NCBI RefSeq assembly: GCF_003056725.1
Contig: NZ_QBKZ01000016.1
Location: 62,001 to 126,000 of the forward strand
Direction of reading: 5' to 3'
DNA from: Mangrovicoccus ximenensis
Lineage (GTDB): Bacteria > Pseudomonadota > Alphaproteobacteria > Rhodobacterales > Rhodobacteraceae
Length of the DNA stretch: 64,000 nt
Shown here: piece by piece, positions 1 through 64,000 of the stretch
Numbering within the stretch: position 1 is the first letter of the stretch
Layout: every line of letters starts with the position of its first letter
Position numbers and translations under genes: made by a program
Notes under the pieces: model-generated
Told to the model about the DNA's origin: nothing
The model's input: only the letters and a program-made list of their open reading frames with translations
Database searches by the model: none

Positions 1-507
1 AGCCGCCGGACATCCCCCGGATCGTCCAGGTAGTTCGGATGGAACTCGGGATCGGCCATCGGGTCGGGGCTGGCGGTGCGCAGCTCGCCGCGCGAGTCCG
101 GATGGACCAGCACGCAGGCGCCGCTGATGCCGGGCAGGGGGTCGATCTCGACCTTGCCGCCGGGCAGGAACTGCGAGGTCATCGGCCGGATTGCCAGCTG
201 CAGGTCGGGCTGCGGCCGGTCCGGCGTGCTGCGCACATAGGCGCTGACCGCCGAGGAGCCCATCGCGAGGAAGCCGCCCCGGGTCGCCAGGTAGCGCGCG
301 CCCTCGAGATATTTCCGCCAGCCGCGGAGCCGGTGGTTGAGCGAACTGTCCGGCGTCACGCGCAGCGCGAAGGGCGCGTTCCAGTGATCCTGCAGGTTCC
401 GGCCGACGCCCGGCAGATGGGCGGCGACCGGGATGCCGAGCCGCTGCAGCTGTGCGCCGTCGCCGATGCCCGACAGCGCCAGAAGATGCGGCGAGGCCAG
501 CGCGGTG
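1..507 (-). pseudogene. GMC oxidoreductase fragment (choline dehydrogenase-like)
   Basis: The minus strand reads an uninterrupted piece of a GMC flavoprotein alcohol oxidoreductase. It contains the family signatures SPHLLALSGIGD and GVGRNLQDHWNAP, then a substrate-domain stretch ending at the window edge with DPEFHPNYLDDPGDVR. The FAD-binding N-terminus is missing: upstream of SPHLL the homology stops near 507, where a plus-strand dehydrogenase tail begins. The C-terminus lies beyond base 1. Full-length relatives have about 530 residues, so this is an internal piece and probably non-functional. Confidence 0.75.
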
Positions 508-648
508 GGCGCGCCGTTCGTGCTGGGCAGGGCCGGGGTGATCGCCGATCTGGCTCCGCAGCTCTCGCCGGAGGAAGCGCGCGCGCTGGCGTCGAGCGCG
601 CGGCTGCTGAAGGACACGCTGGACGCGGTGCCGGCGGCGCCGCTCTGA
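505..648 (+). pseudogene. Malate/lactate dehydrogenase C-terminal fragment
   Basis: About 47 codons encode GAPFVLGRAGVIADLAP followed by LSPEEARALASSARLLKD and a stop. This resembles the last helix of the malate/L-lactate dehydrogenase family (glycine-rich strand, then a long amphipathic helix). No Rossmann domain or catalytic region is present, because the sequence upstream of 505 belongs to the opposite-strand GMC fragment. The tail-to-internal junction marks a rearrangement point. Confidence 0.5.
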
Positions 649-657
649 GCCCGCGGC

Positions 658-1134
658 TCAGTCGGCCAGGTGATCTTCCTTCTTCTCCTCGACAAGGCCC
701 ATCTCGGTCTTCTTGCGGTCGAGGAAGGCCTTGCCGAAGCTGTCATTCTGCTCCTTGCCGATCACCTTGCGGGCGCGGGCGAAGACCTCGTCCTCTTCCT
801 CCTCCATGTGGTGCTCGTAATCGTGCTTCATCGTCTTGAACCGCGTCAGCCAGCCCGGCGAGGCCATGTCCATGCCGTTCAGCTCTTCGAGAATTTCGTC
901 GATCTCGGCATGCTCATGCACCGAATGGCGCGCCGCATCCTGGCCCCAGGTCTCCGACATCAGCTTGGAATAGAAGGTCTCTTCCTCCGCGGCCGAGTGG
1001 GACTTGATGTCCGTGTAGAAGGCGGCCCAGGCCTCGCGGCGCTCCGGCGTGTCGCCGGAGGTCTCGGCGATGGTGTCCAGCAGCTTGCGGTGCTTGTCGT
1101 GGTCGGCGGCGATGGCGTCGTAGATCGAGGTCAT
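658..1134 (-). CDS. Hemerythrin HHE-domain protein
   Basis: This 158-residue protein has the four-helix hemerythrin HHE layout. Candidate ligands occur in order: DHDKH near residue 13, HSAAEEE near 45, HSVHEHAE near 70 and HDYEHHMEEEEDE near 105. The motifs suggest a non-haem di-iron site that could sense or store oxygen or iron, or respond to nitrosative stress. The ATG at 1134 is preceded by a GGAG box; the frame upstream of it has no protein-like sequence. The gene stands alone beside rearranged DNA. Confidence 0.85.
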   Translation of the reverse strand: MTSIYDAIAADHDKHRKLLDTIAETSGDTPERREAWAAFYTDIKSHSAAEEETFYSKLMSETWGQDAARHSVHEHAEIDEILEELNGMDMASPGWLTRFKTMKHDYEHHMEEEEDEVFARARKVIGKEQNDSFGKAFLDRKKTEMGLVEEKKEDHLAD

Positions 1135-1139
1135 GTCGG

Positions 1140-2280
1140 TCTCCGTTCTGGCTGTCGGAGCGGCAACGCTTCTCTCGCCGCGCCGGTTCCGCCCATCGGA
1201 GGGGCATGTTCCGCCGGCGGTCAGCGGTAGAGGCCGATCTTCAGGGACGGACCGGCGGCAGTCTCCGCCAGGTCGAGCGTGCCAAGGCACAGCGCCGCCT
1301 GCCAGACGGCGCCGGGCGGCAGCGTGCCCCGGGCGACCTCGGCGCGGAAGGGCGGGGGCAAGCGCGCCCCGCCGCCCGATGCGGCTCCCCCGCCGCGAGA
1401 TGGCCGCGCAAGGCATGGACGGTGCGCGCGCGCTGCCGGATCGGGAGCAGCCGGTCCTTGTCGTTCGCACGGAACCGCCTGTTGCCCGGGGGTCTCGATC
1501 CCGGCGAAACCCGGTCTGCACCATTGAAAGATCCCACGGTCGTTCCATCCGCCGACGCGGACAGGCTGGAGCCGGAGCGCGTGACCGCCTCGCGGGTCGC
1601 TCCGGCGTCGTTCGCCGGCTTTCATGGCCGCAGCGCAGCGACGGCCCGGCTCACCATCTGTCTTCTCCGGTTCGGCGCTTGGCGCGACACAGGCCTGCGG
1701 CATGAGCAGCGCATGTCCGGACGCGGCGCGGTCCCGCGACGATGACGGGCCCCGCAGGCTTCCGTGCCGATCCGCAGAGAAGGTCGTCCGGAGTAGAGTA
1801 CCAGCCGGCCGGCCCGTGGCCGCGTCTTGCACGGAACGACCGTCCCGCCGGTTCTGGCTCCGAGGGCCCGGAACACGTTCGTCGCAATCTCCATTCCGGC
1901 TGCTCCTCCTCCGTTGCCGGGCGCTGCAGGAACTGCAACGCTGCGGCCAGGAGGGGACAGGGCGCCAGACAAGGCACATCCACCTGATCAAGCGGACCCG
2001 GCCCGCCTTCCCTTCCGCTCCGGCGGGGCCATGCCGGGGTCGTTCGAGCGCTGCCAGGCGGTGCCCCGGATCGCGAAAGACACGCGACAGCGCGGCTCCT
2101 GTGGGGGCCCTCGCTGCGGCAGAGCGACCGGTCCCGGCGCCGGGGACAAGCGCGCCGGAGGCGCGGGCCGGACCCCGGACGCAGAGAATGCCGCGTGGCG
2201 GCCACACGCGATTTGCCTTGGCCCCGGTCCGGGTGCTAACCTTGCCGCAGCGTAACGGAAAGGGCGAAAGGCAGCAGCGC
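1140..2280. other. No gene recognised (1.1 kb GC-rich spacer)
   Basis: Long open frames exist on both strands but read as Arg/Pro/Ser/Cys-rich, low-similarity sequence typical of out-of-frame GC-rich DNA. No domain, membrane segment, RNA gene or clear repeat was seen. The promoter of the downstream exported-protein gene must lie in its last 100 bases. Confidence 0.5.
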
Positions 2281-2697
2281 ATGCCACGGAAGCTTGGCGT
2301 TCCATTCATCCCGGTGCTCGTGCTGGCCTCGGCTGCGGCAGCCGGGGACGATCCGACGCGGCGCGCCGAACGGCTGGAACCGCTGGAGCTGAACGCCGCC
2401 GAGGGGTTCTCGGTCGCGCGCTACGAGATCGAGGCCGGCGTCTATTACCGCTGGCGGATCCGCAGCGACGGCCTGGAAGAGTACAAGATCCTCGCGCCCG
2501 GACTGTTCCGCGACAGCTGGATCGACCAGGTCGTCATCGAGGACAAGGAGGTCAAGCCCTACGGGCTGCACGCGGTCGAGTTCGATGACGCGGGCGAGAT
2601 CGACATCTGGTTCATTCCGCAGCGCCCGGGAGAGTATCCCTTCTTTGCCGAAGGCCTCGACACCCAGGGGTTCCGCGGCGTGTTCGTCGTCCGATGA
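2281..2697 (+). CDS. Exported cupredoxin-like protein, copper ligands absent
   Basis: This 138-residue protein has a signal peptide (MPRKLGVPF, a hydrophobic core, then ASAAAAG). The mature part looks like a cupredoxin-type beta-sandwich ending in WFIPQRPGEYPFFAEG, the usual place of the PG-Y-F-C/H copper loop. The Cys and the second His of a type-1 site are not there; the only His nearby is in GLHAVEF. I infer a periplasmic cupredoxin fold that may not bind copper in the usual way. An ATG overlapping its last sense codon (2694) starts a second, truncated exported protein, so it was probably part of an operon. Confidence 0.6.
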   Translation: MPRKLGVPFIPVLVLASAAAAGDDPTRRAERLEPLELNAAEGFSVARYEIEAGVYYRWRIRSDGLEEYKILAPGLFRDSWIDQVVIEDKEVKPYGLHAVEFDDAGEIDIWFIPQRPGEYPFFAEGLDTQGFRGVFVVR

Positions 2698-2785
2698 TGC
2701 GCGCCGCCGGGTTCGGGGCCGGGATTCTGCTGGCCTGCGCCGCCGCAGCCTCCGCCCAGCCGGCCGCGCAGGCCGGCACCGGTAG
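2694..2785 (+). pseudogene. N-terminal fragment of an exported protein
   Basis: The frame begins with ATGATG overlapping the end of the upstream gene and encodes a clear signal peptide (MMRAAGFGAGILLAC, AAAASAQP). After about 30 residues protein-like sequence stops, and the DNA becomes the reverse complement of an ftsY start. The function of the lost protein is unknown; it was probably co-transcribed with the cupredoxin-like gene. Confidence 0.55.
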
Positions 2786-2971
2786 GGGCGCAGGCGGAAC
2801 CTCGGGGAGCGGTGCGGGCGCGGCCTGTTCCGGCGGGGCAACGGGGTCCGGCACCGGCGGGTCCGCGGGCGCGTCGACGGAGCCTTCCTCCTCGACGATG
2901 GCCTCGAGCCCGTCCTCGATCTTCGAGGAGGACTTGAACATCCGGTCTTTCATTTTCTTGAAGAACGACAT
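2786..2971 (-). pseudogene. ftsY: ftsY 5' fragment (SRP receptor N-terminal region)
   Basis: Reading in from 2971, the minus strand gives MSFFKKMKDRMFKSSSKI followed by EDGLEAIVEEEG and an Ala/Pro/Glu-rich linker. This is how alphaproteobacterial FtsY proteins begin. The NG GTPase domain, the essential part of the signal-recognition-particle receptor, is absent: at about 2785 the sequence changes to an opposite-strand signal-peptide gene. FtsY is essential, so an intact copy must lie elsewhere or the junction is artificial. Confidence 0.6.
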
Positions 2972-3170
2972 GGAAACGGCTCCGTCTGGGTCCGGGACTG
3001 CCTAAACGTCCTTGCGGGCCAAGGGAAGACCCCCGGGACGGAGCAGGCACAGCCCTGCGTTAACCTTTTGGCAAGAATTGACCGCCGACGGCACAACCAA
3101 AGGTTTCAAAAAATTTGGATAAACTTATTCACGACTTTTCCACATGAACCAGTTGAAAGAGATATTTCCC

Positions 3171-4105
3171 ATGCGGACCCTCCTTGCAGGCCTTGCCTGC
3201 GCCGCCGCGCGGCCGCCCCCGCCTCTGCCGCAACGATCGGCCGGAACAACTTGGCCGTCACGGTGAATGACCGCAGCGGCACCATCTCGGGCTTCCGCTT
3301 CGGCGGGACCGAATTCTTCGCGCTCGGTGCCTGGGTGTCGGATTTCGGCTTCCAGATCGGCACCGACACCGCAACCTTCGCCAAGGCAACCGCCACCGGC
3401 GGCCTCGTCGGCATGGCAGCGCCGAGCATGTCCTCCGACGGCGGCAGGATCACGGCCAGCGGCACCTATCGCGGCCTGTCCTTCACCCGCAGCTACGAGA
3501 TTCTGGCGGACGATCCGGTCCTAAAAATCGAGACCATCTTCCGCAACCCGACCGGCAGCAGCGTCTCCCTCCGGGCCTTCGAAAACACCGATCCCGACCA
3601 GCAGGGTTTCAGCACCCGCAATGACGTCATCTCGGTCGACGGCCACGCTGCCACGCTGGCAAGCGCGGCAAGCGGACTGAGCGTCGTCATGGGCACCGCC
3701 CCGGGCCAGGTTGCCACGGTCCGCGATTTCTCCGTCGACAACGGCCACGAACTGAACGCCTTCTTCGGACCCGCGATCGATCCGAACGGCGCCCATGGCG
3801 ATACCGGCCACATCATCGGCCTCGACCTGGCCGTCGGAGCGGGCAGCTCGGCGGGCTACACGAGCTATTACGCTGCCGGGTACAGCGCCTCTGCCGCCGC
3901 CGGTGCCTTCGCCGATGCCCTGGCCTCGGCCGAAGTGCCGCTTCCCGCCGCGCTGCCGATGCTGCTGGTCGGACTGGGCGGCCTCGCGGCCGCCAAAAGC
4001 CGCTTGCGAATGACGGATGCTCGCTCCGCAACGCCCCCCCTAAGCGCTCGGAGGAAAGACAGCGGTCCGGGCGCAGGAGCCCCCCGCCTGAAAGCGGCGG
4101 AATGA
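3171..4105 (+). pseudogene. VPLPA-CTERM surface protein, apparent frameshift in signal peptide
   Basis: The body encodes an exported beta-rich protein ending in VPLPAALPMLLVGLGGL plus a basic cluster (AAAKSRLR), the VPLPA-CTERM sorting tripartite signal handled by the exosortase/rhombosortase type of system. The signal peptide (MRTLLAGLACAAA) starts at ATG 3171 behind AAAGAG, but lies in another frame from the body (APASAATIGRNN onward). A single missing base near 3215-3225 would join them into a normal signal peptide with an A-x-A site. An upstream ATG at 3144 shares the signal-peptide frame. The C-terminus runs about 30 residues past the basic cluster, possibly a second frame error. The upstream 100 bp are AT-rich for this genome, a likely promoter. 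Confidence 0.6.
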
Positions 4106-4254
4106 CCGACCGGCAAGCCTGGCGCCGCCGCAAAACTGTCCGGGACATGGCGGCAACCTCACCTCGCGTCCCCGGATCGCGGCAGCGATCCGAAGGGCCC
4201 GCCCCCTGCCCCGTGAAAGGAATGCGCGCCGCGCCAGCGGCGCGCTCCGCTGGA

Positions 4255-5484
4255 TCAGGCGCGCACCCGGACCGGCACCGGGTTCTCGATGGTGATCTGA
4301 GTCACGTCGCAGACCCCGGCCGCAAAGGAGGAGGCGCAAGAGGTCAGGTAGAAATTCCACATCCGCCGGAACCGCTCGTCGAAGCCGAAGCGCGCGACCT
4401 CCTCCCAGGCGCCGTTGAAGCTCTCGTGCCAGCGGCGCAGCGTCTGCGAATAGCTCTCGCCGAATTCGAAGCTGCGCGCCACGCGCAGCCCGGCCCGCTC
4501 GGCCTCGGCGCGCAGCACCGACGGGCTCGGCAGCATGCCGCCGGGGAAGATGTATTTCTGGATGAAATCCACGCTCTTGCGGTAGGTCTCGAAGCGGCGG
4601 TCCTCCACCGTGATCACCTGCAGCGTCGCCAGCCGTCCGGGCCGCAGCCGCTGGCGCAGCACGTCGAAATAGACCGGCCAGTAGCGCTCGCCGACCGCCT
4701 CGAACATCTCGATCGAGGCCACCCCGTCATAGAGCCCGGTCTCGTCGCGGTAGTCCTGCAGCTTGATCTCGACCATGTCCGACAGGCCCGCCCGCGCGAT
4801 CCGCGCCCGCGCGAACTCCGCCTGGCGTTCCGAGATGGTCAGCCCGGTCACCCGCAGCCCCCGCTCCTTCGCCGCGTATTCGGCGAAGCCGCCCCAGCCG
4901 CAGCCGATCTCCAGCACATGGTCGCCGGGCGCGACGCCGATCTGGTCGACGAGATGGGCGTATTTCGCGGTCTGCGCCGCCTCCATGCTTTCCTGGCCGG
5001 TCGCGAACAGCGCCGAGGAATAGGTCATGGTGCCGTCGAGCCAGAGCCCGTAGAACTCGTTGCCGAGATCGTAGTGATGGGCGATGTTGCGGCGCGCCTG
5101 GCGCCTGGAATTCGCCTGCAGCCGGAAGCGCAGCTGTTCCCAGAGCCGCACCAGCGCCAGCCCCGGGAAGCCGTTGAGCAGCGCGTCGTTGTCGGCATGG
5201 ATGAAATCCATCAGCGCCTGCAGGTCGGGCGTCGTCCAGCCGCCCTCCATATAGGCCTCGGCAAAGCCGACATCGCCGTCGCGAAGGATGCGCGAGAACA
5301 GGTCGGCATCGTGGATCGCCAGCCCGGCGACCGGCCCGGGCGCCGCGCCCTCGACGCGGAACACCCGCCCGTCCGGCAGCTCCACATCCAGCCGTCCGCT
5401 GTTGATGCCCTGTGCCTGGCCGAAGACCCGGGCAAAATACCGGGGCAGATCCGCCTGCCCCTCGACACTGGTGTGAACCGCCAT
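4255..5484 (-). CDS. cfa: Cyclopropane-fatty-acyl-phospholipid synthase
   Basis: This 409-residue enzyme uses S-adenosylmethionine to convert cis double bonds of membrane phospholipid acyl chains into cyclopropane rings. It has the SAM-binding motif VLEIGCGWGGFAEYAA near residue 180, the family stretch NIAHHYDLGNEFY before it, and the FPGGMLPS segment later, at full family length. The ATG at 5484 follows GAGGAG. It lies 67 bp downstream of the photolyase stop in the same direction. A TGATCC-N18-TATCAC element in that gap suggests its own stress promoter. In Rhodobacter sphaeroides cfaA and phrA both belong to the singlet-oxygen sigma-E/ChrR regulon, matching this pairing. Confidence 0.9.
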   Translation of the reverse strand: MAVHTSVEGQADLPRYFARVFGQAQGINSGRLDVELPDGRVFRVEGAAPGPVAGLAIHDADLFSRILRDGDVGFAEAYMEGGWTTPDLQALMDFIHADNDALLNGFPGLALVRLWEQLRFRLQANSRRQARRNIAHHYDLGNEFYGLWLDGTMTYSSALFATGQESMEAAQTAKYAHLVDQIGVAPGDHVLEIGCGWGGFAEYAAKERGLRVTGLTISERQAEFARARIARAGLSDMVEIKLQDYRDETGLYDGVASIEMFEAVGERYWPVYFDVLRQRLRPGRLATLQVITVEDRRFETYRKSVDFIQKYIFPGGMLPSPSVLRAEAERAGLRVARSFEFGESYSQTLRRWHESFNGAWEEVARFGFDERFRRMWNFYLTSCASSFAAGVCDVTQITIENPVPVRVRA

Positions 5485-5510
5485 CACTGCTCCTCGCTCG
5501 GGTATATTGC

Positions 5511-5540
5511 GTGATACGGACCGGCGCGGCCCGCGGATCA
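5511..5540 (-). promoter_or_regulatory. Candidate sigma-E (RpoE/ChrR-type) promoter of cfa
   Basis: On the minus strand TGATCC (5540-5535) is followed after exactly 18 bases by TATCAC (5516-5511), leaving a leader of roughly 20 bases to the cfa start. TGATCC matches the known -35 element of Rhodobacter sigma-E promoters; the -10 matches only partly (expected near TAAGA). Confidence 0.35.
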
Positions 5541-5551
5541 CTTTATTTTCG

Positions 5552-6967
5552 TTAAAACTTCCGGCCTTCATAGGCCCCGAGCGCGCGCTTGCGCCCCGCC
5601 TCGGGCGTCACCACCGGATCGGGATAGGGATCGCCCGCCGAAAGCCCCCAGGACAGCGGCGCGGCGTCGAAATAGGCAAGCGCGGTCTCCGACGGGTTGC
5701 GCCTGCCCTCGGCAATCCAGGCATCGGCATAGCGGCGGTTGCGGTCGAACTTGTCGAGCTGCGTCACCGGGTTGAACACCCGGAAATAGGGCGTCGCATC
5801 GGGGCCGCAGCCCGCAGACCACTGCCAGCCGAGCGCGTTCGACGCCGGATCCCAGTCGGTCAGGCAGTCCTCGAACCATTTCTGGCCGATCCGCCAATGG
5901 GTCATCAGGTGCTTTGTCAGATAGCTTGCCACGATCATGCGCCCGCGGTTGTGCATCGTGCCGGTCACCCACATCTCGCGCATCGCCGCATCGACGAAGG
6001 GGATGCCGGTGCGGCCCTGCTGCCAGGCCTCGACCTCGGGCGTCACGTCCTCGTTCCAGGGGAAGGCCGCCCATTCCTCGCGCCAGTTGTCCCGGACGAT
6101 ATGCGGCGTGTGCCAGGCGAGGTGATAGCCGAATTCGCGCCAGACCAGCTCCTTCAGGAAGGTCTCGGCGCCTTTCGAGCCCTCCTCGCGGCGGCGCAGC
6201 GCGGCATGCCAGCAGGTCAGCGGCCCGATCTCGCCCCAGGCGAGGTGCGGGCTCATCCGCGACGTGCCGTCCTCGCCGGGAATGTCGCGCGCCGAGTCGT
6301 AACCCTCCACCGGCCCGTCGAGGAACCAGCCCAGCCGGTCGCGCGCCTCCGCAGCGCCTACCCGCTGGTGGCTTTCGAGGATCGGCAGCGCCCGGCGCAT
6401 GTCGGCGCCGAGCGCCCAGTCCTCCAGCTTATCCGACCCGGGCCACGCCTCCGGCGCGGGCCATTTCGACGGGGCGCGCTCCGGCTCCGGCAGGTCGGCG
6501 CTCCGCACCGCCTTCCACATCGGCGTGAAGACCTTGTAGAAGCCCCCCGTTTTCGTCTTCACCCGCCAGGGCTCGAACAGAAGGTGCCCGGCATGGCTCT
6601 TGGCCGTCAGCCCGGCTTCTTCCAGCCCGGATTTGACCTCGGTGTCGCGGGCGATGCAGTCCGGATCGTAATGCCGCGACCAGACCACGGTCCCTGCCCC
6701 GGTCTCTCCGGCCAGCGCCCTGAGGATCTCCAGAGGCTTGCCGCGGCGCAGGATCAGCCGTCCGCCGATGCCCGCGAGCGTTTCGGCGAAGCGGCCGAGC
6801 CCCAGCCCCCAGCGGAACCGCGGCGCCGCGCCCCAGCTTTCATGCAAGGGATCGAGGATCGCCACCGGGATCACCGGGCCGCCCGCTGCGAGGGCGGCCG
6901 CGAGGCAGGGATTGTCCTCCAGCCTCAGATCCTTCCTGACCCACCAGATCACCGCCTTGCCGCTCAT
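5552..6967 (-). CDS. phrA: Deoxyribodipyrimidine photolyase
   Basis: This 471-residue light-dependent DNA repair flavoprotein begins MSGKAVIWWVRKDLRLEDN, the antenna-binding Rossmann domain of cryptochrome/photolyase proteins. The FAD-binding helical domain follows, with MHNRGRMIVASYLTKHL, WDPASNALGWQWSAGCG and FRVFNPVTQLDKFD, the conserved catalytic/FAD region of CPD photolyases. The ATG at 6967 has GGAG upstream; an in-frame GTG at 6973 is a weaker choice. It lies between mbfA and cfa on the same strand, and a tandem 8-bp palindrome covers the bases just upstream of the start. Confidence 0.92.
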   Translation of the reverse strand: MSGKAVIWWVRKDLRLEDNPCLAAALAAGGPVIPVAILDPLHESWGAAPRFRWGLGLGRFAETLAGIGGRLILRRGKPLEILRALAGETGAGTVVWSRHYDPDCIARDTEVKSGLEEAGLTAKSHAGHLLFEPWRVKTKTGGFYKVFTPMWKAVRSADLPEPERAPSKWPAPEAWPGSDKLEDWALGADMRRALPILESHQRVGAAEARDRLGWFLDGPVEGYDSARDIPGEDGTSRMSPHLAWGEIGPLTCWHAALRRREEGSKGAETFLKELVWREFGYHLAWHTPHIVRDNWREEWAAFPWNEDVTPEVEAWQQGRTGIPFVDAAMREMWVTGTMHNRGRMIVASYLTKHLMTHWRIGQKWFEDCLTDWDPASNALGWQWSAGCGPDATPYFRVFNPVTQLDKFDRNRRYADAWIAEGRRNPSETALAYFDAAPLSWGLSAGDPYPDPVVTPEAGRKRALGAYEGRKF

Positions 6968-6978
6968 CCGCACTCTCC

Positions 6979-6998
6979 GACATGTCTTGCGACATGTC
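6979..6998. promoter_or_regulatory. Tandem GACATGTC palindromes upstream of photolyase
   Basis: The 8-bp perfect palindrome GACATGTC occurs twice (6979-6986 and 6991-6998), separated by TTGC, giving a 12-bp period. It lies 12-31 bp upstream of the photolyase start, where a bound dimer pair would block transcription or translation start. I do not recognise the cognate regulator; it does not fit LexA or PpsR spacing. Confidence 0.45.
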
Positions 6999-7020
6999 AG
7001 CTAGCGCGCGGAAGCCAAGG

Positions 7021-7998
7021 TCAAGCGCCGCCGATCAATATCCCCGCGGCCAGCACCAGCCCGCCGCCCAGCACGACCTGCAGCGCGGCGCGCAGGAACG
7101 GCGTCTCCATGTATTTCTTCTGGATCCAGGCGATCGCCCAGAGCTCGCAGAACACGACGACGAAGGCGATGATCGTCGCCGTCCAGAAATGCGGGATCAG
7201 GTACGGCAGCGCATGGCCGAGACCGCCGATCGTGGTCATCACGCCCGAGGCAATGCCGCGCTTGAACGGCGAGCCGCGCCCGGAAAGCTGGCCGTCATCC
7301 GAGGCGGCCTCGGTGAAGCCCATCGAAATGCCCGCGCCGACCGAGGCGGCGAGGCCAACGAGGAAGGTACTCCAGGTGTCGCCGGTGGCGAAGGCCGCGG
7401 CGAAGATCGGCGCCAGCGTCGAGACCGAACCGTCCATCAGCCCGGCCAGGCCCGGCTGCACCCAGGTCAGGATGAACTGGCGGCGTTCGGTGTCATCCTC
7501 GGCCTCGCGGGTCTCGGGATCGAGATGCTCCTGCTCCAGCGATCCGGCCGCGCGCACATGCCCGGCCTCGGCGGCTGCCAGGTCGCCCATCAGCTTGCGG
7601 GTGGAGGCATCCTCGGAGCGGCGCGCCGCCAGCGCATAGAAGCGCTGCGCGTCGCGCTCCATGATCTTCGCCTGCGAGCGGATTTCCTCCAGCGGCATCG
7701 CCTCGGCCAGCCAGACGGGCCGCCGGTTGTAGAAGCCGGTGACATGCTCGCGGCGGATCAGCGGGATCACCTCGCCGAAGCGCGACCGGAACAGGTCGAT
7801 CAGCATCTGCCGGTGCCCGGTCTCTTCCTCGGCCATGCCGTCGAACACCGCCGCCGAGGCCGGATATTCCTGGCGCAGGTAATCCGCGTAGCCGCGGTAG
7901 ATGCGCTCGTCATCCTCCTCCGAGGAGATGGCGAGCGCGATGATTTCCTTGTCCGAAAGGTCGGCAAAACGCTTCTTGGAGGCGGGTAAGAGTCGCAT
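7021..7998 (-). CDS. mbfA: Membrane-bound ferritin/iron exporter (rubrerythrin-VIT1 fusion)
   Basis: This 325-residue protein has an N-terminal ferritin-like (Er-type) domain with diiron motifs EEDDERIYRGY near 27 and EEETGHRQM near 57, and a second pair near 115-145 (ERDAQRFY, EAGHVR). A C-terminal VIT1/CCC1-type membrane domain of about five helices follows (GLAGLMDGSVSTLAPIFAAA onward). This is the architecture of MbfA, which exports ferrous iron and protects against iron and peroxide stress under Irr control. The start at 7998 (MRLLPASKKRFADLSD) lies 16 bp from an Irr-type box. It is probably monocistronic. Confidence 0.9.
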   Translation of the reverse strand: MRLLPASKKRFADLSDKEIIALAISSEEDDERIYRGYADYLRQEYPASAAVFDGMAEEETGHRQMLIDLFRSRFGEVIPLIRREHVTGFYNRRPVWLAEAMPLEEIRSQAKIMERDAQRFYALAARRSEDASTRKLMGDLAAAEAGHVRAAGSLEQEHLDPETREAEDDTERRQFILTWVQPGLAGLMDGSVSTLAPIFAAAFATGDTWSTFLVGLAASVGAGISMGFTEAASDDGQLSGRGSPFKRGIASGVMTTIGGLGHALPYLIPHFWTATIIAFVVVFCELWAIAWIQKKYMETPFLRAALQVVLGGGLVLAAGILIGGA

Positions 7999-8013
7999 GG
8001 CTGGTCTCCAAAC

Positions 8014-8030
8014 TTTGGAATCGTTCTAAA
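8014..8030. promoter_or_regulatory. ICE-box-like Irr operator upstream of mbfA
   Basis: On the mbfA strand the site reads TTTAGAACGATTCCAAA, an interrupted palindrome matching the iron-control element bound by Irr in Rhizobiales and Rhodobacterales. It lies 16-32 bp upstream of the start codon, a position for repression under low iron. Confidence 0.65.
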
Positions 8031-8111
8031 CCAGAGCCCCTGCCCCTGCGCAAGCGCCGCATTGCCGCATTGCCGCCCCGGCGTGCATGGCCCGCCGGGG
8101 CGGCATGGCGA

Positions 8112-9542
8112 TCAGGCGTCGTCCTTGGCGTCGGCCCAGGCCGCCTTGTCGATCTGCAGGTCGGGGAAGGCCGCCGGATCGAAGACCGGGGATTTCCCTG
8201 CCGCCAGCTGCGCGCGGTAGTCGTTGAGCACGCGCATCGCCGTCGGGAACAGCATCGCCAGCGCGATCAGGTTGACCAGCGCCAGAACACCCATCATCGG
8301 GTCGGAGAAGCTGAACACGAAGAGCGCGTTCGGCGCCGTCGCCCCGAGGAAGACAAGGAAGATCACAAGGCCGCGCAGGACGTGCAGCGCCATCGGATTG
8401 CCGGTCATGAAGCTCAGCGCGTTTTCCCCGAGATAGTAGTTGTAGATGATCGAGGAGAAGGCGAAGAGCAGAACCGCGATGGTCAGGAAGTAGCTCGACC
8501 AGTCGCCGACATGGCTGGCCAGCGCCTGCTGGGTCAGCACCACGCCGTCCATGTCCGCGGCGCCCGGCTGGTAGACATCGCTGAGCAGGATCATGAAGGC
8601 CGTGCAGGAGCAGATGATGATCGTGTCGATGAAGACCGAGAAGGACTGCACGATGCCTTGCGTCACCGGGTGCGGCACATAGGCGACGGCGGCGACGTTC
8701 GGCGCCGAGCCGAGCCCCGCCTCGTTCGAGAAGAGGCCGCGGCGCAGGCCCTGGGCGATCGCGGCGCCCATGCCGCCCGCCACCGCCTCGCGCAGCCCGA
8801 AGGCATTTGCGACGATGTCGATGATCATGCCCGGCACGTGGATGATGTTGATCAGCACCACGACCACCGCCATGCCGAGATAGCCGATGGCCATGATCGG
8901 GATGATCACGTCGGCGACCTTGGCAATGCGCCGGATGCCGCCATAGACCACGAGGCCGGCGATTGCCGCGAGCGCGATGCCGGAATAGAGCCGGTCGACG
9001 CCCATGCTCTCCTCGAAGGCGCCGGCCACGGTGTTGCCCTGGAAGGCGTTGAAGCCGAGCGCGAAGGCGGCGATCAGGCAGACCGCGTATACCACGGCGA
9101 GCCAGCGGAATTCCGGGCCGAGTCCGTGGGTGATGTAGCGCGCAGGGCCGCCGCGATAGGTGCCGTCGGGCTGCGCCTCCTTGTAGGTCTGGGCGAGCAC
9201 GCATTCGATCAGGCTGGTGGCCATGCCGACGAGCGCGATCATCCACATCCAGAACACCGCGCCGGGGCCGCCGACGGTGATCGCCACGGCGACGCCCGCG
9301 ATGTTGCCGCCGCCGACGCGGCCGCCGACCGAGACCAAGAGCGCCTCGCGCGAGCTGACATGGCCGTGCTTGCCGGCCTCCTTGTCGCCCTTGAGCACGG
9401 CGAACATCTTCTTGAAGTAGCGGATCTGGACGAAATCCGAGACCAGCGTGAAGAACACGCCGAGCACGACGAGAAACGGGATCAGCGCCCACCCCCAGGT
9501 GAGGTCGTTGATCAAATTGAAGAAGCTATCCAAAAGACCCAT
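8112..9542 (-). CDS. Alanine/glycine:cation symporter (AGCS family)
   Basis: This 476-residue inner-membrane protein imports alanine or glycine with sodium. It has about eleven hydrophobic segments and family signatures: GGRVGGGNIAGVAVAITVGG near 85, PGAVFWMWMIALVG next to it, GLRRGLFSNEAGLGSAPNVA near 310 and SDPMMGVLALVN near the end. The ATG at 9542 (MGLLDSFFNLINDLTWGW) follows AAGGATC. It is transcribed away from ssrA. Confidence 0.9.
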   Translation of the reverse strand: MGLLDSFFNLINDLTWGWALIPFLVVLGVFFTLVSDFVQIRYFKKMFAVLKGDKEAGKHGHVSSREALLVSVGGRVGGGNIAGVAVAITVGGPGAVFWMWMIALVGMATSLIECVLAQTYKEAQPDGTYRGGPARYITHGLGPEFRWLAVVYAVCLIAAFALGFNAFQGNTVAGAFEESMGVDRLYSGIALAAIAGLVVYGGIRRIAKVADVIIPIMAIGYLGMAVVVVLINIIHVPGMIIDIVANAFGLREAVAGGMGAAIAQGLRRGLFSNEAGLGSAPNVAAVAYVPHPVTQGIVQSFSVFIDTIIICSCTAFMILLSDVYQPGAADMDGVVLTQQALASHVGDWSSYFLTIAVLLFAFSSIIYNYYLGENALSFMTGNPMALHVLRGLVIFLVFLGATAPNALFVFSFSDPMMGVLALVNLIALAMLFPTAMRVLNDYRAQLAAGKSPVFDPAAFPDLQIDKAAWADAKDDA

Positions 9543-9631
9543 TCGGGATCCTTCCCTGTTCTGAACTGCGCGGAATCCTAGCCCGCAGGGGGCCCGTAAC
9601 GAGTCATTAACAAGCCCGGCAGGTTGGCGCA

Positions 9632-9645
9632 GCGGAAATTTCCGC
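9632..9645. promoter_or_regulatory. Perfect 14-bp palindrome
   Basis: GCGGAAATTTCCGC is perfectly self-complementary with no loop, about 90 bp upstream of the AGCS symporter start. It is a candidate operator for the symporter; the regulator is unknown. A T-run follows about 10 bp later on the plus strand. Confidence 0.35.
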
Positions 9646-9789
9646 CATCGGCAGCTTTTTTGGGCATTCGCTCCCAGGCAGGGACAATGCCCGCCACACG
9701 GGCGCATTGCCGGAGCATCGGGCAGATTGCGGATTGCCACTTGAACCGGACGGAGCACCGCCTTATCTTCAGGATGTCCTTCGGGACTA

Positions 9790-10085
9790 TGGGCATAAAC
9801 GCGCACGTAATAAACGGATCGGACCCGGGGGCGGTACCCGGCGGCTCCACCAAATATCCCTTGTTGGGGGACAATGGGGCCGAAATAGGATCGACGGACG
9901 TCTAAAGGTGTTAGCTTTGTCTCGGTGAGATACCACCGTTATCGGTTCGCTAAGCATAATTGCCAACAACAATCGTGCTCCGGTGGCTCTCGCAGCGTAA
10001 GCTGTGCGAAACATCGATCTTTAAGCCCTTGCGCCTAGCAGCGTAAGGCGGGGTTCGCAGGTACCTGGCAACAGAAACCTGCACT
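9790..10085 (+). ncRNA. ssrA: Two-piece (circularly permuted) tmRNA
   Basis: The acceptor piece comes first and ends in CGGCTCCACCA at 9852, with a T-arm-like CCGGG/CCCGG stem. After a 23-base intervening segment, the coding piece starts GGGGCCG at 9876, which pairs with CGGCTCC to rebuild the acceptor stem, followed by the GGATCGACGG D-region. The tag frame is at 9962-10000 with resume codon GCC and encodes ANNNRAPVALAA before TAA. The tag tail matches the proteolysis tags of alphaproteobacterial tmRNAs. The outer ends (pseudoknots, GCAGGT/ACCTGC hairpin near 10050-10082) are approximate. It rescues stalled ribosomes with SmpB. Confidence 0.9.
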
Positions 10086-10184
10086 CACCCCCTGCTAAGC
10101 ATCTGTTTTTCCATCACTTCTGCCTTCCATTTTTCAGCGGTTTTACAATCTCGCCCGGCGTTGTTGGATAAATCAGGCGTTGTT

Positions 10185-10781
10185 GTCCGGCGCGGCAAGG
10201 CCCCGATCGCGATCTCCGTCCTGCTGGCGGTGGTCGGGCTCGCCGCCTTCGACTTGGCGCCGATCCTGTCCCTGGCGCTCGTCGGCGCGGCGGCGGTGCT
10301 GGCTACCGGCTGCGTCGACGGCGAGGAGGGGCTGGCCTCGGTCGACGGGCGGCTCCTCTTGCTGATCGTGTCGATGCTGGTGATCGGATCGGCGCTGGAG
10401 CGCAGCGGCGCGGTCGCGATGATCGTCGACTGGCTGGCGCCGATGCTGGCCTCGGGCCATCCGCTGATCGCGCTGGCGCTGATCTATGTCGTCACCTCGG
10501 TGCTGACCGAACTGGTCACCAACAATGCCGTGGCGGTGCTGATGGTGCCGGTGGCGGCAGGGCTGGCCGACCGGCTGGGCGTCGATCCGCGGCCGTTTCT
10601 CGTCGCGGTGATGTTCGCCGCCTCGGCGAGCTTCGCGACGCCGATCGGCTACCAGACAAACACGCTGGTCTACAATGCCGGCGGCTACCGGTTCTCGGAC
10701 TTCCTGCGGGTCGGGCTGCCGATGAACCTGATCGCCGGCGCGGCAACCGTCCTGCTGGTGCCGGTGTTCTGGCCGTTCTGA
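10185..10781 (+). pseudogene. SLC13/DASS anion permease, C-terminal third
   Basis: About 198 residues contain five or six hydrophobic segments typical of the last part of SLC13-type permeases with TrkA-C domains: EEGLASVDGRLLLLIVSML, then LTELVTNNAVAVLMVPVA (conserved TNN) and ATPIGYQTNTLVYNAGGY. A whole protein has about 590 residues; the first transmembrane half and regulatory domains are missing. Similarity begins at RRGKAPIA immediately after ssrA, so the junction is near 10185. Not expected to be functional. Confidence 0.75.
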
Positions 10782-10820
10782 TCCGCGCAAGGCGATTGCA
10801 GCGCGGACGGAATTCCGGCA

Positions 10821-10834
10821 TTTTGTGGAAACGG
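10821..10834. promoter_or_regulatory. Candidate DeoR/GlpR operator upstream of the regulator gene
   Basis: TTTTGTGGAAACGG lies 63 bp before the DeoR-type regulator start. The core TTGTGGAAACGG recurs in front of the glpA-like gene, suggesting autoregulation and control of that gene by the same protein. Confidence 0.4.
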
Positions 10835-10896
10835 GCGGCCGGATTGACCATATCGTCAGAAGCCGGCCGCCCATGCCCCAAGCCGGAAGGACCCCC

Positions 10897-11676
10897 ATGA
10901 AGCCCTCAGCCCGCCGCGACATGATCCTGCAGCTCGTCGAGGAGAGGGGCGAAGTCCAGGTCCTGCATCTCGCCGAGCGCTTCGAGACCTCGCGCGAGAC
11001 GATCCGGCGCGATCTCAACGAGCTGGATGCCTCCGGTTTGGTGCGCAAGATCCATGGCGGCGCGCGCCGCGCCGCGCCGGTGCCCGAAGGCGCGCCGGTC
11101 GAGGGCAGCTTCGACGCCCGGATGACCACGCAATCCGCCGAGAAGGCTGCGATCGCCCGCCGTGCGGCCGAGCTGTTCGAGGAAGGCGCGGTGCTGTTCG
11201 TCGATACCGGGTCGACAACCATTGCCTTTGCCCGGGCGCTGGCCCGCCGCCGCGGCCTGACCGTGATCACGAATTCGACCGAGGTGGCGGGGATCCTGTC
11301 GCGGGCCGAGGCGCATCACCGTCTGTACCTGCTCGGCGGCGAGATCGCGGCCGAGGGGCGCGAGACGCTGGGCGCGCTGGCCATCGAGCAGCTGTCGCGC
11401 TTCAAGGCGGAGCATGCGGTGCTGACCATCGGCGGCATGACACGGTCGGAGATCATGGATTACGACCTGCGCGAGACCGAGATGGCGCGGGCCATGGTGG
11501 CGCGGGCGGCCAAGGTCACCGTGCTCGCCGATCACGGCAAGCTCGACCGGGCCGCGGTTTTCGAGGTGGCGCCGCTCTCCTCGATCGACCGGCTGGTGAC
11601 GGATCGCGAGCCGCCGCCCGAACTCGGTGCCGCGCTGCGCGCCGCCGGGGTTGACATTGTCGTTGCCGGGCCCTGA
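10897..11676 (+). CDS. glpR: DeoR-family regulator, probable glycerol-3-phosphate repressor
   Basis: This 259-residue protein has an N-terminal DeoR helix-turn-helix (LAERFETSRETIRRDLNELD, residues about 22-41) with the family Arg-Arg-Asp-Leu recognition helix and GGARRA wing. A phosphosugar-binding DeoRC domain follows, with FVDTGSTTIAFARAL, VITNSTEVA, GGEIAAEGRETLG and LADHGKL. The ATG at 10897 follows GGAAGG. The next gene downstream is a truncated GlpA-like glycerol-3-phosphate dehydrogenase, pointing to a GlpR role. Shared TTGTGGAA repeats lie before both genes. Confidence 0.85.
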   Translation: MKPSARRDMILQLVEERGEVQVLHLAERFETSRETIRRDLNELDASGLVRKIHGGARRAAPVPEGAPVEGSFDARMTTQSAEKAAIARRAAELFEEGAVLFVDTGSTTIAFARALARRRGLTVITNSTEVAGILSRAEAHHRLYLLGGEIAAEGRETLGALAIEQLSRFKAEHAVLTIGGMTRSEIMDYDLRETEMARAMVARAAKVTVLADHGKLDRAAVFEVAPLSSIDRLVTDREPPPELGAALRAAGVDIVVAGP

Positions 11677-11731
11677 CCGCGGTCAGCTTGCTGAAATATG
11701 ACGCATCTGCGCCGCGGTTCCGCTCAATCTG

Positions 11732-11764
11732 TTTGTGGAAGCCGCTGCAATATTGTGGAAACGG
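11732..11764. promoter_or_regulatory. Direct repeats TTGTGGAA, 20 bp apart, before glpA-like gene
   Basis: TTTGTGGAAGC (11732) and ATTGTGGAAACGG (11752) repeat TTGTGGAA at a 20-bp interval, two helical turns, 70-100 bp upstream of the GTG start. The second copy shares TTGTGGAAACGG with the site before the DeoR regulator. Confidence 0.45.
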
Positions 11765-11833
11765 TCAAAAAAGTGCACGAGTCAACTTGAGCGGAGTCCC
11801 GAAAGGGACCGGAGAAGATGACGGAGGCCGATC

Positions 11834-12985
11834 GTGGCTGAGGCAGAAGCAGATGTTGCCATCATCGGGGCCGGCGTGGTCGGCTGCGCGATGGCGCGGA
11901 GATTTGCGCTGGAAGGCGCGACAGTCGCGGTGCTCGAGGCGGGGTCCGACATCCTGTCGGGGGCCTCCAAGGCCAACAGCGCGATCCTGCATACCGGCTT
12001 CGACGCGCCGCCGGGTTCGCTGGAGCTCGCCTGCATGCAGGCGGCCTATGGCGAATACATGGAAATTCGCGGCGCGATGAACCTGCCGGTGCTGGAAACC
12101 GGCGCCATGGTCGCGGCCTGGACGCCCGGGGAAGAGGCGCGGCTGCCGGACCTTCTGGCCCAAGCGCATGAAAACGGCGTCACAGATGCCGAAATCATCC
12201 CGCGCGAGGCCGTGCTTGCGCGCGAACCCAACATCGCCGCGACGGTGCGCGCCGCCCTTCTGGTGCCGCGCGAGCACCTGATCGATCCCTGGTCGGCGCC
12301 GCTGGCCTATGCCACCCAGGCCAAGATGCTGGGCGCGCGCTTCCTGTTCAATGCGCCGCTGAGTTTCGCGGAGCGCCGGGACGGCGTCTGGCACCTTGAT
12401 GCGGGGGGCGCGACCGTCACCGCCCGCAGCGTGATCAACTGCGCCGGCAACCAGGGCGACCGGATCGAAACGCTGCTCCTCGGCGCGTCGCGCTTCGGGA
12501 TCCGCCCGAGGAAGGGCCAGTTCGTGGTCTTCGACAAGGCCTCGGGCGCGCTTCTGCGCACGATCCTGCTGCCGGTGCCGAATGACCGGACCAAGGGCGT
12601 GGTGCTGACCCGCACCGTCTTCGGCAACCTGCTGGTCGGCCCGACCGCCGAGGAACAGGAAGACCGCGAGCGTCCGGACGTGACCCGCCCCGAGCTGGAC
12701 ATGCTGGTCGCCAAGGCAGCCGAACTGGTCCCGGCACTGGCGGACATGCCGGTGACGGCAGTCTATGCCGGGCTGCGCCCCGCCACCGAGAAAAAGGAAT
12801 ACCGGGTCCATGCCGAGCCGGACCTCGGCTATTACTGCGCGGGCGGCATCCGCTCGACCGGGCTGACCGCCGCGCTCGGGATCGCGCGCCATGTCTTCGC
12901 GCTCTGGGACGGCGCGGCCGAACCGCCCGCCGATCCGCCGGTGCCGGTGATGCCGAACCTCGCCGAGCACCTCGCGCCGCGCTCA
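11834..12985 (+). pseudogene. glpA: GlpA-like glycerol-3-phosphate dehydrogenase, C-terminally truncated
   Basis: This FAD-dependent oxidoreductase starts at GTG 11834 behind GGAGGCC. It has a dinucleotide-binding motif (IIGAGVVGCAMARRFALEG), the conserved SGASKANSAILHTGFDAPP, and the late signature GYYCAGGIRSTGLTAALGIA. After about 380 residues, near NLAEHLAPR, recognisable sequence ends and Arg/Pro/Ser-rich sequence follows. Full-length GlpA proteins continue with a Bfd-like iron-sulfur domain of about 100 residues. The catalytic FAD domain is nearly whole, so residual activity is possible. I infer control by the upstream DeoR-type regulator. Confidence 0.75.
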
Positions 12986-12989
12986 GTGG

Positions 12990-13768
12990 CAAGGCCGCCG
13001 GTCCCTGCAGTGCGGACGCGGAGGCGGCACTCCGCCCGATCATGGGCACCGGCGACCGGAACGGCATGGCACTGGCCGGAAAGCGCGCGATCGGGACGAA
13101 TGCCCGCGGCCCGGCGCAATGCAGGCCGGGCAGGATCCGATGCCATGGACAGCGATCCGTCCGCCGGCAACAAGGGCGGACGCCCCCGGCATTTCGCCGT
13201 TGGGCATCAGGTCCGGTCAACGGGAACCCAACCCTGAGGATGTTCGGGTTTTCCGGCAAGGCGTCGCCCCCGGGCCCGAGCCGCGGCCGCCTCGGGGTCC
13301 GGGAAGGTCTCCCGTGAAAAGGATGGTTCCCGCACCGCTTCGATGGGGGCACCTCGCGGGGACGGCCACGGCCGGACTCCGATCTCCGGCTGCATGCTGT
13401 CCCGCCCGGCCTTCAGCCGGAAAACCATCGGGGCGCCTCGGCATCCGCTCCCGGGAGGAAGCCGGGCACATTGACTTGCCGGCCGTCCCCGGACCATCCA
13501 TCGCGCCCGTGCCTTCCATCCGGGCCGGACCGGCCAAGGCGGAACAAAGGAGCTTCTGGCCGCCGCCCCGGCGCGGTGCGGGACAAGCGCTGTGCTTGCC
13601 GGCGCGGGGCTGCATCGGCGGCCTGCCGCGCCGTCATCCCCCGGAAGACCCCGCACCCAATGGCACCTCCATGCGGATTGCCCCACAGCACCTGCACTGC
13701 CGCAGATGAAGCAGCCCCGGCGTGTACCCGCGCGCGCGGCCTCCGAGCCTGCAGCCAAGGGCGAAGCG
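12990..13768. other. No gene recognised (0.8 kb GC-rich spacer)
   Basis: No frame gives recognisable protein. A short start at 13145 reads MDSDPSAGNKGGRPR, reminiscent of the N-termini of MobC-like or regulator proteins, but turns to nonsense within about 15 residues. The spacer separates two truncated flavoprotein genes on opposite strands. Confidence 0.45.
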
Positions 13769-13769
13769 G

Positions 13770-14368
13770 TCGCCGAAGGTCAGCGGCACCAGGCCGGGGC
13801 GGGTGTCCGTGACGGCCAGCCCGAACTGGTCGGCGATCCGGTAGGCGAGGCCGGTGGCGCCGATCTTCGGGATCGACTTGCCCCCCGTCGCCAGCGCCAG
13901 CGCGTCGCAGGTGACCTCCATCCCGCGCCCCTCGCGGGCGAGCCTCAGCCGGAACCGCGTGCCGTCATGGGCGACTTCCTCGACCGAGGTCGAGAGCCAC
14001 AGCTCGGCGCCCGCGGCGGCCATCTCGGCAGTGAGCAGGTCGATGATCTGCCCCGCGCTGTCGTCGCAGAACAGCTGGCCCAGGGTCTTTTCGTGCCAGG
14101 CGATGCCGTGGCGCTGCACCAGATCGAGGAAATCCCACTGGGTGTAGCGCTTCAGCGCCGATTTGGCGAAATGCGGGTTGCCGGAGAGGTAGTTCTCCGC
14201 CGAGGCATGCATGTTGGTGAAATTGCAGCGCCCGCCGCCGGAGATGCGGATCTTTTCGCCCGGGGTGGCACGGTGCTCGATCACGACGCTGCCCGGACCG
14301 GCATGGGCGGCGCACATCATCCCGGCAGCGCCGGCGCCGAGGATCGCGGTGGGGACATGTCGGGTCAT
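13770..14368 (-). pseudogene. BaiN/HI0933-type FAD oxidoreductase, N-terminal half
   Basis: Starting at ATG 14368 (MTRHVPTAILGAGAAGMMCA), about 200 residues match the NAD(P)/FAD-dependent aminoacetone-oxidase/BaiN family. Visible are the GxGxxG motif, GEKIRISGGGRCNFTNMHAS, and DALALATGGKSIPKIGATG. The protein breaks off at GLVPLTFGDRFA near 13768. Relatives have about 390 residues, so the second half of the FAD domain and the insert domain are lost. Confidence 0.75.
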
Positions 14369-14490
14369 GGGGCTCTCCGGATTGCGGCCCCGCTGTAGCG
14401 CGATCGGACCGGGACGGAAAGCCGCCCCGCGCGGACTTGACCCGCCGCGGCCGGGCCGCAGATGGTGGCCGGGAAAACGGGAGCAGCATC

Positions 14491-15456
14491 ATGACCGATC
14501 TTCGCTGGGGCATCCTCGGGGCCGCCAAATTCGCGCGCGAGCACATGGGGCCCGCCATCGCCATGGCGCCGGGCGGGCAGCTCTGCGCGCTGGCAACCTC
14601 GGACCCGGCCAAGGCCGCGCCGTTCAAGGCCTTCGCGCCGGGGCTGCGGGTCCATGACAGCTATGACGCGCTGCTCGCCGATCCGGAGATCGACGCGGTC
14701 TACATCCCTCTGCCGAACAGCCTGCATGTCGAGTGGTCGCTGAAGGCGATGGCGGCGGGCAAGCATGTGCTCTGCGAGAAGCCGATGACGATGCAGGCCG
14801 ACGAGTTCGACCGTCTGATCGCGGCGCGCGACGCGTCAGGCGTGCTGGCCGCCGAGGGCTACATGATCGTGCATCACCCGCAATGGCAGCGGGTGCGCGC
14901 GCTCATCGCCGAAGGCGCGCTGGGGGAGCTGTGGCGGATCGACGGGGCGTTCAGCTTCGACAATCCGGACATGGCCAATATCCGCAACCAGGCGGCCGCC
15001 GGCGGCGGCGGGCTGCGCGACATCGGGGTCTACACGCTCGGCTGCGCGCGCTTCGCCACCGGGCTGGAGCCGGAGGAGATCGAGGCGCGGCTGCGCTGGG
15101 AGAACGGCGTCGATACCTATGCGCGGGTCAATGCGCGCTTCGGCGGCGCGGATTACAGCGTCTTCACCTCGATCCGGCTGTCGCCGCGCCAGGAGATGAC
15201 CTTCCACGGCACCGAGGGCGTGCTGCGCGTCACCGTGCCCTTCAATGCGCGGGTCTTCGGCGAGCCGCAGCTGCATCTGTCGCGCGGCATGGCCACCACG
15301 GTGGAGCGCTTCCCGGCCGATCCGCAATACGAGCTGCAGGTCGCGGCCTTCAACCTCGCGGCGCGGGAGGGCACGCCCTATGCCTGTCCGCTGGAATTCT
15401 CGAAGGGCACGCAGGCCGCGATGGACGCGGTCTTCGCCGCCGACCGTCCGTTCTGA
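14491..15456 (+). CDS. Gfo/Idh/MocA-family oxidoreductase
   Basis: This 321-residue NAD(P)-dependent dehydrogenase acts on an unidentified sugar, inositol or related polyol. It has an N-terminal Rossmann domain (RWGILGAAKFAREHMGPAI), the conserved EKP motif (GKHVLCEKPMTMQADEFD, residues about 90-107) that holds the catalytic Lys, and a C-terminal alpha/beta domain with RDIGVYTLGCARFATG. The start at 14491 is the first Met in register with the Rossmann strand. It is convergent with the UPF0173 hydrolase, a hairpin repeat lying between them. Confidence 0.85.
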   Translation: MTDLRWGILGAAKFAREHMGPAIAMAPGGQLCALATSDPAKAAPFKAFAPGLRVHDSYDALLADPEIDAVYIPLPNSLHVEWSLKAMAAGKHVLCEKPMTMQADEFDRLIAARDASGVLAAEGYMIVHHPQWQRVRALIAEGALGELWRIDGAFSFDNPDMANIRNQAAAGGGGLRDIGVYTLGCARFATGLEPEEIEARLRWENGVDTYARVNARFGGADYSVFTSIRLSPRQEMTFHGTEGVLRVTVPFNARVFGEPQLHLSRGMATTVERFPADPQYELQVAAFNLAAREGTPYACPLEFSKGTQAAMDAVFAADRPF

Positions 15457-15470
15457 CGGGAGAGGGGGAG

Positions 15471-15507
15471 GGGCCGGGTCGAGCCCGGCCCGGGACAGGG
15501 CTCAGAG
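15471..15507. repeat. Hairpin repeat overlapping a stop codon (copy 1)
   Basis: GGGCCGGG-TCGAG-CCCGGCCC forms an 8-bp stem, followed by GGGACAGGGCTCAGAG, in which TCA is the stop of the minus-strand UPF0173 gene. A second copy at 21374-21411 has the same layout, with 17 identical bases. Here it sits between convergent genes and could act as a bidirectional terminator. Confidence 0.6.
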
Positions 15508-16194
15508 CTCGATGGCGGCCATCACCTCGGGCTCGATCACGTCGACCCCCGGCAGACCGGCCTTCAGCGCGTCGGCCGATTGCTCCAGCAGCGGGAAGGT
15601 CTTGTAATGGCAGGGGATCACCGTCTTGAAGTTGAAGAACCGCTTGGCTGCATAGGCCGCGCGTTCCATGTCCATGGTGAAATGCCCGCCCGCGCAGAGG
15701 ATGCCGATCTCGGGCTGGTGCAGCGCCTCGACCAGCTCCATGTCCATGGTCACGTCGGTATCGCCCGAAACGTAGACCCGGCGGATGCCGTCATCGAGCA
15801 CGAAGCCCGCCTCGGTGCCCGCAGCGACCGGACCGGCATCGGAGGGCAGGGTGGAGGAATGCACGGCATTGACCATGGTCACCTTGACCGAGCCGAGCGC
15901 CACGGTGCCACCCTTGTTGAAGCCGACCGCCTTGATGCCCTCCTTGCCCTCGAGATAGCCGACGAGATCGAAGATGCCGACCACGGGGATGTCGAGTTCC
16001 CTGGCGATCGCCGCCACGTCATTGGCGTGGTCGAAATGGCCATGGGTCAGCAGGATATGGGTGGCGCCGGCGATCGCCTCGGCGCGCTTGTCCTCGGGGA
16101 ACATCGGGTTGCCGGTGAACCAGGGATCGAGCAGCAGGACCTGGTCGCCGATCTCGATGCGGAAGCCGCTATGGCCCAGCCAGGTGAATTTCAT
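15502..16194 (-). CDS. UPF0173 metal-dependent hydrolase (MBL fold)
   Basis: This 230-residue metallo-beta-lactamase-fold protein has the zinc motif LLTHGHFDHANDV near residue 50, HSS near 112, SGDTDVTMD near 147 and GGHFTMD plus PCHYKTFP near the C-terminus, in UPF0173 order. The substrate of this family is not established. ATG 16194 (MKFTWLGHSGFRIE) is preferred because GGAG lies just upstream; an in-frame ATG at 16206 overlaps that box. It is divergent from the ceramidase fragment. Confidence 0.85.
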   Translation of the reverse strand: MKFTWLGHSGFRIEIGDQVLLLDPWFTGNPMFPEDKRAEAIAGATHILLTHGHFDHANDVAAIARELDIPVVGIFDLVGYLEGKEGIKAVGFNKGGTVALGSVKVTMVNAVHSSTLPSDAGPVAAGTEAGFVLDDGIRRVYVSGDTDVTMDMELVEALHQPEIGILCAGGHFTMDMERAAYAAKRFFNFKTVIPCHYKTFPLLEQSADALKAGLPGVDVIEPEVMAAIEL

Positions 16195-16246
16195 GGGACT
16201 CTCCATAAGTTTGTCACGGGGCAGACCCTAGTGCGGAGTGCGGAAA

Positions 16247-16738
16247 ATGGAATGGACAAGACAGGTCGATGCCTATTGCGAGCGCATTGACGCATCCTTC
16301 TGGTCGGAGCCGGTCAATGCGGCGACCAATCTGGCATTTCTCCTGGCTGCCTGGATCATGTGGCGGCGCTGCCGCGGGCAGGGACCGGCCGAGGCGTTCC
16401 TGCTGATTGCCCTGCTGGCGGCGATCGGCATCGGCTCGGGGCTGTTCCACACCTATGCGACGGTCTGGGCGATGCAGGCCGACGTGATCCCGATCGGCTG
16501 CTTCATCCTGGCCTATGTCTATGCCGCGAACCGGCATTTCTGGCGGCTGCCGGTGCGGGCGGCCTCGGCGGGGACGATGATGGTCGTGCCCTATGCCTTC
16601 CTGGCGGTGCCGGTCTTCGAGGCGCTGCCCTTCTTCCGCATTTCGGCGGCCTACTGGCCGGTGCCGCTCCTGATCGCGGCCTATGCGGTCGCGCTGCGGC
16701 GCCGGGCGCCGGCGACGGCGCGGGGCCTCGGGATCGGC
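16247..16738 (+). pseudogene. Ceramidase-domain membrane protein, truncated
   Basis: About 164 residues carry four or five hydrophobic segments and ceramidase-family signatures: WSEPVNAATNLAFLLAAW near residue 20 and GSGLFHTYATVWAMQADVIP near 65, including the conserved His and Asp of the metal site. After RRRAPATARGLGIGG the sequence becomes non-protein-like at about 16738. Relatives have about 210 residues, so the last helix with the C-terminal His pair is lost. Confidence 0.65.
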
Positions 16739-16899
16739 GGCCCGACCCGGCAACCGGGGCGCACCGGTCCGGCCTGTCGCGGTCGGGCCGGTTCTGCAGT
16801 TCGGGGGGCTGTTCTCAGGCGCGGGCGCGGTTGCGCTCGGACGGGAGGACGGGGCGGGGCAGGCCGGACCGGTCCGCGGAGCCGACTTCGGAGGCCGAA

Positions 16900-17513
16900 A
16901 CACAGGGCGGACGATCGGGATTTGTTTCCCGGTAGATTGCCAGCGACTCGCCGACGGCCTTGTCGGGATCGCTGCAGAGAAGGGCCGCCAGATTGGCGAC
17001 GCTGCGCCGCGACACCGGCTCCGCCGCATTCGGCAGCGCCTCGCCGGTCCGGGCGATGGCATAGGCGATCTCGTCGGCATCGTTCAGCTAGGCCGGGCAG
17101 AGCAGCGTATGCGCGATCCCGGCCGCTTCGATCAGCTCGGCGGCCCGCTGGTGCGGCGCGAAGCCCGCGCCGAGCTGCATGCCGGGCACGCCGCCATGCA
17201 CGCCGAGCGCGGAGGCGAAGATCAGCCTGCGCAGGCCGGTGCGCCGCATCGCGGCCAGGATCGCGGCGGCCTGGCGATCCACATCGCCGGAGAGATTGGC
17301 ATAGATCAGATCCTGCCCGTCCATGGCCGCTTCCAGCATGATCGGGTCGAGCACGTCGCCTTCATAGACGCGGGTTCCGTCCCCCGCGGTGGCCAGCGCC
17401 CGGGTCGCGTCGCGCAGGAACAGCGACATCTGCACTTGGCCGCCGTCGCGCAGCGCCCGCGCCACATGGCGCGCGACCTGTCCGTTCGCTCCGAGAATCA
17501 ATGCCTTGGTCAT
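16900..17513 (-). pseudogene. Atypical SDR (NAD(P)H-binding) gene with in-frame TAG
   Basis: The gene starts at ATG 17513 with MTKALILGANGQVARHVARA (NAD(P)-binding GxxGxxA). It reads through LIFASALGVHGGVPG to LLCPA, then TAG at 17090-17088 (codon 142). In the same frame it continues LNDADEIAYAIARTGEAL, VSRRSVANLAALLCSDPD and GESLAIYRE, the normal family C-terminus. Relatives have RPAW at this spot, so TGG to TAG is the likely lesion. Apart from the stop the gene looks complete. Read-through or a sequencing error cannot be excluded. Confidence 0.75.
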
Positions 17514-17691
17514 GGCCGAAATTCCTTCTTTCCGGGGTCGTCCCGTCCTGCAGGCGCGCGGGCCGCAGCGTTCGGGCAGGGGGAGACGCGCAGAGTGCCT
17601 CGCATGCGACCATAGAGGGATCAAGAAGCGGAGGAAACCTCCGCTTAACTGCGGGCCGGACACGTTTGCGGGAGCGCCGACGGGCGGCGGG

Positions 17692-18390
17692 TCAGCCGGG
17701 ACTGCCTTCGAAGGCGTGGGGCACGGCCTCGCGGATGGCCGGAAGCTCCTCCAGAACCAGGCGGAGATGCGCGCGCATCAGGGTTTCCGCCGTTGCGGCA
17801 TCGCCGACCTCGACGGCCTCGGCGATGGCTTCGTGCTGGTCGACCAGCGTGCCGACCGGAAAATGCGTGACCGACAGGTGGCGGATGCGGTCCATCTGGC
17901 GGTTGAGCCCTGCCGCCATGTCCCAGGCCTGTCCGCGGCCGACGGCTTCGGCAAGGCTGCGGTGGAACAGGTTGTCGAGCGGCAGGAACTCCGCCGAACT
18001 GCCTGCGCCGAGAGCGCGCTGCCCTGCGATCTGGCGGCGCAGCTCGGCACCCAGCCCGGGCGGCCTGCACTCGGCGCAGAGCCGCACCACATCCGCCTCG
18101 AGCGCCTCGCGCAGGAAGCGGGCATCGAGCAGCCTGTCGAGGCAGATCGGGCGCACGAAGGTGCCGCGCTGCGGCCGGATGTCCAGAAACCCCTCTTCGG
18201 AGAGCTTGATGAAGGCTTCGCGCACGGGCTGCCGCGAGACCCCCATCGCCTTGCCGATCTCGGTTTCCGTCAGCCGGGTTCCGGGCGGCAGCCGGTTGCG
18301 GATGATCGCCTCGCGCAGGATATGCGCCAGCTGGGGCACGACGGCCCGTGCCGGATCAAGGGCGGGTGCACCGAGCGTCAAGGGATCCAT
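17692..18390 (-). CDS. GntR-family (FCD) transcriptional regulator
   Basis: This 232-residue regulator has an N-terminal winged helix (TRLTETEIGKAMGVSRQPV, then LSEEGFLDIRPQRGTFV, residues about 38-80). An all-helical FCD effector domain follows with LREALEADVVRLCAE, DNLFHRSLAEAVGR and DQHEAIAEAVEVGDAATAET, containing the Asp/His residues that bind metal or a small acid in FadR-type proteins. Its target is not obvious; the neighbours are a broken SDR gene and a divergent lipoprotein. ATG 18390 (MDPLTLGAPALDP) is the only start before non-protein sequence. Confidence 0.85.
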   Translation of the reverse strand: MDPLTLGAPALDPARAVVPQLAHILREAIIRNRLPPGTRLTETEIGKAMGVSRQPVREAFIKLSEEGFLDIRPQRGTFVRPICLDRLLDARFLREALEADVVRLCAECRPPGLGAELRRQIAGQRALGAGSSAEFLPLDNLFHRSLAEAVGRGQAWDMAAGLNRQMDRIRHLSVTHFPVGTLVDQHEAIAEAVEVGDAATAETLMRAHLRLVLEELPAIREAVPHAFEGSPG

Positions 18391-18544
18391 GTGCAACTCT
18401 CCTTCCGGTACCTGCGGGTTGCGGGGCCGCCATGGCCGGAACGCTGCCCGAAACTTGATCGCGCTGCGGGTTTTTCCGCGTGCGGCAGGGCGCTTCATCT
18501 GGCACAAGCAGCACATGACCGCAACCCGGAACGAAAGGACCCCC

Positions 18545-18790
18545 ATGACCCCCATCCTGAGGAGCCTGACCGCCGGTCTTCTTCTGGTCCTGGCCGCCGG
18601 CTGCGGCGGTCCGCCTGCGTCTCCGGTTCCGACCGGCCCGGTCTCGGCGTCCAACCTGTCCGGAATCCTCGGCATGTCCTACAGCCCGGCCATCGACCAG
18701 GTCCGGGCGCTCGGCTACCGGCAGGTGCGCAGCCGCGGGGCGACGAGCTATTGGCAGGAGCCGCGCAGCGGCCGCTGCACCCGCATCGGC
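18545..18790 (+). pseudogene. Small lipoprotein, probably truncated
   Basis: ATG 18545 begins MTPILRSLTAGLLLVLAAGC, a lipoprotein signal with a LAAGC lipobox. The mature part, ALGYRQVRSRGATSYWQEP then SGRCTRI, resembles short alphaproteobacterial lipoproteins with a Y-W-x(n)-C-T-R-I end. Those usually have a few dozen more residues, whereas here Arg/Pro-rich sequence begins after CTRIGRA. Function unknown. Confidence 0.5.
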
Positions 18791-18794
18791 AGGG

Positions 18795-19400
18795 CGCGCG
18801 GCCGGCGTGACCCGCCCGGCGGCGCGCAGCGGGCGGCGTCTCCTTGTTTTGGGCCGGGATCGGCATGGGAGCTGGACCGCGCGCCCTGCATCAGCTCGCA
18901 TCCCCGGCGGATCGGGAGTCCCCGGGACGGACAGTCCCGGATATTGGCCCGTTTCCCGGCGAGCGTCCGGAGCGCCTGGCGCCCGGAACGCCGCTCGAGC
19001 GCGGCAGTCCGGGCTTCGCATTCGGCCATCGTTCCCGAACCAATGGCGAACAAGGCCCCGCTCCCCGTCGCGCGCGCCGGCTCCGGCCTGTCCGCTCCGG
19101 ACACGGATCAGGTTGCGCGACAGGTCGTGGCGGCGGCCGGGCGCTTGAATTCAGTGCCATGGCTCCAACGGCGTCTGGGCATGGGCCTCCTCCTCTGAAA
19201 GCCCGCAGGGGATCAATTCAACCGGCCCTCCTGGCCCACCCGCAGGAGCGCGCTCCACTCGCCTGTCAACCAGCAACCCCATGGAACGCCCCGAAGAGCA
19301 CAGCCCATCGCGGCATCGGAACCGGGTCCGGCAGCGCCCTCGCGGCCAGCACGGCCCCCAAGGCCAGGCGGGCGGCCCGGCTGTGACAGCGCCAGATACG
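18795..19400. other. No gene recognised (0.6 kb)
   Basis: No frame on either strand looks coding, and no RNA gene or repeat was seen. The region separates the lipoprotein remnant from the terminator of the D-amino-acid operon. Confidence 0.45.
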
Positions 19401-19404
19401 GAAA

Positions 19405-19432
19405 CGGCGGCAGGGAGTTCACCCTGCCGCCG
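19405..19432 (-). terminator. Terminator hairpin after the D-amino-acid operon
   Basis: CGGCGGCAGGG and CCCTGCCGCCG form a perfect 11-bp stem around a 6-base loop, 37 bp past the D-amino-acid transaminase stop. On the minus strand a short T-run (GTTTCC) follows. Confidence 0.6.
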
Positions 19433-19469
19433 CCGGAACCGGAAGCCCGCATTGCGGGCGGAGCCGGGC

Positions 19470-20324
19470 TCAGGAGGCCAGCTTCGCGCTTTCCTCGATG
19501 TAGATTTCGCGCAGGCGCTTCGCGACCGGGCCCGGCTTGCCGCCGCCGATCTCGGCGCCGTCGATCTTCACCACCGGCATGACGAAGGTCGTGGCCGAGG
19601 TGATGAAGGCTTCTGCCGCGTCCTTGGCCTCTTCGATGGTGAAGGGGCGTTCCTCGACCTGCATCTGCGCTTCCTTGGCCATCTTCAGGACGGCGGCGCG
19701 GGTGATGCCGTGCAGGATGTCGCTCGACAGCTGGCGGGTTACGATCCGGCCGTCCTTGGTGACGATATAGGCGTTGTTCGATGTGCCCTCGGTGACGAAG
19801 CCGTCCTCGACCAGCCAAGCGTCGTCGAAGCCGGCCTTCTTGGCCGCGGTCTTGGCCATCGACGGATAGAGAAGCTGCACCGTCTTGATGTCGCGGCGCG
19901 CCCAGCGCTGGTCGTCGGTGACGCCGACCGACATGCCGGTCTCGGCCTTGGGCGACTCGACGAGGTTCATGTGCATGCCGAAGAGCACGACGGTGGGCTT
20001 CAGCCCCTCGGGCATCAGGAAGTCGCGGTCGGCGACGCCGCGGGTGATCTGCAGGTAGACGCCGCCTTCGACGATGGCGTTCTTCTCGACCAGTTCCTTG
20101 TGGACACCGAGCAGCTCTTCGGCGGACATCGGCATCTCGATGCCGAGCTCGCCCAGCGAGCGCTCCAGCCGCCGCACATGGCCGTCGAAATCGATCAGCC
20201 GGCCGCCGAGAACCGAGGTCACCTCGTAGACGCCGTCGCCCATCAGGAAGGCGCGGTCGAAGATCGAGACCTTCGCCTCTTCCGCGGGCAGGAATTCTCC
20301 GTTCAGGTAAACGATGCGGGTCAT
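19470..20324 (-). CDS. dat: D-amino-acid transaminase
   Basis: This 284-residue fold-type IV PLP enzyme interconverts D-alanine plus 2-oxoglutarate with pyruvate plus D-glutamate. It starts MTRIVYLNGEFLPAEEAKVS. The early motif SIFDRAFLMGDGVYEVTSV, the PLP-Lys region KTVQLLYPSMAKTAAKKAG (Lys near 145), the DGFVTEGTSNNAYIV motif and the SATTFVMPVVKIDG end are all present. It lies 16 bp downstream of dgcA in the same direction, forming a D-glutamate/D-alanine operon with dgcN. A strong hairpin follows. Confidence 0.88.
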   Translation of the reverse strand: MTRIVYLNGEFLPAEEAKVSIFDRAFLMGDGVYEVTSVLGGRLIDFDGHVRRLERSLGELGIEMPMSAEELLGVHKELVEKNAIVEGGVYLQITRGVADRDFLMPEGLKPTVVLFGMHMNLVESPKAETGMSVGVTDDQRWARRDIKTVQLLYPSMAKTAAKKAGFDDAWLVEDGFVTEGTSNNAYIVTKDGRIVTRQLSSDILHGITRAAVLKMAKEAQMQVEERPFTIEEAKDAAEAFITSATTFVMPVVKIDGAEIGGGKPGPVAKRLREIYIEESAKLAS

Positions 20325-20340
20325 GGATGGGTCCTCTCGG

Positions 20341-21311
20341 TCAGCCCCAGAGACCGGGCTCTGGCGGATGGATGCCGTCCCCGTCATAGAGGATCGGCGT
20401 GTCGCGGTCTTCGGCCAGCAGGAGCGGCGCGTCAAGATCGGTCACGCGGGCGCCCTGCGCCAGCAGCACGCCCGGCGCCATCGCGAGCGACGAACCGACC
20501 ATGCAGCCGACCATGATGCCGTAGCCTTCGGCCATCGCGGCCTGCTTCAGCTTCAGCGCCTCGGTCAGGCCGCCGGTCTTGTCGAGCTTGATGTTGATGA
20601 CGTCGTATTTGCCCTTCAGCTTGTGGAGCGAGGCACGGTCATGGGCGCTCTCGTCGGCGCAGACCGGCACCGGGCGGTCGAGCCCGATCAGGGCGTCGTC
20701 CTCGCCTGCGGGCAGCGGCTGCTCGACCAGCGTGACGCCGAGCCGGGTCAGATGCGGCGCGAGATCGGCATAGACCTCCGCGCTCCAGCCCTCGTTGGCG
20801 TCGACGATGATCTCGGACCCGGGCGCGCCCGCGCGGACGGCTTCGAGCCGCGGCATGTCGTCGGGCGTGCCGAGCTTGATCTTCAGCAGCGGCCGGAAGG
20901 CGTTCTTCGCGGCATTGGCCCGCATCGCCTCCGGCTCGTCGAGCCCGAGCGTATAGGCCGTGATCACCGGTCCCGGCGCGGGCAGCCCGGCCAGGTCCCA
21001 GGCACGGACACCGGTCCGCTTGGCTTCGAGATCCCAGAAGGCGCAGTCGACGGCATTGCGCGCGGCGCCCGCGGGCAGCAGCTCCTGCAGGCTCTCGCGG
21101 GTCACGTCCGGGGCAGGCCGCGGATCAGCCCCGCGACGCTGTCGAGCGACTCGCCGTAGCGGGCATAGGGCACGCATTCGCCGCGCCCGGCATGGGGGCC
21201 GTCCCGCAGCGTGACGGTGATCACCTGCGCCTCGGTCTTCGCCCCCCGCGAGATGCGGAAGGCCTGGGCAAGGCGGAAGCTCTCGGCCTGCACCTCGATC
21301 TTGAGCGTCAT
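20341..21311 (-). pseudogene. dgcA: DgcA-type dipeptide/N-acetyl-Glu epimerase, frameshifted
   Basis: The gene starts at ATG 21311 (MTLKIEVQAESFRLAQAF). After about 65 residues, at SVAGLIRGLP, it must shift frame to continue with PDVTRESLQELLPAG. One missing C in the C-run (GGGG at 21110-21113 on the plus strand) explains it. The rest is an intact enolase-superfamily barrel: LLKIKLG (catalytic Lys), IIVDANEGWS, LVEQPLP, CADESAHD and VINIKLDKTGGL. In the described DgcN/DgcA route this enzyme epimerises N-acetyl-D-glutamate. The homopolymer site makes a sequencing error quite possible. Confidence 0.8.
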
Positions 21312-21373
21312 GGCATGTCCTCTCGCGCTGACGCGCGCCGGGCCTGACCCGGCGCCTCCTGGTGGTCGGGTGG

Positions 21374-21411
21374 GGCCCCGGGTCAAGCCCGGGGCGGGAC
21401 AGGGCTCAGAG
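21374..21411. repeat. Hairpin repeat overlapping a stop codon (copy 2)
   Basis: GCCCCGGG-TCAAG-CCCGGGGC forms an 8-bp stem, followed by GGGACAGGGCTCAGAG, in which TCA is the dgcN stop. Layout and downstream sequence match the copy at 15471-15507. Inside the operon it could stabilise the dgcN message or reduce dgcA expression. Confidence 0.6.
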
Positions 21412-22407
21412 GCCCGCGAGCGCGTCGACCAGACGGCCCGCGCCCTGGCGGAACGGGTCGACTGCCGGCAGGCCCATCTTGGCTTCCAGCTCCGCCAGAT
21501 AGGCATCGCCCTCTTCCGGCGTCATGCCCGAGGTGTTCACCGAGATGCCCACCACCTTGCAGGCCGGGTTCGCGACCTGCGCCAGCTGCAGCGCGACATC
21601 GCGCAGGGCCTCCAGCGAGGGAAGCTGGTAGTCCGGCAGGCCGCGCATGTGCGGGCGGGTCGGCTCGTGGCACAGCACCAGCGCATCCGGCTGGCCGCCA
21701 TGGACCAGCGCCAGCGTCACGCCGGAATAGGAGACGTGGAACAGGCTGCCCTGCCCCTCGATCAGGTCCCAGTGCTCCGGATCGTTGTCCGGCGTCAGCG
21801 CCTCGATCGAGCCCGCCATGAAATCGGCGACCACCGCATCGAGCGGCACGCCGCCGCCGGTGATCAGGATGCCGGTCTGGCCGGTCGCCCGGAAGGTCGC
21901 GTCCATGCCGCGCGCGCTCATTTCCTTTTCCATGGCCAGCGCGGTGTACATCTTGCCGACCGAACAGTCGGTGCCGACGGCCAGGCAGCGCTTGCCCGGG
22001 CGCTTCACGCCGTTGGCGATCGGATAGGGCCGGTCGGGCAGGCGCACGTCATAGAGCCGGGTCCCGGCCCGCGCCGCCGCATCGACCAGCGGCTGCTGGT
22101 CGCGCAGCAGCGTGTGCAGCCCCGAGGCGATGTCGAAGCCCTTTTCCAGCGCCTCGACCAGAATCGCCATCCAGCTGTCGGAAATCACGCCGCCGCGATT
22201 CGCCACGCCGATCACCAGCGTCTTGGCGCCGGCCGCCTTGGCCTCGTCCAGCGTCATGTCGGGGATCTTCATGTCGGCATTGCAGCCGGCCAGGCGCAGC
22301 TGGCCCACCGCGAAATCCGGCCGCCAGTCGCGGATCCCCTGGGCCACCTTCGCAGCCAGCGGGTCGGGGGCATCGCCGAGGAAAAGCAGATAGGGGTGCT
22401 GGATCAT
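21406..22407 (-). CDS. dgcN: DgcN, DUF1611-family D-glutamate N-acetyltransferase
   Basis: This 333-residue protein is predicted to acetylate D-glutamate as the first step of the DgcN/DgcA catabolic route. Conserved features are the start MIQHPYLLFLGDAPDPLAAK, the GVANRGG motif, the P-loop-like AVGTDCSVGKMYTALAME near residue 150, GQTGILITGGGVPLDAVVAD, and LIEGQGSLFHVSYSGVTLAL with LCHEPTRP. Tandem ATGs at 22410/22407 follow GGAG; 22407 gives better spacing. The next gene is dgcA, 94 bp away, with a hairpin repeat between. Confidence 0.85.
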   Translation of the reverse strand: MIQHPYLLFLGDAPDPLAAKVAQGIRDWRPDFAVGQLRLAGCNADMKIPDMTLDEAKAAGAKTLVIGVANRGGVISDSWMAILVEALEKGFDIASGLHTLLRDQQPLVDAAARAGTRLYDVRLPDRPYPIANGVKRPGKRCLAVGTDCSVGKMYTALAMEKEMSARGMDATFRATGQTGILITGGGVPLDAVVADFMAGSIEALTPDNDPEHWDLIEGQGSLFHVSYSGVTLALVHGGQPDALVLCHEPTRPHMRGLPDYQLPSLEALRDVALQLAQVANPACKVVGISVNTSGMTPEEGDAYLAELEAKMGLPAVDPFRQGAGRLVDALAGL

Positions 22408-22550
22408 CATTCGCTCCGTCATTCGCATTCGCGGCGATCATGCGCCGCCTTCCGTCCGTTTCAACATGAACCCTGCACTGGCCCGATGAAACCGCCCATA
22501 TGGACCTATCCGCAGGAGAATCTGCCGTTTTTCCGGCAGGGCCTGGCATC

Positions 22551-22590
22551 TTTCGCTGCAGCTGCGACACCTTGCGCCGCAGCTGCGAAA
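22551..22590. promoter_or_regulatory. 40-bp inverted repeat upstream of mcl1
   Basis: TTTCGC at 22551 and GCGAAA at 22585 are the ends of an imperfect inverted repeat (inner arms GCAGCTGCG and CGCAGCTGC) lying 78-117 bp before mcl1 and 143 bp or more from the divergent dgcN start. It is a candidate operator for either gene. A smaller CTGCCG/CGGCAG hairpin lies at 22522-22539. Confidence 0.45.
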
Positions 22591-22667
22591 TTCCCGCTTG
22601 CAGACAGTCGCGCAAGGATATAACCAGCGGTGGACAAGATGAGCAATAAAATGACCGAGAGGCCCGA

Positions 22668-23627
22668 ATGAGTTTCCGCATCCAGCCCGCGGCCCCTGCC
22701 CGTCCCAACCGCTGCCAGCTTTTCGGCCCGGGCTCCCGCCCGGCCATCTTCGAGAAGATGGCAGGATCGGCCGCCGATGTCATCAATCTCGACCTCGAGG
22801 ACTCGGTCGCACCCGACGACAAGGCCGAAGCCCGCAAGAACATCATCCAGGCGATCGGCGACATCGACTGGGGCAAGAAGACCCTGTCGGTGCGGATCAA
22901 CGGGCTCGACACGCCCTACTGGTACCGCGACGTGGTCGATCTGCTGGAGCAGGCCTCGGACCGGATCGACCAGATCATGATCCCGAAGGTCGGCTGCGCG
23001 GGCGACATCTATGCCGTCGATGCGCTGGTCACCGCGGTGGAGCGCGCCAAGGGCCGCACGAAGCCGATCAAGTTCGAGGTGATCATCGAATCCGCGGCGG
23101 GCATCGCCCATGTCGAGGAGATCGCCGCCGCCTCGCCCCGCATGGAGGCGATGAGCCTCGGCGCCGCCGATTTCGCGGCCTCGATGGGGATGCAGACCAC
23201 CGGCATCGGCGGGACGCAGGAAAACTACTACATGATCCGCGAGGGCGCGAAGCACTGGTCGGATCCGTGGCACTGGGCGCAGGCCGCCATTGTCGCCGCC
23301 TGCCGCACCCATGGCGTGCTGCCGGTCGACGGGCCGTTCGGCGATTTCTCGGATGACGAAGGCTATCGCGCGCAGGCGCGCCGCTCGGCGACGCTGGGCA
23401 TGGTCGGAAAATGGGCGATCCACCCCAAGCAGATCGCCATCGCCAACGAGGTCTTCACCCCCTCCGAGGAAGCCGTGGCCGAGGCACGCGAGATTCTCGC
23501 CGCCATGGAGAAGGCCAAGGCCGAAGGCGCCGGGGCCACCGTCTACAAAGGCCGCCTGGTCGACATCGCGTCGATCAAGCAGGCCGAAGTCATCGTGGCG
23601 CAAGCCGAGCTGATTGCAAGCAGCTGA
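22668..23627 (+). CDS. mcl1: L-malyl-CoA/beta-methylmalyl-CoA lyase
   Basis: This 319-residue CitE-like lyase cleaves beta-methylmalyl-CoA and L-malyl-CoA in the ethylmalonyl-CoA pathway used for acetyl-CoA assimilation. It is very like Rhodobacter Mcl1. Signatures are NRCQLFGPGSRPAIFEKM at the N-terminus, the metal/CoA motif VINLDLEDSVAPDDKAEA near 38, KFEVIIESAAGIAHVEEI near 136, GAADFAASMGMQTTGIGG and the HPKQIAIANEVFTPS end. The stop is followed within 11 bp by a strong terminator, so it is probably monocistronic. Confidence 0.95.
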   Translation: MSFRIQPAAPARPNRCQLFGPGSRPAIFEKMAGSAADVINLDLEDSVAPDDKAEARKNIIQAIGDIDWGKKTLSVRINGLDTPYWYRDVVDLLEQASDRIDQIMIPKVGCAGDIYAVDALVTAVERAKGRTKPIKFEVIIESAAGIAHVEEIAAASPRMEAMSLGAADFAASMGMQTTGIGGTQENYYMIREGAKHWSDPWHWAQAAIVAACRTHGVLPVDGPFGDFSDDEGYRAQARRSATLGMVGKWAIHPKQIAIANEVFTPSEEAVAEAREILAAMEKAKAEGAGATVYKGRLVDIASIKQAEVIVAQAELIASS

Positions 23628-23637
23628 GCCAGCGCCC

Positions 23638-23678
23638 GGGCCGCGCGGCGTTGGGAGGCAACGCGCGGCCCCATTTTC
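23638..23678 (+). terminator. Rho-independent-like terminator after mcl1
   Basis: GGGCCGCGCG pairs with CGCGCGGCCC (ending 23672), extended by GTT/AAC, and is followed by CATTTTCCC. It lies 11 bp past the mcl1 stop. Confidence 0.65.
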
Positions 23679-23679
23679 C

Positions 23680-24215
23680 CGGATCAGTGCCTGCGCGACT
23701 GACACCCTCCCGCGGCGCTGCCAGCCTTTCGGCGAACGGACATCGCCCGCAGAGGACAGCACGGAGAGCGGTCCGGCCTGCCGGCGCATCAAGCTGGCCC
23801 TCGACTACGTGCCGGTCCGGGCGCTGCCGGCAGCCGCCCTCGCCGCCCAGCGGATACGCCACCCCGGCCGCATCGCGGCGCTGGCGCGCCATGTCGGCAG
23901 CGTGAAGATCGGCCAGATGGAGATGAAGCTGCGCCAGGTCGAGACGGAGCTGCGCGAGACCGGACGGCAGCTCTCCGAAGCGAAGACCGAGAATGCCCGG
24001 CTCGCGGTGCTCTACACCCGCTTCGATCCGCATGCGCCGGTCCCCAAACTGCAAACGACCCGACAGGCCCTGGCCGAAACGGCCCGGACGCTCGGCGATT
24101 TTTCTCCCGCCCCCGAAGGCCTGCAGCCCGGCACAAGTGCCGAGGACGCCCATGCCGCCGCCGCCATGCGGCGGGTCGGCGCGACCCGGCCTGCCTCGGC
24201 GCGCTGATCGCCGCG
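23680..24215. other. Possible coiled-coil gene remnant in a spacer
   Basis: On the plus strand about 50 codons around 23905-24045 read VGSVKIGQMEMKLRQVETEL and ETGRQLSEAKTENARLAVLY, a protein-like coiled-coil segment. It has no convincing start and is flanked by non-protein sequence. No family recognised; a decayed fragment is the best guess. Confidence 0.3.
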
Positions 24216-24219
24216 ATCG

Positions 24220-24530
24220 ACCCGGCGCAGCGCATCGGCCGCCCCGGCGTGATCGCCATGGCCGTGGGTCAGCACGATGGCCCGGAGGCCGCCCGGCGCC
24301 GCCCGCAGGATCGCCTGGACATGCCCGGCATCGTCGGGGCCGGGATCGATCGCCAGGGTGCCCTCCGCCGTCCCGACCAGATAGGAATTCGTCCCGTGAT
24401 AGGTCATCACGCCCGGATTGGGCGCTACGATGCGCAGGACGCCGTCGGCCACCGGAACCGCCCTGCCGTAATCCGGCACCGGCTCCTGCAGGAAGTCGGC
24501 CGACCGGCTCTTCTTGACGAGGTCATGCAT
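24220..24530 (-). pseudogene. MBL-fold metallohydrolase, N-terminal fragment
   Basis: ATG 24530 (MHDLVKKSRSADFLQEPVPD) begins 3 bp after the LysR stop, as in an operon. About 100 residues match LACTB2/ribonuclease-type MBL proteins: NPGVMTYHGTNSYLVGT, LAIDPGPDDAGHVQAI and the zinc motif IVLTHGHGDHAGAADAL. The sequence then degenerates near 24220. Relatives have about 300 residues, so most metal ligands are lost. Confidence 0.7.
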
Positions 24531-24532
24531 GT

Positions 24533-25462
24533 CTACGGCGCTCCCGTCCCGTCCCGTGCCTCCGCCGCCGCGGCGCCGAGACCGCGCAGGACGGAAATGA
24601 AATTGCCGAGGATCGCCTCCGGCGGGCCGGAGGGCCAAACCAGGCGCAGCTCGGTCCGGAAGGTGTCCTGGCGCAGCCGGGCAACGCGGATGTCGCCGGG
24701 AAACTGCAGTTGCGACGAGGTGACGATCAGCCCGACGCCCATGCCAACCGAGATCAGGTTGATCTGGGTCGAGATGTTGGAGACCTGCTGGACGATTTTC
24801 GGCGTGAACGGGAAGAACGGGTTCACCAGCGAGCGCCCGACGACGATGAAGCCCTCGCCGCTCAGCTCGCCGATGTCGAGCTCCTCCCGTCCGGCCAGCG
24901 GATGGTCGACCGGAAGCGCGACGCCGATGTGCCCGGCATCGAGCACCAGCGAATTGAGGTCGCCGATGCTGCCGCTCTCGGGCAGCGACATCGTCCGCCT
25001 GCCCTCCTCGCGGGCGACATAGACGAAGCCCGCATCGAGCCGTCCGAGGCGGATCTCATCGAGCTGGAGGCTGCTGGCCTGCTCCTTCAGGACGAGATCG
25101 GTCTCGGGATAGAGCACGCCCATCTTCTTGACGCCTTCGCGGAACACCGGATGGCGCAGCCCGAGCGAGCCGTATCCGATCCTGAGGAGGCCGGCCTTGC
25201 CCTCGCCGACTCGCCGGGTCGTCTGGGTCGCGGTCTCGACATCCTGGAGGATCGCCAGAGCATGTTTCAGGAAGGTCTCGCCCGCGGCGGTCAGCTGCAC
25301 CTTGTGCGCCTCGCGCCGGAACAGCTTCACGCCCAGCTCCATCTCGAGATCCGCCACGGTCTGCGAGACCGCAGGGCGCGTCACCGCGAGGATCTCCGCG
25401 GCCCGGCCGAAATGCAGCGCCCCGGCGGCGGCGGCGAAATATCTGATATGGCGCAATTCCAA
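24533..25462 (-). CDS. LysR-family transcriptional regulator
   Basis: This 309-residue regulator has an N-terminal HTH (FGRAAEILAVTRPAVSQTVA, residues about 19-38), then LEMELGVKLFRREAHKVQLT, and a periplasmic-binding-like effector domain with IRLGRLDAGFVYV and SVGMGVGLIVTSSQLQ. The likely start is TTG 25462 (LELRHIRYFAAAAGALHF), because GGAGGGG lies 9-15 bp upstream and no ATG fits. It sits 270 bp downstream of an ABC permease on the same strand and may regulate that importer or the MBL hydrolase that follows. Confidence 0.85.
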   Translation of the reverse strand: MELRHIRYFAAAAGALHFGRAAEILAVTRPAVSQTVADLEMELGVKLFRREAHKVQLTAAGETFLKHALAILQDVETATQTTRRVGEGKAGLLRIGYGSLGLRHPVFREGVKKMGVLYPETDLVLKEQASSLQLDEIRLGRLDAGFVYVAREEGRRTMSLPESGSIGDLNSLVLDAGHIGVALPVDHPLAGREELDIGELSGEGFIVVGRSLVNPFFPFTPKIVQQVSNISTQINLISVGMGVGLIVTSSQLQFPGDIRVARLRQDTFRTELRLVWPSGPPEAILGNFISVLRGLGAAAAEARDGTGAP

Positions 25463-25732
25463 CGCAGTTCCCCTCCGCTGCCCTTCAGCCGCTTGCCAAC
25501 CTGCCGCGGCGCGGCAGCGTCCCGCCCGGGGCCGCGGCAGGCCCGGCGGCAGTTCCCGCCGGACAGGCCCTTTCCCAGCGTCCCGCCCATGCCTTCCGCC
25601 GGAACATCCGCGACATGGCGCGGGATCCGGCTTGCGGCGGCCTTGTTGCCCCGTGCCACGCAAATTCCGCGCCAGCCGGAGCCGTCCGGCAGGAGACCCG
25701 GCCTGTCCGCGCCGGGTCCCTTGCCACGCGGG

Positions 25733-26497
25733 TCAGATCGCGATCTCGCGGTTCTGCCTGGCCTTCTCCCAGGGCATTGCGGCATGCGCCAGGACGCTGA
25801 CCGCCGTGTTCATCAGCACCGACATGGCGATGATCGCGGCCAGCGCGGCGAAGACGCCGGCGGTGTTGAACTGGCTGGAGGCATGGGACAGCAGGTAGCC
25901 GAGCCCGCGGTTCGCGGCGATCATCTCGCCGACGATCGCGCCGATCATGGCATAGGGCACCGACAGCCGCAGCCCGGTGAACACCCAGACGATGGCGGAG
26001 GGCAGAACGACCTTGCGCAGCGCGTCGCCCTCGTTCGCCCCCATCAGCCGCAGGATGTTGATCAGCTCGGGACTGACGCTGCGCACTCCGGTATAGGTGT
26101 TGAGGAACACCAGGAAGAAGACGATGGTGCCGGTCAGCAGGATCTTCATTTCGATGCCGATGCCGAACCAGATGATGAACAGCGGCGCGAGCGCGATCTT
26201 GGGGATGCTGTAGAACGCCATGATGAAGGGGTTGAGCAGCTCGGCAAGGCGCTCGGCCCGTCCCAGCACCATGCCCAGGACCATGCCCGCCAGCGCCCCG
26301 AGGACGAAGCCCGCCAGCGCCTCGATCGCGGTGATGCCGGCATGGAAGAAGATGCTGCCGTCCATCACCCAGTCGAGGAAGGTCTCCGCGATCTTGCTGG
26401 GCTTGCTGACCAGGTATTCCTGGATGAGGCGGCCCGAGGCGATTTCCCAGAACGCCAGGAGCGCCGCGAGAATGGCGAAACGCGAAAGGATCATCAT
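25733..26497 (-). CDS. ABC transporter permease (NitT/TauT type)
   Basis: This 254-residue inner-membrane permease has about six transmembrane segments and the BPD EAA loop (ILRLMGANEGDALRKVVLP near 165), with PKIALAPLFIIWFGIG earlier, typical of SsuC/TauC/RibX-like proteins. Tandem ATGs at 26497/26494 follow the stop of the ATPase gene within a few bases, so the two are co-translated. No substrate-binding protein gene is next to them, so the substrate is unknown. Confidence 0.88.
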   Translation of the reverse strand: MMILSRFAILAALLAFWEIASGRLIQEYLVSKPSKIAETFLDWVMDGSIFFHAGITAIEALAGFVLGALAGMVLGMVLGRAERLAELLNPFIMAFYSIPKIALAPLFIIWFGIGIEMKILLTGTIVFFLVFLNTYTGVRSVSPELINILRLMGANEGDALRKVVLPSAIVWVFTGLRLSVPYAMIGAIVGEMIAANRGLGYLLSHASSQFNTAGVFAALAAIIAMSVLMNTAVSVLAHAAMPWEKARQNREIAI

Positions 26498-26500
26498 GTG

Positions 26501-27337
26501 TCAGCCCCCGCACTGCGCTGCGGCCGGCGCCATTTCGTCCCACAGGCGCGCGGTCATCCCGACATAGTCGGCGTTGTGGCGGATGCCGAAGAGGTCGCGC
26601 TCGCGCGGCAGCGGGATGTCCAGAACCTCCTTGATCGTGCCCGGACGGCCGGCGAAAACCACGCAGCGGTCGGCCAGCGCCACCGCCTCGTCGAGGTCAT
26701 GCGTGACGAACAGCACCGTCTTGTTCAGCTTGGCGACGATCCGCCGGATTTCCATCTGCATCTTCAGCCGGAGCTGCGCGTCGAGCGCGGCAAACGGCTC
26801 GTCGAAGAGCAGCGTCTCGGGGTCGTAGGCCAGCAGCCGCGCCAGGGCGCAGCGCTTGCGCATGCCGCCCGAAAGCTCGCCGGGATAGCTGGCCCCGAAC
26901 CCCGCCAGGCCCACCAGTTCCAGGAGCTCCTCCACCCGCGCCCGGATCTGCGGCCGCGGCATCCGCGCGATCTCCAGCGGCACGGCGATGTTGCGCTCCA
27001 CGGTCCGCCAATGCAGGAGATGGTCGCTCTGGGTCATGTAGCCGACCTTGCGGTTGTAGGGCCGGACCAGCTCTCCGCGATAGGTCACCCGGCCTTCCGT
27101 CGGCTCGAACAGCCCCGCGGTCATGTTGAGCAAGGTCGACTTCCCGCAGCCGGACGGGCCGACGAGCGTGATGAATTCGCCTTCGGCGACCGAAAGGGAA
27201 ACTCCGTGCACCGCCTGCAGGGCGCCGAACGACTTCGACACGCCCTCGAACCGCACCAGCTCCTCCTTCGGCACGGCCTCCGGATGCCGGCTTGCCATGG
27301 ACATGGCCTCCGCTGACTCAAGCTTCATCTTCGTCAT
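26501..27337 (-). CDS. ABC transporter ATP-binding protein (NitT/TauT type)
   Basis: This 278-residue ATPase drives the adjacent permease. It has Walker A LVGPSGCGKSTLLNMTAG, Q-loop MTQSDHLLHW, signature ELSGGMRKRCALARLLAYDP, Walker B TLLFDEPFAALDAQ and the H-loop FVTHDLDEAVALADR. Starts at 27337 and 27328 are both possible: GGAGGAG lies directly before the first and about 11 bp before the second. The upstream neighbour, where a binding protein would be expected, is non-coding sequence and an IS3 remnant, so the operon looks beheaded. Confidence 0.88.
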   Translation of the reverse strand: MTKMKLESAEAMSMASRHPEAVPKEELVRFEGVSKSFGALQAVHGVSLSVAEGEFITLVGPSGCGKSTLLNMTAGLFEPTEGRVTYRGELVRPYNRKVGYMTQSDHLLHWRTVERNIAVPLEIARMPRPQIRARVEELLELVGLAGFGASYPGELSGGMRKRCALARLLAYDPETLLFDEPFAALDAQLRLKMQMEIRRIVAKLNKTVLFVTHDLDEAVALADRCVVFAGRPGTIKEVLDIPLPRERDLFGIRHNADYVGMTARLWDEMAPAAAQCGG

Positions 27338-27339
27338 CT

Positions 27340-27664
27340 CCTCCGATTTGCGTCGCCGTTCCTGTCGGCGATCATGTCATTTTCGGGTGCAACAGCCGTG
27401 CCACGCATCCGGAAAACACGGCCGTTCCAGGTATCGCAGTCCCCTCGGGGCAGACCGTGCGGCACGCCCCCAAGTCCTTTTGCATGAAAGGAAAACACGG
27501 CCGAAAGGCGGCGCGCTCCGGCGAGGCCTTCCGGCAGCCGGAGAGATCGGGGGGCGGCTCCGGACACCGGCCAGACGCTCCGTCCGGCCGGGCCGCAGCG
27601 GCCATGGCCGACCAAGCCACCCGTGCCGCGCAAGGCATCGAACGACGGTGACAATTGCCCTGCA
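27340..27664. other. No gene recognised upstream of the ABC operon
   Basis: This 0.3 kb segment must hold the ABC operon promoter but shows no clear motif. It adjoins the IS3 remnant. Confidence 0.4.
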
Positions 27665-27877
27665 CGAGGGGAGACCGCGCCGATGGAGAGCGTCTTCGGA
27701 TCGCTGGAGACCGGGCTGGTCCACCGCACGAGGTTCCGGCCGCGACAGGAGGCCAAGGCCACGCTGTTCGAATTCATCGCCATCTTCCGCAACCGGCACC
27801 GGCGCCACTCCAGCATCGGCGACCGGCCCCCTGCGCAGGCAAGGATCGACATGGCCGCCAAGATGGCCACAGAGTGA
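27665..27877 (+). mobile_element. IS3-family transposase OrfB C-terminal remnant
   Basis: From 27683 the frame reads MESVFGSLETGLVHRTRF, then EFIAIFRNRHRRHSSIGD and RPPAQARIDMA before TGA. This is the end of the IS3-family integrase core, including the last catalytic-Glu neighbourhood (ESVFGSLETGL). The rest of OrfB, OrfA and the left end are missing. A short GGGGGAAACTC-like stretch after the stop may be what remains of the right end. Confidence 0.8.
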
Positions 27878-28006
27878 ATATCGCCCCAGTCAGAGATCCG
27901 GGGGGAAACTCAGTCCACGCGCAGGGGCGCACTCCAGAGGGCTCGGGCTGGGCCGTCGGCGCCCGCGACATGGTCCTGCGTCGGCTGCCGGGGCGCGGCT
28001 GAGGCG

Positions 28007-28705
28007 TCAGCGGATCTTCACCGAGACCGTGCCGACGCCCTCGACCATGCCTTCGAGCAGGTCGCCCATCAGCACCGGGCCGACTCCCGAGGGCGTGCCG
28101 GTCATGATCAGGTCGCCGGGGCGCAGCGTGAAGCTCTGCGAGATATGGGCGATCATCTCCGGGACGGACCAGATCATCTGGCCGAGATCGCCCTCCTGCT
28201 TGAGGTTGCCGTTCACCCTGAGCGCGATGCGCCCGGCGACCGGGTGGCCGGTCCGGGCGACGGGATGGATCGCGCCGATCGGGGCCGAGCCGTCGACGGC
28301 CTTGGCGGTTTCCCAAGGGCGGCCCATCGACTTGGCCGTCGCCTGGATGTCGCGCAGCGTCATGTCGAGCCCGACGCCGTAGCCCCAGACATGTGCCAGC
28401 GCATGTTCGGCATCGATATGCGACCCGCCGCGGCCGATCGCGGCCACCAGCTCGACCTCGTGATGCACGTCCGAGGAATGGCGCGGATAGGTGAAGTCGG
28501 TGCCGGGCGGGCAGACCGCGGTGTTCGGCTTCATGAAGAAGAACGGCGGCTCGCGGCTGGAGTCGTGCCCCATCTCGGCGGCATGGGCGGCGTAGTTGCG
28601 GCCGATGCAGAAGATCCTCCCGACCGGAAAGACGGCCTCCTCTCCGGCGACGGGCAGCGTGACGGGCACGGGCGGCGCAACGGCGAAGCTTGGGTCCTGG
28701 GTCAT
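28007..28705 (-). CDS. Fumarylacetoacetate hydrolase (FAH) family protein
   Basis: This 232-residue enzyme of the FAH/fumarylpyruvate hydrolase family probably cleaves a 2,4-diketo acid or decarboxylates oxaloacetate. Motifs are FCIGRNYAAHAAEMG near 32, PPFFFMKPNTAVCPPG, the metal ligands in HHEVELVAAIGRGG (Glu-x-Glu) and DMTLRDIQATAKSMGRPW, and IMTGTPSGVGPVLMGD near the end. The start MTQDPSFAVAPPVPV at 28705 is the first ATG. It stands alone between an IS remnant and a MobA-like fragment. Confidence 0.88.
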   Translation of the reverse strand: MTQDPSFAVAPPVPVTLPVAGEEAVFPVGRIFCIGRNYAAHAAEMGHDSSREPPFFFMKPNTAVCPPGTDFTYPRHSSDVHHEVELVAAIGRGGSHIDAEHALAHVWGYGVGLDMTLRDIQATAKSMGRPWETAKAVDGSAPIGAIHPVARTGHPVAGRIALRVNGNLKQEGDLGQMIWSVPEMIAHISQSFTLRPGDLIMTGTPSGVGPVLMGDLLEGMVEGVGTVSVKIR

Positions 28706-28870
28706 GGCGGGTCCTTTCGGGATGGTCTCGGGGCCGCGTGTCCTGGGCGCGGCTGGCCAGAGTGAAACCACATGCGCGGGCCGGACGGTGTGCGGTGCTT
28801 CGCCGCGCATGGGGGCTTGCGCCTGCTGCATGGCCGGGCAGGATCGGCGTCGGACCATGGAGGACAGGCA

Positions 28871-28985
28871 ATGGCGGAACGTTGGGTGGGCGCGGTGCTG
28901 GCGGCGGGGCGCTCGGCGCGGTTCGGACCGGAAGACAAGCTGGCGGCGCCGCTCGGCGGCCGGGCGCTGGCAGCCCGGCTCGGCG
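28871..28985 (+). pseudogene. MobA-like nucleotidyltransferase N-terminal fragment
   Basis: ATG 28871 encodes MAERWVGAVLAAGRSARFGP then EDKLAAPLGGRALA, the nucleotide-binding start of MobA/MocA-like NTP transferases (LAAGxSxRFG-x-DKL). At about 28985 the sequence changes to the reverse complement of znuA. Only about 38 of some 190 residues remain. Confidence 0.65.
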
Positions 28986-29818
28986 GCATCGCCCAGCGAC
29001 AGCGCTCCGGCGGCCTCGGCGCCGAAGGCGGCCTCGAAATAATGGTAGGCATCGTGGAAGACGACGAAGGGACGGCCCTCGACCGGTGCCAGCAGCGCAG
29101 CCGCCTCCGCGGCAGCCGCCGCGATCTCGGCCTTCCCGGCCTCGGCATTCGCCGCATAGGCCGCGGCATTCTCCGGATCGAGCTCGCCCAGCTCGGCGGC
29201 AATCGCGCCGAGCCACAGCGCGGCATTCTCCGGGTCCAGCCAGGCATGCGGATCGGCACCGCCATGATCATGCCCATGCGCGTCGGCATGGGCCTCCTCA
29301 TGGCCGTGGCCGTCCTCCTCCGCGTGGTCCCCGTCATGGCCGTGCCCGCCGTCATGGCCATGCCCGTCATGCCCGTCCTCTTCGGCATGCTCCTCATGGC
29401 CGTCATCGCCATGGCCGTCCTCGCCATGGCCGCCCTCGCCATGATGGTGCGCCTCGAAGGTCGCGCCCTCGCGGAAGGCCAGCAGATGGGTCTCCGGCAC
29501 CGCCAGCAGCTCCATCACATGCGCGCCGCCCGCGAGGCTGCCGATCGGGCGCTCCAGCCAGGGGGTCAGCGCTTCTCCGACCCAGACCACCAGATCGGCG
29601 CGCTCCAGCACCGCCGCCTCGGAGGGGCGCAGCGCGTAGCCATGCGGCGAGGCGCCGGGCGGCACCACCAGATCCGGCGTGCCGAGGCCCTGCATCACCC
29701 GCGCCACAAGCCCGTGGACCGGCGGGATGTCCGTCGCCACATGGGGCACTTCGGCGGCAGCCATGCCCGCCCCGCCCAGAAGCAGCCCCGCCGCGATCAC
29801 CGTCATTCTCGTCCGCAT
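28985..29818 (-). pseudogene. znuA: ZnuA zinc-binding protein, C-terminally truncated
   Basis: This periplasmic zinc-binding component of the ZnuABC importer has a signal peptide (MRTRMTVIAAGLLLGGAGMA). It also has the zinc-site region PPGASPHGYALRPSEAA, a long His/Asp/Glu-rich acidic loop at about residues 120-185, DPHAWLDPENAALWLG and FHDAYHYFEAAFG. The frame breaks off after GALSLGDAAEPG, where a MobA-like fragment abuts. The C-terminal lobe of about 60-80 residues with the last ligand is lost. A Zur-type palindrome lies right at its start, divergent from zur-znuC-znuB. Confidence 0.85.
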
Positions 29819-29820
29819 GA

Positions 29821-29835
29821 TGTTACCTTATAACA
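29821..29835. promoter_or_regulatory. Zur box 1 (znuA side)
   Basis: TGTTACCTTATAACA has perfect TGTTA/TAACA arms and begins 3 bp upstream of the znuA start codon, so a bound Zur would cover its ribosome binding site. Confidence 0.65.
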
Positions 29836-29858
29836 GATCAGGGCCCCTTGCTATGGCG

Positions 29859-29872
29859 TATCGTATAACATA
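29859..29872. promoter_or_regulatory. Zur box 2 (zur side)
   Basis: TATCGTATAACATA is a partial palindrome sharing the ATAACA half-site with box 1, 32-45 bp upstream of the zur GTG start. The two boxes would control the divergent transcripts. Confidence 0.5.
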
Positions 29873-29903
29873 TCAACCCCCAAACCTGCGAAGGAGATGT
29901 CCT

Positions 29904-30383
29904 GTGCCGGAACCCAGCTTCACCCCCCATGATCACGGTGCCTGCATCTCGCACGGCGTCGATACCGCCATGCGCCAATGCCGCGAGGCCGGGCTGAAGA
30001 TGACCCCCGTGCGCAAGCGCGTGCTGGAGATCCTGCTGGAGGAGCACCGCGCCATGGGCGCCTACGAGATCCTCGACCGGCTGCGCGAGGAGGGGCTCGG
30101 CTCGCAGCCGCCGGTCGCCTACCGGGCGCTCGACTTCCTCACCGCCAACGGCTTCGTCCACCGGATCGAGCGGCTCAACGCCTTCGTCGCCTGCACCCAT
30201 GGCGGCGACGACCATACGCCCGCCTTCCTGATCTGCCGCGCCTGCAACCGCGTCGCCGAGACCGACAGCACGCTGACCCGCAAGGCGCTGGCCGAGTCGG
30301 CCAAGGGCATCGGCTTCTCGGTCGAGCGCGCCGCCGTCGAGGCCGAGGGCCTCTGCCCGGCCTGCCGCGGGGCCGCCGAATGA
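29904..30383 (+). CDS. zur: Zinc uptake regulator Zur (Fur family)
   Basis: This 159-residue repressor has a winged-helix domain (AGLKMTPVRKRVLEILLEEH, residues about 28-47; AYEILDRL; PPVAYRALDFLTANGFVHR). The metal-binding domain contains ACTHGGDDHTPAFLICRACN and a second Cys pair in GLCPACRG near the end, giving the structural CxxC zinc site. GTG 29904 is chosen because AAGGAG lies 7 bp upstream. The TGA overlaps the znuC ATG, and znuA is divergent, so Zur sits in the regulon it controls. Confidence 0.92.
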   Translation: MPEPSFTPHDHGACISHGVDTAMRQCREAGLKMTPVRKRVLEILLEEHRAMGAYEILDRLREEGLGSQPPVAYRALDFLTANGFVHRIERLNAFVACTHGGDDHTPAFLICRACNRVAETDSTLTRKALAESAKGIGFSVERAAVEAEGLCPACRGAAE

Positions 30384-31144
30384 CGCTGGTCTCGATCACC
30401 GGGCTCGATGTCCGGATGGACGGGCGGCCGGTGCTGACCGGGGTCGATTTCGAGATTTCCGGCGGCGAGATCGTCACGCTGGTCGGTCCGAACGGCTCGG
30501 GCAAGACCACGCTGATGCGCGCGGTGATCGGCGCCGTGACGCCCGCCGCAGGCAAGATCCGGCGCAAGCCGGGGCTCCGGATCGGCTATGTCCCGCAGAA
30601 GCTGCATGTCGACCCGACCCTGCCGCTGACCGTCGGGCGCTTCCTGTCGCTGCCGGTGCGGTTCAGCCGGTTCGAGACCCGCGCCGCGCTGGAACAGGCC
30701 GGCGCCGCGCTGCTCTATGACCGGCAGATGTCCGAGCTGTCGGGCGGGCAGTTCCAGCGCGTGCTGCTGGCGCGCGCGCTTCTGACCCGGCCCGACCTGC
30801 TGATCCTCGACGAGGCGACGCAGGGGCTCGACCAGCCCGGCTCCGCCGCCTTCTACCGCCAGATCGAGACCATCCGCGACGAAACCGGCTGCGCGGTGCT
30901 GATGGTCAGCCACGAGCTGCATGTCGTCATGGCCGCCTCCGACCGGGTGGTCTGCCTCAACGGCCATGTCTGCTGCCACGGCACGCCGGAACATGTCTCC
31001 TCCGCCCCGGAATACCGCGCGCTTTTCGGCAGCGGCACGCAGGGCGCGCTGGCGCTCTACCGCCACGACCATGACCACAGCCATGAAAGCGCCTGCGGCC
31101 ACGACCATGCGCGCGAACACAGCCACGGAACCGCCGCCGAATGA
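30380..31144 (+). CDS. znuC: ZnuC zinc ABC transporter ATPase with His-rich tail
   Basis: This 254-residue ATPase has Walker A LVGPNGSGKTTLMRAVIG near 36, Q-loop YVPQKLHV, signature LSGGQFQRVLLARALLTRPD, Walker B LLILDEATQGLDQP and H-loop MVSHELHVVMA. The last 25 residues are unusually rich in His (HDHDHSHESACGHDHAREHS), which could bind zinc on the cytoplasmic side. It overlaps zur by ATGA and its stop overlaps the znuB ATG, so zur-znuC-znuB is translationally coupled. Confidence 0.92.
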   Translation: MTLVSITGLDVRMDGRPVLTGVDFEISGGEIVTLVGPNGSGKTTLMRAVIGAVTPAAGKIRRKPGLRIGYVPQKLHVDPTLPLTVGRFLSLPVRFSRFETRAALEQAGAALLYDRQMSELSGGQFQRVLLARALLTRPDLLILDEATQGLDQPGSAAFYRQIETIRDETGCAVLMVSHELHVVMAASDRVVCLNGHVCCHGTPEHVSSAPEYRALFGSGTQGALALYRHDHDHSHESACGHDHAREHSHGTAAE

Positions 31145-31695
31145 GCTTTCTCGACAGTTTCCTGATCCGCGCCGCCCTCGCCGGACTGGGCGTGGCGCTG
31201 GCCGCGGCGCCCCTGGGCTGCTTCGTCGTCTGGCGCCGCATGGCCTATTTCGGCGATGCCACCGCCCATGCCGCGATCCTCGGCGTCGCGCTGTCGCTGG
31301 CCTTCCAGGGCCCGATCCTCGCGGGCGTGCTGATCTGCTGCCTCGCCATGGCGACGGCGGTCACCGCCCTGTCGGGACGCGGCCACAGCAGCGACACGAT
31401 CCTCGGCGTCGCAGCGCATTCGTCGCTGGCCTTCGGGCTGGTCGCGGTCTCGCTGATCCCGGGCGCGCGGGTGGATCTGTCGGCCTATCTCTTCGGCGAC
31501 ATCCTCGCCGTCACCCGCGGCGACCTGGCGGTGATCTGGGGCGGCGGCGCGCTGGTGCTGGCTTTGCTCTGGTGGCGCTGGTCGGCGCTGCTGACCACGA
31601 CGCTGAACGGCGACCTCGCCCGCGCCAGCGGCATCGACCCGGAACGCGAGCAGCGCGTCCTGACCTTCGCGCTGGCGCTGGTCGTCGCCGTCCTG
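31141..31695 (+). pseudogene. znuB: ZnuB zinc permease, C-terminally truncated
   Basis: ATG 31141 overlaps the znuC stop. About 185 residues of the ABC-3 permease are present: MSFLDSFLIRAALAGLGVAL, FVVWRRMAYFGDATAHAAIL (family signature), AHSSLAFGLVAVSLIPG and RASGIDPEREQRVLTFALAL. The reading then merges into an unrelated adenylation-enzyme piece near 31700. Relatives have about 265 residues, so two or three helices are missing and the importer cannot be whole from this locus. Confidence 0.85.
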
Positions 31696-31715
31696 GCTCG
31701 GGGCCGCGGCGGCGG

Positions 31716-32446
31716 GCGGGCATGACCTGTCGAGCCTGCGCAGCATGCTGGTCGGCGGCGCCGCCTTTGCCGAAGCGAGCGCGCGCAAGGTGCCCCAGGT
31801 CTTCGGCTGCCGCCTGATCCAAGTCTTCGGCATGGCCGAGGGTCTGGTGAACTACACCCGCGCCGAGGACCCGCCCGGCACCGTCTTTGCCACCCAGGGA
31901 CGGCCGATCAGCCCGGATGACGAGATCCGCGTGCTCGGCCCCGACGGCCGGGAGGTCCCCGACGGCACGCCGGGCGAACTTGCGGTGCGCGGCCCCTACA
32001 CGTTCCGCGGCTACTACAAGGCCCCGGGCCACAATCTGGGCGCCTTCGATGCCGACGGCTTCTACCGCAGCGGCGACGTGGTGATCCGCCAGGCTTCGGG
32101 CCATCTGCGCGTCGTCGGGCGGGTCAAGGACCAGATAAACCGCGGCGGCGAGAAGATCGCGGCGGAGGAAATCGAGGCGCTGCTGCTGCGCCATCCGCAG
32201 ATCCGCCAGGCCGCGCTGGTCGCCGTTCCCGACCCGGTGCTGGGCGAGCGGAGCTGCGCGGTGATCGTCGCCGGCCCGGAGCTGCGCCCCGTCGACATCC
32301 GCCGCCACCTGATGGCCCAGGGCATCGCCGAATACAAGCTGCCCGACCGCGTCCGCATGGCGGACAGCCTGCCCCTGACCCCTGTCGGCAAGACCGACAA
32401 GACGCGCCTGCGCGAAGAGCTCACCGCGCCCGAAACCGCATCCTGA
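31716..32446 (+). pseudogene. entE: EntE/DhbE-type 2,3-dihydroxybenzoate-AMP ligase, C-terminal half
   Basis: The frame reads GHDLSSLRSMLVGGAAF, then VFGMAEGLVNYTRAEDPP (aryl-acid adenylation motif), VRGPYTFRGYYKAPGHN, DGFYRSGDVVI, GRVKDQINRGGEKIAAEEIE and PVGKTDKTRLREEL with the catalytic Lys. About 240 of some 540 residues are present; the N-terminal core is replaced by the znuB fragment. It preceded a free aryl-carrier protein, so a catechol-siderophore operon was cut here. Confidence 0.8.
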
Positions 32447-32457
32447 GGAGAGACCAA

Positions 32458-32709
32458 ATGACCGATGCAGCCCCTGCCCCCCTGACCCGCGCCTGGCTGG
32501 AGGCCCGCGTGGCCGAGATGGTCGTGGACCCGTCCGGGATCGACCCCGGGGAAAGCCTGCTCTTCTACGGGCTCGACTCGATCATGGTGATGGAATTCTC
32601 CGCCGAACTCGGCCGCCACGGCGTCGCGCTCGGCTTCGAGGACCTGGCGACCGAGCCGACGCTCGAGCGCTGGTGGCAGCTGATAGAGGCCCGGCGTGCT
32701 GCGGCCTGA
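32458..32709 (+). CDS. Stand-alone aryl carrier protein (siderophore biosynthesis)
   Basis: This 83-residue phosphopantetheine-binding protein has the attachment motif FYGLDSIMVMEF (Ser near residue 41) and the helical carrier-domain pattern. It starts 12 bp after the EntE-type stop behind GAGGAG. EntE-like enzymes load 2,3-dihydroxybenzoate onto such carriers, which are usually fused to isochorismatase (EntB); here the carrier is a free protein. It looks complete, but its partner enzymes are cut or absent. Confidence 0.8.
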   Translation: MTDAAPAPLTRAWLEARVAEMVVDPSGIDPGESLLFYGLDSIMVMEFSAELGRHGVALGFEDLATEPTLERWWQLIEARRAAA

Positions 32710-32784
32710 ACCGGCGCTGGCGCTGCGCCGCTATGGCGGCAGCCCCGAGGCAGGGGTGCCGATCCCCTGCCGCCTTGCCCGGGC
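32696..32784 (+). pseudogene. 5' fragment of the next siderophore-operon gene
   Basis: GTG 32696 overlaps the carrier-protein end and reads VLRPEPALALRRYGGSPEAG before the sequence becomes murJ at about 32785. About 29 residues are too few to identify; a siderophore assembly or accessory gene is expected from the context. Confidence 0.3.
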
Positions 32785-33396
32785 GAGTTCGCCCTCGCCC
32801 TGACCTTGCCGGCGGCGGTGGCGCTGATCGCCATTCCCGGCCCGCTGGTCTCGGTGCTGTTCCAGCGCGGCGCCTTCGACGCCTCCGACACCGCCGCCAC
32901 CGCGCTGGCCGTGGCGGTCTATGGCGCGGGCCTGCCGGCCTTCGTGCTGCAGAAGGTGATGCAGCCGCTCTATTTCGCGCGCGAGGACACCGTGCGGCCG
33001 TTCCGCTACGCGGTCTGGGCGATGGTCATCAACGCCGCGATCGCCATCGGCTTCGCCCCGGTCTTCGGCTTCATCGCCGCCGCCTGGGGCACAACGCTGG
33101 CGGGCTGGGGCATGGTGCTGCTGTTGTGGTGGGGGGCGCGCGACATGGGGCTCGCCGCCCGGTTCGACGACCGGCTGCGCCGCCGCATCCCGCGCCAGAT
33201 CCTCGCCAGCGTCATCATGGGCGCGGTTCTGATCGGCGCCGCCGCCGCGATGGACGATCTGCTGCATACCGGCGGCTGGCGCTATCTGGCGCTCGCGCTT
33301 CTGGTCGGGCTCGGCATGCTGTCCTATGCGGCGGCCTCGCATCTGACCGGCGCCTTCACGCTGCGCGACCTGAAATCGGCCACGCGGCGCGGCTAG
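32785..33396 (+). pseudogene. murJ: MurJ lipid II flippase, C-terminal fragment
   Basis: The frame EFALALTLPAAVALIAIPGP, LVSVLFQRGAFDASDTAATA, LQKVMQPLYFAREDTVRPFR and AAWGTTLAGWGMVLLLW corresponds to the last 200 residues or so of MurJ/MviN, with its late transmembrane helices. The first 300 or so residues are missing. MurJ is needed to move lipid II across the inner membrane, so another copy must exist or the junction is artificial. Confidence 0.82.
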
Positions 33397-33435
33397 GCCC
33401 TTGGGTTCCGCGCCAGGCCCGCTAGATCCCCGGGC

Positions 33436-34440
33436 ATGGCGCCGGTCCTGAGCTTCACCGAGCGGGGCATCCACTGTCCCGCGGGCGGTTTCCACATCGA
33501 CCCCTGGCGGCCCGTCGAGCGGGCCGTCATCACCCATGGCCATTCCGACCACGCGCGGCCCGGCCATGGCAGCTATCTCTGCACGCCCGAGGCCGCGCCG
33601 GTGATCCGCCACCGGCTGGGCGGCATCCGGATCGAGACGCTGCGCTACGGCGAGCCGCGCCGCATCGGCGAGGCGACGGTCAGCCTGCATCCGGCAGGCC
33701 ACCTGCCCGGCTCGGCGCAGGTCCGGGTCGAGGTGGCGGGCGAGGTCTGGGTCGTCTCGGGCGACTACAAGACCGAAGCAGACGGGCTCTGCGAGCCGTT
33801 CGAGCCGGTGCGCTGCCACACCTTCATCTCGGAATGCACCTTCGGCCTGCCGGTGTTCCGCTGGGCGCCGCAATCCGAGGTCATGGCGGAGATCGACACC
33901 TGGTGGGCGGAGAACCGCGCCGCCGGGCGGATGTCGATCCTCGGCGCCTATTCCCTCGGCAAGGCGCAGAGGCTCCTGGCCGGGATCGACGGCTCGGCGG
34001 GGCCGATCCTGACCCATGGCGCGGTGGAGGCGACCAACGAGGTGCTGCGCGCCCAAGGGTATGACCTGCCCGCCACGATCCGCGTCACTCCCGAGACGCA
34101 GCCGAAGGATCATCCCGGCGCGCTCGTCATCGCGCCGCCTGCCGCCTTGGGAACGCCCTGGGCACGGCGCTTCGGGCCGTCCTCGGCGGGCTTCGCCTCG
34201 GGCTGGATGCGGCTGCGCGGCGTGCGGCGGCGGCGCGGCATGGACCGCGGCTTCGTGCTGTCGGACCATGCCGATTGGGACGGGCTGAACACGGCAATCC
34301 GCGCGACCGGAGCGGAGCGGGTCTTCGTCACCCATGGCTACACGTCCGTCTTCCGCCGATGGCTGGAGGATCAGGGCTATGACGCGGGCATCGTCGAGAC
34401 CGAGTTCGCGGGCGAAGAGACGGAGGAGACCGCGGAATGA
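33436..34440 (+). CDS. Ligase-associated DNA damage response exonuclease (beta-CASP MBL)
   Basis: This 334-residue metallo-beta-lactamase/beta-CASP nuclease has ITHGHSDHARPGHGSYL near residue 33 (zinc motif), HPAGHLPGSAQV near 78, SGDYKTEADG near 113, FISECTFGLPVFRWAP, SILGAYSLGKAQRLL and a final FVLSDHADWDGL plus VFVTHGY. This pattern fits the exonuclease that accompanies an ATP-dependent DNA ligase and a helicase in a conserved DNA-repair cluster. The ATGA overlap with the next gene, which starts as such a ligase, confirms the context. Confidence 0.85.
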   Translation: MAPVLSFTERGIHCPAGGFHIDPWRPVERAVITHGHSDHARPGHGSYLCTPEAAPVIRHRLGGIRIETLRYGEPRRIGEATVSLHPAGHLPGSAQVRVEVAGEVWVVSGDYKTEADGLCEPFEPVRCHTFISECTFGLPVFRWAPQSEVMAEIDTWWAENRAAGRMSILGAYSLGKAQRLLAGIDGSAGPILTHGAVEATNEVLRAQGYDLPATIRVTPETQPKDHPGALVIAPPAALGTPWARRFGPSSAGFASGWMRLRGVRRRRGMDRGFVLSDHADWDGLNTAIRATGAERVFVTHGYTSVFRRWLEDQGYDAGIVETEFAGEETEETAE

Positions 34441-34595
34441 AGCGCTTCGCCCGGCTCTTCGCCGCGCTCGACCGCACGACGCGGACCAATGCCAAGGTCG
34501 CGGCGCTGGCCGCCTATCTGGCCGAGGCACCCGAAGAGGACCGGCTCTGGGCGATCGCGCTGCTGTCGGGGCGGCGGCCGCGGCGCGCGGTGCCC
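34437..34595 (+). pseudogene. ATP-dependent DNA ligase, N-terminal fragment
   Basis: ATG 34437 overlaps the exonuclease stop and reads MKRFARLFAALDRTTRTNAK, VAALAAYLAEAPEEDRLWAI and ALLSGRRPRR, the start of cluster-type ATP-dependent DNA ligases. About 53 of some 530 residues remain; the nucleotidyltransferase domain with the catalytic Lys is gone. An opposite-strand exported-protein start abuts at about 34600. Confidence 0.7.
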
Positions 34596-34597
34596 TC

Positions 34598-34729
34598 GGG
34601 GGTGGCGATCACCGCGGCGGGATCGGCAACGCAGGCGCCCTCCGCAGCCATGCCGGCACCGGCAGAGGCCAGCACGGCGGCAAAGCCGGCCAGGAGCGGG
34701 AACGGGAACGTGGGGCGGTACGCAGTCAC
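34598..34729 (-). pseudogene. N-terminal fragment of an exported protein
   Basis: GTG 34729, preceded by GAGG, encodes VTAYRPTFPFPLLAGFAAVL and ASAGAGMAAEGACVADP, a plausible signal peptide and cleavage site. After about 43 residues the sequence becomes the opposite-strand ligase fragment. Function unknown. Confidence 0.4.
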
Positions 34730-34979
34730 TTGCAGGGTCCTCTCGGCATGGGGCGGATATCCGCAGGCGCGGCGGCCGGCGGCGGCGGCCGGCAAAGCTT
34801 GCGCCGGGGAAAGTTATGCAGGTCCCGCCAAATAATTAAAGTCTGTTAACGGTTCAATTTCGGTATAACCGCCGCAGGCGGATGCCCCTGGATTGTCAAA
34901 TGGATCCACGGTTCGCGCAGAGCGGGAAAATCCGCCCGGCGCGGCAGGCGGGCGCAAACCGCCCGCCAGGCCCCGCGCG

Positions 34980-35320
34980 CTATTCGGAGCGGGTGAACAG
35001 GCCCAGGCCTTCGCCGTCCAGATGCTCGATCCGCATCGTCGCGCGGCCCGTGCCGAGCGCGAAATCGACGCGCGAGACCGAGCCCCCGGGCTGGTTTTCC
35101 GTCACCGGGCGGAGGACGAAGCTGTCGCCGTCCCAATGCTCAAGCGGCAGCTCCCGGCCCTCCGGCCCGAGCCGCAGCACCAGCCCGTCGGCCGTGGCCG
35201 CGACCGTGGCCGGCCCGAAATAGCCGTTGCCATAGGTCCCGGCATAGGCCTCGCCGGGCTGCGCCGCGGCGGGGGATTGCGGCGGCTCGGCGCCGACTGC
35301 GGGCGGCCGCGCCGCGCGCT
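34980..35320 (-). pseudogene. C-terminal domain of a beta-lactamase-related serine hydrolase
   Basis: The minus strand reads AYAGTYGNGYFGPATVAA, LVLRLGPEGRELPLEHWDGD, SFVLRPVTENQPGGSVSRVD and IEHLDGEGLGLFTRSE before the stop. This lipocalin-like C-terminal domain (DUF3471 type) is common after class-C beta-lactamase-like hydrolases. The catalytic domain upstream is missing. GC-rich hairpins follow at 35322-35364. Confidence 0.6.
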
Positions 35321-35321
35321 A

Positions 35322-35364
35322 GCCCCGCCCGGCAGGCGGGGCGCACAGGACCGCCCCGCCTGTG
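35322..35364. repeat. Two adjacent GC-rich hairpins
   Basis: GCCCCGCC/GGCGGGGC (35322-35342) forms an 8-bp stem, followed by CACAGG/CCTGTG (35344-35364). They mark the break between the serine-hydrolase tail and the next segment and may act as a terminator. Confidence 0.4.
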
Positions 35365-35372
35365 TCGGCCAC

Positions 35373-35590
35373 TCAGTTATCGGCCGCTGCGGAAGCAGGC
35401 GCGCCGAGCGCCAGGGGAAAGTGCTTTTCCAGTTGCCTTGCCATGCGGGCATCGCGCAGCGCGTCCAGACAGGTCTCGGTGCTGTGGTCCTGGCCATCAT
35501 ACATCCCTTTCGGGGCAAGCGGTGCATCGCCTCCCCAGATTCGATCTTTTGCGAAACGAGCTAGCGGATAGATCCGTTCTGCTCGCAACA
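35373..35590 (-). other. Possible small gene fragment, unidentified
   Basis: A minus-strand frame reads GMYDGQDHSTETCLDALRDA and RMARQLEKHFPLALG before the stop at 35373. The stretch is helix-like and could be the tail of a real protein, but I do not recognise it, and the region upstream runs into an IS5 remnant. Confidence 0.25.
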
Positions 35591-35689
35591 GCGCCCCGCC
35601 TGACAGCCAAGTTGTGGCAAATCTCGCAATCCAGTTCTGGCAATATCAATTACTTATCGATTTTGACGTCGAACTTGGGACCTCCGGGG

Positions 35690-36075
35690 GAACGGTGCGG
35701 GGCTGCCGATGCGCAGCGAGATCACCGGCGACGAGACGGCCGATGTGAAGGGGTTCGACCTGGTCATGACGCAGGATCTGCCAGAGCCTGAATACTTCCT
35801 CGCCGACAAGGGCTATGATGCTGACAAGGTACGGGAAAAGCTCGAGGAACGTGGTATCGTGGCGGTCATCCCGATGCGGCGGAACCGCAAGGAATGGCGC
35901 GCTGTCGACCGCGACTTCTACCGCTGGCGCAACCTGGTCGAACGTTGCTTCTCCAAGCTCAAGCAGTGCCGTCGGGTGGCAACGCGCTATGACAAGACCG
36001 CCCTGAGTTTCCTCGGCTTCATTGACATTGCGTCCGTCCGAGTCTGGCTACGCCTTTTGTCAACATGACCTAAGT
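35690..36075 (+). mobile_element. IS5-family transposase C-terminal remnant
   Basis: The frame 35709-36068 encodes MRSEITGDETADVKGFDLVM, YFLADKGYDADKVREKLEER, VIPMRRNRKEWRAVDRDFYR and RNLVERCFSKLKQCRRVATR, the end of an IS5-group DDE transposase including the catalytic Asp and Glu regions. The N-terminal part is missing. The remnant abuts an amidase gene cut at its GG(SSS)G motif, so the element or a later deletion destroyed that gene. Confidence 0.85.
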
Positions 36076-36104
36076 ATGGAGTGCGCCCCTGCGGGCGGAC
36101 ATTA

Positions 36105-36426
36105 TCAGGCCGCCCGGCACGCGGTCCGGCGCGGCGGGGTTCAGCGGCGTGCCGTAATGCGCGTTCTCGCCCATCAGCGAATAGGCCAGCTCGTCCATCT
36201 GGGTCTTGCCCACGATCCGCGCGCCGGCCGCCGCCAGCATCCGCACCACCGGCGCGGTCGAGGCGGCAGGTTCCCGGAGCGCGGCCCAGCCGGGATGGCC
36301 TGAGCCGGTGACGTATCCGGCAATGTCGAGATTGTCCTTCACCGCCAGCCGCAGCCCCGAGAGCACGCCGTCGCCTTGCGGGAAAGTCCCCTCGGGGAAG
36401 GTTGTCACGAAGGGGTCGGTACTCAT
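36105..36426 (-). pseudogene. Amidase (GatA-like), N-terminal fragment cut at an IS5 remnant
   Basis: ATG 36426 begins MSTDPFVTTFPEGTFPQGDG. Then come LRLAVKDNLDIAGYVTGSGH, with the catalytic Lys of the amidase-signature family, and KTQMDELAYSLMGENAHYGT. The sequence stops at RVPGG, immediately before the GGSSSG serine motif, where IS5-type sequence begins. It lies 1 bp downstream of the ABC ATPase gene, so the amidase was the last gene of that operon and probably acted on the imported compound. Confidence 0.8.
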
Positions 36427-36427
36427 C

Positions 36428-37219
36428 TCAGCTCTCCATGGCGCGGGTCAGCAGCCCGCTCACATCCCGGCAATGCGCCGCGTAATCCTGGGTCAGCCGG
36501 AAGCTTGCATCGCGCGGATAGGGCGCGTCCACCCCGATTTCGCCGATGATCCGCCCGGGCCGCGCCGCCATCACCACGATGCGGTTCGACAGGAAGACGC
36601 TCTCGAAGACCGAATGCGTGACGAAGATCACCGTCGATCCGGTGGCCTGCCACAGTTCCAGAAGGTCCTGCGAAATCTTGTTGCGGGTGATTTCGTCGAG
36701 CGCGGCGAAAGGCTCGTCCATCAGCAGGAGCTTCGGCTTCGTCACCAGCGCGCGGGCGATCGAGACGCGCATCTTCATGCCGCCCGACAGCTCGCGCGGA
36801 TAGCTGTCATGGAAGCCTGCCAGCCCCACGGTCTCGAGGATCGCGGCAACATCGGCGGCCGCATCGGTGCGGGACAGGCCCGCGAGCTTCAGCGGCAGGT
36901 AGACGTTGTCGAAGACCGACAGCCAGGGCATCAGGTTCGGCTCCTGGAAGACGAAGCCGATCTCGCCCGCACGGGCGCGGATGCCCTTGGCCTCGTCCTC
37001 GCCGGGGCGCTGGATGCGCCCGGCGGAATGCTCGGCCAGCCCGGCGGCGATCTTCAGCGCGGTGGACTTGCCGCAGCCCGAGGGGCCGAGGAGCGAGACG
37101 AACTCGCCGGGATGGACGTCGAGAAACAGGTTCTTCAGCGCGACGGTGCCGTTGGGATAGACCTTGTCGAGGTTCTGCATCCGCATCACGGGCTGCAGCT
37201 TGGGGCTCATGTCGGTCAT
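36428..37219 (-). CDS. ABC transporter ATP-binding protein (NitT/TauT type)
   Basis: This 263-residue ATPase has Walker A LLGPSGCGKSTALKIAAG, Q-loop FVFQEPNLMPWL, signature ELSGGMKMRVSIARALVTKP, Walker B LLLMDEPFAALDEITR and H-loop FVTHSVFESVFLSNR. Together with the permease directly upstream it forms a nitrate/sulfonate/taurine-type importer. No binding protein is seen here. The truncated amidase downstream hints at an amide or pyrimidine-type substrate (inference). Confidence 0.9.
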   Translation of the reverse strand: MTDMSPKLQPVMRMQNLDKVYPNGTVALKNLFLDVHPGEFVSLLGPSGCGKSTALKIAAGLAEHSAGRIQRPGEDEAKGIRARAGEIGFVFQEPNLMPWLSVFDNVYLPLKLAGLSRTDAAADVAAILETVGLAGFHDSYPRELSGGMKMRVSIARALVTKPKLLLMDEPFAALDEITRNKISQDLLELWQATGSTVIFVTHSVFESVFLSNRIVVMAARPGRIIGEIGVDAPYPRDASFRLTQDYAAHCRDVSGLLTRAMES

Positions 37220-37220
37220 C

Positions 37221-38099
37221 TCAGCGCTCTCCGCCCAGTTCGCTTTCGTGCCAGCGGCTCAGCAGCCGCGCCTGCACCATCGAGGTCAGCCACCAGATCG
37301 CCAAACCGAAGATCGACAGGATGAAGAGCGCGGCGAACATCCGCGGCACGTCGAGCATGGTGCCCGATTCAACGATCACCCAGGCAAGGCCGGTGGAAGA
37401 GCCGGAGCCCGCGACGAACTCGGCCACGACCCCGCCGATCACCGCGAGCGACGAGGAAATCCGCGCGCCCGTCAGGATATAGGGCAGCGCGGCCGGCAGC
37501 TGGAGGTGGCGGAAGCGCTGCCAGCGCGACGCCTGGTAGAGGGTCATCACGTCCTGCAGGCCCCGGTCCGCCGATTTCAGCCCCTGCACGGTATTGGCGA
37601 GCATCGGGAAGAAGGCCACCAGCCAGGCGAGGATCATCAGCCCCAGCCAGACCCGGTCGAGCCCGACCCAGATGATCACGAGGGGCGCGATCGCCACCAT
37701 CGGCGTCACCTGCAGCGCGATCGCATAGGGCCAGAGCATCCGCTCGACATCCTTGTGCTGGGTCAGCAGCAGCCCGCCGAGGATGCCCGAGACCACCGCG
37801 GCGGCGAAGGCCGCGACGGTGATGCCGGCGGTATAGGCCAGCGCCTTCATCAGGTAGGGGAAGTCGCCGACCATCGAGACCACGATCATCGAAGGCGGCG
37901 GCAGGACGAATTTCGACACGCCGAGCGCGTGGACCGAGATCTCCCAGATCAGGACGAAGGCGAGGCCGGCGGCGACGGTCGGGCCGGTCTCGCGCAGGAC
38001 CGTGGTCAGGCGGCTCGGCCGCTCGACCAGCCGCTTCTGCGGCGTCTCGGGCAGGGCGGCGGTTTCATCTGCCAAGTCGGAACTCCTCGGTTCGGGCAT
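37221..38099 (-). CDS. ABC transporter permease (NitT/TauT type)
   Basis: This 292-residue inner-membrane permease has a soluble N-terminal stretch of about 35 residues, then six transmembrane segments. It carries IALQVTPMVAIAPLVIIWVG and the EAA-like loop MTLYQASRWQRFRHLQLPAA. ATG 38099 overlaps the stop of the upstream CocE-type fragment (ATGA), indicating an operon CocE-permease-ATPase-amidase. It ends 1 bp before the ATPase gene. Confidence 0.88.
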   Translation of the reverse strand: MPEPRSSDLADETAALPETPQKRLVERPSRLTTVLRETGPTVAAGLAFVLIWEISVHALGVSKFVLPPPSMIVVSMVGDFPYLMKALAYTAGITVAAFAAAVVSGILGGLLLTQHKDVERMLWPYAIALQVTPMVAIAPLVIIWVGLDRVWLGLMILAWLVAFFPMLANTVQGLKSADRGLQDVMTLYQASRWQRFRHLQLPAALPYILTGARISSSLAVIGGVVAEFVAGSGSSTGLAWVIVESGTMLDVPRMFAALFILSIFGLAIWWLTSMVQARLLSRWHESELGGER

Positions 38100-38480
38100 C
38101 AGCGGAGCTGCAGCGCGCCGCCCGCAAGCGGCAGGTCGAGGCGGCTGTCTTCTCCGCAGGAAAGATGCAGGGTGGTGATCAGCGCCGAGGCGAGCGGCGC
38201 GGAAACGGGATCGGCGCCGGTTCCGGGATTGACCGGATGGGCCGGGAAGTCGGAGGCGGCGATTGACAGGCGCAGCGCCTCGCCGGGAGCCAGCGTGACG
38301 CAGAGCGCGCCGAGATCGAGCGCGACCGGGGCTTCGGGTCGGCTGCGCAGATGCAGGTAGCCCGCGGCGACCGCATGGGCCTTGCCGTCGGCGCGCAGGA
38401 TCGACAGCGTTGCGGACACGTCGAAGCTCGGCCGGTCGGCGGAGAGGGCTCCGAGACGGCGGGGGCGGAGACTGCCGCCG
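38099..38480 (-). pseudogene. CocE/NonD-type hydrolase, C-terminal domain fragment
   Basis: The minus strand reads SFDVSATLSILRADGKAHAV, VAAGYLHLRSRPEAPVALDL, GEALRLSIAASDFPAHPVNP and LPLAGGALQLR, the jelly-roll C-terminal (PepX_C) domain of CocE/NonD acylhydrolases. The alpha/beta-hydrolase domain is missing; the sequence changes near 38485, next to the end of a HAD gene. The stop overlaps the permease start. Confidence 0.65.
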
Positions 38481-38494
38481 CCGGGGCCGTCCGG

Positions 38495-39172
38495 TCAGCA
38501 GGACTGGCGGGCGGTGTCGAGCCAGCCGCGCAGGTCGGACAGCACGCAGGCGGCACCCGCGAAATCCTCGCCCGCGGTATAGGCCGAAGGCGTCACCACC
38601 ACGTCGAGCCCCGCGCCCCGCGCAGAGAGAAGACCGTTGCGGCTGTCCTCGAAGGCGACGGCCTGCCCGGGCTCCAGACCCAGCCGCGAGAGCGCCAGCA
38701 GGTAGACATCCGGGGCAGGCTTCTTCTCCGCCACTTCGTCTCCGGCGGCGATCACCTCGAAGATATCGCCCGCGGCTCGTCCGGTGGCAGCGCGGACCAG
38801 CACGTCGACATTGGGCCGCGCGGTCGTCGTCGCGACTGCCAGCCGAAGCCCCACCGCCCGCGCCCCGCGCAGGAGACCGGCCACGCCCGGGCGCAACGGC
38901 ACCTCGCCGCACGCGATGATCCGGCCATAGCGCCGGGTCTTCTGCCGGTGCAGCTCCGCGATTCCGTCCTCATCCGGCCCCGAGCCGATGCCGTCGCGCC
39001 AGGCGCGCATCCGCTCCTTGCCGCCGGTGATCTTCAGGAGCCGCCGGTAATCCGTGGCCGTCCAGTGCCAGCAGAGCCCGGCGGCGGCGAAGGTCTCGTT
39101 GAAGGCGCGGCGGTGGGCCTCTTCGGTCTCCGCCAGCGTGCCGTCCACGTCGAAGATGAGCGCGCGCAGCAT
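38495..39172 (-). CDS. cbbY: CbbY-type HAD phosphatase
   Basis: This 225-residue HAD-IA hydrolase begins [20 protein letters not shown] (motif I DxDGT). It has the CbbY-like cap with [14 protein letters not shown], motif [16 protein letters not shown], and motifs III/IV in [20 protein letters not shown] and [14 protein letters not shown]. CbbY proteins dephosphorylate xylulose-1,5-bisphosphate, an inhibitor of Rubisco, but related phosphatases look alike, so the substrate is tentative. ATG 39172 overlaps the stop of another HAD fragment. Confidence 0.8.
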
Positions 39173-39320
39173 CAGGCGGCCTCCCGCGCGGCGCGGATCA
39201 GGCCGGGCAGCGCGTCGAACCGGCCGAAGGCCGCGTCATGGGCGAGCTCCTCCACCGGCCGTTTGCGGTAGCCCCCGGTGAAGAGCAGGAAGGGCACGCC
39301 GGCCGCTTCTGCCGTGGCGC
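39172..39320 (-). pseudogene. HAD phosphatase C-terminal fragment
   Basis: The last 45 or so codons read [20 protein letters not shown] then [20 protein letters not shown] before the stop overlapping the CbbY start. This is the tail of a phosphoglycolate-phosphatase-like HAD protein (final motif after the Asp pair). The catalytic N-terminus is replaced by opposite-strand alcohol dehydrogenase sequence. Confidence 0.6.
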
Positions 39321-39324
39321 GGCC

Positions 39325-40040
39325 TGCTTCGGCACGGTCGAGCCCGAGCCTTCGGTGCCCAACCTGATGGCCGCGGTCGCCGCCGCGTCGGAAGCGGAGG
39401 CCGATCTGGTGATCGGCTTCGGCGGCGGCTCGGCGATGGATCTGGCCAAGCTGGTGGCGGTGATGGCAGGCCGCAATGTCAGCCTCGCGGAGATCTCGGG
39501 ACCGAACCGCGCGCCGCCGCGCCAGGCTGCGCTCGCGCAGATCCCCACGACCGCCGGCACCGGATCCGAGGTCGGCACGCGGGCGCTGGTCACCGATCCC
39601 GACAGCCTCGCCAAGATCGCCACCGAAAGCCGCCACATGCTGGCCGACATCGCCATCGTCGATCCCCAGCTGACCCATAGCGTGCCGCCGCATGTCACCG
39701 CCGCGACCGGGGTGGATGCGATGGCCCATTGCGTCGAGGCGCTGACCTCGAAGCGCGCCCATCCGGTGATCGATGCCTATGCGCTGCAGGGGATCGAGCT
39801 GGTCGGCAAGTACCTGGCCCGCGCGGTGGCGGATGGCAGCGATGCCGAGGCGCGGGCCGGGATGGCGCTGGCCGCGCTCTATGGCGGGGTCTGCCTCGGC
39901 CCGGTCAACACCACCGCCGGCCATGCCGTGTCCTATCCGCTGGGCACGCGCTACAAGATCGCCCACGGGCTCGCCAATGCGCTGATCTTCCCGCATGCGC
40001 TTGCCGCCAACGCCCCGGCGGAGCCCGCGAAGACCGCAGC
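39325..40040 (+). pseudogene. Iron-containing alcohol dehydrogenase, internal fragment
   Basis: About 238 residues match group III Fe-ADHs: [60 protein letters not shown] and [19 protein letters not shown]. The metal-site His residues lie in [13 protein letters not shown] and [15 protein letters not shown]. Both ends are missing (family length about 385). It reads in frame into the E1 beta gene downstream, producing one 604-codon open frame. Confidence 0.8.
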
Positions 40041-40080
40041 GGTCGGGGAGCCGCCCGCGCCCTCGGGCGAAACGGTCGAG

Positions 40081-41052
40081 ATGACCTTTCGCGAGGCGGC
40101 CCGCGACGGCCTGCGCGCGGCGCTGGCGGCAGATGACCGGGTCTTCCTGATGGGCGAGGATGTCGGCGCCTATGGCGGCTGCTACGCGGTCTCGCAGGGG
40201 CTGATGGCGGAATTCGGGCCGGAGCGCATCCGCGACACGCCGCTGTCGGAAAGCGGCTTCACCGGCGCGGGGATCGGCGCGGCTGTGGCGGGGATGCGGC
40301 CGGTCGTCGAGTTGATGACGGTGAATTTCTCGCTGCTCGCGCTCGACCAGATCCTGAACACCGCCGCCACCTTGCGCCACATGTCGGGCGGCCAGTTCGG
40401 CGTGCCCTTGGTGATCCGCATGGCGACCGGCGCGGGCAAGCAGCTGGCGGCACAGCATTCGCACAGCCTCGAGGGCTGGTACGCGCATATCCCGGGGCTG
40501 AAGGTGCTGGCGCCGGCGACGCTCGAGGATGCCCGCGGCATGCTGGCCTCTGCGCTCGCGGATCCGGACCCGGTGCTGATCTTCGAGAATGTCATGCTCT
40601 ACAACCGCAGCGGCCGGATCGACCGGGCGGCCGGGCCGGTCGACATCGCCCGCGCCGCCATCCGGCGGCCGGGCCGCGACATGACGCTGCTCACCTATGG
40701 CGGCTCGCTCCACAAGACGCTGGAGGCGGCGGCGGCGCTGGAGGCCGAGGGCCTTTCGGCCGAGGTGATCGACCTGCGGGTGCTGCGGCCGCTCGACGAT
40801 GCCACGGTCATGGCTTCGGTCGCGCGCACGCGGCGGGCGCTGATCGTCGACGAGGGCTGGCGCAGCGGGTCGCTGTCGGCCGAGATCTCGGCGCGGATCA
40901 TGGAACAGGCCTTCTGGTCGCTCGACATGCCGGTGGCGCGGGTCTGCGCGGCGGAAGTGCCGATCCCCTATGCCCGCCATCTCGAGGAGGCCGCGATCCC
41001 GCAGGTGCCGCAGATCGTGGCGGCGGCGCGGGCGCTGGCGGGGAAGGGCTGA
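40081..41052 (+). CDS. 2-Oxoacid (pyruvate/acetoin) dehydrogenase E1 beta subunit
   Basis: This 323-residue thiamine-diphosphate enzyme subunit would decarboxylate a 2-oxoacid together with E1 alpha and pass the acyl group to E2. Signatures are [20 protein letters not shown] near 22, [60 protein letters not shown] and [19 protein letters not shown] 40081 ([16 protein letters not shown]) matches family starts, although the open frame runs upstream into an alcohol-dehydrogenase fragment. The TGA overlaps the E2 ATG. E1 alpha is not present upstream. Confidence 0.85.
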
Positions 41053-41157
41053 TGGGGATCGTGGCGATGCCGTCCCTGGGCGCCGACATGGAGGCGGGTC
41101 GGCTGGTCGAATGGCTGGCGGCGCCCGGCGATACGGTGGCGCGCGGCGATGCGGTGC
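41052..41157 (+). pseudogene. Dihydrolipoamide acyltransferase (E2), 5' fragment
   Basis: ATG 41052 overlaps the E1 beta stop and reads [20 protein letters not shown] then WLAAPGDTVARGDAV, the first half of a lipoyl domain. It stops just before the E-T/S-D-K-A lipoylation turn. The rest of E2 (more than 300 residues) is missing and another C-terminal fragment follows. Confidence 0.75.
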
Positions 41158-41322
41158 CGCATCGTCGGCGCGGCGGACCGCAACGCGCTGCTCTACCATC
41201 TGGGCGTGCCGGGGCTGCGCGGACTGGCCCATGCGGGCCTCGCCCTGGGCGAACGCGCGCGGCCGGGGCTCGCCCTGTCGCAGTTCGACTGGATCTACCG
41301 CCACGACGTCACGCGCGGCTGA
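41158..41322 (+). pseudogene. Unidentified C-terminal gene fragment
   Basis: In a new frame the plus strand reads RIVGAADRNALLYHLGVPGL, RGLAHAGLALGERARPGLAL and SQFDWIYRHDVTRG before TGA. The composition and Leu/Ala helix pattern are protein-like, but I cannot assign a family. It is directly fused to the broken E2 gene. Confidence 0.35.
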
Positions 41323-41463
41323 GCACAGACGGATCAAAATTCCGTCATGTGTTCAGATCCGGGGCCGTTGCGCCGCGGGGGCCGACCATGTGACTAGTCC
41401 CCGGGCCTTGTTGCCGCGGGCGCCATGGCCTAAGGAAACGGGCAATTCCAGCGAGGAGCAGCC

Positions 41464-43257
41464 ATGGCACGCCGCCCGAACAATTCCAGCGAGGATCGCG
41501 CGAAGTCGAAGAAGATCGGGGCGCTGAGGGGGCTCTTTCCCTTCCTGAAGCCCTATCGCGGCCTGCTGGTCGCCTCGCTTCTTGCGCTGATCTTCACGGC
41601 CACCGTGTCGCTGATCCTGCCCGTTGCGGTGCGCCGGGTGGTCGACGGCTTCCTGACCGGCGAGACTGCGCTGCTCGACAAGTATTTCGTCGCCGCGCTC
41701 GGCATTGCCGGGCTGCTCGCGCTCGGCACGGCGCTGCGCTACTACCTCGTGACCCGGCTGGGCGAGCGGACGGTCGCGGATATCCGCAAGGCCGTCTTCG
41801 ACCGGATGATCTCGATGAGCCCGGCCTTCTACGAGAAGATCATGACCGGCGAGGTACTGTCGCGGATCACCACCGACACGACGCTGATCCTGTCGGTCGT
41901 CGGATCCTCGGTGTCGTGGTTCCTGCGCAACCTGCTGCTGTTCGGCGGCGGCCTCGTGATGATGCTGCTGACCTCGGCCAAGCTGACCGGCCTCGTGCTC
42001 CTGCTGGTGCCGGTGGTGCTGATCCCGATCCTCGGTCTGGGACGGCGGCTGCGCGGGCTGGCGCGCGACAACCAGGACTGGATCGCGCAGGGCTCCGGCA
42101 AGGCTTCCGAGGCGCTCCTCTCGGCGCAGGCCGTGCAGGCCTTCACCGCCGAAGGTCCGAGCCGCGCGATGTTTGCCGACGTCACCGAGAAGTCCTTCGA
42201 CTCGGCCAAGCGGCGCATGGCGGTGCGTGCGGCGCTGACCGCGATCGTCATCTTCATTGTCTTCGGCGGCATCATCTCGGTCCTCTGGGTCGGCGTCACC
42301 GACGTGCGCTCGGACGCGATGTCGATCGGCGAGCTGGTTCAGTTCGTCATCTATGCCGGCATCATGGCGGGCTCGGTTGCGGCGCTGTCCGAAATCTGGG
42401 GCGAGCTGCAGCGCGCGGCCGGCGCCACCGAGCGGCTGGTCGAGCTGCTCCATGCCGAGGACACCGTCTCGGACCCCGAGACCCCGCGCGCCCCGGCCGA
42501 GCCCGCAAAGGGCGAGATCGAGTTCCGCGACGTGCGCTTCCATTATCCGACCCGTCCCGACGACGCGGCGCTCGAAGGCCTCAGCTTCCGCGTCGCGCCG
42601 GGCGAGACGGTCGCGCTGGTCGGGCCTTCGGGGGCGGGCAAGTCGACGGTGCTGCAGCTTCTGCTGCGCTTCTACGATCCGCAATCCGGCGAGGTGCTGC
42701 TCGACGGCGTGCCGCTTCCGGCAATGGCGCGCGACGCGTTCCGCCGCAACCTGGCGCTGGTCCCGCAGGAGCCGGTGATCTTCGCCGACACCGCCCGCGC
42801 CAATATCCGCTTCGGCCGTCCCGACGCGACCGATGCCGAGGTCGAGGCCGCCGCCAAGGCTGCCGCGGCGCATGGCTTCGTCTCCGAGCTGCCCGACGGC
42901 TACGACACCTATCTGGGCGAGCGCGGCGTGATGCTCTCGGGCGGCCAGAAGCAGCGCATCGCCATTGCCCGCGCGATCCTGCGCGACGCCCCGGTGCTGC
43001 TCCTTGACGAGGCCACCTCGGCGCTCGACGCGGAAAGCGAGGCGGCTGTGCAGAAGGCGGTCGACGAGATGTCCCGCGACTGCACCACGCTGGTCGTCGC
43101 GCATCGCCTCGCCACGGTGAAGAAGGCCGACCGCATCCTCGTCTTCGACAAGGGACGGATCGTGGCGCAGGGCACCCATGACAGCCTGGTGGCCGAGGGC
43201 GGCCTCTATGCCCGCCTGGCGCGGCTGCAATTCACCGAGGCCATGGCAGCCGAATGA
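41464..43257 (+). CDS. ABC exporter, MsbA/lipid-flippase type (TMD-NBD)
   Basis: This 597-residue half-transporter has six transmembrane helices in residues about 30-320, then an ATPase domain with Walker A LVGPSGAGKSTVLQLLLRFY near 385, Q-loop LVPQEPVIFADTARANI, signature VMLSGGQKQRIAIARAILRD, Walker B VLLLDEATSALDAESEA and H-loop LVVAHRLATVKKADR. It works as a homodimer or heterodimer exporting lipids or hydrophobic compounds. ATG 41464 (MARRPNNSSEDRAKSKK) follows GAGGAG. The next gene, 125 bp downstream, is an acyl-CoA synthetase. Confidence 0.92.
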   Translation: MARRPNNSSEDRAKSKKIGALRGLFPFLKPYRGLLVASLLALIFTATVSLILPVAVRRVVDGFLTGETALLDKYFVAALGIAGLLALGTALRYYLVTRLGERTVADIRKAVFDRMISMSPAFYEKIMTGEVLSRITTDTTLILSVVGSSVSWFLRNLLLFGGGLVMMLLTSAKLTGLVLLLVPVVLIPILGLGRRLRGLARDNQDWIAQGSGKASEALLSAQAVQAFTAEGPSRAMFADVTEKSFDSAKRRMAVRAALTAIVIFIVFGGIISVLWVGVTDVRSDAMSIGELVQFVIYAGIMAGSVAALSEIWGELQRAAGATERLVELLHAEDTVSDPETPRAPAEPAKGEIEFRDVRFHYPTRPDDAALEGLSFRVAPGETVALVGPSGAGKSTVLQLLLRFYDPQSGEVLLDGVPLPAMARDAFRRNLALVPQEPVIFADTARANIRFGRPDATDAEVEAAAKAAAAHGFVSELPDGYDTYLGERGVMLSGGQKQRIAIARAILRDAPVLLLDEATSALDAESEAAVQKAVDEMSRDCTTLVVAHRLATVKKADRILVFDKGRIVAQGTHDSLVAEGGLYARLARLQFTEAMAAE

Positions 43258-43381
43258 CCTGCCGGAGCGCGGCGCAGCGTTACGCTTGCGCTGCCGCCCC
43301 GCCCGGGTCCATCCTCGCAAGACGCGGCCCGCATCCCATATAACAACGAATTGGGGCCGCGATCCTGGGGAGGAGACTCGG

Positions 43382-45283
43382 ATGCACATGTTCACGGACC
43401 TGTCTTCCGCGCGGCTGATCGAGGGGGAAGCCCCCTGGGATGCGCGCGACGTGCCGAAAACCGTTCACGCGGCGCTGGCCGCCACCGCGGCGCGCCATGG
43501 CAGCCGCCCTGCGGTCACGTTCCAGATGTTCTCGGATCCGAAGGCGCCCGCCGAGACATTGAGCTGGTCCGATCTCCTGGGCCAGGTCACGCAGGCCGCG
43601 AACCTCTTCCGCTCGCTCGGCATCGGCGAGAAGGATGTCGTCGCCTATCTGCTGCCGAACTGCAACGAGACCATCCTGGCGCTGTTGGGCGGGATGACCG
43701 CGGGCAAGGTGCTTCCGGTCAATCCGCTGCTCGATACCGAGCAGATCGCGGGCATCCTCAACGATGCCGGGGCCAAGGTGCTGGTCACGCTGAAATCCTT
43801 CCCCAAGGCCGATGTCGCGCAGAAGGCCGAGGCCGCTGTCGCCTTCGCGCCGACGGTCAAGACCGTGCTGGAAGTCGACCTGAAGCGCTATCTGGCGCCG
43901 CCGAAATCCTGGCTGGTGCCGTTCCTGCGGCCGCAGATGTCGGGGCGCCACCATGCGCGGGTGCTCGATTTCCGCGTCGAGCTGGCGCGCCAGCCTGCCG
44001 ACCGGCTGGCATTTCCGGCGGATGGCGGCGACCGGGTGGCCGCCTATTTCCACACCGGCGGCACCACCGGCACGCCGAAAGTGGCGCAGCACAAGTTCTC
44101 GGGGATGATCTACAACGGCTGGCTCGGCAAGGAGCTGCTGTTCGACGAAAGCGACGTGCTGATCTGCCCGCTGCCGCTGTTCCATTGCTTCGCCTGCTAC
44201 CCGGTGCTGATGTCGGCGGTGCAGTCCGGCGCGCATGTCGTCTTCCCGACGCCTGCGGGGTACCGCGGCGAGGGGGTCTTCGACAATTTCTGGAAGCTGA
44301 TCGAGCGCTACCGCGTCACCTTCCTGATCACCGTGCCGACCGCGTTGGCGGCGCTGATGCAGCGCAAGGTCGATGCCGATGTCTCAACGCTGAAGATCGC
44401 GATTTCGGGCTCGGCGCCCCTGCCGCTGGAGCTCTACCGCCGCTTCGAGGAGGCGACCGGCGTGCAGGTGGCCGAGGGCTACGGGCTGACCGAGGCGACC
44501 TGCCTCGTCTCGGTGAACCCGATCGACGGCAAGAAGAAGGTCGGCTCCGTCGGCGTGCCCTTGCCCTATACCGACGTGCGCATCCTCGACTGCGAGGATT
44601 GCGGGACGATCCGCCATGAATGCGGCACCGACGAGGTCGGCGAGATCTGCATCGCCAATCCCGGCGTCTTCGAGGGCTCGACCTATACCGAGGCCGGCAA
44701 GAATCTCGGGCTTTTCGCGGACCGGCGCTACCTGCGGACCGGCGATCTCGGCCGGATCGACGCCGACGGCTATCTTTGGATCACCGGCCGCAAGAAGGAC
44801 ATGATCATCCGCGGCGGCCACAATATCGACCCGGCCGAGATCGAGGAGGCGCTGATGGGCCATCCGGCGGTGGCGACGGTCGGCGCGATCGGCCAGCCCG
44901 ATGCCCATGCCGGCGAGCTGCCCTGCGCCTATGTCGAGCTGGTGGCGGGGGCCAAGGTGCTGACCGGCGACCTGATGGACTTCGGCCGCCAGCGCATCCA
45001 TGAACGCGCCGCCGTGCCGAAGCATGTCGAGATCCTCGACGAGCTGCCCAAGACCGCGGTCGGCAAGGTGTTCAAGCCGGCGCTCCGCAAGATGGCGATC
45101 CGCCGGGTGTTCGACGGCGTGCTGTCGGCGCAGGGCTTCCCGGTGACGGTCGCCGAGGTGGTCGAGGACCGCAAGCGCGGGCTGACCGCCGTGCTCGAGG
45201 CGCATGGCGATGTCGACATGGCGGCTCTGGAGCGGCTGATGGGCCACTACACCACGCCCTGGCGCTGGAAGGACGGCGGCTAG
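43382..45283 (+). CDS. Acyl-CoA synthetase (AMP-binding)
   Basis: This 633-residue adenylate-forming ligase activates a fatty or aryl acid to its CoA thioester. Motifs are YFHTGGTTGTPKVAQHKFSG (P-loop, near 220), AEGYGLTEATCLVSVNPIDG, YLRTGDLGRIDADGYLWITG, RKKDMIIRGGHNIDPAEIEE and PKTAVGKVFKPALRKM with the catalytic Lys. ATG 43382 follows GGGGAGGAG. The length and a C-terminal extension past the Lys motif fit the approximately 630-residue acyl-CoA synthetases of Rhodobacterales; the chain-length preference cannot be told. Confidence 0.9.
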   Translation: MHMFTDLSSARLIEGEAPWDARDVPKTVHAALAATAARHGSRPAVTFQMFSDPKAPAETLSWSDLLGQVTQAANLFRSLGIGEKDVVAYLLPNCNETILALLGGMTAGKVLPVNPLLDTEQIAGILNDAGAKVLVTLKSFPKADVAQKAEAAVAFAPTVKTVLEVDLKRYLAPPKSWLVPFLRPQMSGRHHARVLDFRVELARQPADRLAFPADGGDRVAAYFHTGGTTGTPKVAQHKFSGMIYNGWLGKELLFDESDVLICPLPLFHCFACYPVLMSAVQSGAHVVFPTPAGYRGEGVFDNFWKLIERYRVTFLITVPTALAALMQRKVDADVSTLKIAISGSAPLPLELYRRFEEATGVQVAEGYGLTEATCLVSVNPIDGKKKVGSVGVPLPYTDVRILDCEDCGTIRHECGTDEVGEICIANPGVFEGSTYTEAGKNLGLFADRRYLRTGDLGRIDADGYLWITGRKKDMIIRGGHNIDPAEIEEALMGHPAVATVGAIGQPDAHAGELPCAYVELVAGAKVLTGDLMDFGRQRIHERAAVPKHVEILDELPKTAVGKVFKPALRKMAIRRVFDGVLSAQGFPVTVAEVVEDRKRGLTAVLEAHGDVDMAALERLMGHYTTPWRWKDGG

Positions 45284-45458
45284 GCCCGGCCTTTCCGGCG
45301 CCGTCCCTTCCGGGATGTGCCGCGGAAGCGATGCGGCGGCCGGGGCAGGGCGTGCGTGTCCCTGCCGGGGCCCCGAGGCCCGGGGACGGCGCTGCGGGGG
45401 ACTTGACCGGCATGTGCCGGTGGTCGTGCAGGACCCGATGCCCGGCTGCCGGAAGGGG

Positions 45459-46139
45459 CTAGAGGAGCGCCCGTCCGCCGAGCCGCCGGAACAGCGACTC
45501 CTCGTCGTCATTGTCGAAGAACGGCACCGGCCCCGGCTGCGCGCCCCGCCGCAGCATCGCGGCCAGTTCGGCCAGAACCACCTCGGTGATGAAGGGCAGG
45601 TCGAAGCCGCGCGCCTCGGCAAGCGGGATCCATTGCAGCGCCGACAGCTCGTCGGAAGCGCGCGAGAAATCCTCGCCGCCGAGTCCCGCCGCATCGGCAT
45701 CGGCAAGGAAGAACCGCGCATCGAAGCGGCGCGGCCGTCCCGGCGGCGTGATCGCGCGGAAGAAGAAGCGCAGCCCCTCGCCCGAAGGCACATGCCCGGT
45801 CCCGGCAAAGTCCGCCCATGCCTCGGGCGGGTTTTCCCAGTGCCCGGCCCGGCCGAGCACCAGCCCGGTTTCCTCCCAAGTCTCGCGGATCGCGGCGGCG
45901 ATCAGCGCGCGCGGCAGATCCGGCATCACGCCTTCGCCGAGCCGCTCCAGGCAGACCGGATCGGGCAGGCCCGCCAGCGGAACGGCGGCATCGCCGGGAT
46001 CGACGGCGCCGCCCGGGAAAACGAATTTCGACGGCATGAACACGGCCTTGGCGCCGCGCTGTCCCATCAGCACCTCGGGGCCGCCGCGGTCGCGCAGCAG
46101 GATGACGGTGGCGGCGTCGCGGATTGCGGGCTCAGGCAT
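45459..46139 (-). CDS. NUDIX hydrolase
   Basis: This 226-residue NUDIX-fold protein has a Nudix box AAAIRETWEETGLVLG near residue 82, preceded by MPSKFVFPGGAVDPGDAAVP. It hydrolyses a nucleoside diphosphate linked to another group; an extra C-terminal region and FFFRAITPPG resemble the NUDT7/NUDT19-type CoA pyrophosphatases (tentative). The ATG at 46139 overlaps the end of the DUF983 gene upstream on the same strand, so they are translationally coupled. Confidence 0.85.
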   Translation of the reverse strand: MPEPAIRDAATVILLRDRGGPEVLMGQRGAKAVFMPSKFVFPGGAVDPGDAAVPLAGLPDPVCLERLGEGVMPDLPRALIAAAIRETWEETGLVLGRAGHWENPPEAWADFAGTGHVPSGEGLRFFFRAITPPGRPRRFDARFFLADADAAGLGGEDFSRASDELSALQWIPLAEARGFDLPFITEVVLAELAAMLRRGAQPGPVPFFDNDDEESLFRRLGGRALL

Positions 46140-46494
46140 CGGCCACCGGCCGGTCTGCGCCGCCGAAGCCGTGCATCCGCTTCGACCATTGGATGGCGAT
46201 CAGCGCGCCCTTGATCCGCGGCAGCAGCCACAGCGCCAGCCCGACGGTCAGCAGCGACAGGCTGCCGGCCATCACCAGCGGCGCGGGCCGCCACAGCTCC
46301 CAGACCGCCAGCATGACCGGGGCCAGCACGTGGCCGACGATCAGGATCGTCAGATAGGCCGGGCCGTCATCGGCGCGGTGGTGGTGCAGATCCTCGCCGC
46401 AGGCCGGGCAGGCGGCATTCACCTTGAGATAGCCGTGGAGGATGCGGCCCTCGCCGCAGGCCGGGCAGCGGCGGCGCCCGAGACCGGCATTCAT
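46132..46494 (-). CDS. DUF983 small membrane protein with zinc-ribbon-like start
   Basis: From ATG 46494 (MNAGLGRRRCPACGEGRILH) this 120-residue protein has two CPxCGE pairs (RRCPACGEGR and CPACGEDLHHHRADDGPAY) followed by two transmembrane helices (LTILIVGHVLAPVMLAVWEL and LSLLTVGLALWLLP). This is the DUF983 layout, function unknown. The frame continues upstream into a nickel/peptide-binding protein, giving a 398-codon chimera, so the first few residues may not be original. It overlaps the NUDIX start. Confidence 0.75.
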   Translation of the reverse strand: MNAGLGRRRCPACGEGRILHGYLKVNAACPACGEDLHHHRADDGPAYLTILIVGHVLAPVMLAVWELWRPAPLVMAGSLSLLTVGLALWLLPRIKGALIAIQWSKRMHGFGGADRPVADA

Positions 46495-47328
46495 CGCCCG
46501 GCGGACCGCCGGATCGGAGGTGACCGCGTTGCCGACCCTCTGCCCGTCCCGCTCCTGCGGCGGCAGGACAGGCAGGCTGAGCCCGCGGTTGTCGACCGTC
46601 CGCACCCGCACCGCATGGAAGCCCTCGGGCAGCGCATGGGCCATCTGCGCGGGCACGGAAACCAGATCGACCGCCCCGGCCCGCGCTGCCGCCAGCCCGG
46701 CATCCTCGCCGGTGAAGAGGAAGGTGATCTGCCCGAAGGGCGCCGCCTTGCCGTAATAGGCCTCGTTCGGCGCGACGATCAGCTGCTCGCCCTCCTGCCA
46801 GGACACCAGCCGGTAGGGACCGGAGCCCACCGGATGGCGGCCGTAATCCGGGCCATAGCTGTCGGCGGGCACGATGCCGAGCGTGTAGAAGGCCTCGGCA
46901 AAGGTGATCCAGGGGCGTTTCAGCGTGATCTCGAGGGTGCGTTCGTCCAGCGCCTCGGCGCGCTCCATCACCTGCAGGTCGAGGCCCCCCGCCGCCTCGC
47001 GGGCGGCATTGAAGGTGAAGGCCACGTCCCGCGCGGTCAGGGCCGTGCCGTCGGAGAACCGCGCATCGCCGCGGATCGTCACGGTCCAGGTCAGCCGGTC
47101 TTCCGAGAGCTGCCAGTCCGTGGCCAGGTCGGGCGCGGTCTCCAGCGCGGCATCGCGCTTGAGCAGCGTGGACTGGAACAGCGGATTGCCGTAGCTGCCC
47201 CATCCCAGCAGCGGATCGAATCCGGTCTCGGGCTCGCCGCCGATCGCCAGCACCAGATCCGGCCCCTCGGCCTGCGCCATGGCGGCCGTCGCGAGAAGAA
47301 GGGCAAGGCTGCTGCGCAACAGGGTCAT
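46495..47328 (-). pseudogene. nikA: NikA-like solute-binding protein (SBP family 5), truncated
   Basis: ATG 47328 encodes a signal peptide (MTLLRSSLALLLATAAMAQA). A family-5 extracellular binding domain follows: VLAIGGEPETGFDPLLGWGS, WQLSEDRLTWTVTIRGDARF, DGTALTARDVAFTFNAAREA, YTLGIVPADSYGPDYGRHPV and AVDLVSVPAQMAHALPEGFH. It stops at SDPAVRRA, about residue 278 of some 510, where DUF983 begins in frame. Position opposite nikR, with a NikR-like site between, identifies it as a nickel importer component; NikB-E are absent. Confidence 0.75.
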
Positions 47329-47343
47329 CGGCTCGGATCCTCG

Positions 47344-47371
47344 GTATGACGTTTGTTAACTTTTCGCTTAC
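47344..47371 (-). promoter_or_regulatory. NikR operator candidate before nikA
   Basis: On the minus strand GTAAGC-N16-TCATAC matches the NikR operator layout GTATGA-N16-TCATAC exactly in spacing, with one perfect half-site and one degenerate half-site. It lies 16-43 bp upstream of the nikA-like start. Confidence 0.55.
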
Positions 47372-47492
47372 GACTCGCTGGCGCGGGATGCAAGCCGTGC
47401 CCCTTGCGCAGGATCCCCCTGCGGGGCATTTTCCGCCCGAGCGGCAGCCCGGATGTTGGACCTGCCCGGTTTCCGGACGGAAGGAACAGCCC

Positions 47493-47912
47493 ATGCAGCG
47501 CGTGACGGTCACCCTTGACGATGATCTGATGGCGGAACTCGACAGCCTGATGGAGGCGCGCGGCTACGCCAACCGTTCCGAGGCGATCCGCGACATGGCG
47601 CGGGCCGGCATCGCCCGCAGCCGCACGGAGGCCGCGCCCGAGGCGCCATGCGTGGCGGCGATGGTCTACACGTTCGACCATCAGGCCCGCGAAGTGTCGC
47701 GCAAGGTGACGGCGGCGCATCACGACCACCACGACCTGACCGTGTCCTCGCTGCATGTCCATCTGGACCACGACCAGTGCCTCGAAGTGTCGATCCTGAA
47801 AGGCAGCGTCGGCGAGGTCCGCCATTTCGCCGACCACCTTGTGGCGCAGCGCAAGATCCGCAACGGCGAGGTGGTGATCATCCCGACCTCCGCCGCGGCC
47901 GAGCCGGGCTGA
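47493..47912 (+). CDS. nikR: Nickel-responsive regulator NikR
   Basis: This 139-residue ribbon-helix-helix regulator has the DNA-binding strand MQRVTVTLDDDLMAELDSLM, the helix GYANRSEAIRDMARAGI, and the ACT-like nickel domain with HHDHHDLTVSSLHVHLDHDQ and CLEVSILKGSVGEVRHFADH. These contain the His, His, His and Cys ligands of the square-planar nickel site. ATG 47493 lies 11 bp after GGAAGGAAC. It is divergent from the truncated nikA-like gene and presumably represses it. Confidence 0.93.
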   Translation: MQRVTVTLDDDLMAELDSLMEARGYANRSEAIRDMARAGIARSRTEAAPEAPCVAAMVYTFDHQAREVSRKVTAAHHDHHDLTVSSLHVHLDHDQCLEVSILKGSVGEVRHFADHLVAQRKIRNGEVVIIPTSAAAEPG

Positions 47913-48170
47913 GCGGCCCGGAGGCCGGCCCGCGCCGCACGGCATTTCCGGCGGGTGCAGAGCGGTACGGGCAGACATGCAGCACCGGCAGGCCAGCCGC
48001 TTTGAAAGCCGAGCCGCACGGACCCCGGCCGCCGGTGCCTGTTCAAGCGGCGGCACGGCATTCCCCAGCGGTCCTGCCGCGGCGCCGTCCCGGAAGCAGC
48101 CGTTGGCTGCCGTCGGCAAAGCTTGGTGATAATATAACGTAACCATTTGATGACAAACAACATTCACGCA
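47913..48170. other. Intergenic region, no gene recognised
   Basis: No coding sequence was recognised. The last part becomes AT-richer (GATAATATAACGTAACC), consistent with the phoA promoter region. Confidence 0.4.
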
Positions 48171-48172
48171 AC

Positions 48173-48190
48173 CGTCATGTCCTTGTCATG
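48173..48190 (+). promoter_or_regulatory. Pho box upstream of phoA
   Basis: CGTCATG and TGTCATG repeat at the 11-bp period typical of PhoB binding sites, ending 47 bp before the alkaline phosphatase start. Confidence 0.6.
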
Positions 48191-48237
48191 TTCCGGGCAT
48201 AGCCGCCGCGCATAATAAATTCGCGAGGGACCACCCG

Positions 48238-48948
48238 ATGAACAAGATGCTCGCCGCTTCGGCACTGGCCATGGCCGCCTCCGGCGCCTTTGCACAGGAA
48301 ATCGCCCAGTCGGACAGCGACTGGTTCACTGCCGGCCAGGACCGCGTGCAGGCCGAGCTGGCCAAGCAGCCCAACACCAATGCCGCGAAGAACGTGATCC
48401 TGTTCGTCGCCGACGGCCAGGGCGTCGCCACCAACTACATGATCCGCCTGTGGTCGGGCCAGCAGGAAGGCGGCTATGGCGACGAATATGTCCAGCCGCA
48501 GGAAGCCTTCCCGCATCTCGCGCTGGTCAAGACCTACAACATCAACGCCCAGACCCCGGATTCCGCGCCGACCGCGGGGGCGATGAACACCGGCGTCAAG
48601 CAGCGCTTCAACCTGATCAACCTCGGCGAGGACGCGATCCACGGCGATTGTGCCACCGAGGCGGACAACAGGCTGACGCTGTTCTCGGAGCTGATGTCCG
48701 AGGCCGGCAAGTCGGTCGGCGCCGTGTCCACCGCGCGCCTGACCCACGCCACCCCCGCCGCCGTCTATGCCAAGACCGCCAACCGCAACTGGGAATACGA
48801 AGTCCCGGCAGACTGCGCCGGCTCCAAGGACATCGCCACCCAGATGATCGACGCGATGGAAGCCGGCACGCTTGACGTCGCGCTCGGCGGCGGCGCCCGC
48901 GGCTTCGCCCCGGCCGATGTCGCCACCCCGAACGGCGGCACCGGCCCG
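48238..48948 (+). pseudogene. phoA: Alkaline phosphatase, N-terminal half
   Basis: ATG 48238 encodes a signal peptide (MNKMLAASALAMAASGAFAQ). The core then has NVILFVADGQGVATNY (metal-binding Asp near residue 61), QTPDSAPTAGAMNTG (phosphorylated Ser) and ARLTHATPAAVYAKTANRN. After ALGGGARGFAPADVATPNGG, about residue 236 of some 480, the sequence becomes the reverse complement of a repeat exoprotein. The C-terminal zinc ligands are lost, so no activity is expected. A Pho box precedes it. Confidence 0.85.
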
Positions 48949-50902
48949 CCTGGCCGGTCACCGTGACCGTGGCGGTCGCTGTGGCGCTCAGCCCCGAGGC
49001 GTCGGAGACCGTGTAGCCGAAGCGCGTCTCGGCGGTCTCGCCCTCGGCCAGCCAGGCGAAGGCCCCGGCGCTGTCCCAGGTCACCGTGCCGTCCGCGTTC
49101 CGCGTGACGGTGCCGCGCATGCCCGACGTGTCGATCCCGGTCAGGGCCATCGCATCGCCGTTCGGCTCGGCGTCATTGGCCAGCAGATCCAGCCGCACCG
49201 ATGACCGCGACCCCGCCTCTGCCGCATCCTTCGCGGCCTCGGGCGCCGCATTCAGCACGACCTCGTCGAGCGAGACATTGTCGATCGCCCACCACCAGTC
49301 ATTGCCTGCCTCCGCCAGCGCGAAGCCGATCTGCGCCGTCGCGGCACCAACCGGAAGGTCGATGTAGTGGAGAACCTGCTCATCCGTCGCGGTGTTGCGG
49401 AAATCGGCGCTCTCCGGATCGGACGACCAGACATCCAGCACCTGCGCCGCGCCGCCGTCGAAGGCGACGGTCACCTGCGCCTGCTTCCCGCCCGCGGGGC
49501 GCCAGGAACTGTCGAAGCTCAGCCGCAGCCGCCCCGAGGCGACGCCAGAGACATCGATGTCCGGGCTGAGCAGCGTCGAGGCGTAGCGGCCGTCCGCCGG
49601 GCTTGCCGCGCCGTCGAAATACTCGTCCGGATCAGCCACGGCGACGATGCCATGCCCGTCGGCGAAATCGCTGCGCAGCTGGTCCCAGGCGGTGCGGCTC
49701 CAGGAGCTTGCATCGAGAAAGGTCCAGCCCGCGAATTCCGCGGCGCCGCCTGCGGGAATGTCGGTCACGACGCTCCAGCCTTCGGCTGAGGCGGCCCAGT
49801 CCGAGCCGTCGCCGCGCATCTCTGTCGGGCTCCGGAACCCGCCGAGCGTCACGCCCTGCCAGTCCTCGGCAAACAGGTTGGACAGCTCGTCCTCGGCCCA
49901 GGTAGTGAAATCCCAGGCGTCCTTGTCCGAGAGCCCGGGAAACTTGTCGGCTTCGGCGACCGGGTAGCTCAGCACCCGGACATTGTCGATCGCCCACCAC
50001 CAGTCATTGCCGGCGGCGGGCATGTCGAAGCTGAAGACCAGCTGGGACGCGCCCTCGGGCACGGCCAGGTCGAGCCGCACGGTCTCGCTCGTGGCGTCCG
50101 GCTTGTAATCGGCGCTTTCCTCGTCGGACGAATAATGCAGAAGGCTGACCGGCGCGCCGCCGTCGAAGGACGCCCGGACATGGGCCTCCTGCGCATCCTC
50201 GGGGCGCCAGGACGAGGCGAATTCCAGCACGATCCTGCCGTCGCCGATGCCCGAGACGTCGATGGCGGGCATGAAGAGTTCGGCATTGAACCCATCCGTC
50301 CCCAGCGAGATGTCGCCGTCGTCATATTCGTCGCCGTCGGCCACGGCGACCACGCCCGACGCGGCGGCGAACTGGCTGCGGTCCTGGTCGCCCGCAGTCG
50401 CGATCCAGGAGCCGAGGTCGTGGAAGGTCCAGCCGTAGAACTCGGCCGGGCCACCCGGCAGGGAGCGGTTGTCCTGGCTCCAGCCGCCGGGCAGGACTGC
50501 GGTCCAGTCGGTGCCGTCGCCGCCGCCTTCGGTGGGGCTGGCATAGGGACCGAGCGCCTCTGCCAGCGACTCGAAATCCTCCGAGAAAAGCAGCGCCGCC
50601 TCGGCCTCCGACTGCGCCCGGACCAGCGCGCCCCTGTCGATGGCCACGTAGTAATGCGTGCCCTGCTCCAGCGCCCCCGGCAGGGTAACGGTCAGCCTCG
50701 TGCCGTCGATCTCGACGAGATCCGAGGCGATGTCGATCTGCATGGCGACGGCGTCGTCATTGTAGGACCGCAGGGTGACATGGCCGGCACCGGCCGCGAC
50801 CGGCAGCGAGAATTCGGCTTTGATCTGGGTGGCGACATCTGCCGAGACGGCATTGTCGGCTGGCAGCTGGATGGAGACCAGCCGGGGCGTGGCGTCGGAC
50901 AT
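48949..50902 (-). pseudogene. Large repeat exoprotein (Ig-like plus two WWW-repeats), C-terminally truncated
   Basis: About 650 residues from ATG 50902. First comes an Ig-like domain (MSDATPRLVSIQLPADNAVS, residues 1-95). Two homologous modules of about 200 residues follow (about 110-320 and 340-555), each with SPTE..GDG.DW, AEF.GWTF, SGVVAVADGDEY or GIVAVADPDEY, and an identical AGNDWWWAIDNV. A cadherin-like domain comes next (VRLDLLANDAEPNGDAMALT, FGYTVSDASG). No classical signal peptide is visible, suggesting type I-like or other secretion. A C-terminal catalytic or adhesive domain was probably lost at 48949, where phoA abuts tail to tail. The acidic, Trp-rich modules suggest calcium or glycan binding (inference). 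Confidence 0.6.
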
Positions 50903-51139
50903 TGGCGGGATTCCGGAATTCTGTTTGAGCTGGGCCGCAAGAACGCCGGAAAGGTGACAGCCGCTTGGCGGGACAGTCACGGCGACGTGAAGTTTCGGTG
51001 AAACATTGCCCGCCCGGGTCCCGGCCGCGTCCCGCGGACCGGCGCAGGAGGCCGGGGTGGAGCGGCCGCGCCCTATCTGCTTTCAAAACGCCGCCAGACC
51101 AACTAGGGAACCCCATCCTGGCGAGCGAGGGACCCGGTC

Positions 51140-51685
51140 ATGGCGCTGAAATCCACCATCTACAAAGTCGAACTTTCCGTTTCGGACATGGATCGTCACT
51201 ATTACGAGACCCACAAGCTGACCGTTGCCAAGCATCCCTCGGAAACGGACGAGAGGCTGATGGTCCGGCTCCTCGCCTTCGCCCTGAATGCCGGCGAGAA
51301 CCTGGAACTGACCAAGGGCCTGTCGACGGATGACGAGCCCGACATCTGGCGCAAGAGCCTCAGCGGAGAGCTGGAGCTCTGGGTGGCGCTGGGACTTCCC
51401 AGCGAGAAGGTCGTCCGCCAGTCCTGTGCGAAATCCGGCGAGGTGATCGTCTATTCCTATGGCGGCCGGACGGCCGATCTGTGGTGGGACAAGATCGGGA
51501 ACGGCACCAGCCGGTTCGGCAATCTCCAGGTCATCAATCTTCCGGAACAGGCAACCAAGGAGCTGGCGGAGCTGGCAAACCGCTCGATGAAGCTGCAGGT
51601 GAACATCCAGGACGGCGACGTGATGGTCAGTGCCGATGACCGCATCGTCTACGTGACCCCGGTCGTCCGCAAGGGCGCCGCCTGA
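51140..51685 (+). CDS. yaeQ: YaeQ family protein
   Basis: This 181-residue protein covers the whole YaeQ family: MALKSTIYKVELSVSDMDRH, YYETHKLTVAKHPSETDERL, EPDIWRKSLSGELELWVALG, QSCAKSGEVIVYSYGG and WWDKIGNGTSRFGNLQVINL. The family has a PD-(D/E)XK nuclease-like fold, but its biochemical role is not established. ATG 51140 is the first Met. It stands alone next to rearranged DNA. Confidence 0.92.
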   Translation: MALKSTIYKVELSVSDMDRHYYETHKLTVAKHPSETDERLMVRLLAFALNAGENLELTKGLSTDDEPDIWRKSLSGELELWVALGLPSEKVVRQSCAKSGEVIVYSYGGRTADLWWDKIGNGTSRFGNLQVINLPEQATKELAELANRSMKLQVNIQDGDVMVSADDRIVYVTPVVRKGAA

Positions 51686-51799
51686 CCCGTCCTGCGCGGG
51701 AGGGGCCGGTTCGGGGGGCGGCAGGCCCCGCGCGCGGGAGCTGCTGCCCGTAGGCGAGGCCCGGACAGCACCATGGCAGCGGGGATCGATCCGTCCGGC

Positions 51800-52119
51800 A
51801 AGGCCGCTACCGCAGCCTCTGCCCCTGGGACCTCGCCCCCGGCGGACCGCTCTTCCGCGGCGCCAAGGGCGGCACGCTGAGCCAGAGCGCGATCCAGAAG
51901 GTGATCCGCGCGACCCGGCTGCAGCTCGGCCTGCCCGCCACGGCGACGCCGCATGCGTTGCGCCACAGCTTCGCCAGCCACCTGCTGAACCGCGGCGGCG
52001 ATCTCAGGACGATCCAGGAACTGCTCGGCCATGCCAACCTGTCGACCACCGAGGCCTATACCTCGCTCGACGCGGCGCGACTGATGGATGTCTATCACGG
52101 CGCCCATCCGCGCGGCTGA
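51800..52119 (+). pseudogene. xerC: Tyrosine recombinase XerC, C-terminal fragment
   Basis: The plus strand reads [40 protein letters not shown] and [20 protein letters not shown] with the end [16 protein letters not shown]. The HxxR, the second His and the nucleophilic Tyr of the tyrosine recombinase active site are present. The first catalytic Arg and the N-terminal core-binding domain are missing (about 105 of some 300 residues). It resembles housekeeping XerC rather than an island integrase, although it lies 80 bp from a tRNA gene. Confidence 0.8.
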
Positions 52120-52199
52120 AAACCGGTGCAGGGCATTGCGATGCCCTGCGAAATCGCGCTTGACGGCCCCTGTCCGGCCTTGTATCCGGTTGCTCCGAG

Positions 52200-52273
52200 G
52201 CGGGTGTAGCTCAATGGTAGAGCAGCAGCTTCCCAAGCTGACGACGAGGGTTCGATTCCCTTCACCCGCTCCA
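52200..52273 (+). tRNA. tRNA-Gly (CCC)
   Basis: This 74-nt cloverleaf has acceptor GCGGGTG pairing with CACCCGC, D-arm GCTC/GAGC, anticodon loop TTCCCAA giving anticodon CCC, T-arm GAGGG/CCCTT around TTCGATT, and an encoded CCA end. It reads GGG codons, common in this GC-rich genome. Confidence 0.93.
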
Positions 52274-52419
52274 GCCTCTCCCCCGAACATCGCGACAGAC
52301 ATGCAGACCGGCGCGGATCATCCGTGCCGTGAATTGCCGTGCTTTTCCGTCAGGATCGTCCCGTCTCCAGCGGGCTGCGGGTGCCGTCCCGCTGCGCAGC
52401 GCAGCGGAACGGCGGCGTC

Positions 52420-53973
52420 TCAGGCGATGCTGCTGATCAGCCAGAAGACGGCGGCCGACAGCAGCGCGGCTGCGGGCACGGTCACGACCCAGGCCGCGCC
52501 GATGGTCAGCACATGCGAGCGGCGCACCAGCTTGCGGCGGCGGCGTTCCTCGCGCGGGATGGCCGGACGCTCGGGGTCGGAATTGCGGGCGGCGCGGAAC
52601 CGCCGCTCGGCATCCCATTCGCGGAAGAAGCCGACGCCGAAAACGCCGCCCACCGCGATATGGGTGGAGCTGACCGGCAGGCCGAACCAGCTGGCAACGA
52701 TCACCGTGATCGCCGCCGACAGCGCCACGCAATAGGCGCGCATCGGGTTGAGCTTGGTGATCTCGCTGCCGACCACCCGGATCAGCCGCGGGCCGAACAG
52801 GAACAGGCCGAAGGAGATCCCGAAGGCACCGATCAGCATCACCCAGAACGGGATGGCGAAGGCCTGGTCGAAGCTGCCGGTCATCACCGCCTGGACGATG
52901 GCCGCCAGCGGCCCGATCGCATTGGCGACGTCATTGGCGCCATGGGCGAAGCTCAGGAGCGCCGCCGAGACGATCAGCGGGATGCCGAACAGCACCTTGA
53001 GCGATTTCGAGCGGTTCTCCAGCCCGCGCGACTGGCGGCGCACCACCGGGATCATCACCAGCCAGATCGCCACGCCGAGGACCGCGCCGATCGCCAGCGC
53101 GGTGCCGAAGCTGATCGACAGGACATGCTTCAGCCCCTTCATCGACAGATAGGCGGCAAAGGTCCCGCCCATGATGCCGACCAGCACCGGCACCCAGCGG
53201 CGCGCGGCGGCGATCTTGTCGTCGCGGTAGATGATCTGGGACTTGATCACCCAGAGGAAGCCCGCGGCGATCAGCCCGCCCAGCACCGGCGAGATCACCC
53301 AGCTGGCGGCGATCGCGCCGATCTTGCCCCAGCTGACCGCGCCGAGCCCGGCCGCGGCGATGCCCGCGCCCATCACGCCGCCGACCACCGAATGGGTGGT
53401 CGAGACCGGCGCGCCGATCCAGGTCGCCAGGTTCACCCAGAGCGCCGAGGACAGCAGCGCCGCCATCATCGCCCAGACGAAGACGTCGACCGAGCCGAGG
53501 CTCGACGGCGCGATGATGCCCTTGGCGATGGTCGAGACCACGTCGCCGCCCGCCAGGAGCGCGCCCGCGCTTTCGAACACGGCCGCGATGGCGATGGCGC
53601 CGCCCATGGTCAGCGCATTCGCGCCCACCGCCGGGCCCATGTTGTTGGCCACGTCATTGGCGCCGATGTTCAGCGCCATGTAGGCGCCGAAGGCCGAGGC
53701 GATGACGATCACCGTGGCATGGCCGCTGCCGCCGAGGATCAGCCCGGCCAGCAGCGCCGCCGCGGCGACGAAGAGGAAGGCAATGCCCTTCCCGGCCACC
53801 GGACGCCCGACATAGGCGGCCGCCTGCTCCAGCGCGTTCAGGCGCCCGAGGTCGCGGTCAAGCGTCTCGGATGCCGCGGTTCGAAGTCTCTGTGCGCCAT
53901 CTGTCTGCGCTCCGTTGTCAGCTGGGTCCCGGAAGGACCCCGGCGGAATAGCCGGCGGGCGCGCAAAGCTCAA
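52420..53973 (-). CDS. pit: Pit-family inorganic phosphate transporter
   Basis: This approximately 500-residue PiT permease imports phosphate or metal-phosphate with protons or sodium. It has about ten hydrophobic segments and the duplicated signature: GANDVANNMGPAVGANALTM (near 105) and GANDVANAIGPLAAIVQAV (near 350), plus WIGAPVSTTHSVVGGVMGAG and FGLPVSSTHIAVGGVFGVGF. The start is uncertain. In frame only a TTG at 53973 opens it, while the ATG with a good GGAG box (53900, MAHRD) is out of frame; removing two bases of AGAGA would join it to LRTAASETLDRDLGRL. A small frame error near 53890 is therefore possible. Confidence 0.85.
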   Translation of the reverse strand: MSFARPPAIPPGSFRDPADNGAQTDGAQRLRTAASETLDRDLGRLNALEQAAAYVGRPVAGKGIAFLFVAAAALLAGLILGGSGHATVIVIASAFGAYMALNIGANDVANNMGPAVGANALTMGGAIAIAAVFESAGALLAGGDVVSTIAKGIIAPSSLGSVDVFVWAMMAALLSSALWVNLATWIGAPVSTTHSVVGGVMGAGIAAAGLGAVSWGKIGAIAASWVISPVLGGLIAAGFLWVIKSQIIYRDDKIAAARRWVPVLVGIMGGTFAAYLSMKGLKHVLSISFGTALAIGAVLGVAIWLVMIPVVRRQSRGLENRSKSLKVLFGIPLIVSAALLSFAHGANDVANAIGPLAAIVQAVMTGSFDQAFAIPFWVMLIGAFGISFGLFLFGPRLIRVVGSEITKLNPMRAYCVALSAAITVIVASWFGLPVSSTHIAVGGVFGVGFFREWDAERRFRAARNSDPERPAIPREERRRRKLVRRSHVLTIGAAWVVTVPAAALLSAAVFWLISSIA

Positions 53974-53991
53974 CCGCCGGTTGCGCCGGTC

Positions 53992-55089
53992 TCAGGTGTT
54001 GAACAGGAAATGCAGGACGTCGCCATCCTTGACGATGTAGCTCTTGCCCTCGACGCGCAGCTTGCCCGCGTCGCGCGCCTTGGACTCGCCGCCCAGCGTC
54101 ACGTAGTCGTCGAAGGCGATGGTCTCGGCCCGGATGAAGCCGCGCTCGAAATCGCCGTGGATCACGCCGGCCGCCTGCGGTGCCGGGGTGCCCTTGTAGA
54201 TCGTCCAGGCGCGCGCCTCCTTCGGACCGACGGTGAAATAGGTCTCGAGGCCCAAGAGGTCGTAGCCCGCGCGGATCAGCCGGTCGAGGCCGGCCTCTTC
54301 GAGGCCCATCTCCTCGAGGAAGACCTGCGCCTCCTCGTCGTCGAGCTGGGAGATCTCCTCTTCGATCGCCGCCGAGATCAGCACCACGCCCGCGCCCTCT
54401 GCCGCCGCCATTTCTGCGACCTTGGCGGAAAGCGCGTTGCCGGTGGCCGAGGCGCTTTCCTCGACATTGCAGACATAGAGGATCGGCTTCTGGGTCAGGA
54501 GCTGCAGCATCCGCCACTGCTTCTGGTCCTCGGCCGCCACGTCGAGGAGCCGCGCGGGCTTGCCCGCTTCCAGGAGCTCCAGCGCGCCCTTCAGCAGGCG
54601 TTCCTGCAGGATCGCCTCCTTGTCGCCGCCGCGCACCTTGCGCGACAGGTTCTGCAGGCGCTTCTCGACCGACTCCATGTCGGCGATGATCAGCTCCATG
54701 TTGATCGTCTCGGCATCGGAGACCGGGTCCACGCGGCCGTCGACATGGGTGATGTCGTCATCCTCGAAGCAGCGCAGCACCTGGGCGATGGCGTCGGTCT
54801 CGCGGATGTTGGTGAGGAACTGGTTGCCCATGCCCTCGCCCTTCGAGGCGCCCTTCACCAGGCCCGCGATGTCGACGAAGGTCATCCGCGCCGGAATGAT
54901 CTCCTTCGACCCGGCGATTTCCGCCAGCTTGAACAGCCGCTTGTCCGGCACGGCCACGTCGCCGACATTCGGCTCGATGGTGCAGAACGGAAAGTTGGCG
55001 GCCTGCGCGGCGGCGGTCCGGGTCAGCGCGTTGAACAGGGTCGATTTGCCCACGTTCGGCAGACCGACAATCCCCATCTTGAAGCCCAT
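53992..55089 (-). CDS. ychF: Ribosome-binding ATPase YchF
   Basis: This 365-residue OBG-family P-loop ATPase binds ribosomes and is linked to oxidative-stress response. It has GLPNVGKSTLFNALTR (G1, residues 8-23), the switch region NFPFCTIEPNVGDVAVPD, MTFVDIAGLVKGASKGEGMG (G3), the altered nucleotide-specificity motif region YVCNVEESA, a central coiled coil, and the TGS domain with TYFTVGPKEARAWTIYKG and IHGDFERGFIRAETIAFDDY. Full length, start at 55089. It is transcribed towards pit. Confidence 0.95.
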   Translation of the reverse strand: MGFKMGIVGLPNVGKSTLFNALTRTAAAQAANFPFCTIEPNVGDVAVPDKRLFKLAEIAGSKEIIPARMTFVDIAGLVKGASKGEGMGNQFLTNIRETDAIAQVLRCFEDDDITHVDGRVDPVSDAETINMELIIADMESVEKRLQNLSRKVRGGDKEAILQERLLKGALELLEAGKPARLLDVAAEDQKQWRMLQLLTQKPILYVCNVEESASATGNALSAKVAEMAAAEGAGVVLISAAIEEEISQLDDEEAQVFLEEMGLEEAGLDRLIRAGYDLLGLETYFTVGPKEARAWTIYKGTPAPQAAGVIHGDFERGFIRAETIAFDDYVTLGGESKARDAGKLRVEGKSYIVKDGDVLHFLFNT

Positions 55090-55148
55090 GGTGCGAAATC
55101 CCTCTTTGGTCGGGCCGCTCATAAGGCCCAAGGGACCTGCGTGCAAGC

Positions 55149-55605
55149 TCAGCCGCGGCGTCCCAGCGCCAGCGGGATCAGGAAGGACAGCGCGAAAATC
55201 CGCACCACATGGTGCAGCGCCACATAGGCCGGATCGACATGCAGCAGCAGCGCCATCGCCGCCATGGTCTCCACCCCGCCGGGCGCGAACGCAATCAGCG
55301 CGGCAGAGAGGGGAAAGCCGAAGGCCAGCGCCGTGCCGAAGGCCGCCGCCGACGAAATCGCCACCGCCATCCCGGTGAGCATCGAGGCCGCCCCGAGCGC
55401 GCGCAGGACCATCCGCAGGTCGATCCCCGTGAAGCGCGTGCCGATCGTGCTGCCCATAAGCACGAAGCCCGGGACGGCCAGCCATTGCGGCACCGTCCCC
55501 CAGACCCAGCCCGCGCCATGGCCGAGCGAAGAGGCCACCATCGCCCCCATCAGCATCGCCGCCGGCACCCGCAGCCTGAGAAACGCGAGGCCGAGCGCCA
55601 GCGGG
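55149..55605 (-). pseudogene. AbrB-family membrane protein, C-terminal half
   Basis: About 150 residues with several hydrophobic helices: LRVPAAMLMGAMVASSLGHG, QWLAVPGFVLMGSTIGTRFT, ALAFGFPLSAALIAFAPGGV then ETMAAMALLLHVDPAYVALH and HVVRIFALSFLIPLAL. This is the second copy of the duplicated AbrB/AidB-like membrane domain (family about 350 residues), including the APGG-ETMA motif. The first half is missing; upstream of 55605 the sequence is not recognisable. Confidence 0.7.
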
Positions 55606-55609
55606 CCGC

Positions 55610-56455
55610 CGCGACAGGAGCGGCACGCAAGGCGCAGGCGCTGCCGGCAAGCTCCTGCGGCGCGGCGAAGCGCGAGGCTGCGCCCGGCCTCGGCCACTGG
55701 TTGCAGAAGGGCCTCAACAACCGGGCCGCCAACAGCCATCTGCCATTCCGGAAGCGGCGCACCATGCAGGGATGTCGATCTCCCGGTGCCGTGCACCGGT
55801 TCGCCTCCGTCCGCTCCGCCATCTGCGACAGCTTCTCCGTTCCGGCAGGCCGCAGGAATGCACTGGCCATCCGCTTCCAGCCATCGACGCGTGGACATCG
55901 GACGTCGGCATCGCCTGAACCGATCTGCCAGACCCTCGTGCCAACGCGCACGAGTTGGCGTTGCAACGCCCCTGCCACCGCTGATCCACGGGCTGTGAAT
56001 GGAGGACGAAGGTTGCATTTCGGCGTTGCCCGCGACTGGGACGGGATCGACACGTACCCCGCGCGCGTCGTATCGCCCGCCCGGACCGCGGCGCGCCCTG
56101 CAAAGGCAAGCGGACCGGAACACCACGGGCCGCGATCCGCCTTGCGTCACCTGAAATCGCACCGGCTCGACACGCAGCGGGACAACGCTGCCCGCGGCCT
56201 GGCGGGCGGAAATGCGACTCGATCCGGCGGTTGGACACGGCGCACCCTACGGCGGCGGCTTGGTTTCCATTCTGCCTAACTTGCGCCCATCCGGCCACGA
56301 ACCGCCAGCGCGAAGGGCAGTTGCAATCAGCGGAACGAACAGCGGCTGCGGGCACCCATACCCTTCCGAAACCAAGCAGAAATAGCCTTACAGTCTTGAT
56401 TTGCGGGCAATTCATCAGCACCTCCCATAGCCCATGGGTACGGTGCTCTTCGGTA
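55610..56455. other. No gene recognised (0.85 kb spacer)
   Basis: No frame on either strand gives a recognisable protein, and no RNA or IS signature was seen. The last 60 bases become AT-rich and lead into the promoter of the hydantoin operon. Confidence 0.45.
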
Positions 56456-56460
56456 TTTTG

Positions 56461-56477
56461 TATAATCTCAGATTATA
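56461..56477. promoter_or_regulatory. Perfect palindrome upstream of the hydantoin operon
   Basis: TATAATCT-C-AGATTATA has perfect 8-bp arms around one central base, in an AT-rich stretch (56455-56510) that stands out from the GC-rich surroundings, 114 bp before the first gene. It is a strong operator or promoter-overlap candidate for the operon. Confidence 0.55.
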
Positions 56478-56590
56478 TTTTTAATCCCGCTATAAGTTGG
56501 AATTCTATTGCCCCTCGGCGGGCTAGCGGACTTCTGGGGTCTGCAAGCATCCGAAGATGCCAAGAAACAATGACCAACATGGAGCCCCTC

Positions 56591-57424
56591 ATGACGCCGT
56601 CCCGCATCCTGCCCCTAGCGCTTGCCGCCGCCCTTCCCTTCGCTGCCGAAGCCGACGGCTACAAGGTCGCGCTCGACGGCACCTTCGCGCCGCACGCCAT
56701 GCCCAGCCTCTCCGGCGGGGTCGAGGGCTTCAACGTCGACCTCGCCGCCGCCATCGGCGAGGCGCTCGGCGTCGAAATGGAGGTCGTTGCCGCGCAGTTC
56801 TCGGGCCTGATCCCGGCGCTGCAAGCCGGCACCTACGACTTCCTCGTCGCGCCGACCACGGTCACGGCCGAGCGCGCCGCCAACCTGCTCTTCTCCGAAG
56901 GCTTCATGGACACCAATTTCGCCTTCACCGTGCCTGCGGGCAGCGCGGCGATGGACGGGCTGGAGGCCTTCGAGGGCAAGACCATCGCGGTGAACAAGGG
57001 GTCGGTCTACGAGAGCTTCCTCAACGACCGCGCCGGAGAGTATGGCTGGACCGTCGTCTCCTACGGCACCAACACTGACGCGGTCGAGGCCGTCGCCACG
57101 GGCCGCGCGGACGCAAACCTTGCCGGAGCGACCGCCTCTGCCTGGGCGGCCAAGCAGAACCCCCGGATCGACCTCAGCTACGAATACCCGACCGGCCTGG
57201 TCTGGGCCTTCCCCTTCCGCAAGGACGACACCGAGACCCGCGACAAGATCGACGCGGTGCTGGAATGCCTGAAGACCGACGGCACCACCGCCGCGCTTTC
57301 GGAGAAATGGTTCGGCGTCACCCCGACCGAGGGCACGACCATCGTCACGCCGACCCCGGGCTACGGCACGCCGGGCTTCGAGGGCCATGACGACACCGCC
57401 CACGAGGTTTCCTGCACGTTCTGA
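56591..57424 (+). CDS. Amino-acid-type ABC transporter substrate-binding protein (SBP family 3)
   Basis: This 277-residue periplasmic protein has a signal peptide ([20 protein letters not shown]). The family-3 fold shows [80 protein letters not shown] and [17 protein letters not shown] 56591 is chosen because GGAG lies 6 bp before it; upstream ATGs at 56570 and 56579 lack a box. It is the first gene of the hydantoin operon, so the ligand is probably a hydantoin or an N-carbamoyl amino acid (inference). Confidence 0.88.
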
Positions 57425-57471
57425 GCCGAAGCTGCCGGGCGGGTCCGCCGCCCGGCCATGAAGGACCCGAG

Positions 57472-58242
57472 ATGACCGCTCCCTCCCCCGTCCACCGCCG
57501 CCCGATGCTGGAGATCAACCGCCTGGAAAAGCGCTTCGGCGAGACCCGGGTGCTGACATCCATCGACCTCTCCGTTGCCCCCGGCGAGCTGGTCTTCGTG
57601 ATCGGCCCCTCGGGCTCGGGCAAGTCGACCATGCTGCGCTGCTGCAACCGGCTGGAGGAACCCAGCTCCGGCACGATCCTGCTCGACGGCGAACATGTCA
57701 CCGACTGCCGCGGCGCCGCGCTCGACCGGATGCGGCTGAAGATCGGCATGGTCTTCCAAGGCTTCCACCTCTACCCGCACAAATCCGTTCTGGGCAATGT
57801 CATGCTCGCCCAGATCCGCGCGCTGAAGCGGCCGAAGGCCGAGGCGAAGGCGCGCGCGATGGAGATGCTCGAGCATGTCGGGCTGGCCCACAAGGCCGAT
57901 GCCATGCCCGCCGAGCTGTCGGGCGGCCAGCAGCAGCGCGTCGCCACCGCCCGCGCGCTGGCGCTCGATCCCAAGGTCATGCTCTTCGACGAGCCGACCT
58001 CGGCGCTCGACCCGGAACTCGTCGGCTCGGTGCTGAAGGTGATGCGCCGCCTGCGCGACGAGGGCATGACCATGCTGGTCGTCAGCCACGAGATGGGCTT
58101 TGCCCGCGAGGCCGCAGACCGCGTGGTCTTCATGGATGGCGGCGTCGTGGTCGAGGCCGGCCCGCCCGAAGCGATCTTCGGTAATCCGCAATCCGACCGG
58201 CTGAAAAGCTTCCTCGCCCGCGTCTCGAAAGACGAAGAATGA
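57472..58242 (+). CDS. Amino-acid-type ABC transporter ATP-binding protein
   Basis: This 256-residue ATPase of the polar-amino-acid uptake family has Walker [22 protein letters not shown]-loop [20 protein letters not shown], signature [20 protein letters not shown], Walker [18 protein letters not shown] and H-loop [20 protein letters not shown]. It follows the binding-protein gene by 47 bp and overlaps the first permease start by ATGA. Confidence 0.92.
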
Positions 58243-58907
58243 AGTTTCTGGAGACCTTCTTCAACGGCGCGGTGATGGCGAAATACTTGCCGGATCTGCT
58301 GGGCGCCATCGTCACGACGCTGTGGCTGAGCGCGGTAATCCTCGCGCTCGGCCTGTCGCTCGGGCTGGTGCTGGCTTGCCTGCGCTGCCTCGGCCGCTGG
58401 TACCTGACCCTGCCGATCGTCGCCTTCGCCGATATCGGCCGCGCGCTGCCGCCGCTGGTCGTCATCCTGATCTGCTATTTCGGCCTTCCGGGGCTGGGCA
58501 TCAGCCTTTCCGGCCCGGCCGTTCTGATCCTCGTCCTTGCCGGTGTTCTGGCCGCCTTCGCCGAGGAGATTTTCTGGGCGGGGCTTACCGCCGTGCCGAA
58601 GGGCCAGTGGGAGGCCGGGCGCGCCACCGGGCTCAGCTTCGCGCGCACGCTCTTCGAGATCGCGCTGCCGCAAGCGGTGCGGCTGGGCATCCCGCCGCTC
58701 GTGAACCGCGCGCTGGCCATCACCAAGATGACCGCGCTCGGCTCGGTGATCGGGGTCAAGGAAATCCTTTCGGTGTCGTCCTCGGCGCAGAGCTTTTCCG
58801 GCTCCGCCACGCCGCTGACCATGGCGGCGCTCGCCTATCTGGCGATCTTCCTGCCGGCAGTGATCCTCTCCCGCGCGCTCGAGCGGCGCTTTTCCTGGGC
58901 GGTGTGA
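58239..58907 (+). CDS. Amino-acid ABC transporter permease 1 (HisM/GlnP type)
   Basis: This 222-residue inner-membrane permease has about five transmembrane helices. The HEQRTAL-type loop includes [20 protein letters not shown] then [23 protein letters not shown] 58239 overlaps the ATPase stop. It pairs with the second permease directly downstream as a heterodimer. Confidence 0.9.
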
Positions 58908-58908
58908 C

Positions 58909-59577
58909 ATGGGCGATTTCCTCGACCTCTTCCTGAATTTCGAGATCATGGCGAAGTCCTGGCCGCTGCTGGCCAAGGGGCTCGGCATCACCGCCAAGCT
59001 CTGCGCCGCCGTGATCGGGCTGGGTCTGGCAGGCGGGCTGATGCTGGCACTCGGCGCGCTCTCGCCGCGCCGCTGGCTGAAATGGCCCGCCATCGCCTTC
59101 ATCGACCTCTTCCGCGCGATCCCGCCGCTTGTCCTGCTGGTCTTCGTCTTCTCCGGCCTGCCCTTCGCCGGTCTCGACCTGACGCCCTTCCTAGCCGTGG
59201 TGATCGCCTTCTTCCTCAACAACTCCGCCTATTACGCCGAGGTGTTCCGCGCAGGCATCCAGTCGGTGCCGAAGGGCCAGGCCGAGGCCGCCCGCGCCAC
59301 CGGGCTTTCCCAGCCGCAGGCGATGCTCCACGTGATCCTGCCGCAGGCGGTGCGCAACGTGCTGCCCGACCTGCTGTCCAATACCGTCGAGGTGGTGAAG
59401 CTCACCTCGCTGGCTTCCGTCGTCTCGCTGGCGGAGCTTCTCTATTCGGCCAACATGGCCCGCTCCGTCACCTACAATTCCTCGCCGCTCGTGCTTGCCG
59501 CGCTGATCTATCTCGCGATCCTCTGGCCTCTGGTCCGGCTGATCTCGCGCTACCAGCGCGGCCTCGCGGCGCACTGA
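58909..59577 (+). CDS. Amino-acid ABC transporter permease 2 (HisQ/GlnP type)
   Basis: This 222-residue partner permease has FNNSAYYAEVF-like FFLNNSAYYAEVFRAGIQSV, PKGQAEAARATGLSQPQAML and VILPQAVRNVLPDLLSNTVE, which is the conserved amino-acid permease loop, then VKLTSLASVVSLAELLYSAN. It begins 1 bp after permease 1 and ends 19 bp before the N-carbamoylase gene, so importer and enzymes share a transcript. Confidence 0.92.
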   Translation: MGDFLDLFLNFEIMAKSWPLLAKGLGITAKLCAAVIGLGLAGGLMLALGALSPRRWLKWPAIAFIDLFRAIPPLVLLVFVFSGLPFAGLDLTPFLAVVIAFFLNNSAYYAEVFRAGIQSVPKGQAEAARATGLSQPQAMLHVILPQAVRNVLPDLLSNTVEVVKLTSLASVVSLAELLYSANMARSVTYNSSPLVLAALIYLAILWPLVRLISRYQRGLAAH

Positions 59578-59596
59578 TCCCCGAAAGGAAAGACCC

Positions 59597-60523
59597 ATGT
59601 CCAAGATGATCATCGGCGGCGCCCAGATCGGCGGCATCCAGAAGGACGAGACCCGCGAAGAGGTCGTCGCCCGGATGATTGCCCTGATGGACGAGGCGCA
59701 CGGCAAAGGCGTGAAATACCTCGCCTATCCCGAGATGACCCTGACCACCTTCTTCCCGCGTTTCTACGTGGAGGACCGCGCCGAATTCGACCACTGGTTC
59801 GAGACCGAGATGCCCAATGCGGCGACCCGGCCACTCTTCGACCGGGCGCGCGAATACGGCATGGGCTTCACCTTCGGCTATTGCGAGCTGACGCCCGAAG
59901 GACAGCATTTCAACACCTCGGTGATCGTCTCGCCCGAGGGCGAGATCATCCTGAAATACCGCAAGACCCACCTGCCCGGCCATTCCGAATACGAGCCAGA
60001 ACGCACCCACCAGCACCTGGAAAAGCGCTATTTCCTGCCCGGCGACACCGGCTTCAATGTCGTGCGGAACCAGGGCGTGATCATGGGCATGTCGATCTGC
60101 AACGACCGCCGCTGGCCGGAAAGCTGGCGGGTGATGGGGCTGCAGGGGGTCGAGCTGGTCACCATCGGCTACAACACCCCCTCGCAGAACAACCTCTCGG
60201 CCGAGGAAGGCATCGAGCGGCGGGTCTATCACCACGAACTGTCGGTCTGCGCCGGGGCGTACCAGAACTCCACCTATGCCGTGGCGGTGGCCAAATGCGG
60301 GATGGAGGACGGCAACCACATGTTCGCGGGCTCGATCATCGTCGATCCCGACGGCTTCGTGGTGGCCCGCGCCGAGGGCGAAGGCGACGAGCTGATCACG
60401 CATGAGGCGGATTTCGCAAAATGCGCCTTCGGCAAGTCGACCGTCTTCAACTTCGCCGCACACCGCCGGACCGAGCATTACGGCTTGATCTGCGAGCGCA
60501 CCGGCGTGCAGATCGACGTCTGA
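59597..60523 (+). CDS. hyuC: N-carbamoyl-D-amino-acid hydrolase (D-carbamoylase)
   Basis: This 308-residue nitrilase-superfamily enzyme converts N-carbamoyl-D-amino acids to D-amino acid, CO2 and ammonia. The triad is visible: Glu in YLAYPEMTLTTFFPRF (near 46), Lys in LKYRKTHLPGHSEYEPERTH (near 122) and Cys in MGMSICNDRRWPESWRVMGL (near 168). GGAQIGGIQ at the start and the length match D-carbamoylases closely. ATG 59597 follows GAAAGGAAAG. It lies between the ABC permeases and the hydantoinase. Confidence 0.93.
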   Translation: MSKMIIGGAQIGGIQKDETREEVVARMIALMDEAHGKGVKYLAYPEMTLTTFFPRFYVEDRAEFDHWFETEMPNAATRPLFDRAREYGMGFTFGYCELTPEGQHFNTSVIVSPEGEIILKYRKTHLPGHSEYEPERTHQHLEKRYFLPGDTGFNVVRNQGVIMGMSICNDRRWPESWRVMGLQGVELVTIGYNTPSQNNLSAEEGIERRVYHHELSVCAGAYQNSTYAVAVAKCGMEDGNHMFAGSIIVDPDGFVVARAEGEGDELITHEADFAKCAFGKSTVFNFAAHRRTEHYGLICERTGVQIDV

Positions 60524-60540
60524 GACAGGGGAACGGACAG

Positions 60541-61995
60541 ATGGACTTCGACACCGTCATCCATGGCGGCACGATCGCGACCGCCTCGGAGATCTACGCG
60601 GGCGACATAGGGATCAAGGACGGGCGCATCGCCGCCGTGGCCGAGCGGCTGCCGGGCGGCGACAGGCGCATCGATGCGGGCGGGCGGATCGTCATGCCGG
60701 GCGGCATCGAGGCCCATGCGCATATCGCGCAGGAAAGCTCATCCGGCGTGATGACCGCCGACGACTACCTTTCCGGGTCGATCTCGGCGGCTTTCGGCGG
60801 CAATTCGTCCTTCATCCCCTTCGCCGCCCAGCATCGTGGCCAGTCGGTCGACGAGGTGATCGCCACCTATGGCGACCGGGCAAAGCGGTCGGTGATCGAC
60901 TATTCCTGGCACCTGATCATCTCCGACCCGCAGCCGGAGGTGCTGGAGGACCAGCTGCCGCGCGCCTTCGCCTCGGGCATCACGTCGTTCAAGGTCTTCA
61001 TGACCTATGACCTGATGAACCTCGGCGACGGCGGCATGCTCGATATCCTGAGCGTCGCGCGCGAGCACGGCGCCGTCACCATGGTCCATGCCGAGAATAA
61101 CGACATGGTCAAATGGATGAACCGGCAGCTCGCCGCCAAGGGGCTGACCGCGCCGAAATACCATGCGATCTCGCGGCCCGAACTGGCCGAGGAAGAGGCG
61201 ATCAACCGCGCGATCCAGCTGGCCAAGCTCGTCGATGCGCCCCTCTTCATCGTCCATGTCTCCACCGCGGGCGGCGCGGCCATCGTCCAGCGCGAGAAGC
61301 TCGCGGGCGCGAAGCTCTATGCCGAGACCTGCCCGCAATACCTGGCGCTGACCCGCGACGATCTCGACCGTCCGGGGATGGAAGGCGCGAAATACATCTG
61401 CTCGCCCCCCTTGCGGGACCATGCCACGCAGGACGCGCTCTGGCGCCATATCGCGTCGGGCACCTTCGAGAGCGTTAGCTCCGACCACGCGCCCTACCGC
61501 GCTGACCAGTCCGGCAAGTTCCTCAACGGCTTCGACGTGCCCTATCCGAAGATCGCCAACGGCATGCCCGGCATCGCCGCGCGTCTGCCATGGCTCTTCT
61601 CCGAGGGCGTCGCAAAGGGCCGGATCACGCTGGAGCAGTTCGTGGCGCTCTCATCAACCAACGCGGCGAAAACCTTCGGCTGCGACCGCAAGGGCCGGAT
61701 CGCTCCCGGCATGGATGCCGACATCGCCATCTGGAATCCCGAGACCCGCCGGACCGTGACGGTGGCCGACCAGCATGACAACATGGATTACACGCCCTTC
61801 GAGGGGCTGGAGCTGACCGGCGTGCCGGAAACCGTCCTCACCCGCGGCGAAACCATCGTCGCGCATGGTGAGCTGAAGGCCTCCGAGGGACAGGGCCGCT
61901 TCGTCGCGCGGAAACCGGCCGATCTGCGCGGCCGCTCCGGCTGGCAGGCCAAGGAGTTCGACCCGGCGCAGAATTTCGGCGCGGTGCTGCGCTGA
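60541..61995 (+). CDS. hyuA: D-hydantoinase / dihydropyrimidinase
   Basis: This 484-residue amidohydrolase opens hydantoin or dihydropyrimidine rings to N-carbamoyl amino acids. Metal-site motifs are GGIEAHAHIAQ (His 59, His 61), the carboxylated Lys in GITSFKVFMTYDLMN (near 150), HAENNDMVKW, FIVHVSTAGGAAIVQ, and the Asp in VSSDHAPYRADQSGKF. The C-terminal beta-domain is also present. ATG 60541 follows a GGGGAACGGA stretch. It is coupled to the racemase by an overlap at 61995, giving carbamoylase, hydantoinase, racemase order. Confidence 0.94.
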   Translation: MDFDTVIHGGTIATASEIYAGDIGIKDGRIAAVAERLPGGDRRIDAGGRIVMPGGIEAHAHIAQESSSGVMTADDYLSGSISAAFGGNSSFIPFAAQHRGQSVDEVIATYGDRAKRSVIDYSWHLIISDPQPEVLEDQLPRAFASGITSFKVFMTYDLMNLGDGGMLDILSVAREHGAVTMVHAENNDMVKWMNRQLAAKGLTAPKYHAISRPELAEEEAINRAIQLAKLVDAPLFIVHVSTAGGAAIVQREKLAGAKLYAETCPQYLALTRDDLDRPGMEGAKYICSPPLRDHATQDALWRHIASGTFESVSSDHAPYRADQSGKFLNGFDVPYPKIANGMPGIAARLPWLFSEGVAKGRITLEQFVALSSTNAAKTFGCDRKGRIAPGMDADIAIWNPETRRTVTVADQHDNMDYTPFEGLELTGVPETVLTRGETIVAHGELKASEGQGRFVARKPADLRGRSGWQAKEFDPAQNFGAVLR

Positions 61996-62290
61996 TGCGG
62001 GGGCCGGTCCTCGTCGTGAACCCGAATTCCTCGCCCGCGGTGACGCAGGGCATCCGCGACGCCATCGCCCACCTGTCCCCGGTGCAGGGCGCGGGCTTCG
62101 AGGTGACCGACCTGCCCGAGAGCCCGGCGACGATCCTGACCAACGAGGACGTCGCGCGCGCGGGCCTCGGCGTCGCCGCGCTGGCGCAATCCCGCCCGGA
62201 TGCCGCCGCCTTCGTGATCGGCTGCTTCTCCGATCCGGGGCTGGAGCTTGCCCGGTCGCTCGTGCCGCAGCCGGTGATCGGCTGCCACGC
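61995..62290 (+). pseudogene. hyuE: Hydantoin/Asp-Glu racemase, N-terminal fragment
   Basis: ATG 61995 overlaps the hydantoinase stop. About 98 residues match hydantoin racemases: GPVLVVNPNSSPAVTQGIRD, FEVTDLPESPATILTNEDVA, and AAAFVIGCFSDPGLELARSL with the first catalytic Cys. After LVPQPVIGC the protein turns into nonsense near 62290. Relatives have about 230-245 residues and need a second Cys, so racemisation is probably lost from this locus. Confidence 0.8.
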
Positions 62291-62294
62291 CGCC

Positions 62295-63320
62295 GCATGC
62301 GGAAGCGCTGCATGCGGCCCCGGCGCGGCATCCGGCGCTTGCCGATCGCGGCCTTGGACCATGGCGCCACGCGCGGCGGCGATCCTGGCGAACGCCGACC
62401 GGACCTTCGAAATCATGCGGAGGCACAAGGATGCGGTCGGTCCCGTCGGCCGCATTGACCGGACCGGCGCAATCAGAAGTGGCCGGGGCATTTCGCGCCA
62501 GGCAGCCAGCTTCGGCGCCTGTCGAACTCCGCCCCGGGACAACGCGGCAACGCCAGTCAGCGGAGTTCAAGGCACGAGGCGGATCAGACATTGATCCAGG
62601 AAGGCGATGTCCCGCCGATTGATCGGCGCTCGATGCCTTCCGCAAGCTACTGACGATGGCCGGACTGGCCGGGACTTGACCGGCGACCGGCGATCCATCG
62701 CGGCACCATCCATCCGGCAGAGCGGGTCAACCGGTATCCGCGCCACACCGATCAGCGCCGGATGCGGACCGCGATCGTGACCATGGCCCAGGCGGCATCC
62801 GAACCGGCCATGACGGCCGCGGAAATCGGCTGCGCGCCCGTCCCCGCCCCCGGTTCGAGCGGAGCGCCCGTACGCAGGAGAAGATCGGCCAGGTGGTCGC
62901 GGAGCCGAAGTTTTGGTCCGCGGCCTCGTGTTCACCCCCGGCACCGGAGGCCGAAAGCGGCGAGCAAGGATCATCCCGGTCCCGGCCTTCGGCGGCAGCG
63001 GGCATGTTGCACATACCGGTGAGAGGGAGTCAGGTCCGGGACCCACATGGGCCAGATCGGCCGCATGCCGAAGCCTGGCCCGCCGCGCTGCCGCACGGCG
63101 AACCGGTCCGCACAGCGAGCCGCTTTTGCGCCATTGGTCCGAGCTGTTTCCAGCGGCAAGCGCCACCATCCGCGCGCCGCTGGCGACGGCAGGCGCCTCC
63201 GGAGAGGCCGCGCATCCGGGCCTCGTTGGCCCGGCCGGACCTGCCGGAGCCATTCAGCCGCCGCCGCGGCGGGTGCCGCTTCGGCGCAGGGCATGTTGCC
63301 CGGCCGGGGCCGGGCAGTCC
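62295..63320. other. No gene recognised (1 kb GC-rich spacer)
   Basis: All frames read as Arg/Pro/Ser-rich sequence without recognisable motifs. No RNA gene, IS end or repeat was seen. It separates the cut racemase from the SDR gene. Confidence 0.45.
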
Positions 63321-63324
63321 CAAG

Positions 63325-64000
63325 TCACCAGGGCAGCGGGCCGCGGTCGTTGGAGAAGCTGCCATTCGGCCCGTCCTCGCCGGTCAGCGCCATCTCGACC
63401 GCGACGACAGCCGCCTCTTCCGGCGTCCGGTCGGGCAGGAAATTCGTCGCGGCGGTCGCCGTGAAGCCGGGGCAGATCGCGTTCACCTTGAAGCCCTGCG
63501 GCCCGAGCTGCGCAGCGTAGCTGACGGTCAGCGCGTTGAGCGCTGCCTTCGACGCGGCATAGGTCGGCAGGATCTTGTCGGCATGTTCCCACTCCGGATC
63601 GTGGCGCAGCCCGAAGGAGGCAAGCTCGGAGGAGACGTTGACGATCCGGGGCTGGCTGCTCTGCGACAGCAGCGGCAGCATGGCCTCGGTCAGGCGCAGC
63701 GTGCCGATGACGTTGATTTCGAGGGTCTGCGCCATTTTCTCGGGCACCGACAGATCCGGCACGAAATCAAGGCCCACCCCGGCATTGTTCACCAGGATGT
63801 CGATATGGCCGAAGCTGTCCGCAAGCTGCTGCGCCAGAGCGGCGACGCTGGCCGCATCGGTGATGTCGAGCTGCACGGGGGTCACGGCGAGGCCCGCCGC
63901 GACGAAGGGGGCGGCGGCCTCCTTGCCCTTCTCCAGATCCCGGCAGCCCATCAGGACATGCACGCCCTCATTGGCCAGACCGGCGGTGATCGCCTCGCCG
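63325..64000 (-). CDS. SDR-family oxidoreductase (5' end beyond the window)
   Basis: This classical short-chain dehydrogenase enters from the right edge with GEAITAGLANEGVHVLMGCR, so the start codon and the first glycine motif lie past 64000. Visible are LDITDAAS, ILVNNAGVG (NNAG motif), the catalytic Ser in RIVNVSSELASFGL, Tyr-x-x-x-Lys in TYAASKAALNALTVSYAAQL, and VNAICPGFTATAATNFL. The end GPNGSFSNDRGPLPW is typical of carbonyl-reductase-like SDRs. The C-terminus is intact; the substrate is unknown. Confidence 0.88.
   Translation of the reverse strand, partial: GEAITAGLANEGVHVLMGCRDLEKGKEAAAPFVAAGLAVTPVQLDITDAASVAALAQQLADSFGHIDILVNNAGVGLDFVPDLSVPEKMAQTLEINVIGTLRLTEAMLPLLSQSSQPRIVNVSSELASFGLRHDPEWEHADKILPTYAASKAALNALTVSYAAQLGPQGFKVNAICPGFTATAATNFLPDRTPEEAAVVAVEMALTGEDGPNGSFSNDRGPLPW

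Follow-up and report, generated by a model that had tools for sequence, protein, structure and literature searches.

The genes for a D-glutamate N-acetyltransferase (dgcN), an N-acetyl-D-glutamate racemase (dgcA), and a D-amino-acid transaminase (DAAT) are adjacent, on one strand and in one order, in 105 of 149 genera of Rhodobacteraceae (the genome studied here being counted by the C-terminal piece of its dgcA). This conservation of order is beyond chance. It is somewhat probable, in our judgement, that the array is a family-conserved operon that salvages the D-amino acids of peptidoglycan, with DAAT moving the nitrogen of D-alanine into D-glutamate for DgcN and DgcA. This process would involve 1) acetylation of D-glutamate to N-acetyl-D-glutamate by DgcN; 2) inversion of the product to N-acetyl-L-glutamate by DgcA, both being known steps of families to which the proteins were assigned by curated models; 3) passage of N-acetyl-L-glutamate into the arginine or the L-glutamate pool; and 4) a shuttling of amino groups among D-amino acids by DAAT, most likely from D-alanine and 2-oxoglutarate to pyruvate and D-glutamate, with the nitrogen of D-alanine ending in D-glutamate that DgcN-DgcA would drain. 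DAAT probably has an independent job as well, because it survives where dgcN and dgcA are lost. Peptidoglycan D-amino acids make up a large store of organic nitrogen in the sea that is drawn on slowly, and Rhodobacteraceae are abundant there; a fixed link between D-alanine transamination and D-glutamate inversion would give both main D-amino acids of murein one exit.

The locus and the break in dgcA

The three genes lie on the minus strand of the window, the whole stretch of 64,000 nucleotides that was analysed (Table 1), and their coordinates leave gaps of 94 bp between dgcN and dgcA and of 16 bp between dgcA and DAAT. From this spacing and the conserved order we infer that they share one transcript. 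DgcN is assigned as a D-glutamate N-acetyltransferase by the curated equivalog NF041892, which it spans whole (model positions 1-326) at 550 bits for a cut-off of 480; its match to the solved chain 7xrj has an E-value of 3.1e-167, and its open frame covers 21406-22428, with the start probably at 22410 or 22407. The C-terminal piece of DgcA passes NF042940 on its own (411 bits, cut-off 400), and the intact protein of a congener reaches 491 bits. DAAT passes NF005209 (PRK06680, a D-amino-acid transaminase subfamily) at 385 bits for a cut-off of 320 and misses the stricter equivalog TIGR01121 (243 bits vs a cut-off of 277); its best solved-structure chains are D-alanine or D-amino acid aminotransferases.

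Table 1. Features of the dgcN-dgcA-DAAT locus, in window coordinates.
Feature	Position	Strand	Basis
DAAT, D-amino-acid transaminase, class IV PLP enzyme	19470..20324	-	NF005209; solved-chain matches
dgcA, N-acetyl-D-Glu racemase (enolase superfamily)	20341..21311, in two frames (21102-21311 and 20341-21177)	-	NF042940
dgcA frame break of one base, a probable assembly error	~21105..21115	-	DNA alignment with congeners L088 and L089; frame shifts between residues 67 and 69
dgcN-dgcA spacer, strong palindromic stem-loop	21312..21405	-	Folding; resemblance to short repeats at other places of the genome
dgcN, D-glutamate N-acetyltransferase (DUF1611 family)	21406..22410	-	NF041892; PF07755 and PF17396; solved chain 7xrj
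Weak sigma-70-like promoter match upstream of dgcN	22437..22464	-	9/12 consensus match only
Divergent CitE/HpcH-family lyase, frequent neighbour outside the operon	22668..23627	+	PF03328

The spacer between dgcN and dgcA folds strongly (-60 kcal/mol for 21312-21406, z -4.26) and has short matches elsewhere in its own genome and in congeners. Upstream of dgcN, one sigma-70-like match was found where 0.2 are expected in shuffles. In many relatives the divergent lyase, which we take to be mcl1-like, lies next to the operon or to what is left of it. We make no claim for the GntR gene at 17692-18573 as a regulator of the operon: the genes common with congeners stop at DAAT.

The original prediction had read this locus as a compact operon of the three genes. 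Their names, order, strand, and place stand; what it missed is that dgcA has a broken reading frame. The NF042940 model is matched over its residues 1-62 in 21102-21311 and over 66-323 in 20341-21177, and one could take the gene, spread over two frames as it is, for a pseudogene and the pathway for dead in this strain. We find this quite improbable. The change is of a single base: in a DNA alignment, two congeners carry one base that the window lacks near 21110, next to a short run of C; the alignment was informative for these two, the third having entered in the wrong orientation. DgcA is intact, with 323 residues, in three genomes of the same genus, and matches both pieces of the window end to end. 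The window genome (5.97 Mb) has no more than 34 contigs yet a completeness of 84%, against 98-100% in the three congeners, and other genes of the window cover their domain models only in part (3-191 of 244 positions for HI0933, 18-140 of 259 for ceramidase, and 4-66 of 196 for lactamase_B), which together fit an error-rich assembly. Given the one missing base and the intact gene of the congeners, the break is likely an assembly error, and we rejected a true gene loss as unlikely. Judged by DAAT, the genome is nearest to the named relatives Mangrovicoccus sp. HB161399 (95% identity), Poseidonocella sp. HB161398 (94%), and Mangrovicoccus algicola (88%), and on this ground we assign it to Rhodobacteraceae.

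Distribution of the three genes

We searched one genome for each of the 149 genera with the three curated models; some of these genomes are incomplete, and a few absences may be gaps. DgcN passes its cut-off in 113 genera, DgcA in 126 (and as a partial match in one more), and DAAT in 142. Besides the full arrays, dgcA and DAAT are adjacent without a dgcN over cut-off in 13 genera, one of which (G108) is a contig break running through dgcN, and they are unlinked and without dgcN in one genus. All three genes are present and not all adjacent in 8 genera, in at least 3 of which a contig ends at one of the genes; DAAT occurs with neither of the others over cut-off in 15, where two genomes are less than 90% complete; and 7 genera have none of the three. 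Not one of the 113 dgcN-bearing genomes has dgcN without dgcA, the dgcA of one (G114) being partial. The original prediction had named conservation of the order in Rhodobacterales as its check, and in the family sampled here the order is conserved as it expected. Its proposal that DAAT feeds the nitrogen of D-amino acids into DgcN-DgcA survives in weakened form: the conserved order and the match to a D-type enzyme speak for it, and the 15 genera with DAAT alone against it. The idea that DAAT exists to serve DgcN-DgcA is weakened, and its survival after the loss of both speaks for an additional role.

A second set comprises 76 loci that were located by their DAAT in named genomes and in metagenome-assembled genomes (MAGs), several of these loci being incomplete at their ends. 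All three genes are present at 37 loci, dgcA and DAAT at 5 (Gemmobacter nectariphilus and Xinfangfangia pollutisoli show this pair without dgcN), and DAAT without the other two at 34. The divergent lyase is within reach at 24 of the 37 complete loci, and it stands beside a DAAT lacking dgcN and dgcA in Paracoccus denitrificans, P. versutus, P. kondratievae, P. thiocyanatus, and P. aminovorans. Across the class, dgcA is found at an E-value of 1e-60 or better in 70 of 190 genomes, three of them from the same family. Among 28 loci from other families, taken from the best 30 of these 70, dgcN is beside dgcA in 27, and DAAT lies within about 1.5 kb of dgcA in none, some loci ending at contig ends. 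The D-glutamate pathway therefore occurs without coupling to DAAT. The link does extend beyond Rhodobacteraceae, all three genes being present in Terasakiella brassicae and in some MAGs named Gammaproteobacteria.

Two candidates from the neighbourhood were set aside. First, dgcA and DAAT are interrupted by unrelated genes in some genera; the seven inserts scanned with Pfam are mutually unrelated (a metallophosphoesterase, a weak hydrolase, a weak exonuclease, a Nudix protein, a DUF4189 below its cut-off, a peptidoglycan-binding protein, and a DUF3800), and we see no meaningful insert among them. Second, a nearby N-formylglutamate amidohydrolase could have been the missing deacylase, but it remains where dgcN and dgcA are lost and therefore looks like background synteny.

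The transaminase: type and part in D-glutamate metabolism

PMC10003956 gives (in its Table 2) a canonical DAAT motif of F26, Y31, [VA]33, [KRPT]35, xYxQ, and RxH, and a non-canonical one of R26, F31, [TY]33, [LA]35, and x[RK]x[IVW]. We checked these positions, mapped through an alignment to the best solved chains, in 62 aligned rows, some of which come from one genome. Like the canonical enzyme of Bacillus (1daa), all 62 rows keep Tyr31, Val33, YxQ, and Arg98, the arginine of RxH (Tyr33, Val35, Tyr90, Gln92, and Arg100 in the rows' own numbering), and the PLP-site residues Arg52, Lys147, and Glu179. Unlike it, they have Phe for His100 of RxH in 62/62, Ser for Lys35 in 55/62 (4/62 fit the canonical motif at this position), and Met for Phe26 in 42/62, the window protein included (20/62 fit). 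The full canonical motif is thus absent, the window protein departing from it at both 26 and 35; and none of R26, F31, and [TY]33 of the non-canonical motif occurs in any of the 62 rows. DAAT is closest to D-type enzymes of the canonical group, with a changed carboxylate trap and a substrate range that we infer; a preference for D-glutamate/2-oxoglutarate is not assured, because the His of the trap is replaced throughout and the equivalent of Lys35 in most rows.

These unmatched motif positions could also suit a branched-chain or aminodeoxychorismate enzyme that came to lie here by chance, which has the same fold class and whose models (BCAT and ADC lyase) match DAAT significantly, at up to 183 bits. 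That score is far under the cut-offs (183 vs 363 for the best), whereas the D-amino-acid subfamily model is passed, and the position of the gene is conserved; we regard such an enzyme as highly improbable here. The identification as a D-amino-acid transaminase is upheld at the level of profile models, and the preference for L-branched-chain substrates that would have spoken against the prediction finds no support there. The salvage reading is plausible and agrees with published growth data: according to PMC11747546, D-glutamate and D-alanine each support growth of a Rhodobacteraceae strain whose genome encodes the three enzymes.

DAAT could, on the other hand, belong to cell-wall supply, making or balancing D-glutamate and D-alanine, with DgcN-DgcA as an overflow valve beside it instead of a pathway downstream. 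Its wider occurrence than dgcN (142 genera against 113) would suit such a role, but with a base rate that high co-occurrence carries little weight. The distribution of glutamate racemase bears on the same question. The model TIGR00067 has no match at an E-value of 0.001 in 11 of the 149 genomes, six of which are at least 97% complete (G001, G015, G083, G090, G101, and G136), and all six have a DAAT over cut-off, which is at most suggestive of DAAT as their source of D-glutamate. Five of these six, however, encode other proteins of the Asp/Glu-racemase fold; among five such proteins from four racemase-less genomes, inspected by eye with the strongest matches left out, one is YgeA-like and the others are different enzymes of this fold. 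The remaining 138 genomes do match TIGR00067, the window genome among them (41 of the 138 over cut-off, and a few of the 138 weak fragments; 143.6 bits in the window genome, just under the cut-off of 146.65), and DAAT is probably not needed for D-glutamate in most of them. We regard the supply role as possible, though hardly the likely one.

DgcA without DgcN and comparison with known systems

DgcA might (also) be a murein dipeptide epimerase, converting L-Ala-D-Glu into L-Ala-L-Glu, and DgcA and DAAT would then recycle the D-glutamate and D-alanine of muropeptides even without dgcN. A number of observations favour this tentative idea. First, dgcA passes its cut-off without dgcN in 13 of the 149 genera, in one of them unlinked to DAAT, although two of these genomes (G008 and G118) are less than 85% complete. 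Second, dgcN is missing from all 19 genomes of one genus, that of G104, and dgcA still passes its cut-off in 16 of these; at the 17 loci examined, dgcA and DAAT lie near each other and lack dgcN, with a single dgcA split into two pieces. The genus of G055 differs: among 30 loci examined from 40 genomes, dgcN is present at 29 and lost only in G055 itself. Third, dgcA in the dgcN-less genus is clearly kept under purifying selection (median dN/dS 0.237). Fourth, the active site is preserved. The DxD motif on the last barrel strand of L-Ala-D/L-Glu epimerase binds the ammonium group of the dipeptide, a group absent from N-acetyl-glutamate; ten active-site residues, including both Asp of DLD, are identical in all 77 DgcA rows, 12 dgcN-less ones included, and a solved L-Ala-D/L-Glu epimerase, 1jpd (presumably E. 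coli YcjG), has DLD at the equivalent place. By alignment, DgcA resembles that epimerase in fold, metal ligands, lysines, and DLD motif, and it differs in its gene neighbours and its model scores: the five DgcA proteins tested all pass the racemase cut-off and fall under that of the epimerase model NF011708 (300-323 vs 343 bits).

The rate of dgcA evolution counts against this idea. The gene evolves faster in the dgcN-less genus than in a dgcN-bearing one (0.237 vs 0.101, a comparison of two genera only), which is what the loss of its main partner would lead one to expect. DAAT shows medians of 0.132 and 0.101 (0.124 in a second estimate). By divergence, the dgcN-less and the dgcN-bearing genus have dN/dS of 0.193 and 0.044 for dgcA and 0.134 and 0.035 for DAAT at pS 0.3-0.45, and of 0.249 and 0.107 for dgcA and 0.130 and 0.119 for DAAT at pS 0.45-0.6, with few pairs in the lower bins. 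In the dgcN-less genus a relaxation of dgcA shows at the widest divergence, but DAAT is also faster there in narrower bins, and we claim no relaxation specific to dgcA. Nor did we find a family-wide relaxation of DgcA after the loss of dgcN: the ratio of DgcA to DAAT distances is 1.17 at 12 dgcN-less loci and 1.19 at 17 dgcN-bearing ones (p 0.55; 31 loci, 2 left out for having dgcN on a different locus). A search of 12 dgcN-less loci for a replacement acetyltransferase upstream of dgcA found no common gene; at 6 of the 12, dgcA directly follows the divergent lyase gene. The DgcA tree (61 rows) is poorly resolved, 3 of its 58 inner branches being starred; on the best tree the absence of dgcN takes 10 changes, at least 2 of them forced by starred branches, and 105 of 500 shuffles are as low, so the absence is not clearly clustered.

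The persistence of dgcA without dgcN and the conservation of its active site give hints of a second role, on murein dipeptides, and we would still hold an epimerase activity of DgcA to be on the unlikely side. Rather more doubtful is the larger proposal that the operon of Rhodobacteraceae is a recycling module for murein D-amino acids, made of a bifunctional DgcA (N-acetyl-glutamate racemase and L-Ala-D/L-Glu epimerase), a variant RxF D-transaminase, and a dispensable DgcN; a dispensable DgcN would account for the repeated loss of dgcN while DgcA and DAAT are kept. The genera without dgcN are natural knock-outs in which both a second function of DgcA and an independent one of DAAT can be tested.

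The core pathway is known, and the finding is a modest one, its unusual points being the third gene that is regularly attached and the recurrent loss of dgcN. Among the open-access papers listed in a literature search, none describes the three-gene dgcN-dgcA-DAAT array. The DgcN-DgcA pathway of D-glutamate catabolism is said to go back to Yu et al. 2023 (ISME J 17:537), and the described system includes a gene, dgcR, that we take to be its regulator. A D-alanine catabolism through a D-alanine aminotransferase was reportedly found in Pseudoalteromonas CF6-2 (Yu et al. 2022, AEM 88), and our array would resemble it in having a D-alanine transaminase that serves catabolism. As described in PMC12363236, DgcN-DgcA takes D-glutamate through N-acetyl-D-glutamate to N-acetyl-L-glutamate. 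The array of Rhodobacteraceae has the same two enzymes by curated models, adjacent and in the same order, and differs from that pathway in the DAAT joined to it as a third gene.

Spacer, neighbours and assembly of the operon

dgcN and dgcA are separated by a strong palindromic stem-loop (z -4.26), which is probably a dispersed REP-like repeat, because short look-alike matches to this spacer recur in the genome itself, outside the operon, and in congeners. The incomplete domain matches of other window genes (table) are consistent with additional frame breaks in the assembly. In many relatives (loci L049, L053, L058 and others) the D-amino-acid transaminase gene (DAAT) has on its 3' side a DUF1244 gene, a member of the N-formylglutamate amidohydrolase family and the gene for pyruvate kinase; none of these was seen beside the operon in the window.

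Coordinates and sites of the features discussed (G, sampled genome, G000 being the window's own; C, contig)
Feature	Location	Observation
Stem-loop	21312-21405	between dgcN and dgcA
Gene	13634-14368	domain match ends part-way
Gene	16238-17341	domain match ends part-way
Gene	24012-24638	domain match ends part-way
Additional transaminase	G000:C7:830219-831070	356 bits
Second DgcA-like/DgcN-like pair	G024:C18, G037:C105, G126:C11, G020:C22, G064:C146, G109:C116, G090:C1, G136:C8	

DAAT and possible loss of dgcA

The additional transaminase scores above the subfamily cut-off that the operon DAAT also passes. Genome G090 (97% complete) encodes DAAT and has no match to the glutamate racemase model TIGR00067 at E 0.001 or to the racemase fold PF01177 at E 0.01; it is a candidate for a genome where D-Glu supply would depend on DAAT. 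Locus L074, from a genome without dgcN, retains between DAAT and the lyase gene a DgcA-like fragment (94 residues, 55% identity), possibly the leftover of a stepwise loss.

A diverged gene pair

Profile searches of 149 genomes revealed, in those listed in the table, a second, diverged pair of adjacent DgcA-like and DgcN-like genes in reversed order, scoring about 190-230 bits, under the model cut-offs, and perhaps serving a different D-amino acid.
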